NCBI GenBank assembly: GCA_017886545.1
Contig: JAGHJS010000036.1
Location: forward strand, 1 to 34,853
From: Clostridia bacterium
Lineage (GTDB): Bacteria; Bacillota; Clostridia; Christensenellales; Borkfalkiaceae
Direction of reading: 5' to 3'
DNA length: 34,853 nt
In this document: in pieces, positions 1 through 34,853 of the stretch
Layout: every line of letters begins with the position of its first letter
Numbering within the stretch: the stretch's first letter is position 1
The notes under the pieces: model-generated
What the model was told of the DNA's origin: nothing
What the model saw: the letters and a program-made list of their open reading frames with translations, nothing else
The model's database searches: none
Translations under genes and position numbers: made by a program

Positions 1-39
1 CCGCCGTATGGTATAATGGTGCCGGAGCGGGAAGAGCCA

Positions 40-297
40 ATGACCAAAACATCCATTCGCTTTTTTGAAGACATTCCTGTGCGCGCCGTTTGGGAGGAAC
101 AAACTTCCAAATGGTGGTTTTGCGCTGCCGACATTGCAGAGGCTCTCACAAAAAGCAAAAACCCGCGTTCCTATTGGAATGTCATAAAGCGAAGAAACCC
201 TCAGTTGTCGACAATTTGTCGACAACTGAAATTGGCGGCTAAAGACGGACAGGAAATAGGCTATAGGCTGTTCCGTTGCTGCTTGCCGCTTGAATAG
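40..297 (+). CDS. Truncated Bro-N (phage antirepressor-type) domain fragment
   Basis: The 85-residue product begins with the pattern of the Bro-N domain found in phage antirepressors: a start like IRFFEDIPVRAVW, then KWWFCAADIAEAL, then NPRSYWNVIKRRNPQL and QLKLAAKDGQ. Complete Bro-N domains continue for several dozen residues after this point, into a conserved segment where the chain selects a DNA-binding or C-terminal domain. Here the similarity stops near residue 75 and an unrelated tail ends at a stop, so the gene is a 3'-truncated remnant. I chose the ATG at 40 because GGAGCGGGAAGAG lies just upstream and the domain starts there; an in-frame ATG at 16 is also open. A TATAAT at 12-17 may be its -10 box. 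It probably derives from a prophage or mobile element and is unlikely to be functional. Confidence 0.6.
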   Translation: MTKTSIRFFEDIPVRAVWEEQTSKWWFCAADIAEALTKSKNPRSYWNVIKRRNPQLSTICRQLKLAAKDGQEIGYRLFRCCLPLE

Positions 298-340
298 GGG
301 CGGGAAAAAGATAATTCGACGGACAAAAAAGGAGAAAACG

Positions 341-706
341 ATGAAATATTGTACAAATTGCGGGGAGGCGCTCGATGACGCGGCGCGGTTTTGTTCCCGA
401 TGCGGCAGCCCGACAGAGCCGTACAGCAAAACGTATGTGCCGCCCTCTGCGCCTGCTGCGCGTACGGATGTTCTCGATACGCTCAGTAAAGTTTTTATGA
501 TCATAGGCTGCGTCATAACGTCGCTGTGGCTGATCCCGCTCTGTTGGTGCGTGCCTATGACAGTAAGCCTTGTCAACAAGCTGAACCGTCGGCAGACCAT
601 AACGACGGGGTTCAAAGTCTGCACCTTGCTGTTTGTGAGTTTGGTTGCGGGGATCCTGCTCCTGTGCAGGGACGAGAGCCGTTACGGTGCTTCCGGTGGG
701 AGGTAA
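341..706 (+). CDS. Small zinc-ribbon membrane protein
   Basis: The 121-residue protein starts with MKYCTNCGEAL and has a second pair, FCSRCGSP. Together they form a CxxC-x(11)-CxxC zinc ribbon of the type found at the N terminus of many small Bacillota membrane proteins. A proline-rich linker follows (about residues 25-45), then two hydrophobic segments (about 50-75 and 90-110) and a short charged tail. The ATG at 341 follows an AAGGAG ribosome-binding site at 330-335; an in-frame upstream start at 290 lacks such a site. The likely topology is a cytoplasmic zinc ribbon tethered to the membrane. I cannot assign a function; relatives often sit beside genes of unrelated role. It is closed by the hairpin terminator at 759-799. 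Confidence 0.72.
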   Translation: MKYCTNCGEALDDAARFCSRCGSPTEPYSKTYVPPSAPAARTDVLDTLSKVFMIIGCVITSLWLIPLCWCVPMTVSLVNKLNRRQTITTGFKVCTLLFVSLVAGILLLCRDESRYGASGGR

Positions 707-758
707 TCGGCGGTAAGTGATGGATGCAAACGCGACCGCCGTTCCGAAGTGCAACAAT

Positions 759-799
759 AAAAGCGCCGCGCAGCGTTTCAAACGCTGCGCGGCGCTTTT
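759..799. terminator. Bidirectional intrinsic terminator
   Basis: A perfect 20-bp inverted repeat (759-778 with 780-799) is built around GCGCCGCGCAGCG. It begins with AAAA and ends with TTTT, so it reads as a terminator on both strands. It lies between the convergent zinc-ribbon gene and the membrane-protein gene ending at 821. Confidence 0.85.
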
Positions 800-820
800 G
801 CGTATCCGCCGCATGCAAGG

Positions 821-2515
821 TCAGCGGATCAGGTTGCTGTATTCGTAGATCTTTTCGAGCAGTCCGTCGGAGATGACGTTGCGGTACCTGCCCATGAACA
901 CGAAGATCTTGGCAAAAAATTCGCGGTTGTCGCCGCCGACGACATAGGCGGGCAGGCGCTTGTTTTCGCCGTAGATGCGCGAGATGAACAGTTTGTTGAA
1001 CTCATCGCGTTCCGCCGCGGTCAGCCCGTTGATGAACGCGTCGGGCACATATCCCGCGTTTGCTGCCGAATCATAGTAGGGCGCGGCGTTCTGTGCGGGC
1101 GCGGGCTGCGCGTAGGTGCGCGGCGTCTGGTAATAGGGCTGCGCCGTACGGTATTCGGGCTGTTGCTGCGGTTCCTGCTGCTGCGCATAGTCCGCATACG
1201 CACGGTTGAACGTGCCGTCGTAGCGCGCCTGTTCAAAGTCGAAGGGCTTTTCATCCTTCGGCGCTTCTTTTTCGCCGGGCCGCTCCTGCTGCTCGTCGCG
1301 GATCACGCTTTCATAAGACGAAGCGGGCGCGGGTTCGGGTTCGGCGGGCGCGGGTTCCTGCGCGGTTATGTCGTCAAAGGTAAGCTGTGCCGCCGCCTCG
1401 AGCGCGTCGTTCGTGCGCGCCGCCTCGTCATAGGCGGGCGCCGGCTCGGGCGCGGGCGTGCCGTAGTAAGGCGCGGGTTGTTCGGGCGCGGGCTGCGCAT
1501 AGGCGGGCTGTTCCCAGCCGCGCAGCGCCATCTGGTTGTTCGCGTCCACCACGAAGGGGGAGGGCTGTGCCGTTTCGGGCTGCGCCGCGGCGGCCTTCTT
1601 TTTGGCGTGCAGCACGAGGAGGACGACGAGCGCGAACACAAACTGTACAAGGGCGATGCCCGTGCATACGACGGTGCCTACAAAATCGAACCCGTTCGCA
1701 AAATTTTCGCGCACGCCGAGCAGGATGAACGCCGCCGCCGCGAGCACGAGCACGACGCATGCGCGCACAAAGTCGAGCACCGCCGTTTTGCGGGCGCATG
1801 CGGAAAAGAGGGCGATCACGAGGTTCGCCGCCAGCGCGACCGCGAACGCCTGGAACACGATCGAGGTGATCACGTCAAGCGTTTCCGTACCGAGATCGGC
1901 GCCCGCGATGATGCCCGAAAAATCATAGAGCCCGATAAACAGCCGGGGCAGAACGGCGATAAAGCCCGCCGCAAACAGCACAAAGAAGAATTTGACGAAA
2001 CCGAACGCCTTATGCGCGGTAAACAGCAGCACGATGAGCGCCACAACGCCAAGCGCGAGCGAAATGACCGTCGAATTGAGCGCGACATAGGTATCGGCAT
2101 TATAGAATATATCCGCAAACCCCAAGCCCGCATCGAGCAGCGCGAAGATGTAGAACAAAATCGCCAGAAGCAGGAACGACGTTTTGAACAGATTGAGTTT
2201 TGCCGCGGCGCTGTTGCGCTGGAAGATCGAAACGACGGTGCAGACGAGCAGCACCGCATATGCCGCGACGATCAGCAGCAGGGCCGAGGAGTAGACGGGC
2301 ATAAGTTCGAACACGGGCGAGAAATCTTTGAACAGACCGATGATCTCGTCCAGCATCAAAGAGGTCCCGAGCGCCGTATCCGGTACGAACAGCAGCACGA
2401 CGAAGCCCGCAAAGATGATAAGGGAGAGGATAAGCTGGGTGAGCCTGCCCTCTTTTTTTTCAGCGGGTGCCGCAGCCGCCGTTTCGGGCAGGGGCATTGT
2501 ATTGGAAACTTCCAT
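821..2515 (-). CDS. Multi-span membrane protein with Pro/Gln-rich linker and conserved-looking C-terminal domain
   Basis: The 564-residue protein starts at an ATG (2515) preceded by AGGAGG. After a short alanine-rich cytoplasmic lead it has about eight hydrophobic segments through roughly residue 320. Next comes a long low-complexity region rich in Pro, Ala, Gln and Glu (about 325-480). The C terminus is a compact block of about 70 residues with GDNREFF, FVFMGRYRNVISDGLLEKI and EYSNLIR. A membrane domain, disordered spacer and folded tail suggest a scaffold or a sensor of unknown ligand. I do not recognise a named family. A good promoter sits upstream (2589-2617), and the gene is divergent from the PucR-type regulator. 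Longer upstream reading in this frame crosses the promoter and the regulator gene and is not credible. Confidence 0.75.
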   Translation of the reverse strand: MEVSNTMPLPETAAAAPAEKKEGRLTQLILSLIIFAGFVVLLFVPDTALGTSLMLDEIIGLFKDFSPVFELMPVYSSALLLIVAAYAVLLVCTVVSIFQRNSAAAKLNLFKTSFLLLAILFYIFALLDAGLGFADIFYNADTYVALNSTVISLALGVVALIVLLFTAHKAFGFVKFFFVLFAAGFIAVLPRLFIGLYDFSGIIAGADLGTETLDVITSIVFQAFAVALAANLVIALFSACARKTAVLDFVRACVVLVLAAAAFILLGVRENFANGFDFVGTVVCTGIALVQFVFALVVLLVLHAKKKAAAAQPETAQPSPFVVDANNQMALRGWEQPAYAQPAPEQPAPYYGTPAPEPAPAYDEAARTNDALEAAAQLTFDDITAQEPAPAEPEPAPASSYESVIRDEQQERPGEKEAPKDEKPFDFEQARYDGTFNRAYADYAQQQEPQQQPEYRTAQPYYQTPRTYAQPAPAQNAAPYYDSAANAGYVPDAFINGLTAAERDEFNKLFISRIYGENKRLPAYVVGGDNREFFAKIFVFMGRYRNVISDGLLEKIYEYSNLIR

Positions 2516-2588
2516 GGTCGTAATCCTCCTGTTTCCTGGCAGAGCCGTTCCCTTCCGGAAACGGACAGGTGACATTCTTACAGCTATT

Positions 2589-2617
2589 ATTCTACTATAA
2601 CCGTGGCAAAGTGTCAA
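2589..2617 (-). promoter_or_regulatory. Sigma-A-type promoter for the 821-2515 gene
   Basis: On the minus strand TTGACA (2617-2612) and TAGAAT (2594-2589) are separated by 17 bp. The inferred transcript starts about 70 nt upstream of the ATG at 2515. Confidence 0.7.
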
Positions 2618-2693
2618 GTGTAATTCCGAAAAATAAACGGGTAAACGTTTCGTGAAAACTGCACCCTTTGTTTTGCAGTATGTGCGAAAAAGA

Positions 2694-2722
2694 TTGATAT
2701 TTCCGCCTTTTTGCGGTATAAT
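2694..2722 (+). promoter_or_regulatory. Sigma-A-type promoter for the PucR-type regulator
   Basis: TTGATA (2694-2699) and a perfect TATAAT (2717-2722) are separated by 17 bp. The start codon at 2762 lies about 33 nt beyond the expected transcription start. Confidence 0.8.
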
Positions 2723-2761
2723 AAACGGGAAATCCACGCGGCGCGCCGCATCGGGGGAATT

Positions 2762-3790
2762 ATGGACGCTGATCTGAAAAAGACGATCGATGCCATCCGG
2801 GAAAATACGGGGATCGCCGTTTCGGTCTATACAGGCCGCGGCGAACCGCTCTTCGGCGCGGAGGGGAAAGCCCCTTCGGGGTTCGAAGGCGTCTTCCGTG
2901 ACGCGGAGCGGAACGTGACCTTTTTCCGTGCCGCGCATCGCGGCAGGCAGTATATTTGTTCCGTTGCGGGCTGTACGGACGTGCAGCGGAATTACGCCTA
3001 TCTTATTGCGGATATGGTCGCGAACGCGGGCAGCCGTGTCCCCGGCACCGCCAACCTGCCCAAGGGCGAATTTCTGCGGCGCATCCTTTTGGGCGAATGC
3101 GCCGAGGAGGATATCCGGCGTTACCGCGACAAATATGCCGTGCCCGACCGCCCCTGTTTCGCTCTCGCCGTGAGTGCGGAAGGGGAGGGCGACATGGCGG
3201 GGCTTCTGGCACAGTATGCCGAGAGCGACGCCGACTGCGCCGTGATGATCGCCCCGAAGGACGGCGCTTTCATCAAATTCACGGAGGCGGATTCGGAGTA
3301 TCAGTCTTCGGCGGATTTTGCCAATTTTCTCGCGCAGAGCTTTCAGGAAGAGCTGGGCATCCGCGCGCGCGTCGGCATCGGATGCACGGTGCGTCGGTTT
3401 GAAGACGTGGCGCAGTCCTATACGCAGGCAAGCGTTGCGCTGCGCATGAGCGCGCAGTTCAATACGGCGGGCGACGTGCACAGCTACCGCGAATTCGTGC
3501 TCATCCGCATGCTGGAAGAGCTCCCCGCCGCGCGCAGGGCGGAATACCTTTCGGTGCTGCTCGACGGCGAGGCGCGCGAACTTCTGAAAGACGAGGACCT
3601 CGCAAGCACGGCGGAGGAATTTCTGGGCAACGACCTGAACGTGAGCGAAACGTCGCGCAACCTGTACATGCACCGCAACACGCTCATGTACCGTCTGGAC
3701 AAGCTCGAACGCATGACGGGGCTGAACCTGCGCAAATTTTCAGACGCCGTCACCTTCCGCGTCATCACGATCTTAAACCGCCTCGTCTGA
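2762..3790 (+). CDS. PucR/CdaR-type helix-turn-helix transcriptional regulator
   Basis: The 342-residue protein has the C-terminal PucR helix-turn-helix: LNVSETSRNLYMHRNTLMYR followed by LDKLERMTGLNLRKF and a hydrophobic final helix. The N-terminal part (about 1-90) looks like a small ligand-sensing domain, and the middle (about 130-250) matches the GGDEF-like fold usual in CdaR proteins. In this family N-terminal sensing of carboxylates, sugar diacids or purine metabolites controls a neighbouring catabolic gene. The ATG at 2762 follows GGGGGAA; an in-frame ATG at 2711 lies upstream of and overlapping the -10 box and is rejected. The malic enzyme gene begins 35 nt after the stop, so regulation of malate use is a reasonable inference from position only. 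Confidence 0.85.
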   Translation: MDADLKKTIDAIRENTGIAVSVYTGRGEPLFGAEGKAPSGFEGVFRDAERNVTFFRAAHRGRQYICSVAGCTDVQRNYAYLIADMVANAGSRVPGTANLPKGEFLRRILLGECAEEDIRRYRDKYAVPDRPCFALAVSAEGEGDMAGLLAQYAESDADCAVMIAPKDGAFIKFTEADSEYQSSADFANFLAQSFQEELGIRARVGIGCTVRRFEDVAQSYTQASVALRMSAQFNTAGDVHSYREFVLIRMLEELPAARRAEYLSVLLDGEARELLKDEDLASTAEEFLGNDLNVSETSRNLYMHRNTLMYRLDKLERMTGLNLRKFSDAVTFRVITILNRLV

Positions 3791-3825
3791 GGCATTCGGC
3801 TCTGCCGATACAGGAGGATTTTACC

Positions 3826-4995
3826 ATGGATGTTTATCAGCGTTCGCTCGCGCTGCACAAGGAGCTGCGCGGCAAATACGAGATCCGTTCGCTCGTCGAA
3901 GTAAAGGATAGGGAGTCACTTTCGCTCGCGTACACGCCCGGCGTGGCGCAGCCCTGCAAGGAGATCGCCGCCGACCCGTCCGCGGCGTACCTCTACACCC
4001 GCAAGTGGAACACCGTCGCCGTCGTGTCCGACGGCAGCGCCGTTCTGGGCTTAGGCAACATCGGCGGGCTGGCGGGTCTGCCCGTCATGGAGGGGAAGGC
4101 CGTTCTCTTCCGTGAATTCGGCGGCATCGACGCCATCCCCATCGTGCTTTCGGGGCAGGATACGGACGACATCGTCAAAGCGGTGGAGATGATCGCGCCC
4201 TCCTTCGGCGGCATCAACCTGGAAGACATCCGCGCGCCCAAGTGCTTTGAAGTGGAGGCGCGCCTCAAAGAAAAGCTGGATATCCCCGTCTTTCACGACG
4301 ACCAGCACGGCACGGCGATCGTGACGGGCGCGGCGCTCATCAACGCGCTCAAGCTCGCGGGCAAGAGCCTTGCGGACATCCGCATCGTCATCTGCGGCGC
4401 GGGCAGCGCGGGCATCGCCATCTGCAAACTTTTACAGGCGAGCGGCGCGAAGCACATCACCCTCACCGCGAGCCGCGGCATCGTCTGCGAAGGGGAGCCG
4501 TGGCTGTCCGTCGCGCAGGCGGACATTGCCAAGAGCACCAACCGCGAGCACCTGCGCGGCAAACTTGCCGACGCGGTGAAGGGGGCGGACGTGTTCATCG
4601 GCGTGTCAGCGCCCGGGCAGCTCACCAAGGAGATGGTGCAAAGCATGGCGGAAAAGCCCATCGTGTTTGCGATGGCGAACCCCGAGCCCGAAATTTACCC
4701 GCAGGACGCCCTCGACGCGGGCGCGTTCGTCGTGGGAACGGGCCGCAGCGACTTCCCCAACCAGATCAACAACGTGCTCGCCTTCCCCGGCGTGTTCCGC
4801 GGCGCGCTCGACGTACGCGCGAGCGACATCACCGAGGGCATGAAGGTCGCCGCCGCGCACGCCCTGGCGGAGCTTGTGGGCGACGAACTGCGCCCCGATT
4901 ACGTCATCCCCTCCGCGTTCGATACACGCGTCGGCCCTGCGGTCGCCAAAGCCGTCGCCGAAGCGGCGAAGCGGGACGGGGTGGCAAGAGTGTGA
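3826..4995 (+). CDS. Malic enzyme (NAD(P)-dependent, short form)
   Basis: The 389-residue protein catalyses oxidative decarboxylation of malate to pyruvate and CO2. Diagnostic motifs in order are LAYTPGVAQPC near residue 45 (catalytic Tyr region), VVSDGSAVLGLGNIGG near 66, the substrate-lysine segment MEGKAVLF, the metal-binding block VFHDDQHGTAIV near 160, the Rossmann nucleotide loop GAGSAGIAI, and VFAMANPEPEIYP. Its length fits the short bacterial form without the phosphotransacetylase-like domain. AGGAGG precedes the ATG. The gene follows the PucR-type regulator by 35 nt and may be co-transcribed with it. Cofactor preference cannot be read with confidence. A repeat element begins 3 nt after the stop codon. 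Confidence 0.95.
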   Translation: MDVYQRSLALHKELRGKYEIRSLVEVKDRESLSLAYTPGVAQPCKEIAADPSAAYLYTRKWNTVAVVSDGSAVLGLGNIGGLAGLPVMEGKAVLFREFGGIDAIPIVLSGQDTDDIVKAVEMIAPSFGGINLEDIRAPKCFEVEARLKEKLDIPVFHDDQHGTAIVTGAALINALKLAGKSLADIRIVICGAGSAGIAICKLLQASGAKHITLTASRGIVCEGEPWLSVAQADIAKSTNREHLRGKLADAVKGADVFIGVSAPGQLTKEMVQSMAEKPIVFAMANPEPEIYPQDALDAGAFVVGTGRSDFPNQINNVLAFPGVFRGALDVRASDITEGMKVAAAHALAELVGDELRPDYVIPSAFDTRVGPAVAKAVAEAAKRDGVARV

Positions 4996-4998
4996 CCC

Positions 4999-5220
4999 TT
5001 TCGCGCAAACCTCGCAAAAGAGATGCTGCGGTTTGCGCGATTTTTAGGGGGAAACCGCTGCCCTTGCGGGACAGCCGTTTTCCCCTCTGCGCATGACCTT
5101 TGAAGGCTTCTCCTATTAAAAAGTCATGCGCATTCACCCCTTTCGCGTGAGTCGCAGGTATGCGACAAATTGAGTGCGCTTAGGCAAAAATGTGATTTTG
5201 CCACGCGCAGCGAATTATCA
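4999..5220 (+). repeat. Three-hairpin repeat element, copy A
   Basis: Starts directly after the malic enzyme stop. Hairpin 1 has perfect 10-bp arms 5002-5011 and 5030-5039, with an internal loop (TC opposite TGC) and an inner stem GCA/TGC. Hairpin 2 pairs 5046-5060 with 5072-5086 imperfectly. Hairpin 3 has perfect 10-bp arms 5088-5097 and 5123-5132, around a 25-nt loop ending CTATTAAAAA, followed at once by TTCACCCC. A small hairpin GTCGCA-GGTA-TGCGAC (5151-5166) and an AT-rich hairpin (GGCAAAA 5183-5189 with TTTTGCC 5196-5202, flanked by TGCGC/GCGCA) complete the unit, ending near GAATTATCA. The same architecture with different arm sequences recurs at 5230, 20316 and 34703, and on the minus strand near 23100-23350. 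Unrecognised family. Confidence 0.85.
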
Positions 5221-5229
5221 AAAAGGGCT

Positions 5230-5456
5230 TTCGTAAAAATCTCGGCGAGCTGACGCCTGCGATTTTTACGATGGGAGGATAACCCCACCACTCTCACTAT
5301 GTTCGAGATGGCGGAGGTTTTCCTCTGCGCCGCACCTTTCAGGGCGCACCATTATAGAAGTGCGGCGCATTCACCTTTCCTGCAAGAGCGCTTACGCGCA
5401 AACAGGGGTGCGCTAACGCAAAAGCGCGGTTTTGCTTGCGCGAGAGATTATTTAAG
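5230..5456 (+). repeat. Three-hairpin repeat element, copy B (tandem with A)
   Basis: Hairpin 1 arms 5232-5241 and 5261-5270 are a perfect 10-bp pair. They enclose the same TC/TGC internal loop as copy A and an inner GGCG/CGCC stem with loop AGCTGA. Hairpin 2 spans 5274-5325 with a loop flanked by CTCTC and GAGA. Hairpin 3 arms 5326-5335 and 5360-5369 are perfect, with a 24-nt loop ending ATTATAGAA, then TTCACC. The trailing AT-rich hairpin (GCAAAA 5418-5423 with TTTTGC 5430-5435, flanked by TGCGC and GCGC) runs to GATTATTTA near 5456. Arm sequences differ from copy A while pairing and loop motifs are kept. Confidence 0.85.
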
Positions 5457-5492
5457 CACGCCGCAATAGGCGGCGTAGGGACGCATGCCTCC

Positions 5493-5586
5493 TGTCATCC
5501 CGAGCCTGTCGAGGGATCTCTATGAAAATATCGACAATATCTGCATAGAGATTCTTCGACTTCACTTCGTTCCGTTCAGAATGACG
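5493..5586. repeat. TGTCATCC...ATGACG dispersed palindromic repeat
   Basis: A 94-nt palindromic element begins TGTCATCCCGAGCCTGTCG, contains GGATCTCTATG and its complement CATAGAGATTC, and ends TTCAGAATGACG. A closely related copy lies at 22691-22784 in the opposite arm order. Fragments with CTCAGAATGACG follow at 5610-5622. Repeats containing the core TCATCCTGAGCGAAG are widespread in intergenic regions of many bacteria. No ORF accompanies it. Confidence 0.8.
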
Positions 5587-5670
5587 GAAAAGATCGTCAA
5601 GCCATACCGCTCAGAATGACGCGAAGGAAGCCCGCCGCACCGCGCAGGAGGATGGGAAAACATTCGCTGT

Positions 5671-5774
5671 ACCGCCGTTCTGCGCAGGGTGACACAAAAG
5701 GGATGACCTTGCCGCCGTTCCGCGCAAGGTGACACAAAAGGGATGACCTTGCCGCCGTTCCGCGCAGGGTGAGG
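5671..5774. repeat. 40-bp direct tandem repeat, about 2.6 copies
   Basis: The unit runs CCGCCGTTC, CGCGCAAGGT, GACACAAAAG, GGATGACCTT. Copies start at 5671 and 5711, with a partial copy from 5751. Units differ at only a few positions. It lies in the gene-free stretch before the cytidine-deaminase promoter. There are no spacers, so it is not a CRISPR array. Confidence 0.85.
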
Positions 5775-5800
5775 CAAAGCGTTTTCGTGTTATAAACAAT

Positions 5801-5896
5801 GTTCCGAAAGGCATTGTTTTCGGAACGCGGAAAAAATTATCCGGACTTTTCGCCGCTCTTGCAAAGTTTTGTCACAGGGCGGCAATATTATATAGT
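5801..5896 (+). promoter_or_regulatory. Promoter and upstream dyad for the cdd-S41 operon
   Basis: TTGTCA (5869-5874) and TATAGT (5891-5896) are separated by 16 bp, just upstream of the ATG at 5913. A perfect 8-bp inverted repeat GTTCCGAA (5801-5808) / TTCGGAAC (5819-5826) lies 43 nt before the -35 box and could be an operator. The promoter is well supported; an operator role for the dyad is inference. Confidence 0.6.
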
Positions 5897-5912
5897 GGAT
5901 AAGGGGAAGACG

Positions 5913-6332
5913 ATGGACGGGATCTTTGCAAAAATGCTGGCGATGGCGCGCGCGGGGATCGCCCCGCGCGACAGGGGCGAATTCTGTTCGGTCGGCTACG
6001 TCAGCGCCGTTTTGGAGGGCGCAAACGGCAGGCTGTACCGCGGCGTGAACATCGACCTTGCCTGCGGGCTGGGTTTCTGCGCCGAGCGCAGCGCCGCCGC
6101 GGCGATGCTCACCGACGGCGAGCACGTCGTGCGCCGCGTCGTATGCGTGAACAGGGAGGGCGCGCTCATGTCGCCCTGCGGGGCGTGCCGCGAATTTTTG
6201 TCGCTGCTCGCGCCCGAGAATGCGGAAACGGAATTTCTGGTAGGGGAAGAGCCTGTCCGCACGGTAAAACTGTGCGAATTGCTGCCCATGAATTGGCAGC
6301 GGCCGCCCCTTCCCGCGGAGGAACGGAGATGA
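5913..6332 (+). CDS. cdd: Cytidine deaminase family protein
   Basis: The 139-residue protein has the zinc-binding deaminase signature: GFCAERSAAA (Cys ligand and catalytic Glu) near residues 55-65 and SPCGACREFL (two further Cys ligands) near 90. A VGYVSAVLE strand and the GVNIDLACGLG segment match the small homotetrameric cytidine/blasticidin deaminase fold. Family members convert cytidine and deoxycytidine to uridine derivatives in pyrimidine salvage. The N terminus departs from classical Cdd because the usual YS-x-F-x-VGAA segment is replaced by RGEFCSVGYVSA, so substrate choice is uncertain. The start at 5913 follows AAGGGGAAG; an upstream in-frame ATG at 5799 overlaps the promoter and dyad. 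Its TGA overlaps the next start codon as ATGA. Confidence 0.85.
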   Translation: MDGIFAKMLAMARAGIAPRDRGEFCSVGYVSAVLEGANGRLYRGVNIDLACGLGFCAERSAAAAMLTDGEHVVRRVVCVNREGALMSPCGACREFLSLLAPENAETEFLVGEEPVRTVKLCELLPMNWQRPPLPAEERR

Positions 6333-7822
6333 ACAAAGACGAACGGGACGAAAAGGCGCCCCTGCCTGCGCAGCAGAGCGGCGGGGAGAGCGACCCACTG
6401 CCGGCGGAACAGAGCGGCGGGGAGAGCGACCCACTGCCGGCGGAACAGAGCGGCGCGGACGGCGCGCCCGCCGGCGGCGCAAAGGCGCGCAAAACGACGC
6501 GCCGGAAAGTGTTTTTGGCGGTCTGCGCCGTGCTTGCGGCGGCGGTGATCTTTCTTGCGGGCTTTTTCACCTATTACGCGACCCTTCCGAGCGGCGCGCG
6601 CGCTCTTCTCTGGATGTGGGGCGAAGTGGACGCCAATTACTACTACGACGTGCAGGAGGACGACTTCTGGAACGCCGCGATCGACGGTGCGGAGGGCGTG
6701 CTCGACCAGTATTCGGAGTACTACTCTCCCGACGAATACGCCGCCATCGAAAGTTCGTATGCGGGGCAGATGGAGGGCACGGGGCTGAGCTTTTTCACGG
6801 GCACGAACAGGGTGTCGCGCGTGGCGATCGGCTCGCCCGTCTTTTTCGCGAACGGTTCGGCGGGCACCGTGCAGGAGGGCATGTTCCTCACGGGCGCGGG
6901 GACGGACGCGGACGCGCTGACCGTCGTCTCCGATTCGGCGAGCGCCACGGCGGCATTTGCGCCGTTTGAAGACGGGGATACCGTGTACCTGCGCTTTTCC
7001 GCCGAAAACGATCCCGCGGCGGCGGATTCGTTCACGCTCACCGTCACTTTTTCGGCGTATACCGAAAGCTATGTGCTGTACGCCTGCGGCGGGCGCGCGT
7101 ATGCGTACACGTATGACGAAAACGGGTCCGCACACTGGACGGACGTCAGCGCGTACGTCACGCAGGACGAGGCGGTGAACGGCGATACGGCGTACATCCG
7201 CATCGTGCGCTTTGCGGGGGACGCGGCGACGGCGTTCACGCGCGCCGCGATGCAGTATCAGGCGGACGGCGCAACGTCGCTTCTGCTCGATCTGCGCAAC
7301 AACGGCGGCGGCAGGATGGATATTTTGCAGCGCATCGCCTCCTATCTGCTGCGCGATGCAACGTCCTCCTCCGAAGTGGTGCAGACGGCGCGGTTCAAAG
7401 ACGGCAGCGAAGAGCGCTACGTCGCGGAGGGCAACTATTTTGCGGAGTTTTTCGGCGATTCGGCGGTGTATGTGGCGGCGAACGTGAACAGCGCCTCCGC
7501 CTCCGAAGCGCTCATCGGCGCAATGTACAGCTACGGCACCGTTTCGTATGCGGACATCTATCTGACCAAGCTGGGCGAAAACACGGCGCGCACCTACGGC
7601 AAAGGCATCATGCAGACGACGTTCACGAACATCGGCGGCGGGGCGGTCAAGCTGACCACCGCGCAGATCTACTGGCCGAACGGCACCTGCATCCACGGCG
7701 TTGGCATCACCGAGAACGACAGCGACGCGGGCGGCAGCCCGCAGACGGTCGCGGCGGAGACGAACGCCGACTACAACAACGCCGCGCTCACGGCGATGCT
7801 CGCGTCCATCGCCGCGCGCTGA
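6329..7822 (+). CDS. S41 (C-terminal processing) family peptidase, membrane-anchored
   Basis: The 497-residue protein starts with a hydrophilic, repeat-containing segment (about 1-57). A single membrane helix follows (about 58-80), so the rest lies outside the cytoplasm. A PDZ-like region is seen around GTGLSFF and a glycine-rich block near 150-200. The peptidase core includes LLLDLRNNGGGRMDIL, NVNSASASEALIGAM and ARTYGKGIMQTTF. The nucleophile is expected in the SASAS segment near residue 390 and the general-base Lys is Lys425, as in CtpA/Prc enzymes. The family cleaves misfolded or regulatory envelope proteins. The start overlaps the deaminase stop (ATGA), so translation is probably coupled, although no functional link is obvious. 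A strong terminator follows at 7878-7915. Confidence 0.85.
   Translation: MNKDERDEKAPLPAQQSGGESDPLPAEQSGGESDPLPAEQSGADGAPAGGAKARKTTRRKVFLAVCAVLAAAVIFLAGFFTYYATLPSGARALLWMWGEVDANYYYDVQEDDFWNAAIDGAEGVLDQYSEYYSPDEYAAIESSYAGQMEGTGLSFFTGTNRVSRVAIGSPVFFANGSAGTVQEGMFLTGAGTDADALTVVSDSASATAAFAPFEDGDTVYLRFSAENDPAAADSFTLTVTFSAYTESYVLYACGGRAYAYTYDENGSAHWTDVSAYVTQDEAVNGDTAYIRIVRFAGDAATAFTRAAMQYQADGATSLLLDLRNNGGGRMDILQRIASYLLRDATSSSEVVQTARFKDGSEERYVAEGNYFAEFFGDSAVYVAANVNSASASEALIGAMYSYGTVSYADIYLTKLGENTARTYGKGIMQTTFTNIGGGAVKLTTAQIYWPNGTCIHGVGITENDSDAGGSPQTVAAETNADYNNAALTAMLASIAAR
6374..6454 (+). repeat. 36-bp in-frame tandem repeat in the S41 peptidase gene
   Basis: Two identical 36-bp units (6374-6409, 6410-6445) and the start of a third encode QSGGESDPLPAE twice, in the cytoplasmic N-terminal tail ahead of the membrane helix. 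Being a multiple of three, the unit can change number without breaking the frame. Related but diverged codons precede it (PLPAQQSGG). Confidence 0.9.
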
Positions 7823-7877
7823 AAAGCGCGTTGCGGCGGAACGGCAAGCGTTTGCGGCAAAACAGAACGATACGGCA

Positions 7878-7915
7878 GGGCGCCGCGCGGGAATTTCCCG
7901 CGCGGCGCCCGTTTT
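7878..7915 (+). terminator. Intrinsic terminator of the cdd-S41 operon
   Basis: A perfect 15-bp stem (7878-7892 with 7896-7910, core GCGCCGCGCGGGA) with a 3-nt loop is followed by GTTTT. It lies 55 nt after the peptidase stop. Confidence 0.85.
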
Positions 7916-7955
7916 CCTGCACAAACGTATGGCGGCGCCGTCAGGGGTGGGCGCG

Positions 7956-8336
7956 CTATGCGAAACAGCGGTTGAGCGCGCACACGAATTCCGCGGGCGC
8001 GAAGGGCGCGATGGGCGCAAAGGGGTTGCAGGGCGCTTCCTGCGGCATGCCCTGCGGGGGCGGGAACGCGGGCGGCGTCCCCGCGCCGAACAGCTGCGCC
8101 AAAGCGTTCAGCCCCGCAAAGTCCGCCTTTCCCTCCGCAAAGGCGCGCAGGATGCCGCCCTCCTCCGTCAGGGCGGAAAAGCGCTCCGCCGCTTCGGCAA
8201 GTTCGCCCGCCGTCGCGTTCCCGATGCGGAGGGTGCGGACGGGTTCGCTCTTCAAAAGGCGCGCGATGTCCCCGAGCGGGGCGTTCCCGCCGCCTTTGGC
8301 GGCGAACAGCACGAGCATGAGCAACAAAAATTCCAT
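7956..8336 (-). CDS. Small hypothetical protein with hydrophobic N terminus
   Basis: The 126-residue product starts MEFLLLMLVLFAAKGG, a hydrophobic stretch that could be a short membrane anchor or a buried helix. A charged helical region follows (about 18-85) with many Ala, Leu and Glu, then a Pro/Phe-rich C-terminal tail containing PPAFPPPQG. GGGAGG lies upstream of the ATG at 8336. It is divergent from the small gene at 8415, only 78 nt away. I do not recognise a named family. The hydrophobic start, Gly-rich turn and leucine-rich helices look like a type of small uncharacterised clostridial protein, but that is an impression. Confidence 0.55.
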   Translation of the reverse strand: MEFLLLMLVLFAAKGGGNAPLGDIARLLKSEPVRTLRIGNATAGELAEAAERFSALTEEGGILRAFAEGKADFAGLNALAQLFGAGTPPAFPPPQGMPQEAPCNPFAPIAPFAPAEFVCALNRCFA

Positions 8337-8414
8337 AGACGGCCTCCCTGCGCGGCGGACACTTCGCGCCGCCGCCGCATATACATGATTGAAGGAATTC
8401 TTCGGAGGTATGCG

Positions 8415-8702
8415 ATGCAGGATTTCAATTCCTATTCAAAAGAGGAGCAGAAGGAGCAGAAGCGTTCGGAGCAGAGCGCGGCGGAGAGCGACCGCCTTGC
8501 AAAACAGCTCGCGTCCGCGCTGGCGGGCAAGGGCGAGGCGGATATCCTCCGCGCCATCTACAAGGAGGCGGAACGCGGCCGCAAGGCGGGCACGCTGACC
8601 GACGAGGACCTCGACCGTTTTGCCGCGGCGCTCTCGCCCATGCTCGACGCCGCCAAGCGCAAAAAGCTGGAACAGGTCATCAAAAAACTCAAAACGATGT
8701 AG
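8415..8702 (+). CDS. Small charged hypothetical protein
   Basis: The 95-residue product is strongly charged and predicted helical. It has a Lys/Glu/Gln-rich start (YSKEEQKEQKRSEQ), a middle with LAKQLASALAGKGEADILRA, and a C terminus LSPMLDAAKRKKLEQVIKKL. The ending resembles small Bacillota proteins in which paired short proteins carry an LSPML-x-x-x-KRKKL tail; no function is known to me. GGAGG precedes the ATG at 8415, and a textbook terminator follows 6 nt after the stop, which supports a real transcribed gene. The class V aminotransferase frame on the opposite strand overlaps nearly all of this gene, so one of the two reading frames is partly spurious. Confidence 0.65.
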   Translation: MQDFNSYSKEEQKEQKRSEQSAAESDRLAKQLASALAGKGEADILRAIYKEAERGRKAGTLTDEDLDRFAAALSPMLDAAKRKKLEQVIKKLKTM

Positions 8703-9992
8703 CGCAGGCGCTGCGGGATCTCCCGCAGCGTTTTTGCTTTGTTTTTGCTTTCCGGGGCGTGGCTGCCCCAGAGGCCGCTTCGCGCCGTCCGCGCGGGGAA
8801 AGGGGATTCCGCGTATTTTTTCGGACGGGGATCGGGGGCAGCCCTTCCGCGCCGCAAGGGCGCGCACGGCGGCGAGGAGTGTATCCGCCTCGGCGCGGGT
8901 GTTGTTTTCGGCAAGGCTCACGCGCACCAGCCCTTCCTCCGCCGTGCCGAGAGCCGCGTGCATGCGCGGCGCGCAGTGCAGCCCGCCGCGCACCGCGATG
9001 CCGTATTCGTCCGAAAGCGCCTGCGCGAACAGCTCCGACTGCATGTTCGCGCTCGCAAAGGAGAGGATGCCGTACGGGTTCGCCCCGCCGTACACCCGCA
9101 CCCCGTCGATGCCGCGGAGCGCTTCGGCAAGGTACGCCGTGCCCCGCGTGAGGTGCGCCGCGATGCGCTCCATGCGCGGCAGGAGGTACAGCGCGCCTTC
9201 CGCAAGGGAGGCGACGGCGGGGCAGGAGAGGGTGCCCGCTTCCAGGCGGTCGGGGAAAAAGGCGGGCATGTTCTCGTCAAAGCTCACGCTGCCCGTGCCG
9301 CCGTAGGCGAAGGGGGCGGGGGCGAACCGCGCGGAGAGGAGCAGCGCGCCCGCGCCCTGGATGCCCTGCATGCCCTTGTGCCCCGCCACGCAGAGCGCGT
9401 CGATGCCCGCTTTCCGCATGTCGACGGGCACATGTCCGCATGCCTGCGCGCCGTCGCATACGAGCAGGACGCGCTCGGGCAGAAGCGCGCGCACGGCGGC
9501 GGGATCGACGGCGGCGCCCGTCACGTTGGAGGCGAGCGTATGCACGGCGAGCAGCGTCTGCCCGTTCACCGCCGCGGCGATCGCCTCGGGGCGCACCGTG
9601 CCCTCCGTCAGGGGAACGACGGTCAGCGAAATTTCGCCCGCGCGCTGCAGCGCGAACAGGGGGCGCAGCACCGAATTGTGCTCCATCGCCGTCGTTACGA
9701 TGTGTGGACGTGCGCGGGTGTACAGGTGCGCATACGCGCGTACGGCGCCGAAGAGCACCATGTTCAGCGCCTCGGTGCAGTTTTTCGTGAAGACGACGCG
9801 TTCCGCGCCCGCCCCGCCGAAAAAGCGGCTCAGCAGCCCGCGGGCGCGCAGCACGTTCTCCGCCTGCGCGAGCGCCGCCGCGTGCCCGCCCCGCCCGGGG
9901 TTGGCGCATACCCCTTCGACGCACGCGCGCACGGCGCGCTGCACGCAGTCCGGTTTTCTGCCGCCCGTCGCGGCGTTGTCAAGGTAAATCAA
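8436..9992 (-). CDS. Class V aminotransferase / cysteine desulfurase-like protein with a doubtful C-terminal run-on
   Basis: Residues 1-382 form a complete PLP-dependent class V aminotransferase of the cysteine desulfurase subgroup: MIYLDNAATGG at the start, AMEHNSVLRP, VCDGAQACGHVPVD, the PLP lysine in AGHKGMQGIQG (Lys206) and an RGGLHCAPRMHAALGT segment with the presumptive persulfide Cys340. Members take sulfur from cysteine for delivery to carriers. The start is a TTG at 9992 after GGGAG; MIYLDNAAT is the normal family N terminus. The family length is about 380 residues, but no in-frame stop occurs until 8436. That adds 136 residues of Arg/Lys/Leu-rich sequence antisense to the gene at 8415-8702. 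The domain ends near 8844; the rest is probably not a designed domain. It is divergent from a DUF3343 gene. Confidence 0.8.
   Translation of the reverse strand: MIYLDNAATGGRKPDCVQRAVRACVEGVCANPGRGGHAAALAQAENVLRARGLLSRFFGGAGAERVVFTKNCTEALNMVLFGAVRAYAHLYTRARPHIVTTAMEHNSVLRPLFALQRAGEISLTVVPLTEGTVRPEAIAAAVNGQTLLAVHTLASNVTGAAVDPAAVRALLPERVLLVCDGAQACGHVPVDMRKAGIDALCVAGHKGMQGIQGAGALLLSARFAPAPFAYGGTGSVSFDENMPAFFPDRLEAGTLSCPAVASLAEGALYLLPRMERIAAHLTRGTAYLAEALRGIDGVRVYGGANPYGILSFASANMQSELFAQALSDEYGIAVRGGLHCAPRMHAALGTAEEGLVRVSLAENNTRAEADTLLAAVRALAARKGCPRSPSEKIRGIPFPRADGAKRPLGQPRPGKQKQSKNAAGDPAAPALHRFEFFDDLFQLFALGGVEHGRERRGKTVEVLVGQRARLAAAFRLLVDGAEDIRLALARQRGRELFCKAVALRRALLRTLLLLLLLF
8709..8735 (+). terminator. 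Intrinsic terminator after the 8415-8702 gene
   Basis: A perfect 10-bp stem CGCTGCGGGA / TCCCGCAGCG (8709-8718, 8721-8730) with a 2-nt nominal loop is followed by TTTTTGCTTTGTTTTT. The oligo-T lies only on the plus-strand side. Confidence 0.9.
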
Positions 9993-10116
9993 CGTCTCTC
10001 TCCCTTCCGGGGCGGGGCGGCACAGCCTTTCCCCGCCCTTTCATATACTGGAATACGATATTACTATATGCCGGGGCTGCCGAAAGGTTGACGGGCATGC
10101 ACGGAGGAAAAAGCAA

Positions 10117-10365
10117 ATGGGGCAGATATATGCGGTGTTCCGTTCGCGCACGCAGGCGCTGGACTGCGCGGCGCGGCTGAAGCGGTTCGGGATCGCGGCG
10201 CAGGCGGTCTCTTCCCCGCGCGAGGCGAACGCGGGGTGCGGGCTTTCGGCGCGCTTTGCCGAGGGCGACTTCCCGCGCGCGCGGAAAGTTGTGGCGCAGG
10301 CGGGGTATTCCGCGTTCGTCGGGTATTGCCGCGCGGGGGCGGGGTATATCCGCACGGTGTTCTGA
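10117..10365 (+). CDS. DUF3343 protein (putative Se/S carrier-like)
   Basis: The 82-residue protein matches the DUF3343 pattern: an N-terminal strand YAVFRSRTQALDCAARLK, then a central PREANAGCGLSARF with the conserved Cys-Gly dipeptide. In this family that cysteine is proposed to carry sulfur or selenium. GGAGGAAA lies upstream of the ATG. The neighbouring divergent gene is a cysteine desulfurase-like enzyme of the kind often found beside DUF3343 genes, which makes a donor-carrier pair plausible. The acceptor is not identifiable here, and selenium metabolism genes such as selD are absent from the window. Confidence 0.75.
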   Translation: MGQIYAVFRSRTQALDCAARLKRFGIAAQAVSSPREANAGCGLSARFAEGDFPRARKVVAQAGYSAFVGYCRAGAGYIRTVF

Positions 10366-10398
10366 CCGTTTTTTTCTGCAAATATGCGGCAAAATGGT

Positions 10399-10427
10399 TT
10401 GTAAACGGGGCGGAAGTATGGTAAAAT
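10399..10427 (+). promoter_or_regulatory. Promoter of nth, predicted to give a leaderless transcript
   Basis: TTGTAA (10399-10404) and TAAAAT (10422-10427) are separated by 17 bp. The nth ATG at 10434 lies 7 nt after the -10 box, about where transcription should start. No ribosome-binding site is present in between. Confidence 0.6.
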
Positions 10428-10433
10428 AGCGGC

Positions 10434-11084
10434 ATGGACGAACAAAAGCGGAAGCGCGCGCTGGAGATCCTGGCGCGCGAATACGAGGGCGCGCGCCCCG
10501 CGCTGCACTATGGCAGCGCATACGAGCTGCTGGTCGCGGTCATCCTCTCCGCGCAGTGCACGGACGAGCGGGTGAACAAAGTGACGGCGGAGCTGTTCAA
10601 AGAGTACAACACGCCCGCCGCGATGTGCGCGCTTTCGCAGGAGGAACTGGAAAAAAAGATCTATTCCTGCGGCTTTTACCGCAGCAAGGCGGCGCATATC
10701 CTCTCCGCCTCGCGCGACATCCTTGCAAAATTCGGCGGCGAAGTGCCCGAAAACTTCGAAGACCTTTGCTCGCTCGCGGGCGTGGGGCGCAAGACGGCGA
10801 ACGTCGTTTCGGCGGTGTGGTTCCATAAGGACGCGATCGCCGTGGATACGCATGTGTTCCGCGTGTCCAACCGTCTGGGGCTGGCGCACGCGAACACGCC
10901 CGAAAAGACGGAGCGCGATCTTATGCGCGCGATCCCGCAGAAGGACTGGTCGGACGCGCACCATTGGCTCATCTGGCACGGGAGAAGGGTGTGCCATTCG
11001 CAAAAACCGGACTGCGCGCACTGCGCGCTCGCCGAAGTGTGCGACGCGTTCGCCGCAAAAACGGACGGGCAGGGCGATGCCTGA
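10434..11084 (+). CDS. nth: Endonuclease III
   Basis: The 216-residue DNA glycosylase/AP lyase removes oxidised pyrimidines in base-excision repair. It shows the ILSAQCTDERVN segment, the helix-hairpin-helix LAGVGRKTANVV with the catalytic Lys, the catalytic Asp in AVDTHVFRVSNRLGL, and a C-terminal [4Fe-4S] motif C-x6-C-x2-C-x5-C (CHSQKPDC, then AHC, ALAEVC). The length is normal. The ATG lies directly at the predicted transcription start, without a Shine-Dalgarno sequence. The obgE start codon follows after 9 nt, so the two are probably co-transcribed. Confidence 0.96.
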   Translation: MDEQKRKRALEILAREYEGARPALHYGSAYELLVAVILSAQCTDERVNKVTAELFKEYNTPAAMCALSQEELEKKIYSCGFYRSKAAHILSASRDILAKFGGEVPENFEDLCSLAGVGRKTANVVSAVWFHKDAIAVDTHVFRVSNRLGLAHANTPEKTERDLMRAIPQKDWSDAHHWLIWHGRRVCHSQKPDCAHCALAEVCDAFAAKTDGQGDA

Positions 11085-11093
11085 GGAGGGCTT

Positions 11094-12356
11094 GTGTTTA
11101 CCGATAAAGTAAAGATCACGATAAAATCCGGCGACGGCGGCGACGGCATGAACTCTTTCAAAAGTTTCAAGGGTTTCGCCAACGGCGGGCCGGACGGCGG
11201 CGACGGCGGCAAGGGCGGCGACGTGTACGTCGTCGGCGATAAGGACAGGAACGACCTGTTCGAATTCCGTTTCGGCGCCAAATTCTTTGCCGAAAACGGC
11301 GAGCGCGGCGGCACGAACAACCGTTTCGGCAAGGGCGGGGCGGACAAGGTGTTCGCCGTCCCCCTCGGTACCATCGTGCGCGACGAGGAGACGGGCAAAA
11401 TTCTGTGCGACGTGTACGAAGACGGCGAAAAAAAGCTGCTCGCGCGCGGCGGGAACGGCGGCAAGGGCAACGTGCGCTTCACCACGGCGCGCCGCCATGC
11501 GCCGCACTTCGCGCAGAAAGGGGAAAAGACGCAGCCGCACACCCTCATCCTCGAACTCAAAGTCATTGCGGACGTGGGGCTGGTCGGCTTTCCCAACGCG
11601 GGCAAGAGCACGCTCCTGTCCAAGATCAGCGCCGCCCGCCCGAAGATCGCGAACTACCACTTTACCACCCTTTCGCCCAACCTCGGCGTCGTGCGGCGGT
11701 ACGAAAGATCGTTCGTCGCCGCGGATATCCCGGGGCTGATCGAGGGCGCGGCGGAGGGCGCGGGGCTGGGGCACGCCTTTCTGCGGCACATCGAACGCAC
11801 CCGCATGCTCGTGCATGTCATCGACGTTTCGGGCAGCGAGGGGCGCGACCCGTACGAGGACTATGTAAAGATCAACGGCGAACTTGCCCGCTACAGCGAA
11901 AAGCTCGCCGCCCTGCCGCAGCTCGTCGCGCTGAACAAATGCGACGTGTACGGCGCGGAGGAGAACGTGCGCGCCTTCCGCGAAAAGTGCGGAGATCCGG
12001 TCTTCCCCATTACGGCGGTGACGGGGGAGGGGACGGGCGCCCTCCTCGACGCGTGCTTTGCCGTGCTGGATACCCTCCCGCCCGCCGAGCCCGTCCCCGC
12101 GGACGAGTTCGAATACGACAGACCGTCCGTCGACGAGTTCTTCATCGATAAGGACGAGGAGGAGAACGTCTGGTACGTCACGGGCGGACTGGTGGACATG
12201 CTCGAGCGCAACGTGGTGCTCAATGACCCCGATTCGATGGCGTATTTCCAGAAGGTGCTGCGCGACAAGGGCGTCATCAAGGCGCTCAAAAAGCGCGGCG
12301 TTGCCGAAAACGACGTGATCGTCCTCGGCGGCGTGGAGTTTGAATTCAAAGAATGA
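11094..12356 (+). CDS. obgE: GTPase Obg (ribosome assembly)
   Basis: The 420-residue protein has all three Obg domains. The glycine-rich Obg fold (about 1-157) has many GDGGDGG-type turns. The G domain (about 158-330) carries the P-loop GFPNAGKST, the switch segment YHFTTLSPNLGVV, DIPGLIEGAAEGAGLGHAFL and the base-recognition ALNKCD. The C-terminal OCT domain (about 345-420) contains WYVTGGLVDMLERNVVLND. It acts in late assembly of the 50S subunit and in stress signalling. The start codon is GTG, 5 nt after AGGAGGG, and that site overlaps the nth stop. yhbY, another ribosome-assembly gene, follows. Confidence 0.97.
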   Translation: MFTDKVKITIKSGDGGDGMNSFKSFKGFANGGPDGGDGGKGGDVYVVGDKDRNDLFEFRFGAKFFAENGERGGTNNRFGKGGADKVFAVPLGTIVRDEETGKILCDVYEDGEKKLLARGGNGGKGNVRFTTARRHAPHFAQKGEKTQPHTLILELKVIADVGLVGFPNAGKSTLLSKISAARPKIANYHFTTLSPNLGVVRRYERSFVAADIPGLIEGAAEGAGLGHAFLRHIERTRMLVHVIDVSGSEGRDPYEDYVKINGELARYSEKLAALPQLVALNKCDVYGAEENVRAFREKCGDPVFPITAVTGEGTGALLDACFAVLDTLPPAEPVPADEFEYDRPSVDEFFIDKDEEENVWYVTGGLVDMLERNVVLNDPDSMAYFQKVLRDKGVIKALKKRGVAENDVIVLGGVEFEFKE

Positions 12357-12405
12357 TACGGCGACGCGCCCGAGGGCGCGCCGCGCAAAAAAGGAAGAGG
12401 TACGT

Positions 12406-12699
12406 ATGCTGACAAGCAAACAGAGAAGCCATTTGAAGAGCATTGCGGCGAACCTGCAGCCCGTCGGGCAGCTGGGCAAGGGCGGTATGAGCGAGAACAT
12501 GCTCCGCTCCTTTTCGGACGCGCTCGAAGCGCGCGAGCTGATCAAAATAAACGTGCTCACCAATGCGGAGGAGGACGCGCGCAGCCTCGGCGACGAGCTT
12601 GCCGCCCGCCTTTCGGCGGAGTGCGTCGCCGTCATCGGCAGGAAGGTCATTTTGTACCGCCGCTCGTCGCGCAAAAATTTCGAACACATCGAATTTTAA
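12406..12699 (+). CDS. yhbY: YhbY-family RNA-binding protein (CRM domain)
   Basis: The 97-residue protein is a single CRM domain. It starts LTSKQRSHLKSIAANLQPVG, has the GKGGMSENML loop that mirrors the GxxG RNA-binding motif, and ends AVIGRKVILYRRS. Family members associate with pre-50S ribosomal particles. AAGGAAGAGG precedes the ATG. It follows obgE by 49 nt, a common Bacillota arrangement, and is probably in the same operon. Confidence 0.93.
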   Translation: MLTSKQRSHLKSIAANLQPVGQLGKGGMSENMLRSFSDALEARELIKINVLTNAEEDARSLGDELAARLSAECVAVIGRKVILYRRSSRKNFEHIEF

Positions 12700-12750
12700 A
12701 ACGGGTCCCGCACGTTTTTGCGAGCGGGACGGGTACGTCGGAAAACGAAC

Positions 12751-12778
12751 GGGCGGCGGAGGAGCTCCTCCGCCGCCC
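12751..12778. terminator. 28-nt perfect palindrome between convergent genes
   Basis: GGGCGGCGGAGGAG followed by its exact complement forms a perfect 14-bp dyad between yhbY (plus) and the membrane protein gene ending at 12856 (minus). It lacks a real T-run on either side, so it is only a candidate terminator. A weaker stem GTCCCGC/GCGGGAC around GTTTTTG lies just upstream at 12715-12740. Confidence 0.45.
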
Positions 12779-12855
12779 TTGTATGCTGCGGCGCCGTCCT
12801 TTGTCCTGCCTTTGTATGCCGCGCCGCAGGCGCCGCGGCCTCAGCTGTCTGCGGC

Positions 12856-13731
12856 TCAGTCCTTTTTCCCGAAAAAGCGGACGAGCAGGGCGAGCGTCAG
12901 CAGGATGCTGCCCGATACGATGTAGTATACGGGGAAGATGGTCAGCAGCGAAAACAACAGCAGCGAAACGCCCGCAAAGGCATACCCGCGCCACGCCCTG
13001 CGATGTACGCCCGCGCGCAGTTTCTGCAAAAAGCCGCCCCTTGGTTTGGGCGGGGCGAGGAGCGGGTCGGGCATGCAGCCGCTCTCTTTGACGAGCGTAT
13101 ACACTTCGGGCGCCTCCACAAGGCGCAGCCCGAAGGAGTCGGCAAGTTTTTTCGCCTCGTCCGTGAACGCGCCCGCGAACACCGCCTTGCGCTCCTCTTT
13201 TGCGCGCACGAGCGGCGAAAGCTCGTCCGCCGTCACCTTTTCAAAGCGGAACCGCACGAGCGCGCGCCCTTTTTCAAAGAGCACGGCGTCCTTTTTCGCG
13301 CGGTAGGGGAGCTGCGCCCTGCCGCCCTCCGCGTCGGCGGGCGCGTTTGTATCGGCGGGCTTGTCGGCGGGCGCGTTTGTATCGGCGGGTGCGTCGGGCG
13401 GCTGCGCCGCCGCGCCGTCCGCCCCGTTTTTTTGTGCGGCGGCGTTGAGGCATTTCGCTAAAAGCGCGGCGTTGGTCTCCGGCGCGCTCATGGCAAGATG
13501 AAAAACGAGCCTGCCGATCTCCGCTTTTTCGCCCTCGCTCGCATGCCGTTTTTTGCGCCGTGCGCGCAGGAACAAAAACAGCAGCGCCGCCGCGGCGCCC
13601 GACGCGGCGAAGGCGATGAGGAGCGCCGCCCACAGCGGCAGCGAAAAGCGGAATACCGCAAAAAAGAAGAGCAGCAGACACAGGAACAGGCATACCGTGT
13701 CCGACCAAAGGGGAAGGTCTATCTTTTTCAT
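12856..13731 (-). CDS. Membrane protein with a central soluble domain (possible REase-like fold)
   Basis: The 291-residue protein has two hydrophobic segments near the N terminus (about 10-30 and 33-55) and two near the C terminus (about 240-290). Between them is a linker with a 10-residue repeat, ADTNAPADKP (30-bp repeats at 13333-13359 and 13363-13389), and a soluble domain at about 140-225 containing AVLFEKGRALVRFRFEKV and AGAFTDEAKKLADSFGLRL. That alternation of strands and helices resembles restriction-endonuclease-like (Mrr-type) folds seen in some membrane proteins. No clear D-x(n)-ExK catalytic triad is visible, so this is a weak inference. The ATG follows AAGGG. A terminator-like hairpin lies in its leader. 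Confidence 0.65.
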   Translation of the reverse strand: MKKIDLPLWSDTVCLFLCLLLFFFAVFRFSLPLWAALLIAFAASGAAAALLFLFLRARRKKRHASEGEKAEIGRLVFHLAMSAPETNAALLAKCLNAAAQKNGADGAAAQPPDAPADTNAPADKPADTNAPADAEGGRAQLPYRAKKDAVLFEKGRALVRFRFEKVTADELSPLVRAKEERKAVFAGAFTDEAKKLADSFGLRLVEAPEVYTLVKESGCMPDPLLAPPKPRGGFLQKLRAGVHRRAWRGYAFAGVSLLLFSLLTIFPVYYIVSGSILLTLALLVRFFGKKD

Positions 13732-13744
13732 GGCCCTTGTCCGT

Positions 13745-13772
13745 AAAAAAATTTGCGCCGCCTCTGCGGCGC
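13745..13772 (-). terminator. Terminator-like hairpin in the leader of the 12856-13731 gene
   Basis: On the minus strand GCGCCGC-AGAG-GCGGCGC (13772-13755) is followed by AAATTTTTTT and then, 14 nt later, by the start codon at 13731. It could end an upstream minus transcript or act as an attenuator. I found no convincing minus-strand promoter nearby. Confidence 0.5.
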
Positions 13773-13808
13773 TCTACGATTTTTCCCGAACGATTTCTTT
13801 TTTAAACC

Positions 13809-13837
13809 TTGTCATCGCGCGAAAGATGTGCTATACT
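13809..13837 (+). promoter_or_regulatory. Promoter of nadD-yqeK-rsfS
   Basis: TTGTCA (13809-13814) and TATACT (13832-13837) are separated by 17 bp. The leader of about 70 nt contains GC-rich pairing (GCCCGC with GCGGGC, or GCGCG with CGCGC before TTTTT at 13886-13890). Confidence 0.72.
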
Positions 13838-13912
13838 GATAAAAACGGCACGGAAAATCCTGCCCGCAGGTATGCGCGGGCGCGCTTTTTCCCATAAAGA
13901 AACAAGACGCAG

Positions 13913-15058
13913 ATGAAGATCGCGATTTTCGGCGGGTCGTTCGACCCCGTTCATGCAGAACATGTGAATATGGCGCGCGCCGCTGTCGAGGCGCTCGGCG
14001 CGGAAAAGCTCATCGCCGTTCCCGCTTACCTCGCGCCGCACAAGCACGGCGCGGCGGCGTCCGCCGAGGACAGGCTGGAGATGGCGCGCCTCGCCTTTTC
14101 GCAGGTGAAAAACTGCGAAGTCAGCGCCTACGAATGCAACGCGGGCGGCGTCAGCTATACCTGTCTCACGCTCGCGTACTTCCGCCGCCGCTACCCCGAC
14201 GCGGAGCTGTACCTTCTGGTCGGGTCAGACATGCTGCGCGACTTTTACACCTGGCGCGAACCGGAGACCATCCTTTCGCTGGCGGAGCTCGTCGTCTGCT
14301 ACCGCGAGGGCGACGCGCCGCTCAAGGGCGAACTGCTCCGCTTTCAGATGAAGTTCAAAAAAAAGTACCGCCTGCTCCCGTACACGGGGCGCGACATTTC
14401 GTCCACCAAGGCGCGGGTGCTGTGCGCGCTGGGCGAGGACGTGCGGCCCTACCTGCCCGAAAGCGTCATCGACTACATCGAGGCGAAAAGCCTGTACCGC
14501 ATCGGCGGCGTAAAGGCGGCGCTGGGGTATCTGAAACCCGCGCGGCGCAAGCACACCGTGCGCGTGGCGCTGCTCGCGGCGGAGCTGGCGCGCAAAAACG
14601 GCGTTTCCGAACAGAAGATCGTGCAGGCGGCGGCGATGCACGACGCGGCGAAAAATCTGCCGCTTACCGCGCCCGAACTTGCGGGGTTCACCCCGCCCGA
14701 AGAGGTGCCCGCGCCCGTATTGCATCAGTTTTCGGGCGCGTACCTTGCCGAACACACTTTCGGCGTGCAGGACGCGGAGGTGCTCGACGCGATCCGCTAC
14801 CACACCACGGGCAGGCCGAACATGGGCACGGCGGAAAAGATCGTGTTCCTCGCCGACATGCTCGAAGCGGGGCGCGACTTCCCGCACGTGAAAAAGCTGC
14901 GCGCCTGTCTTGCGGAAGAGAGCCTGGACGAGTGCATGTACCGCTGCCTGAAACACCAGCTCCGCTACCTCAAAGCGGGCAGGGGCGCGCTGTGCCCGCT
15001 CACGGTGCAGGCGTACGAATATTACGCCCGTCTGCACGGCGCAAACAAACGGAAATAA
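13913..15058 (+). CDS. nadD: Fused nicotinate-nucleotide adenylyltransferase (NadD) and YqeK-type HD hydrolase
   Basis: The 381-residue protein joins two enzymes usually encoded side by side. Residues 1-190 are NadD: nucleotidyltransferase motif IFGGSFDPVHAEHV at the start, PAYLAPHK, LLVGSDMLRDFYTWREPE, and ISSTKARVLC as the ISSTxxR motif. It makes deamido-NAD from nicotinate mononucleotide and ATP. Residues 200-375 are an HD-domain protein of the YqeK type: RRKHTVRVALLAAELA, AAAMHDAAKNLPL, AIRYHTTGRPNMG and KIVFLADMLEAGRDF. YqeK proteins symmetrically hydrolyse Ap4A. The ribosome-binding site is weak (AAGAAAC). rsfS follows after 57 nt, the normal third member of this cluster. Confidence 0.93.
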   Translation: MKIAIFGGSFDPVHAEHVNMARAAVEALGAEKLIAVPAYLAPHKHGAAASAEDRLEMARLAFSQVKNCEVSAYECNAGGVSYTCLTLAYFRRRYPDAELYLLVGSDMLRDFYTWREPETILSLAELVVCYREGDAPLKGELLRFQMKFKKKYRLLPYTGRDISSTKARVLCALGEDVRPYLPESVIDYIEAKSLYRIGGVKAALGYLKPARRKHTVRVALLAAELARKNGVSEQKIVQAAAMHDAAKNLPLTAPELAGFTPPEEVPAPVLHQFSGAYLAEHTFGVQDAEVLDAIRYHTTGRPNMGTAEKIVFLADMLEAGRDFPHVKKLRACLAEESLDECMYRCLKHQLRYLKAGRGALCPLTVQAYEYYARLHGANKRK

Positions 15059-15115
15059 GCAAAACGGCGCGGCATTCCGCGCAAACGCATAAAAAAGACA
15101 GGAAGAAGAAACAAT

Positions 15116-15463
15116 ATGGAAGCAAAGGAACTGACCGAAGCGATCTGCACCTTCCTCTCCTCAAAAAAGGCGGAGGACATCGTGATCGCCGACGTGCGCG
15201 AAAAGACGACGCTGTGCGACTGTTTCATCATCGCGAGCGGGCGCAACACCACGCAGGTGCGCACCCTGTGCGAAAACCTCGAAGAGCACCTTTCCAAAAT
15301 GGGGAAAGATCCGCTGCGCACCGAAGGCGTGCGCGACGGGCGCTGGGGCGTGTTAGACTACGGCGACGTGATCGTGCATATCTTTAACGACGAAACGCGC
15401 CTGTTTTACCACCTCGAGCGCCTTTGGGGCGAAGGAGAGAGCATCCGCAGATTCGAGGGTTAG
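15116..15463 (+). CDS. rsfS: Ribosomal silencing factor RsfS
   Basis: The 115-residue protein matches the RsfS/YbeB/Iojap family: KKAEDIVIADVREKTTLCDC, FIIASGRNTTQVRTLCENLE, GRWGVLDYGDVIVHIF and the final YHLERLWGEGE. It binds uL14 and blocks subunit joining when translation is slowed. Its length is normal. AGGAAGAAG lies upstream. It is the last gene of the nadD-yqeK unit. No T-tailed terminator follows, but a perfect 11-bp GC hairpin is present at 15472-15497. Confidence 0.96.
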   Translation: MEAKELTEAICTFLSSKKAEDIVIADVREKTTLCDCFIIASGRNTTQVRTLCENLEEHLSKMGKDPLRTEGVRDGRWGVLDYGDVIVHIFNDETRLFYHLERLWGEGESIRRFEG

Positions 15464-15608
15464 GCGCAATGCGCCGCGCTCCGTGCGGAGCGCGGCGGAA
15501 AGGCGCCGCCTGCGGCATGAGTGCGGCAGGCGGCTGCGCGGCGTTTCCGCTGCGCGGCGGCGCGTTCCCGTTCGGCGGCCGCGCTTTGGACCGCTTGGCG
15601 GCGCCCGC

Positions 15609-15878
15609 TCATTTGAAGCGGATCTCCTTCGGTTTATCGTACTGCGCCTTTTTGCTCGTCCGCTTTTTTTCCACGAGGTAATACACCTTCTGTGGGGCGG
15701 GCGGCGGGTCTTTTTTTTCGGCGGGCGGGTCCGCCGGCGGGGGCGGGTCCGCCTTTTTCCGCTCGGCAAGGTAGCGGCGCAAAAGTTTCCAGCCGATGAC
15801 CGCAAAAAAGCAGAGCGCGAACAGGATCACGAGATACAGCCCCCCGATCAGGGTGCCCGCAAGCAGGTTCTGTGCCAT
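15609..15878 (-). CDS. Small single-pass membrane protein
   Basis: The 89-residue product has one clear membrane helix (about 8-32, LIGGLYLVILFALCFFAVIG). A basic stretch follows (KLLRRYLAERKK), then a proline-rich region (DPPPPADPPAEKKDPPPAP) and a Lys-rich tail. GGAGGGGA sits upstream of the ATG at 15878; an in-frame upstream start at 15911 is less well placed. The topology suggests a short external N terminus and a cytoplasmic tail. I do not recognise a family. Confidence 0.6.
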   Translation of the reverse strand: MAQNLLAGTLIGGLYLVILFALCFFAVIGWKLLRRYLAERKKADPPPPADPPAEKKDPPPAPQKVYYLVEKKRTSKKAQYDKPKEIRFK

Positions 15879-15973
15879 AAAGTTCCCCTCCGTGCGTGGA
15901 ACGGAACACATTCTATCATGCGCGGCAGGGGGAAAGAGGGCGGCGTTTGCCGCTTTGCGGAGGTTTTTGCCGA

Positions 15974-17266
15974 ATGACCGTCTACGAAGTGATCGATGCG
16001 AAAAAACGTAAGGACGAGCTCACCGAGGCGCAGCTCCGCTTTTTTGTGCGCGCCGTGGCGGACGGATCCGCGTCGGACGCGCAGATCGCCGCCTTCTGCA
16101 TGGCGGTGCTTTTAAACGGCATGACGGAGGAGGAGTGCTTTGTTCTCACCGACGCGATGGCGGCAAGCGGAGAGCGCCCCGCGCGCCCGCCCGTTACGGG
16201 CGTCATTGCCGACAAGCATTCGACGGGCGGCGTATCCGATTCCACGACGCTCGTGCTCGTGCCCGTTCTGTGCAGCCTCGGCATAAAGTGCGCAAAGTAC
16301 TCGGGCAGGGGGCTGGGGCACACGGGCGGCACGCTGGATAAGCTGGAGAGCTTCAAAGGCTTCCGCGTCGGGCTCACGGCGGAGGAGTTCGCCGCGCAGA
16401 TCGGGCGCGTCGGCGGCGCGGTCGCGGGGCAGACGGAGCACACCGTTCCCGCCGACAAGCGCATGTACGCCGTGCGCGACGTGACCGCGACCGTGGACAG
16501 CATCCCGCTCATCGCCTCGTCGGTGATGAGCAAAAAACTCGCGTCTTTTGCGGACGTCATCCTGCTGGACGTAAAGTACGGCGACGGCGCTTTCCTGCGC
16601 ACGGCGGAGGAGGCGGTAACGCTTGCGCGGCTGATGGTCAGGATAGGCGCGCGGGCGGGGCGGAAGGTCTCCGCCGCGGTCACGAACATGGACGCGCCCC
16701 TCGGCGACGCCGTCGGGTGCAACGCGGAGGTGCGCGAGGCGATCGCCGTGCTCGGCGGCAAAAAGAACGCGTTGGCGGAGCTTTCGCTGTACCTTGCAGG
16801 GAAGCTGGCGGAACAGGCGCTCTCGCTCCCCGAAGCGGAGGCGAGGGCGCGCGTGGCGGAGGCGGTCGCCTCGGGCGCGGCGCTGAACAAACTTGCGGAG
16901 ATCGTTGCGGCGCAGGGCGGGGACGCGCGCGCCGTGTACGACCCGTCGCTGCTGCCCCTCGCGCCCGAAAAGACGGTCGTCTGCGCCGAGGGGACGGGCG
17001 TGCTGCGCATCGCGGCGCGAAAGCTGGGCGAGGCGTGCCTGCTTCTGGGCGGCGGCAGGCAGCACGCGGAGGACGGGGTCGACCACACCGTCGGCATCCT
17101 CCTGCGCAAACGCGCGGGCGAACGCGTGCGGGAAGGGGAGCCGGTCGCCGAAGTGTACCGCCGCGGTGCGGCGGAGGAAGCGCTCGCCCGCGTGCGCGCG
17201 GCGTTCTCCTACCCGAAGGACTATGCGCCGCCCGCGCTCGTGTACGATTATATCAGGGAGGACTGA
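15974..17266 (+). CDS. pdp: Pyrimidine-nucleoside phosphorylase
   Basis: The 430-residue enzyme phosphorolyses thymidine, deoxyuridine and probably uridine to free base and (deoxy)ribose 1-phosphate. The thymidine/pyrimidine phosphorylase signature YSGRGLGHTGGTLDKLES is near residue 110. ADKHSTGGVSDSTTL (phosphate binding) precedes it and the substrate segment DVTATVDSIPLIASSVMSKK follows. The C-terminal alpha/beta domain is complete. GGAGG lies upstream of the ATG at 15974. deoC starts 4 nt after the stop, so deoxyribose derived from this reaction can pass to the aldolase once a phosphopentomutase (not in this window) has acted. Confidence 0.95.
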   Translation: MTVYEVIDAKKRKDELTEAQLRFFVRAVADGSASDAQIAAFCMAVLLNGMTEEECFVLTDAMAASGERPARPPVTGVIADKHSTGGVSDSTTLVLVPVLCSLGIKCAKYSGRGLGHTGGTLDKLESFKGFRVGLTAEEFAAQIGRVGGAVAGQTEHTVPADKRMYAVRDVTATVDSIPLIASSVMSKKLASFADVILLDVKYGDGAFLRTAEEAVTLARLMVRIGARAGRKVSAAVTNMDAPLGDAVGCNAEVREAIAVLGGKKNALAELSLYLAGKLAEQALSLPEAEARARVAEAVASGAALNKLAEIVAAQGGDARAVYDPSLLPLAPEKTVVCAEGTGVLRIAARKLGEACLLLGGGRQHAEDGVDHTVGILLRKRAGERVREGEPVAEVYRRGAAEEALARVRAAFSYPKDYAPPALVYDYIRED

Positions 17267-17270
17267 AACA

Positions 17271-18134
17271 ATGTTCGGAACAAAAAAGAAGGAAACGGAA
17301 GAGGTCGTAAAGGCCGCCGATCCCGCAGGGCAGGCAGCCGCAAACGCGGCACAGGCGGCACAGCGCGCGGCACAGCGTGCAGACGCCGCGGCGCAGCATG
17401 CGGCGGCGACGGCGGAAGAGGCGGAGCGCCGCGAATTCGAGGCGTATAAAAAGGAAAAGAAGCTCGAAGAGCTGCATCGGCTCATCGGCATGATCGACCA
17501 TACCCTCCTGCGGCAGACCGCGACCAAAGACGAGATCAAAAAACTCTGCGCCGAGGCGGTCGAGTACGGGTTCTGTTCGGTGTGCGTGCAGCCCGTGTAT
17601 GTCTCCGCGTGCTATTCCTACCTCAAAAAAGCGCCCGACGTGAAGATCGCCTGCGTGGTCGGCTTCCCCATGGGCGAGAACAAGACGGAGACGAAGGTGT
17701 TCGAGACCAAGCGCGCCGTTTTGGACGGGGCGAACGAGATCGATATGGTCATCTGCCTCTCCGCCGTCAAAAACGGGAACTACGGGTACGTCAAGCGCGA
17801 GGTGAAAAAGGTCGTGAAGGCGGCGAAGGGCAGACCCGTCAAAGCCATTCTCGAAACGTCCATGCTCACCCGCGACGAGATGCTCAAAGCGGCGGCCGCC
17901 GCGCGCGATGCGGGAGCGGCGTTCCTCAAAACGAGCACGGGTTACTTCGGCGGCGGTGCGACGGTCGAGGACGTGCAGGCGCTCAAACAGATCGCGGGCG
18001 GGGCGTGCAGCGTCAAGGCGTCGGGCGGGGTGCGCACGGCGCAGCAGCTGCGCGCGCTGGCGGACGCGGGCGCGGAGCGCATCGGCACCAGCTCGGGCAC
18101 ATCCATAGCGGACGAACTCAAAAAACAGATGTAA
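17271..18134 (+). CDS. deoC: Deoxyribose-phosphate aldolase with N-terminal extension
   Basis: The 287-residue protein holds a complete DeoC barrel from about residue 70: GMIDHTLLRQTAT, SVCVQPVYV, CVVGFPMGEN, NEIDMVICLSAVKNG, KAILETSML, the Schiff-base lysine in FLKTSTGYFGGGAT (Lys220), and VKASGGVRTAQQL. It splits deoxyribose 5-phosphate into acetaldehyde and glyceraldehyde 3-phosphate. The first 70 residues are not part of the usual enzyme of about 220 residues. They are Ala/Gln/Glu/Lys-rich (AAQAAQRAAQRADAAAQHAA) and look like a helical coiled coil. The ATG at 17271 has a good site (AGGGAGGA), so the extension is probably translated; internal starts without it are less well placed. Confidence 0.95.
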   Translation: MFGTKKKETEEVVKAADPAGQAAANAAQAAQRAAQRADAAAQHAAATAEEAERREFEAYKKEKKLEELHRLIGMIDHTLLRQTATKDEIKKLCAEAVEYGFCSVCVQPVYVSACYSYLKKAPDVKIACVVGFPMGENKTETKVFETKRAVLDGANEIDMVICLSAVKNGNYGYVKREVKKVVKAAKGRPVKAILETSMLTRDEMLKAAAAARDAGAAFLKTSTGYFGGGATVEDVQALKQIAGGACSVKASGGVRTAQQLRALADAGAERIGTSSGTSIADELKKQM

Positions 18135-18139
18135 CGCGC

Positions 18140-18211
18140 GCGGCGGCGCTTCCCTTCGGGCAGGCGCCGCCGCACACGGAAAAATCCCCGCCGCAGAAGG
18201 AGGGGATTTTG
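18140..18211. terminator. Tandem hairpins ending the pdp-deoC operon
   Basis: The first is a perfect 10-bp stem GCGGCGGCGC/GCGCCGCCGC (18140-18149, 18164-18173). The second, AAAATCCCC (18182-18190) with GGGGATTTT (18203-18211), is a terminator with A- and T-tracts in both directions. Confidence 0.8.
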
Positions 18212-18245
18212 TCTGCAATATCTGTTAACTTAGGTTAATTTTTGA

Positions 18246-18275
18246 TTGACAAACCGCGCCCCGATCCTGTATAAT
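18246..18275 (+). promoter_or_regulatory. Strong promoter without a recognisable downstream ORF
   Basis: A perfect TTGACA (18246-18251) and a perfect TATAAT (18270-18275) are separated by 18 bp. No credible coding sequence with a ribosome-binding site follows before the hrcA promoter at 18520, which points to a non-coding transcript. Confidence 0.75.
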
Positions 18276-18281
18276 ATCATC

Positions 18282-18455
18282 GACCCTGCGGAAAGGAACG
18301 GCGGGGGAGAAGACGATCACTCCATTATAATAACCTACCGATATACGGGAGCGGCGTGCCGATACGGCGCGCCGCTTTCGTTTGCGCGCGGCAGGTCCCG
18401 CGGCGCCGCTTTCGTTTGCGCGCGGCAATGACGCCGCCCGTGCGCGCGCGTTTTT
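18282..18455 (+). ncRNA. Candidate small RNA upstream of hrcA
   Basis: From the expected start of the 18246 promoter, about 174 nt run to a GC hairpin followed by TTTTT (18418-18455). An earlier hairpin, GCGGCGTGCCG with CGGCGCGCCGC followed by TTTCGTTT, ends near 18385 and could give a shorter product of about 100 nt. A 24-bp direct repeat (18370-18393, 18404-18427), itself an imperfect hairpin GCCGC...GCGGC, forms the 3' half. The 5' part is purine-rich (GGGGGAGAAGACGATC). I compared it by eye with common riboswitches, SRP RNA and 6S RNA and found no match I could defend. Confidence 0.35.
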
Positions 18456-18519
18456 CCGTACAGGGACAGCCGATAAAAAAACACGATGAAAAAAACATAA
18501 AAATTTTGGCATAAAACCC

Positions 18520-18548
18520 TTGACAATGCGTGACAATAAGAATATAAT
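18520..18548 (+). promoter_or_regulatory. Sigma-A promoter of hrcA-grpE
   Basis: TTGACA (18520-18525) and TATAAT (18543-18548) have an exact 17-bp spacer. The CIRCE operator begins 4 nt after the -10 box, covering the transcription start. Confidence 0.92.
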
Positions 18549-18552
18549 AGCG

Positions 18553-18579
18553 TTAGCACTTGAAGGTGATGAGTGCTAA
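18553..18579 (+). promoter_or_regulatory. CIRCE operator (HrcA binding site)
   Basis: TTAGCACTT-N9-GAGTGCTAA (18553-18561, 18571-18579) differs from the CIRCE consensus TTAGCACTC-N9-GAGTGCTAA at one base. It lies over the transcription start of hrcA, as in classical autoregulated heat-shock operons. I saw no second CIRCE before dnaK or dnaJ. Confidence 0.95.
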
Positions 18580-18619
18580 CATTGTAAAAACATCAGTGCC
18601 AAAAAGGGGGTGAGCCGCT

Positions 18620-19684
18620 GTGAAGATGTCCGACCGGAAAAAACGCATCCTGCAGATCGTCGTGGATGAGTACATCAATTCGGCGGTGCCCGTATCGAGC
18701 AAGGCGATCACCGAAAAACATCTGACGGACGTAAGCTCCGCCACGGTGCGCAACGAACTTGCCTCGCTGGAAGAGCTCGGGTACCTGACGCAGTTCCATA
18801 CGTCGGGCGGAAGAGTGCCTTCCCCGCAGGCGTACCGTTTTTATATCGAAGAGCTGATGCAGCGCGGGAACCTCTCCGCGGCGGACCTCGACTATATCAG
18901 CGGCGCGTTCAGCGACAAAACGGCGGATGTGGAGCACCTCATCAAGAGCGTGGCGAACGTCATCAGCGACCTCACCGATTACACGTCCGTGGCGATCGGG
19001 CCGAACGCGGAGGAAGAGCGGATCCGCAACATGACGCTTCTGCCCTGCGGCGACGGGCGCGCGCTCCTGGTCATCGTAACGGGCTCGCGCATCCTGCGCG
19101 ACAGTTTTATCGATATTCCCGAAAGCATGAGCGACGAGGACGTTGCGGGCGCGTCGCATATGCTTGCAAAGCTGTTCGGCGGCAAGGCGCTCTCCGAAGC
19201 GCGCGAAGTGGAGGCGGAGGCGCTCGGCGAATTCGGGCAGTACCGCCAGGTCATGACGGAAGTCATCGAAGCGCTCAAAAGCTACGCCCGCCCGCGCGAT
19301 GAAGACATCGTGCTCGCAGGCCCCGAAAAGATCTTCAACCACCCCGAATACGAGGACATCGGCAACGTCAAAAACTTCCTCTCCGTCATCTCCAGCAAAG
19401 ATAAGATCGCGGAGATCGTGGGGGACGAGGACGACGAGATCCAGATCAACGTAAAGATCGGCTCGGCGGACGACAAAGACGTGCCCGAAGACTGCTCCGT
19501 TGTGACGGCAACGTATTCGGCGGGGGGCAAAAACCTCGGAACGTACGGCGTGATCGGACCGATCCGCATGGATTATTCCAAAGTCATCGCCGTGCTTGAA
19601 AACGTCGGCAAGGCGCTCGAAGAGCTGGTCGACGGAAAAAACAACAAAAATAAGGACAAGAACAAGGAAAAGAACGATGAGTGA
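18620..19684 (+). CDS. hrcA: Heat-inducible transcription repressor HrcA
   Basis: The 354-residue protein has the N-terminal winged helix: RKKRILQIVVDEYINSAVPV, SSKAITEKH, SSATVRNELASLEELGYL and HTSGGRVPSPQAYRFY. GAF-like and dimerisation regions follow, ending in YGVIGPIRMDYSKVIAVLEN. HrcA binds CIRCE and is kept active by GroEL. A GTG at 18620 after AAGGGGG is the probable start; an ATG two codons later is possible. The C terminus has a Lys/Asn/Asp-rich tail (KNNKNKDKNKEKN) beyond the usual end. The grpE start codon overlaps the hrcA stop by 8 nt. Confidence 0.96.
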   Translation: MKMSDRKKRILQIVVDEYINSAVPVSSKAITEKHLTDVSSATVRNELASLEELGYLTQFHTSGGRVPSPQAYRFYIEELMQRGNLSAADLDYISGAFSDKTADVEHLIKSVANVISDLTDYTSVAIGPNAEEERIRNMTLLPCGDGRALLVIVTGSRILRDSFIDIPESMSDEDVAGASHMLAKLFGGKALSEAREVEAEALGEFGQYRQVMTEVIEALKSYARPRDEDIVLAGPEKIFNHPEYEDIGNVKNFLSVISSKDKIAEIVGDEDDEIQINVKIGSADDKDVPEDCSVVTATYSAGGKNLGTYGVIGPIRMDYSKVIAVLENVGKALEELVDGKNNKNKDKNKEKNDE

Positions 19685-20303
19685 AGAAAAGGACCCCGTA
19701 CAGGAAGAAGAGCTGACGTCTTCCCCCGAAGAAGCGGCCGCGCAGGCAGACAGCGGGGAAGCGGCAGGCGCATGCGGGGGCGGCAAGTGCGGACAGCACG
19801 AAGGGCACGGCGCATGCGGGCAGCACGAAGGGCACGGAAAGTGCGAAAAGCGCGAAAAGCGGGAAAAGGAACTGGAAGCCGCGCGCGCGGAGGCTGCCGA
19901 TTACAAAGATAAGTGGATGCGCACCGCCGCGGAGTTCGATAACTTCCGCAAGCGCAACGAGCAGACCCGCCGCAACGCCTACCTTGACGGCAAGGCGGAC
20001 GTGCTTTTAAAGATCCTGCCCGTGGGCGACAACCTCGAACGCGCGCTCGCATCCTGCGCGGACGAAAACACGAAAAAGGGCATCGAAATGGTGCTGCGCT
20101 CCTTCAAAAAACTTTTGGAGGACGAGGGCATCGAGGCGATCGACCCGAAGGACGAGGAGTTCGACCCCGCGTTCTGCGAGGCGATCCTGAGCGAACCCGC
20201 CGCCGAAGGCGTCGAACCCGGGTATGTGAAGGAAGTGTTCGTAAAGGGTTACAGGCGCGGGGATAAGGTATTGCGGTATGCGCAGGTGAAAGTGACCACG
20301 TGA
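19677..20303 (+). CDS. grpE: Nucleotide exchange factor GrpE with Cys/His-rich N-terminal segment
   Basis: The 208-residue protein has the GrpE core: a long coiled coil (about 58-110, AEAADYKDKWMRTAAEFDNF then RKRNEQTRRN), ILPVGDNLERAL, and the beta domain AILSEPAAEGVEPGYVKEVF with GYRRGDKVLRYAQVKV. It releases ADP from DnaK. Unusually, residues 33-56 hold a tandem CGQHEGHG motif with Cys at 33, 38, 47 and 56 and His at 41, 44, 50 and 53, a plausible metal-binding cluster in the normally disordered N-terminal tail. The ATG overlaps the hrcA stop. A repeat element begins 12 nt after the stop, separating grpE from dnaK by 362 nt. Confidence 0.95.
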   Translation: MSEEKDPVQEEELTSSPEEAAAQADSGEAAGACGGGKCGQHEGHGACGQHEGHGKCEKREKREKELEAARAEAADYKDKWMRTAAEFDNFRKRNEQTRRNAYLDGKADVLLKILPVGDNLERALASCADENTKKGIEMVLRSFKKLLEDEGIEAIDPKDEEFDPAFCEAILSEPAAEGVEPGYVKEVFVKGYRRGDKVLRYAQVKVTT

Positions 20304-20315
20304 TTCGCGAAAGGG

Positions 20316-20534
20316 TTCACGCAAATCTCGCGCAAAGGCGCTGCGATTTGCCGTGAGTTAAGGGGCAACCGCCACTCTTGCGAGGTGGCGTTTTCCCCTC
20401 CGCGCGCGATATTTTGGGGCTTCGTATTATAGAAATCGCGCGCGTTCACCCCTTTTCATAAAGCCGCAGGTATGCGGCAAATTGGGTGCGCTTATTCAAA
20501 ATGCGATTTTGAAACGCGCAGGTGGATTATTAAA
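20316..20534 (+). repeat. Three-hairpin repeat element, copy C (grpE-dnaK gap)
   Basis: Hairpin 1 pairs TTCACGCAAATC (20316-20327) with GATTTGCCGTGAG (20345-20357), leaving one bulged base. The TC/TGC internal loop and an inner GCGC/GCGC stem match copies A and B. Hairpin 2 spans 20361-20399 (AGGGGCAACCGCCAC with GTGGCGTTTTCCCCT). Hairpin 3 has perfect arms 20401-20410 and 20435-20444, a 24-nt loop ending ATTATAGAA, then TTCACCCC. Next come GCCGCA-GGTA-TGCGGC (20463-20478) and an AT hairpin (TTCAAAA 20495-20501 with TTTTGAA 20507-20513, flanked by TGCGC and GCGCA), ending GGATTATTAAA. A further AT stem (20539-20571, GCAAAAG with CTTTTGC) follows. No promoter of good quality precedes dnaK, so grpE transcripts may read through it. 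Confidence 0.85.
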
Positions 20535-20557
20535 GTGTGCAAAAGCAAAAAATATGA

Positions 20558-22465
<1,908 letters not shown>

Positions 22466-22516
22466 GGCGGCGCGGCGGGAAAGCCGCAATGCAAAATCGC
22501 AATAAACCGGCGCGTA

Positions 22517-22540
22517 AATGCCGCGATTTTTCGCGGCATT
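22517..22540 (+). terminator. Hairpin downstream of dnaK
   Basis: A perfect 10-bp stem AATGCCGCGA/TCGCGGCATT (22517-22526, 22531-22540) with a TTTT loop lies 51 nt after the dnaK stop. It lacks a T-tail, so termination is uncertain; it could also mark an mRNA end after trimming. Confidence 0.4.
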
Positions 22541-22616
22541 GCGTGCGTTAGCGAGGATTTGCCGAACGGGCGCGAGCGCGCGCCCCGCGCGGCGGGGCAG
22601 TTGGTTTTGCTTTTTT

Positions 22617-22784
22617 TCATCCTGAGCGAAGCTGTCGCTCAGACAAGGGTTTCCCCTTGTCATCCTGAGCGGAGCGAAGCGGCTATTCCCTGTCATCCTG
22701 AGCGGAGCGAAGCGGAGTCGAAGGATCTCTATGATAATAATGACGATATTCACATAGAGATCCCTCGACAGGCTCGGGATGACA
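22617..22784. repeat. TCATCCTGAGC dispersed repeat cluster
   Basis: A full palindromic copy at 22691-22784 runs TGTCATCCTGAGC... GGATCTCTATG (22723-22733), CATAGAGATCC (22753-22763), ...GCTCGGGATGACA. Two partial copies precede it, at 22618-22632 (CATCCTGAGCGAAGC) and 22658-22681 (TTGTCATCCTGAGCGGAGC). It is the same family as 5493-5586. Confidence 0.85.
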
Positions 22785-22812
22785 GAGAGTGCCTGCCTGA
22801 GCGTACTTTCAA

Positions 22813-23052
22813 GAATCAAATTGCGCGTTTCAAAATCGCTGATTCGGATAAGAGTTTTTAAATAATATTTTGCGCGTGCCAAAATCGCATTTTTGCCAAA
22901 ATACTTTTTAATAATTTTATTGCGCGTGGCAAAATGACACTTTTGCCTAAGCGCCCCCAAATTGTCGCAAACCTGCGGCTTAATTTGGAAAGAGTGAATG
23001 CGGCGCAAATAATTTCTTGCAAAAGGCAAAACCGCGCTTTTGCCTTTTGCAC
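22813..23052 (-). repeat. Array of AT-rich hairpin modules of the three-hairpin family (minus orientation)
   Basis: Read on the minus strand, this stretch repeats the 3' module seen after copies A-C. It holds a perfect 13-bp stem GCAAAAGGCAAAA/TTTTGCCTTTTGC (23019-23031, 23038-23050), an ATTCACTC remnant (22992-22999), GCCGCA-GGTT-TGCGAC (about 22963-22978), GGCAAAA/TTTTGCC flanked by GCGC (about 22922-22953), then two more GCGATTTTG...CGCGCAA units (22876-22905 and 22820-22842). Spacer sequences such as AATTATTTAAAA recur. It fills much of the dnaK-dnaJ gap. Confidence 0.75.
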
Positions 23053-23082
23053 CTTGCGCTTTGTGGAAAGCGTAACGGAAGA

Positions 23083-23175
23083 GGGTGAATTTTCGCCCGT
23101 TCTATAATAGGAAAGCCCTGTTTAACAGGGCTCCCGAAAATCGCAGCGTGCGGAAGCACTGCGAGATTTTTGGGA
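23083..23175 (-). repeat. Three-hairpin repeat element, shortened copy E
   Basis: On the minus strand hairpin 1 (23175-23136) keeps the TC/TGC internal loop, with an inner GTGC-TTCC-GCAC stem. Hairpin 2 is absent. Hairpin 3 (CGAAAAT 23135-23141 with ATTTTCG 23089-23095) keeps TATTATAGAA near its loop end and TTCACCC after it. It holds an extra nested hairpin AGCCCTG/CAGGGCT (23114-23132). Hairpins 1 and 3 share the arm at 23136-23141, so both cannot form at once. Confidence 0.7.
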
Positions 23176-23179
23176 AAGA

Positions 23180-23353
23180 GGCAAAACAATGCCGCAGCGC
23201 ATGCGGGTTGGCGTTTGCCGACCCGCAGCAAGGCGGGCGTTGTTTTGCCGAGCCGCAGAGAGAAAAACGGTGGTTAGCCGCAACGCGGCGTGCCCGCCGG
23301 TTGTCTCTCCAATCACGGAAATTTCTTTCATCTCTTTTGAAAGAAATTTCGTG
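23180..23353 (-). repeat. Three-hairpin repeat element, copy F
   Basis: On the minus strand hairpin 1 pairs 23353-23338 with 23330-23314 (CACGAAATTTCTTTCA arm, one bulged base as in C and D). Hairpin 2 pairs 23310-23297 with 23270-23257 imperfectly. Hairpin 3 has perfect 10-bp arms GGCAAAACAA/TTGTTTTGCC (23180-23189, 23240-23249) and a 50-nt loop holding a nested stem TGCGGGT/ACCCGCA. The TTCACCC flank has decayed to TCTTTCCC. It ends 16 nt before the dnaJ start codon. Confidence 0.75.
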
Positions 23354-23368
23354 AATAAGGAGTTTTTC

Positions 23369-24517
23369 ATGGCCGATCAAAAAAACTATTACGAAATATT
23401 GGGCGTCGACAAAAAGGCGACGGACGCGGAGATCAAGGCGGCGTACCGCAAGCTGGTCAAGCAGTACCACCCCGACCTGCACCCGAACGACGCGAACGCC
23501 GCGGCGAAGTTCAAGGAAGTGAACGAGGCGAACGAAGTGCTTTCCGACCCGCAGAAGCGCGCAGCCTATGACTACGAGCTGGAGCATCCCGGCATGCGCG
23601 GCGGCGCGGGCGGATTTTCAGGCTTTTCGGGCGGCGGCTTTTCGGGCTTCGGCGGGTTCGGCGACATATTCAGCGAATTCTTTTCGGGCTTCGGCGGCGG
23701 AGGCGAGCGCCAGGGCGCGCAGCAGGGCGAGGACATCACCAAAGAGGTGGTGCTCTCCTTCCTCGACGCGGCAAAGGGCTGCACCAAGGAGCTGCGCTAC
23801 ACCCGCAACGAGCCTTGCCCCGGCTGTAAGGGCACGGGCGCGAAGAACGGCACCGCGTACACCACCTGCGACAAGTGCAAGGGCACGGGGCAGGTGCGCT
23901 ACGCGCAGGATTCGCTCTTCGGCAGGACGATCCGCCTTGCCACCTGCGACGCCTGCGGCGGCACGGGCAGGAAGATCACCGAAATGTGCCCGGATTGCAA
24001 GGGCAAGGGTTACACCCGTAAGGAAACGGTCGTGACCCTCAACATCCCCGCGGGCGCCGATACGAACAGTTACATCCGCAAAAAGGGGTACGGCCAGGCG
24101 TCGCCCAAAGGGGGCGAGCCGGGCGACCTGATCGTCATTTTCCGCGTCGAACCGCATAAGCTGTTCAGACGCAAGGAGAAAGATCTGTACGTCGACCTGC
24201 CCGTATCGTTCGCCACGGCGGCGCTGGGCGGAAGGGTGCAGGTGCCCGGGCTGGACGAAACGTTCGAGTACCTCATCCCCGAGGGCACGCAGAACGGCAC
24301 CGTATTCTGCGTGCGCGGCAAGGGCATCAAAACGCGGACGGGAACGGGCAACATGTACATCACCGTCAACGTAGAAGTGCCGTCGCGCCTTACGCGCGAG
24401 CAGAAACAGGCGCTCGAATCCTTTGATCAGAGCGTCGATCCGCGCCAGACGGCGAAGATGCGCGCCTATCGCGACAACGTGCAGGCGCTGTACGGCGTCG
24501 ACCCGTATAAAAAGTAA
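23369..24517 (+). CDS. dnaJ: Chaperone DnaJ (Hsp40)
   Basis: The 382-residue protein has all DnaJ parts in order. The J domain (about 1-70) contains NYYEILGVDKKATDAEIKAA and the HPD motif in KQYHPDLHP. A Gly/Phe-rich linker follows (about 74-112). The zinc domain has four CxxCxGxG repeats (CPGCKGTG, CDKCKGTG, CDACGGTG, CPDCKGKG). Two C-terminal substrate domains include KGYGQASPKGGEPGDLIVIF and EGTQNGTVFCVRGKGI. It delivers substrates to DnaK and stimulates its ATPase. AAGGAG precedes the ATG at 23369. About 900 nt of palindromic elements separate it from dnaK, an unusually wide gap for these partners. Confidence 0.98.
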   Translation: MADQKNYYEILGVDKKATDAEIKAAYRKLVKQYHPDLHPNDANAAAKFKEVNEANEVLSDPQKRAAYDYELEHPGMRGGAGGFSGFSGGGFSGFGGFGDIFSEFFSGFGGGGERQGAQQGEDITKEVVLSFLDAAKGCTKELRYTRNEPCPGCKGTGAKNGTAYTTCDKCKGTGQVRYAQDSLFGRTIRLATCDACGGTGRKITEMCPDCKGKGYTRKETVVTLNIPAGADTNSYIRKKGYGQASPKGGEPGDLIVIFRVEPHKLFRRKEKDLYVDLPVSFATAALGGRVQVPGLDETFEYLIPEGTQNGTVFCVRGKGIKTRTGTGNMYITVNVEVPSRLTREQKQALESFDQSVDPRQTAKMRAYRDNVQALYGVDPYKK

Positions 24518-24535
24518 ACGGACGCAGAAAAACAG

Positions 24536-24682
24536 CCGCGCGGAGCTTTCGCTCCGCGCGGCGCTGTTGCGGGAAGAGCCGAACCGCGCCTTTCCATACA
24601 AAAGGGCGGGTATTCCCTTCACAAAGGGGAGGGCGCTCCCTTCATAAAAAGGCGGACAGCCTTTCGGGCTGTCCGCCTTTTT
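24536..24682. terminator. Hairpins and bidirectional terminator after dnaJ
   Basis: A perfect 11-bp stem CCGCGCGGAGC/GCTCCGCGCGG (24536-24546, 24551-24561) without a T-tail comes first. The strong terminator is GGCGGACAGCC/GGCTGTCCGCC (24651-24661, 24667-24677), flanked by AAAAA and TTTTT, so it serves both dnaJ and the converging glycosyltransferase gene. Confidence 0.85.
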
Positions 24683-24740
24683 CTTTGCAGTGTGCCCGCT
24701 TTCGGGGCGGCTCTGCTGCCGCCCGGGAGGGCGAATAAAG

Positions 24741-26327
24741 TTACCGTTCGCTTTCCGCGCGGGTGCCGTCCTTGACTTTGCGGCTGTTCGCAGCGGTCTG
24801 CCGTTTCGCCGCCACGTTGCACAGCACCAGGATGAGGGGCGTCAGCAGGCAGCCGCCGCCGAGCAGCAGCACGGGCACGACGCTGCGGCAGGCGAATAGC
24901 GAAAGCGCGAACAATACCAGCGCGAACAGCACGGGCGCGGCGGAGTAGCGCACGATCTGGCGGAAGGTGAATTTGCGGCTCTGTTTGGGCGTTACCGTAA
25001 AGGTCGCCTTTTTGCCGAACAGACCGCAGATAACGGTGCGCAGCAGCATCGGCGCGAACGAGGCGTACGTCGCCACGTTCAGCAGAAAAGCGGGCAGGAT
25101 GAGCAGAACGTTGTTGCGGTCGGTCGAATAGACAAACAGGTCGGGGATGAGCGGCGAGCAGAGGAACAGGATCATCAGCCCGTATACAAACAGCGAATAC
25201 CGCACGACGGGGAAGCCCAAAAACCCGAGCGCGAGCGTGCACAGCACCAGCAGCAGCGAAAGGAGCGGCATGAGCGGCAGCGGATAGTGCGAAAGTTTCA
25301 GGTCGGCCTTTTCAAACCAGCGCATTTTTGATCTGCCGATGTCGCGGTTGTACTTTTTGATGTATTCGAGGTTGCCCTGCACCCACTTGCACTGCCGCTT
25401 TTTGAGCGAGGCGTAATCGGTCGGGAATTCTTCGTAGCAGTGGATGTCGGGCGCGTACACGATCTCAAAGCCCGCGTTTTTGATGTCCACCGCAAACGAA
25501 ATATCCTCCGCGACCACGAGCGGGAAGCCGCCCGTCTTTTCATAGCAGGCGCGGCTCACCGCCATGCCGTGCCCGATGAGCGCGTTCGCGCCGTAAAAAT
25601 TTTTGACGACCTGCACCGTGCTCCCGTTGGAGCGCACGCCCATGCCCATCAGCCGCTGGAACACGTTCGCGCCCGCCGTCGCCGAATGGCGCGCCTGCAC
25701 CGCGCCGAACCGCTCGTTCGAGCGGAAATAGCGCAGCGCCTGCATGATATAGCCCGGCGGGATGATCTCGTCGCTGTCTAAGATCACAAAATATTCGTAA
25801 TCCGTCCTGCCGCGCAGGTAGTTGTTCAGGTTCCCCGCCTTGAACCCCGTGCGGTCTTCCCTGCGGACGACTTCGACGCCGTATTTTTCCGCGAAGGTGT
25901 CCACGCGCTCCTTGTATTCGTCTTTGCCGCTGTCGTCCAGGATCACGGTCTTGAAATTCGGATAGTTCTGCCGGATGCTGATGGCGAGCGCGCGCTCGTT
26001 GAAGTCGTTGCAGGTGCAGTACAGCAGGAGGAAGCGCGGCGCCTCTTCGGGCGAGGGAAGTTCCGCGCAGATCGCCTGCTCGTAGCGCAGGCGGAATTTT
26101 TTCTTGCACAGCGCATAGGTGAGCGAAAAGACGAAGTCTTTGATGCTCCCCAGCCACATGACGCCGAGCACCGCCGAATTGACGCTGAACAATACGGCGA
26201 TGAAATAACTCCGCAGCAGGGTGTAGTCCAGCGACAGGCACAGGCGCACGGTCACGAAGGCGAGCCCGGCAAGGCACACCCCCCATACGATAAAGATGAC
26301 GGTATAAACCGTTCCGCTTTTTTTCAT
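24741..26327 (-). CDS. Membrane glycosyltransferase, family 2 (cellulose synthase-like)
   Basis: The 528-residue protein has two N-terminal membrane helices (about 8-30 and 40-65) and a cytoplasmic GT-A catalytic domain (about 100-330). Five or so C-terminal helices follow. The catalytic domain shows LLYCTCNDFNERAL, VILDDSGKDEYKERV, REDRTGFKAGNLNNYLRG, the metal-binding ILDSDEIIPPGY, VVAEDISFAVDIKNAGF and KKRQCKWVQGN, which stands for the Q-x-x-RW motif with Lys for Arg. Such enzymes polymerise and export polysaccharide, or add sugars to lipid carriers. The ATG at 26327 has only AAGAGA nearby; AAGGAGA is 16 nt upstream. A promoter lies at 26379-26408. The sugar product cannot be deduced. Confidence 0.9.
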   Translation of the reverse strand: MKKSGTVYTVIFIVWGVCLAGLAFVTVRLCLSLDYTLLRSYFIAVLFSVNSAVLGVMWLGSIKDFVFSLTYALCKKKFRLRYEQAICAELPSPEEAPRFLLLYCTCNDFNERALAISIRQNYPNFKTVILDDSGKDEYKERVDTFAEKYGVEVVRREDRTGFKAGNLNNYLRGRTDYEYFVILDSDEIIPPGYIMQALRYFRSNERFGAVQARHSATAGANVFQRLMGMGVRSNGSTVQVVKNFYGANALIGHGMAVSRACYEKTGGFPLVVAEDISFAVDIKNAGFEIVYAPDIHCYEEFPTDYASLKKRQCKWVQGNLEYIKKYNRDIGRSKMRWFEKADLKLSHYPLPLMPLLSLLLVLCTLALGFLGFPVVRYSLFVYGLMILFLCSPLIPDLFVYSTDRNNVLLILPAFLLNVATYASFAPMLLRTVICGLFGKKATFTVTPKQSRKFTFRQIVRYSAAPVLFALVLFALSLFACRSVVPVLLLGGGCLLTPLILVLCNVAAKRQTAANSRKVKDGTRAESER

Positions 26328-26378
26328 GATCTCTTGTTTCAATCTCCTTGTACGTGTCTGTTTTTTTAAACCGACAAG

Positions 26379-26408
26379 ATAATACATGGGAGAAAAAGCC
26401 AAAGTCAA
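26379..26408 (-). promoter_or_regulatory. Promoter of the glycosyltransferase gene
   Basis: On the minus strand TTGACT (26408-26403) and TATTAT (26384-26379) are separated by 18 bp, about 50 nt before the start codon. Confidence 0.65.
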
Positions 26409-26508
26409 GCGGTGGTTTTTTCCGTTTGCAAAATGACGGTTTCCGTCACGGAGTGTTCACGAAACTTAACAAACGATTTCCCGTACGAACAAACGCGTCA
26501 CGCGGTTT

Positions 26509-26889
26509 TCACATATCCGTGAGGTCGGAGCGCAAAATCTGTGTCATCTCCGAAAGGTGCCGTTCGAGCTGTTCCAAACTCTGCGCGATCATCTGCAGGC
26601 GTTGCTGCTTTTGCAGTTCCATGGGCTCCCAATAGGCGCACGCCTTTGCGTAATCGCTCTTATTCCGCGCCGAACGGCTGTATTTGCGGCAGATGCAGTG
26701 CCCTGCGCAGATCTTATAGAACCGCGTTCCCAATTTTATATAGTGCACCAAAAAATAGCGGCAGTTGCCGCAGATTTTTTGAGGAGCCGTATCGTCGCAG
26801 GCGGTTTGGGAGTCCGCGCTGCCGCAGGGGTGTCGGGCAGTATCGCCGCAGGGTTTTTTAGGTTCCGTTTCGTTGGTTTGTTCTTTCAT
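26509..26889 (-). CDS. Cysteine-rich small protein, probable metal binder
   Basis: The 126-residue product has an N-terminal low-complexity part with scattered Cys. The likely folded core is ICGNCRYFLVHYIKLGTRFY, then KICAGHCICRK and KACAYWEP. The CxxC, CxxxC-x-C and final Cys resemble zinc-binding treble-clef proteins that are common and uncharacterised in Clostridia. The C-terminal 35 residues are a Gln/Leu-rich helix, probably a coiled coil (QKQQRLQMIAQSLEQLERHL). AAGGAGAAGG precedes the ATG at 26889. A TACAAT about 45 nt upstream on the same strand may be a -10 box without a good -35. No partner is obvious. Confidence 0.7.
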   Translation of the reverse strand: MKEQTNETEPKKPCGDTARHPCGSADSQTACDDTAPQKICGNCRYFLVHYIKLGTRFYKICAGHCICRKYSRSARNKSDYAKACAYWEPMELQKQQRLQMIAQSLEQLERHLSEMTQILRSDLTDM

Positions 26890-26968
26890 GATCCTTCTCC
26901 TTTGTTTTCAAGTGTGCAAAGCTGCTTTACGCGGGTATTGTAGCACGAAAAAAAGAGAAAAGGTCGAG

Positions 26969-26987
26969 AGTTCATAAAAAATGAACT
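26969..26987. other. Perfect dyad AGTTCAT-N5-ATGAACT in a divergent promoter region
   Basis: The 7-bp inverted repeat with an A5 centre lies between the Cys-rich gene (minus) and prmA (plus), followed by TTTATTTTT on the plus strand. It could be an operator for either promoter or a weak terminator, but no upstream plus-strand gene exists. Confidence 0.45.
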
Positions 26988-27009
26988 TTTATTTTTAAGG
27001 CGGAACAAG

Positions 27010-27038
27010 TTGACGGAATTGCCGAAAGCGGGTACAAT
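27010..27038 (+). promoter_or_regulatory. Promoter of prmA-rsmE-mtaB
   Basis: TTGACG (27010-27015) and TACAAT (27033-27038) are separated by 17 bp, 35 nt before the GTG start of prmA. It gives these genes a promoter independent of the dnaK region. Confidence 0.78.
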
Positions 27039-27072
27039 AAAGAGGAGTGGCGGGCGCCGCGGGGAGGAGAGC

Positions 27073-28020
27073 GTGAAAGTCATCGAATTTACCGTACATA
27101 CCACAACGGAGGGCAGCGAGCTGGTCGCAGACGTTTTGTGGCAGCACACGACGGGCGGCGTCGCCATTTTAGACGCGGCGGACGCGATCGCCCTGCAAAA
27201 GGACAAGCGCGTGTTCTGGGATTACATCGACGAATCCGCCGTAAAGGACACGGGCGAAGCGCTCGTAAAGTGCTATTTTTCGGTGGAGACCGCCGCCGAG
27301 GACATGCGCGCCGTGCGCGAGGAACTGGACGAAATGCGCGAACGCGGCGGGGGATACCTCTCCTTCGGCACGCTGGAAACGTCGCAGCGTGAGGCGGAGA
27401 GCGACGAATGGGCGGAGATCTGGAAAAAGCACTTCCGCCCCCTGCACATCGGCAGCCGCATCGTCGTGCGGCCCGTGTGGGTGGACTACACGCCTGCGGC
27501 GGGGGAGGAGGTCGTGCTGCTCGATTCGAACATGGCGTTCGGCACGGGCGAGCACGAAACGACGTCGATGTGCCTGGAACTGCTGCAAACGGTGCTCAAA
27601 GAGGGCGATGCCGTCATCGACGTCGGCTGCGGCAGCGGCATTTTAGGCATCTCCGCCGTAAAACTCGGCGCGCGCTTTGCGGTGATGACGGACATCGACG
27701 GCATCGCGGTGGAGAGCGCGCAGCACAACGCGCAGCTCAACGGCGTGGCGGAGCAAACGCAGGTGGTGCTCACCGACCTGCTCGGGCAGACGGACACGAA
27801 GGGCGAGATCGTGCTGGCGAACATCACGGCGGACATCCTCTGCCGCCTGGCGCCGAGCATCCCGCAGTACCTCAAAGAGGACGGCACGCTCATTTTGAGC
27901 GGCATCATCGAACCGAAGCTGGAACAGGTCAAAGCGGCATACGGGGCGCAGGGGCTGACCTGCGAAACGCAGCTGCACCGCGGGGAGTGGTTCGCGCTGT
28001 TGTTTTCGCGGAAAAAATAG
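27073..28020 (+). CDS. prmA: Ribosomal protein L11 methyltransferase
   Basis: The 315-residue enzyme trimethylates uL11 with S-adenosylmethionine. The N-terminal L11-recognition domain (about 1-60) is followed by EWAEIWKKHFRPLHIG and the catalytic domain with DSNMAFGTGEHETTSMCLEL, the SAM loop VIDVGCGSGILGI, TDIDGIAVESA and the NPPY-like VLANITADIL. The length is normal. The start is a GTG at 27073 after GGGGAGGAGA; an upstream TTG at 27010 lies in the -35 box and is rejected. rsmE starts 13 nt after the stop. Confidence 0.95.
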   Translation: MKVIEFTVHTTTEGSELVADVLWQHTTGGVAILDAADAIALQKDKRVFWDYIDESAVKDTGEALVKCYFSVETAAEDMRAVREELDEMRERGGGYLSFGTLETSQREAESDEWAEIWKKHFRPLHIGSRIVVRPVWVDYTPAAGEEVVLLDSNMAFGTGEHETTSMCLELLQTVLKEGDAVIDVGCGSGILGISAVKLGARFAVMTDIDGIAVESAQHNAQLNGVAEQTQVVLTDLLGQTDTKGEIVLANITADILCRLAPSIPQYLKEDGTLILSGIIEPKLEQVKAAYGAQGLTCETQLHRGEWFALLFSRKK

Positions 28021-28033
28021 AAACGGGCATCAT

Positions 28034-28750
28034 ATGGCGACGACAAGACGGTTTTTTGTGGAGAATATCGGGCGCGAGGCCTTGCTCACGGGCGAGGCGT
28101 ACGCGCATGCAAAGAACGTGCTGCGCCTGCGGGCGGGGGACGAGGTCGTCCTCTTCGACGGCAGCGGCACGGAATACAGCGCCGTCGTGGCGGCGGCGGA
28201 AAAGGGCGCGCTGCGCTGCACCGTAACGGCGGGTGCGCCCTCCCAAAAGGAGTGCAAAACGCCCGTCGCCCTCTTTTGCGGCGCGCTCAAAGGGGATAAA
28301 ACGGAGCTCGTCGTGCAGAAGGCGACGGAGCTGGGCGTGTGCGAGATCGGCGTGTTCGGAAGCCGCTATTGCAGCGCGTACATGAACGAAAACAAACTTG
28401 CGCGGCTGCAAAAAGTCGCGCGCGAGGCGGCGCAGCAGTGCCTGCGCGCCACGGTGCCCGCCGTGCGCTACTTCCCCTCGCTTGGGGAGGCGCTTTCCGC
28501 GGCGCAGGGGTATGAAAACAGGCTGTTCGCCTGCGAATTTGCCGAAAAGAGCGATGCGGACCTGCGCGCGCTCAAAGGCTCGTGCGCGCTCGTCGTGGGC
28601 AGCGAAGGCGGGTTCGCGCCCGAGGAGTTCGCGCAGGCACAGGCGGCGGGCTTTGCGGGCGTCACGCTCGGCAAGCGCATCCTGCGCGCTGAAACGGCGT
28701 GCATCGCGTTCACCGCGGCGGTGATGTTCTGTTTGGGAGAGTGGCAATGA
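28034..28750 (+). CDS. rsmE: 16S rRNA (uracil-1498-N3)-methyltransferase RsmE
   Basis: The 238-residue protein has the RsmE layout: an N-terminal PUA-like domain (ATTRRFFVENIG, HAKNVLRLRAGDEVVLFDGS) and a SPOUT methyltransferase domain with the knot. The latter includes KGDKTELVVQKATELGV, QQCLRATVP, VVGSEGGFAPEEF and GVTLGKRILRAETACIA. It methylates U1498 in the decoding region. The Shine-Dalgarno sequence is weak (ACGGG), suggesting coupling to prmA. Its stop overlaps the mtaB start as ATGA. Confidence 0.95.
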   Translation: MATTRRFFVENIGREALLTGEAYAHAKNVLRLRAGDEVVLFDGSGTEYSAVVAAAEKGALRCTVTAGAPSQKECKTPVALFCGALKGDKTELVVQKATELGVCEIGVFGSRYCSAYMNENKLARLQKVAREAAQQCLRATVPAVRYFPSLGEALSAAQGYENRLFACEFAEKSDADLRALKGSCALVVGSEGGFAPEEFAQAQAAGFAGVTLGKRILRAETACIAFTAAVMFCLGEWQ

Positions 28751-29979
28751 AGGCGGTCGTCTTTACGCTCGGGTGCAAGGTCAACGGGTGCGAAAGCGCC
28801 TCTCTCCTGCGCGGGCTGGAGGAGCGCGGGTACGAAGTTTCGGACGAGCTCGTGCCCGCCGACCTGTATATCCTGAACACCTGCGCCGTGACGGCGGAGG
28901 CGGAAAAAAAGAGCAGGCAGGCGGTGGCGCGCATCCGCGCCGCCGCGCCGCAGGCGCGCATCTATGTGTGCGGCTGCGCCGCCGAGCGCATGCCTTCGCA
29001 GTTTGCGGGCAAGGAGGGCGTGCGCCTCGTCACGGGCACGATGCACAAGGGCGGCATCCCGGAGCTTTTGGACGAGGAGGGCGTGCGCATATCCCCCGCC
29101 GAAACGTGCTTTGAAGAGCTGCCGTCGCCTCGTTTCTTGCAGACGCGCGCCTATGTGAAGGTGCAGGACGGCTGCAACAACTTCTGTTCGTACTGCATCA
29201 TCCCGTACCTGCGCGGGCGTTCGCGTTCGCGCCCGCTGGAGAGCGCGGCGGCGGAAATTTTGTCCTGCCCCGCCGAGGAAGTGGTCATCACGGGCATAGA
29301 CGTATCGTCGTATCGCGACGGCGCGCGCGATCTTGCCGACCTTCTGCGCGCCGTAAAGGACGCCAAGGCGCGCATCCGCCTCGGCTCGCTGGAGACGCAC
29401 GCCGTCACCGAACGGCTGCTGGCGGCGGCGAAGGAGGTGCGGGACTTTGCGCCGCACTTCCACCTTTCGCTGCAGAGCGGGTCGGACGCGGTGCTGCGGG
29501 CGATGAACCGCAAGTACACCCGCGCCGAATTTTTGCGCAAAGCCGCGCTCGTGCGCGAAGCGTTCCCGTCCGCCGCGCTCACGACGGACATCATCGTCGG
29601 GTTCCCGACGGAGACGGAGGAGGACTTTGAAGCCACCCTCGCGCTCGCGGAAGAGGCGCGCTTTTCGCAGATCCACTGCTTTGCGTACAGCAGGCGGGCG
29701 GGCACCGCCGCGGCAAAGCTGAAAGAGCTTGCGCCGCAGGTCAAAAAGGAGCGGCTCGGGCGGCTGATGGCGCTCGGCAGGCGGCTGCGCGGGGAGTACG
29801 AGGGCGCCTTCCTCGGCAAAACGCTCGAACTCGTGCCCGAGGAGGAGAAGGACGGGTATACCGAAGGGTATTCCGAAAATTACATCCGTCTGTATGTGCG
29901 CGGAAGCGTCAAAAAACGCACGCGGGTGCGTGCGCTCGAACGGTACAAGGACGGGCTGCTCTGCGCGCCCGAAGAATAA
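28747..29979 (+). CDS. mtaB: tRNA-t6A37 methylthiotransferase MtaB
   Basis: The 410-residue radical-SAM enzyme converts t6A37 to ms2t6A37 in tRNAs that read ANN codons. The N-terminal methylthiotransferase domain supplies three Cys ligands for one [4Fe-4S] cluster (FTLGCKVNGCES, ILNTCAVTAEAEKKSRQ, YVCGCAAERM). The radical-SAM motif CxxxCxxC lies in VQDGCNNFCSYCIIPYLRGR. HLSLQSGSDAVLRAMNRKY and DIIVGFPTETEEDF follow. A C-terminal TRAM-like segment (about 345-405) binds tRNA. The KVN form of the N-terminal motif favours MtaB over MiaB or RimO. It overlaps rsmE by 4 nt. Confidence 0.95.
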   Translation: MKAVVFTLGCKVNGCESASLLRGLEERGYEVSDELVPADLYILNTCAVTAEAEKKSRQAVARIRAAAPQARIYVCGCAAERMPSQFAGKEGVRLVTGTMHKGGIPELLDEEGVRISPAETCFEELPSPRFLQTRAYVKVQDGCNNFCSYCIIPYLRGRSRSRPLESAAAEILSCPAEEVVITGIDVSSYRDGARDLADLLRAVKDAKARIRLGSLETHAVTERLLAAAKEVRDFAPHFHLSLQSGSDAVLRAMNRKYTRAEFLRKAALVREAFPSAALTTDIIVGFPTETEEDFEATLALAEEARFSQIHCFAYSRRAGTAAAKLKELAPQVKKERLGRLMALGRRLRGEYEGAFLGKTLELVPEEEKDGYTEGYSENYIRLYVRGSVKKRTRVRALERYKDGLLCAPEE

Positions 29980-29997
29980 ACTTTTGCGAGGTGGAAC

Positions 29998-30348
29998 ATG
30001 AAACCTGATACAAACTGCATCTTCTGCAGGATCGCGGCGGGGGAGATCCCGTCAAACAAAGTGTACGAGGACGAGCAGGTCGTCGCCTTCAAAGACCTGA
30101 ACCCGCAGGCGCCCGTGCATGTGCTCGTGGTGCCCAAGGCGCATTTTGCGACCCTTGCCGAAATGGACGCGGAGGGCGCGGAGCTTGTAAAGCACGCGCT
30201 TACGGTCATCCCGCAGATCGCGGCGTCGCTGGGGCTTGCAAGCGGCTACCGCCTCATCGTCAACCAGGGCGCGGACGCGGGGCAGACGGTCATGCACCTG
30301 CACATCCATCTGCTCGGCGGAAAACCGCTCGGCGAAAAGATCGTCTGA
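29998..30348 (+). CDS. HIT family protein (HinT-like)
   Basis: The 116-residue protein is a single HIT domain. CIFCRIAAGEIPS near the N terminus has the CxxC pair common in HinT proteins. HVLVVPKAHFATLAEM follows, and the histidine triad is QTVMHLHIHLLGGKP. HinT proteins hydrolyse adenosine phosphoramidates and related nucleoside conjugates. GCGAGGTGG precedes the ATG, 18 nt after the mtaB stop, so it probably ends the prmA-rsmE-mtaB operon before a strong terminator. Confidence 0.95.
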   Translation: MKPDTNCIFCRIAAGEIPSNKVYEDEQVVAFKDLNPQAPVHVLVVPKAHFATLAEMDAEGAELVKHALTVIPQIAASLGLASGYRLIVNQGADAGQTVMHLHIHLLGGKPLGEKIV

Positions 30349-30374
30349 TCGTATAAAACAGAAAAAAGCAGAGC

Positions 30375-30415
30375 GGCGCCCTGCGGAGTTTTCCGCAGGG
30401 CGCCGGTTTTGTTTT
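30375..30415 (+). terminator. Intrinsic terminator after the HIT gene
   Basis: A perfect 13-bp stem GGCGCCCTGCGGA/TCCGCAGGGCGCC (30375-30387, 30392-30404) is followed by GGTTTTGTTTT. Confidence 0.9.
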
Positions 30416-30516
30416 GCCGTGTTTCTTTCCCCAAAAGGCGCGCGCTTTCGCGCAAACAGGATAAATTCTGTCATGCGCGCAGGGTGTATACTTGGAAAAA
30501 AGCGTGGGGGCGTGGC

Positions 30517-31293
30517 GTGGCGCGCAAGATCGTGATAACATCCGGAAAGGGCGGCGTGGGGAAAACGACCGTCGCCGTCAATCTCGGGCGGTGCCTGGCG
30601 GCGCTGGGCGAGCGCACCGTCATCGCCGACACCGATTTCGGGCTGAACAATGCAGACGTGGTGTGCGGCGCGGAGGAGCGCGTCCTGTTCGGCATGACGG
30701 ACGTCATCGAAGGGCGCTGCCGCGCGCGGCAGGCGCTGCTGCCGCTGGAGGACAGCGCAAACCTTTTCCTGCTCGCGGCGGGAAAAACGTACGAGCGCCC
30801 GCTCTCGCCGCAGGCGGTGCGGCTGGTGCTGGACAGCCTTGCGCCGCGCTTCGACTATATCCTCATCGATTCCCCCGCGGGGATCGAAGGCGGGTTCCAC
30901 CGCGCCTGCGCCGCGGCGGACGAGGCGATCGTCGTAACGACGCCGCACATCTCCTCCCTGCGCGATGCCGATAAGGTGGTCGCCGTGCTGAAAAGCTATC
31001 GGCTCAAAAGCGTGGAGCTGGTCGTGAACATGGTGCGCGGGGACATGGTCGCGGACGGCGAGGTGCTCTCCCCGAACGAGATCGCGGGGCTTTTGAAAGT
31101 GCCCCTCCTCGGCGTGCTGCCGCAGGAGGACGGCGTGTTTTTGGGGGAGCGCAGGCGCAGTTCGGAAGGGCAGCGCGCCTTCCGCATGCTGGCGGCGAAT
31201 ATCGCCAAGGGCACGCGCAGACTGTACAACCCGACGGGGCGCTACCGCGGCTTTTTCGGCAGCATCCGCAGGAGCCTGAAAAAGAGCCTCTGA
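30517..31293 (+). CDS. minD: MinD/ParA-type ATPase, MinD-like
   Basis: The 258-residue protein starts ARKIVITSGKGGVGKTTVAV, a deviant Walker A with the signature Lys. ADTDFGLNNADVVCG (Walker A' region), YILIDSPAGIEGGFHRA (Walker B) and VVNMVRGDM follow. The pattern VIEGRCRARQAL and LLAAGKT is close to MinD proteins, which place the division septum. The C terminus RGFFGSIRRSLKKSL could form the amphipathic membrane-targeting helix. minC and minE are absent on either side, so a different spatial-regulation role is possible. The start is a GTG at 30517 after GGGGG; TATACT at 30487-30492 is a possible -10 box without a good -35. Confidence 0.8.
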   Translation: MARKIVITSGKGGVGKTTVAVNLGRCLAALGERTVIADTDFGLNNADVVCGAEERVLFGMTDVIEGRCRARQALLPLEDSANLFLLAAGKTYERPLSPQAVRLVLDSLAPRFDYILIDSPAGIEGGFHRACAAADEAIVVTTPHISSLRDADKVVAVLKSYRLKSVELVVNMVRGDMVADGEVLSPNEIAGLLKVPLLGVLPQEDGVFLGERRRSSEGQRAFRMLAANIAKGTRRLYNPTGRYRGFFGSIRRSLKKSL

Positions 31294-31295
31294 CC

Positions 31296-31316
31296 CGTAT
31301 CGGCGATACGTTTTTT
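31296..31316 (+). terminator. Intrinsic terminator of the minD-like gene
   Basis: CGTATC-GGC-GATACG (31296-31310) is followed by TTTTTT, starting 3 nt after the stop codon. Confidence 0.85.
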
Positions 31317-31376
31317 GAAAACGTTTGCATGCGCCGCCGCGCGCGGGCGATCCTGCGGGCGGCGCGGCGTACGGGT

Positions 31377-32066
31377 TCAGAAATAGAGGGCGTTGAAGAG
31401 AAGGAAGTGCGTTCCCGTCGCCGCGAGCCAGATAAGGTTGAACGCGTAATCGATGAGCGTGAGCGCGACGAGCACGGCGGCGAACGCGTCCGCGCGGCGT
31501 TTTGCGGCCGGCGCAAAGGAGCAGAACGTTTCGCGCAGCGGTTCCCAGACGATCGTCAGCATGAGCGCGAGCAGGATGCCCCATACGAGCGTGCGGTCCA
31601 GCGTGATGTAGCCGAACAGGTCGTTCCCTTTATACGAATAATCCCACAGGCGGATGCCGAGCAGTTTGTCGCAGAACGCGCCGACGGCAAGTTCCGCGCC
31701 CGCGGGCAGGGCGGAGGCGAACACATAGTAGAGGAGCAGCAGCCCGCCGTACGCCGCGCCGCGCGCGGCGGGGCGCAGGCGCTTTGCCCGTTCGAACAGC
31801 GGGCGGAGCGTGCCTTTGCGCGGCGAGCCGAGCGCAAGCCCCGCCGCCAGCAGCGAAAAGCCGTAGATGGGGCAGAGGGGAAGGGATAAAAAGCCCCTGT
31901 CCGTCAGTTTGCCCCAGCGGATGACGAAGTGTGCCGTTTCCAGCAGCCAGCCGTAAAAGGAGAACAGGAAAAACAGCAGCACATAGCCGCCGAGGACCTG
32001 ATGAAATTTTTTTCTGCCGAGGCGCGGGTGCAGTTCCTGCACGGCGCGGGCGGACGGCTGCGTCAT
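31377..32066 (-). CDS. Putative ABC-transporter type IV (CmpB-like) membrane protein
   Basis: The 229-residue protein has about five to six membrane helices. It carries the motifs I associate with this family: FFLFSFYGWLLETAHFVIR near the start, KLTDRGFLSLPLCPIYGF, and later GIRLWDYSYKGNDLFGYITL with LVWGILLALM. Despite the family name, a transport role has not been shown to my knowledge. GGAGAG lies upstream of the ATG at 32066. It converges with the minD-like gene, and no ATPase partner is adjacent. Confidence 0.8.
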   Translation of the reverse strand: MTQPSARAVQELHPRLGRKKFHQVLGGYVLLFFLFSFYGWLLETAHFVIRWGKLTDRGFLSLPLCPIYGFSLLAAGLALGSPRKGTLRPLFERAKRLRPAARGAAYGGLLLLYYVFASALPAGAELAVGAFCDKLLGIRLWDYSYKGNDLFGYITLDRTLVWGILLALMLTIVWEPLRETFCSFAPAAKRRADAFAAVLVALTLIDYAFNLIWLAATGTHFLLFNALYF

Positions 32067-32183
32067 GGCGTTCTCTCCGTAAAGTATTACACAAAAGTAT
32101 AGCGCAGAATTGTAAGTAAAAGATTAACGGAAAAAGAAGAGCGTGTGTAAAGCAATATCAGTTTGCGGAAGGAGGATATTTTC

Positions 32184-32411
32184 ATGCAGAAACTTACCGA
32201 TAACGCCGTACGTGCGCGCGAGCTCCTTACGCGCGAAAACGCGCCGCTGCCGCCCGCCTGCGCGCGCGTGCTCACCGCCGACCTTGCGCGCGTGCTCGGC
32301 GAGTACTTTTCTCTCACCGCGCCGCCCGAGGTGAGCATCGAACGGGGAACGGAGCTTCGCATCACCGTCCGCGCCAAGGCGGCGCATGCAAAGCCCTTCG
32401 GCGTGCTATGA
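32184..32411 (+). CDS. Small hypothetical protein
   Basis: The 75-residue product has a helical N-terminal half (MQKLTDNAVRARELLTREN, LTADLARVLGEYF) and a strand-like C-terminal part (PEVSIERGTELRITVRAKAA). GGAAGGAGG precedes the ATG at 32184, which supports a real gene. I do not recognise a family. It lies just before nrdD but is separated by that gene's own promoter region. Confidence 0.6.
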   Translation: MQKLTDNAVRARELLTRENAPLPPACARVLTADLARVLGEYFSLTAPPEVSIERGTELRITVRAKAAHAKPFGVL

Positions 32412-32459
32412 AAGCAGGGTATTTCAACTTCCGATATTTTGAATGGGTTTCAAATAAAA

Positions 32460-32530
32460 ACACAATATATTGTATTTTCCCGTCGAACTGTTGCAAAAGC
32501 GACAGTTTTTTTTATCGGGCGTGGTATAAT
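32460..32530 (+). promoter_or_regulatory. nrdD promoter region with a candidate NrdR box
   Basis: TATAAT at 32525-32530 with TG one base upstream (32522-32523) is an extended -10. No clear -35 is present. The palindrome ACAATATATTGT (32462-32473, within ACACAATATATTGTA) matches the NrdR-box type that represses ribonucleotide reductase genes. NrdR usually binds two boxes about three helical turns apart, and I see no good second box. Confidence 0.5.
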
Positions 32531-32573
32531 AAATAGCATAGCGCAAAACGCGGAAGAAGGGAGGATACGAACC

Positions 32574-34697
32574 GTGCAGGTCATCAAGAGAGACGGGGCG
32601 GTTGCCGAATACGAAAGGGCGAAGATCGCGATCGCGATCGGCAAAGCGAATGCCGAAGTGGAAGCGCAGGAGCGTGCGTCGGGCAAGGAGATCGAGGCGA
32701 TCCTCGAACACATCGAAGCCAAAAAGAAAAAGCGCATGCTCGTCGAGGACATTCAGGACATCATCGAAGAGAAGCTGATGGAGCAGGGGCACTATACCCT
32801 CGCCAAAACGTACATCATCTATCGGTATAACCGCGCGCTCGTGCGCAAGGCGAACACGACGGACGAGGCGATCCTGAGCCTCATCTCCAACGCGAACAAA
32901 GACGTGATGGAGGAGAACTCCAACAAGAACGCGCTCGCCGCGGCGACCCAGCGCGACCTCATCGCGGGCGAAGTGTCGAAGGACCTCACCAAGCGCATCC
33001 TGCTGCCCGAAAAGATCAGCAAGGCGCACGAAGAGGGCGTGCTGCACTTCCACGACGCGGATTACTTCATCCAGCCCATCTTCAACTGCTGCCTCATCAA
33101 CATCGGCGACATGCTCGACAACGGCACCGTCATGAACGGCAAGCTCATCGAAAGCCCGAAGAGTTTCCAGGTCGCCTGCACCGTCGTCACGCAGATCATC
33201 GCGGCGGTCGCCTGCTCGCAGTACGGCGGGCAGTCGGTGGATATCCGCCACCTCGGCAAATACCTGCGCAAGAGCCGCGTGAAGTTTGAAAAGCACTTCC
33301 GCGAGACCTGCCCCGAACTTTCGGACGAGGAAGTGAAAAAGCTGGTCGACGACCGCATCCGGGACGAGCTGAAGAGCGGCGTGCAGACCATTCAGTACCA
33401 GATCAACACGCTGATGACGACCAACGGGCAGAGCCCGTTCGTCACCCTCTTTCTGTACCTCGACAAGGACGACGAGTACCTCGAGGAGAACGCGCAGATC
33501 ATCATGGAGATCCTGCGCCAGCGCTACGAGGGCATCAAGAACGAAAAGGGCGTGTACGTCACCCCCGCGTTCCCCAAGCTCGTGTACGTGCTGGACGAGA
33601 TCAACTGCCTCAAAGGCGGCAGGTACGATTATATCACGAAGTTCGCCGTCAAGTGCTCGGCAAAGCGGCTGTACCCCGATTACATCTCCGCAAAGAAGAT
33701 GCGCGAAGTGTACGAGGGCAACGTGTTCAGCCCCATGGGCTGCCGCTCCTTCCTCTCGCCGTGGAAGGACGAGAACGGGAACTACAAATTCGAAGGCAGG
33801 TTCAACCAGGGTGTCGTGTCCATCAACCTGCCGCAGATCGGGCTGATCGCCAAGGGCGACGAAAAGAAGTTCTGGGAGCTGTTCGACGAGCGGCTGGAGC
33901 TGTGCCGCGAGGCGCTCATGTGCCGCCACCGCGCGCTTCTGGGCACCAAGTCGGACGTGTCGCCCATCCACTGGCAGTACGGCGCGATCGCGCGGCTGGA
34001 TAAGGGCGAGGTGATCGACAAACTGCTGTTCAACGGCTATTCCACCCTGTCGCTCGGGTACATCGGGCTGTACGAGGTGACCAAGCTGATGACGGGCGTG
34101 CCGCAGACCGACCCGAAGGGCGAAGAGTTTGCGACGCGCGTCATGCAGCACATGCGCGACGCGACGGATCGCTGGAAGAAGGAGACGGGGCTCGGGTTCG
34201 CGCTGTACGGCACGCCGGCGGAGTCGCTGTGCTACCGCTTCGCGCGCATCGACAAGGAGAAGTTCGGCACCGTCGAAGACGTGACGGACAAGGGCTATTA
34301 CACCAACTCGTACCATGTGGACGTGCGCGAGCACATCGACGCGTTCTCCAAATTCTCCTTCGAGGCGCAGTTCCAGAAGATCTCTTCGGGCGGGTGCATC
34401 TCCTACGTCGAGATCCCGAACATGCAGAACAACCTCGAGGCGATGGAGGAGGTCGTCAAGTTCATCTACGGCAACATCCAGTACGCGGAATTCAACACCA
34501 AGAGCGACTACTGCCATGTGTGCGGCTGGGACGGGGAGATCATCATCAACGACGACAACGAGTGGGAATGCCCCAACTGCCACAACAAAGACCACAAAAA
34601 GATGAACGTGACCCGCCGTACCTGCGGGTACCTGGGCGAAAACTTCTGGAACCTGGGCAAGACCAAAGAGATCAAGGCGCGGGTGCTGCATTTGTAA
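32574..34697 (+). CDS. nrdD: Anaerobic (class III) ribonucleoside-triphosphate reductase
   Basis: The 707-residue enzyme reduces NTPs to dNTPs with a glycyl radical and is oxygen-sensitive. The N-terminal ATP-cone (about 1-95) starts MQVIKRDGAVAEYERAKIAI. The catalytic barrel includes GVLHFHDADYFIQPIFNCCL, SQYGGQSVDIRHLGKYL and FSPMGCRSFLSPW. The C terminus has a four-Cys zinc site (YCHVCGWDGE, ECPNCHN) and the glycyl-radical loop RRTCGYLGENFW. The start is a GTG at 32574 after GGGAGG; upstream in-frame sequence runs through the promoter. The activase gene nrdG is expected downstream, beyond the window. A repeat element begins 6 nt after the stop. Confidence 0.97.
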   Translation: MQVIKRDGAVAEYERAKIAIAIGKANAEVEAQERASGKEIEAILEHIEAKKKKRMLVEDIQDIIEEKLMEQGHYTLAKTYIIYRYNRALVRKANTTDEAILSLISNANKDVMEENSNKNALAAATQRDLIAGEVSKDLTKRILLPEKISKAHEEGVLHFHDADYFIQPIFNCCLINIGDMLDNGTVMNGKLIESPKSFQVACTVVTQIIAAVACSQYGGQSVDIRHLGKYLRKSRVKFEKHFRETCPELSDEEVKKLVDDRIRDELKSGVQTIQYQINTLMTTNGQSPFVTLFLYLDKDDEYLEENAQIIMEILRQRYEGIKNEKGVYVTPAFPKLVYVLDEINCLKGGRYDYITKFAVKCSAKRLYPDYISAKKMREVYEGNVFSPMGCRSFLSPWKDENGNYKFEGRFNQGVVSINLPQIGLIAKGDEKKFWELFDERLELCREALMCRHRALLGTKSDVSPIHWQYGAIARLDKGEVIDKLLFNGYSTLSLGYIGLYEVTKLMTGVPQTDPKGEEFATRVMQHMRDATDRWKKETGLGFALYGTPAESLCYRFARIDKEKFGTVEDVTDKGYYTNSYHVDVREHIDAFSKFSFEAQFQKISSGGCISYVEIPNMQNNLEAMEEVVKFIYGNIQYAEFNTKSDYCHVCGWDGEIIINDDNEWECPNCHNKDHKKMNVTRRTCGYLGENFWNLGKTKEIKARVLHL

Positions 34698-34702
34698 AAC
34701 TG

Positions 34703-34853
34703 TTCACGAAATTTTTTCCGAGCTGACGGAAAAAATTTCCGTGAGTTGAGGGCGACACCGCCGCTCTCCTAAATTCGAGACGGCGGTTTCTCCCTCGCCG
34801 CGGCATCTTTTAGGGCACACCATTATAGAAATGCCGCGGCTTCACCCTCTTCC
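34703..34853 (+). repeat. Three-hairpin repeat element, copy D (cut by window end)
   Basis: Hairpin 1 pairs TTCACGAAATTTTTTCCG (34703-34720) with CGGAAAAAATTTCCGTGAG (34727-34745), with one bulged C and loop AGCTGA as in copy B. Hairpin 2 spans 34748-34796 (GAGGGCGACACCGCC with GGCGGTTTCTCCCTC), with a loop flanked by CTCTC and GAGA. Hairpin 3 has perfect arms 34797-34806 and 34831-34840, a 24-nt loop ending CATTATAGAA, then TTCACCCTC. The expected AT-rich 3' module lies past the window edge. Confidence 0.85.

Follow-up and report, generated by a model that had tools for sequence, protein, structure and literature searches.

A modular five-hairpin DNA repeat with a candidate intrastrand triplex, found behind the malic enzyme gene of a Clostridia bacterium and in its relatives

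What are the two structured units that follow the malic enzyme gene at positions 4999-5456 of the window, by which we mean the whole stretch of 34,853 nucleotides analysed here from contig JAGHJS010000036.1 of a Clostridia bacterium, and is their structure kept as RNA or as DNA? A preliminary description had seen in them an undescribed family of three-hairpin elements under selection for structure, and had proposed a genome-wide search with a covariance model, a covariation test, a search of Rfam and a comparison of intergenic regions between strains. We found that units A and B are copies of a widespread, non-coding, modular and interspersed DNA repeat with five hairpins (Table 1). They lie head-to-tail and directly follow a gene (3826-4995) for malic enzyme with Pfam malic domains; the best named relatives of this enzyme share 54-64% identity and belong mostly to Clostridia and other Bacillota.

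The alignment of 14 copies yielded a unit plan of about 220 nt, consisting of the hairpins H1, H2 and H3, a linker starting with TTCAC, the hairpins H4 and H5, and finally ATTATT as a tail. Hence the three hairpins described earlier are real, while H4, H5, the tail and the third-strand-like linker had been missed. All four arm pairs quoted for H3 are present and exactly complementary. The H3 loop end ATTATAGAA had been taken as fixed, but copy A carries ATTAAAAAG there instead; of the supposedly fixed TTCACC(C) behind H3, TTCAC is conserved, but the next letters vary and form four main classes. The 14 copies behind the covariance model R1 include A, B and C beside 11 others; A-C therefore match it by construction, whereas D, E and the copy at 22908 are independent of the model. 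R1 matches all copies that had been said to share the plan, at 20316, at 34703 and on the minus strand, where the copy reported near 23100-23350 is present but interrupted by a nested insert. Unit E follows an anaerobic ribonucleotide reductase gene (32439-34697) and begins 5 nt past its stop codon.

Table 1. Repeat units and their parts in the window.
Feature	Position	Strand	Basis or remark
Unit A, complete five-hairpin copy	5000..5221	+	begins 4 nt past malic enzyme stop codon TGA
Unit A H1, TC/TGC internal loop	5001..5040	+	
Unit A H2, purine 5' arm AGGGGG.., pyrimidine 3' arm ..TTTTCCCCT	5046..5086	+	
Unit A H3, arms of 10 bp, TGCGCATGAC/GTCATGCGCA	5088..5132	+	
Unit A linker TTCACCCCTTTC, mirrors H2 3' arm; candidate triplex third strand	5133..5144	+	
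Unit A H4, GTCGCA-GGTA-TGCGAC	5151..5166	+	
Unit A H5, TGCGC..GCAAAA..TTTTGC..GCGCA	5175..5209	+	
Unit B, head-to-tail behind A	5230..5455	+	covariance model
Unit C, grpE-dnaK spacer	20316..20533	+	covariance model
Partial unit, chiefly tail hairpins, joined behind unit D in dnaK-dnaJ spacer	22908..23055	-	covariance model
Unit D remainder: H3 loop end ATTATAGAA, TTCACC linker, tail; overlaps insert end	23005..23176	-	weak match, 37.7 bits, seen in the genome-wide covariance model scan only
Insert of 119 nt nested in unit D, ending in H1-like hairpin TTCCCAAAAATCTC..GATTTTCGGGA	23132..23250	-	
Unit D, H1-H2 portion, antisense; H1 faces dnaJ (start codon 23369)	23183..23355	-	covariance model
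Unit E, H1-H3 and linker, cut by contig end	34703..34853	+	covariance model

Other repeats accompany these units. Behind the partial unit, several H5-type tail hairpins stand in series at 22800-22960 on the minus strand, as if the tail module alone had multiplied. A second repeat family has 94-nt copies, TGTCATCCCGAGC...GGATGACA, at 5492-5585 and 22692-22785, which are mutually 86% complementary, and more copies of it lie beside several five-hairpin units. Between unit B and the next gene, a 40-nt repeat is present in three tandem copies (5672-5791).

In the host genome of 2.06 Mb, R1 gave at least 113 matches at E<=0.01, the best 150 of 908 first-look candidates having been scored. With stricter filters and the best 37 candidates scored per genome, at least 35 of the 37 genomes of the genus, host included, contain matches; genomes G002 and G005 gave none among their best 37 candidates each. 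The model also matches in G041, a genome of another family. Across the order, with the best five candidates scored per genome, at least 27 of 396 genomes match at E<=1e-4: the host and one other of its genus, 19 from other genera of the family and six from other families. Eighteen distant copies follow the same plan, mostly with a TTCAC linker, and their H1-H3 arms are unlike those of the host genome. The architecture of the repeat is kept across families of the order, with nearly free sequence in the arms. To our knowledge, few repeat families keep a structure across families in this way.

Rfam gave no match in the window. For units A and B there were just four sub-threshold matches, to eukaryotic microRNA and snoRNA families (E 0.34-6.4), and for 18 loci from other genera and families only an unrelated SRP RNA was reported. 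These searches speak against a known Rfam RNA, and we found no description of the repeat in the literature searched, which excludes most subscription journals; close analogues in kind do exist. A blastn comparison of unit A with phage and plasmid sequences returned no match, which weakens spread on the phages and plasmids searched. In viral contigs two exact pattern matches were seen, about the number expected by chance according to a rough estimate.

The preliminary claim of selection on structure is supported by two kinds of covariation data, if active maintenance of the arms is allowed beside selection. In the 14-copy alignment (A1), RNAalifold predicted 48 pairs, and 30 of these showed one double change or more. 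In this alignment, from which the tested structure was itself derived, 94.7% of the cells pair, compared with 80.3% in shuffled and 38-52% in slid controls, and both sides change in 30 of 48 pairs versus 17.2 after shuffling; further pair types, one of five measures, were no more frequent than in the shuffles (45 vs 46.3). The other line is a tree-aware, R-scape-like test on 139 units of 180-260 nt, aligned without structure and with interrupted and partial copies left out. Here a G-test score was compared with 20 null alignments, in which an equal number of changes was placed on the tree with columns independent. At E<=0.05, 41 column pairs were significant, 27 of them Watson-Crick in at least 60% of rows. 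All but one of these 27 (26) are stem or loop-closing pairs, distributed over all five hairpins (one pair in H4), and the remaining one, 27-31, falls inside one H1 arm. The other 14 are mostly offset by one or a few columns within the same hairpins. One further covarying pair, columns 55 and 150, connects H2 with the linker (E 0.05).

Between the two levels left open earlier, RNA or folded single-stranded DNA, the kind of mismatch leans to DNA. Over 343 distinct stems, counted with gaps allowed and with a scoring that treats mismatches of every kind alike, the internal pairs comprise 3,276 Watson-Crick pairs, 15 G.U, 18 A.C and 133 other mismatches, 90 of the latter being C.T of H2. G.U is rare, and in distinct stems it is no commoner than A.C. 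As a control, 11 tRNAs of the same loci, counted at fixed positions and by a method not identical to that for the repeat, contain 10 G.U, 3 A.C and 117 Watson-Crick pairs. An ungapped count had given an excess of A.C (G.U to A.C 16 to 55 in the host genome, 8 to 27 in its closest relative G061), largely due to fixed H2 mismatches, H3 ends and nested inserts; it is superseded by the distinct-stem count. Since RNA stems drifting through G.U should differ from what is seen, the near absence of G.U from distinct stems leans towards maintenance at the DNA level, without being decisive. On the other side, the fixed columns of H1 and H3 hold 64 G.U versus 30 A.C in about 3,100 cells (18 G.U from one column pair), and distinct H2 stems alone show 12 G.U versus 4 A.C, which could be a hint of RNA.

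The linker varies together with H2. The letters past TTCA fall into four main classes that track the H2 3' arm in 116 of 138 classified rows, the pairings being TCTCTC with CTCTTT, TCCCTC with CCCTCTT, CCCCTC with CCCCTTT and TTCCTC with CCTTTCC. Compared with the H2 3' arm in a mirror model, the linker scores a mean of 5.90/7 versus 4.45 for shuffled data (maximum of 500 shuffles 4.74), in 130 of 193 rows and in a register set after the linker classes were known. The mirror order expected of a triplex motif is complete (7/7) in 51 of these 130 units and reaches at least 6/7 in 85. A direct-repeat model of the linker scores 3.92. Watson-Crick pairing of the linker with the H2 5' arm, taken as the best of five registers, reaches 4.09/7 versus 3.72 shuffled, and was rejected because it fits worse than the mirror.

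H2 and linker classes are concordant in 98 of 112 units (112 of 139 used). On a tree made without H2 and linker, both classes change on 14 branches, 13 times to the same class, versus 4.6 expected (maximum 11 in 5000 randomizations). The linker covaries with the H2 3' arm in the way that an intrastrand triplex would require. The H2 purine arm retains a mismatch in many copies. In genera g26 and g28, 8 of 12 rows match the mirror no better than shuffled data (<=4/7); two f6 genomes (L230, L232), with one row each, show a mirror of 6/7. A third strand in mirror order beside a purine/pyrimidine hairpin has been described as an intrastrand triplex motif (PMC4666352), and on the complementary strand the order would, in our own reading, be that of its class I purine motif. 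Judged from these patterns in the sequence, H2 and the linker probably form the predicted intrastrand triplex, the linker serving as third strand to the H2 duplex.

Moreover, the repeat has a polarity. With open frames of at least 90 codons taken as genes in place of gene calls, and duplicates and units less than 400 nt from a locus end omitted, 77 of 163 units have an upstream stop codon no more than 15 nt from the start of H1 (38/80 in the host genome, 18/30 in G061, 21/53 in other genomes of the genus), as compared with 177 of 4000 random positions (4.4%). The H5 end lies that close to a stop codon in 14 of 160 units. In 40 of 84 after-stop units H1 stands 3-5 nt behind the stop codon; many units not placed after a stop are second array members or carry inserts. 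Among the 18 distant copies, six begin 1-9 nt past a stop codon and three lie 8-14 nt from a start codon. In antisense orientation, a start codon lies within 60 nt of H1 in 32 of 163 units, 21 of these at 10-19 nt, and within 40 nt in 29 of 163, hardly above the random 551 of 4000. Neighbouring units (96 of 113 matches used) are arranged head-to-tail in 20 cases and tail-to-tail in seven, and H1-to-H1 in 0 of 27. H1 faces the gene end, and the preferred site is the first nucleotides past the stop codon.

Hairpins of the H1 type are also seen alone. At L179:4621-4655 a lone perfect H1-like palindrome fills the gap between a stop codon at a distance of 9 nt and a start codon at 12 nt. A search of 503 kb of G061 for lone H1 palindromes returned one, on both strands, and missed at least two H1-type hairpins (L192, L193).

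Occupation of sites varies between species, as the proposed presence/absence comparison shows: a unit lies in the grpE-dnaK spacer in six of 27 loci and in the dnaK-dnaJ spacer in five of 27, and the host genome has both. In L094 a unit follows dnaK in a locus without dnaJ. In G061, the closest relative among the genomes compared, two units likewise adjoin the malic enzyme gene, with arms of other types; the 28 further malic enzyme loci (L142-L169) gave one R1 match, in L143, about 2 kb past the gene. We located 35 flanks of host units in G061, some of them inside arrays and so not clean tests, and 19 of the 35 have a unit in the corresponding position. Among the remaining 16, several show an H1-type hairpin without a model match. 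Nine unit pairs could be compared, with identities of 0.45, 0.54, 0.56, 0.60, 0.74, 0.75, 0.78, 0.85 and 0.90, next to flanks of 77-94% identity, and several shared sites carry a different arm type. Many sites are common to both genomes, some of them with contents that have diverged much further than the sequence around them. A clean filled-versus-empty pair of the five-hairpin unit was not found among the compared loci. Nested inserts recur at a few unit positions, which points to an exchange of modules; they are 108-127 nt long and end like H1 in 27 of the 31 rows in which both ends were seen.

A third repeat family provides a clean insertion of 131 nt at L125:1025-1155, absent in the relative L176 at 3128. 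It begins with GTTTCG, ends with GAAACGTG and contains GGGTCACGTACGTCTGTGTACGCT inside; similar copies lie between grpE and dnaK in L082 and L093.

Which enzyme could move such units? The Y1 HUH transposase (PF01797) was not found in the host genome, which is 85% complete, nor in 17 of 40 genus genomes, element-rich ones among them. It is present in G002 (five matches) and G005 (three), the two genomes without an R1 match. Transposition of the Y1/REP type by a gene of the host genome is weakened, as the domain was not found there and does not follow the units. The reverse transcriptase domain PF00078 occurs in four of 40 genus genomes, the host not among them, and does not follow the units either, which weakens a reverse-transcribed element such as a retron or group II intron. 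At the unit ends, a terminal inverted repeat (shared word of at least 7) was seen in only two of 137 units, a target-site duplication (shared word of at least 5) in 22 of 137 versus a shuffled mean of 16 and maximum of 24, and a GTAG/CGTC tag immediately preceding H1 or placed at the tail in 0 of 137. With neither a Y1 transposase nor a reverse transcriptase found in the host genome and none of these signatures established at the unit ends, a putative recogniser of folded DNA, another mover, or exchange at stalled replication is left; the ordered five-hairpin architecture across families suggests a recogniser.

Taken together, we slightly favour a DNA repeat that is mobile or undergoes exchange, comparable in its working to REP/BIME, BOX or bcr1 elements, and is kept by paired changes of its arms. 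The unit would be copied or moved as folded DNA, be it single-stranded or extruded as a palindrome, through a trans-acting protein or through exchange coupled to replication, and the candidate triplex of H2 and linker may help to fold the strand or may stall replication and so favour exchange between copies. A bolder version, which we propose only tentatively, would be an ancient, order-wide class of elements without a transposase of their own, in which a folded DNA object of five hairpins and an intrastrand triplex is recognised by shape, not by sequence, and a putative enzyme places units behind stop codons with fixed polarity. A classical MITE, the deletion derivative of a DDE transposon moved via terminal inverted repeats, would agree in size, copy number and its non-coding, intergenic nature, but the unit ends, with the inverted repeat so rare and target duplications not above shuffles, make it highly improbable.

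The position 3-5 nt past the stop codon in sense orientation, the covarying stems and the surplus of G.U over A.C in the H1 and H3 columns would all suit a structured RNA element in the 3' ends of mRNAs that was spread and retained by selection for a host function in mRNA stability or in the control of transcription or translation. For REP elements, effects on mRNA and translation are known. We nevertheless consider an RNA element unlikely, because G.U is as rare as A.C in distinct stems, antisense and tail-to-tail copies exist, and both the occupation of sites and the arm type at one site differ. Quite unlikely, in our view, is a process without any dedicated enzyme, in which palindromes and triplex motif stall replication and template switching copies arms and swaps modules, so that the units would be self-perpetuating replication errors. 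Such switching would account for arms that are Watson-Crick-pure, for the mosaic of arm types, for nested inserts that recur at certain positions, and for contents that differ at shared borders; moreover, loci with intrastrand triplexes are reportedly more rearranged among E. coli strains (PMC4666352). Alone, however, it explains neither the polarity towards gene ends nor new sites, the five-hairpin order kept across families speaks for a recogniser, and five of the nine comparable unit pairs are still alike at 0.74-0.90.

Among known systems, REP/BIME sequences with their transposase TnpA_REP (RAYT) are similar in being high-copy intergenic palindromes that often touch stop codons and form mosaic arrays, and they are recognised as folded single-stranded DNA (PMC8266576, PMC3733652). 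Unlike REP/BIME, the repeat is a five-hairpin unit of 220 nt with nearly free arm sequence, it lacks the GTAG/CGTC tag before H1, and no Y1 transposase was found in the host genome. BOX of Streptococcus pneumoniae, with 125 elements in one genome, is likewise modular, with extensive predicted structure and nested insertions, and is set apart, by description, through its terminal inverted repeats and target duplications (PMC3049150), none of which were found here. The bcr1-type repeats of the Bacillus cereus group are also dispersed and intergenic, some families being conserved in structure and forming parts of UTRs; bcr1-bcr3 are described as MITE-like (PMC3446304), whereas in our units, compared by this description, we found no MITE ends.

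In repeats with intrastrand triplex motifs (ITxF database, TM_ECO), a purine/pyrimidine hairpin and a third strand of matching order likewise lie on one strand in intergenic DNA, and such repeats have been linked to genome rearrangement (PMC4666352). TM_ECO, as described there, is 37 nt long and has no fixed distance to genes, and the motif search allows loops of 1-6 nt; the present unit has H1, H4 and H5 in addition, and the whole of H3 separates its duplex from the third strand. New are the placement at stop codons, the lack of H1-to-H1 neighbours, G.U as rare as A.C, the mirror linker covarying with H2 and the change of arm type at shared sites. This combination would make the spread of shape-recognised DNA repeats without an encoded transposase testable, and would provide a natural triplex system from a bacterial order represented here chiefly by draft genomes. 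Overall, the repeat appears to lack the defining features of REP and MITE for which we looked, and bears the sequence signature of an intrastrand triplex.
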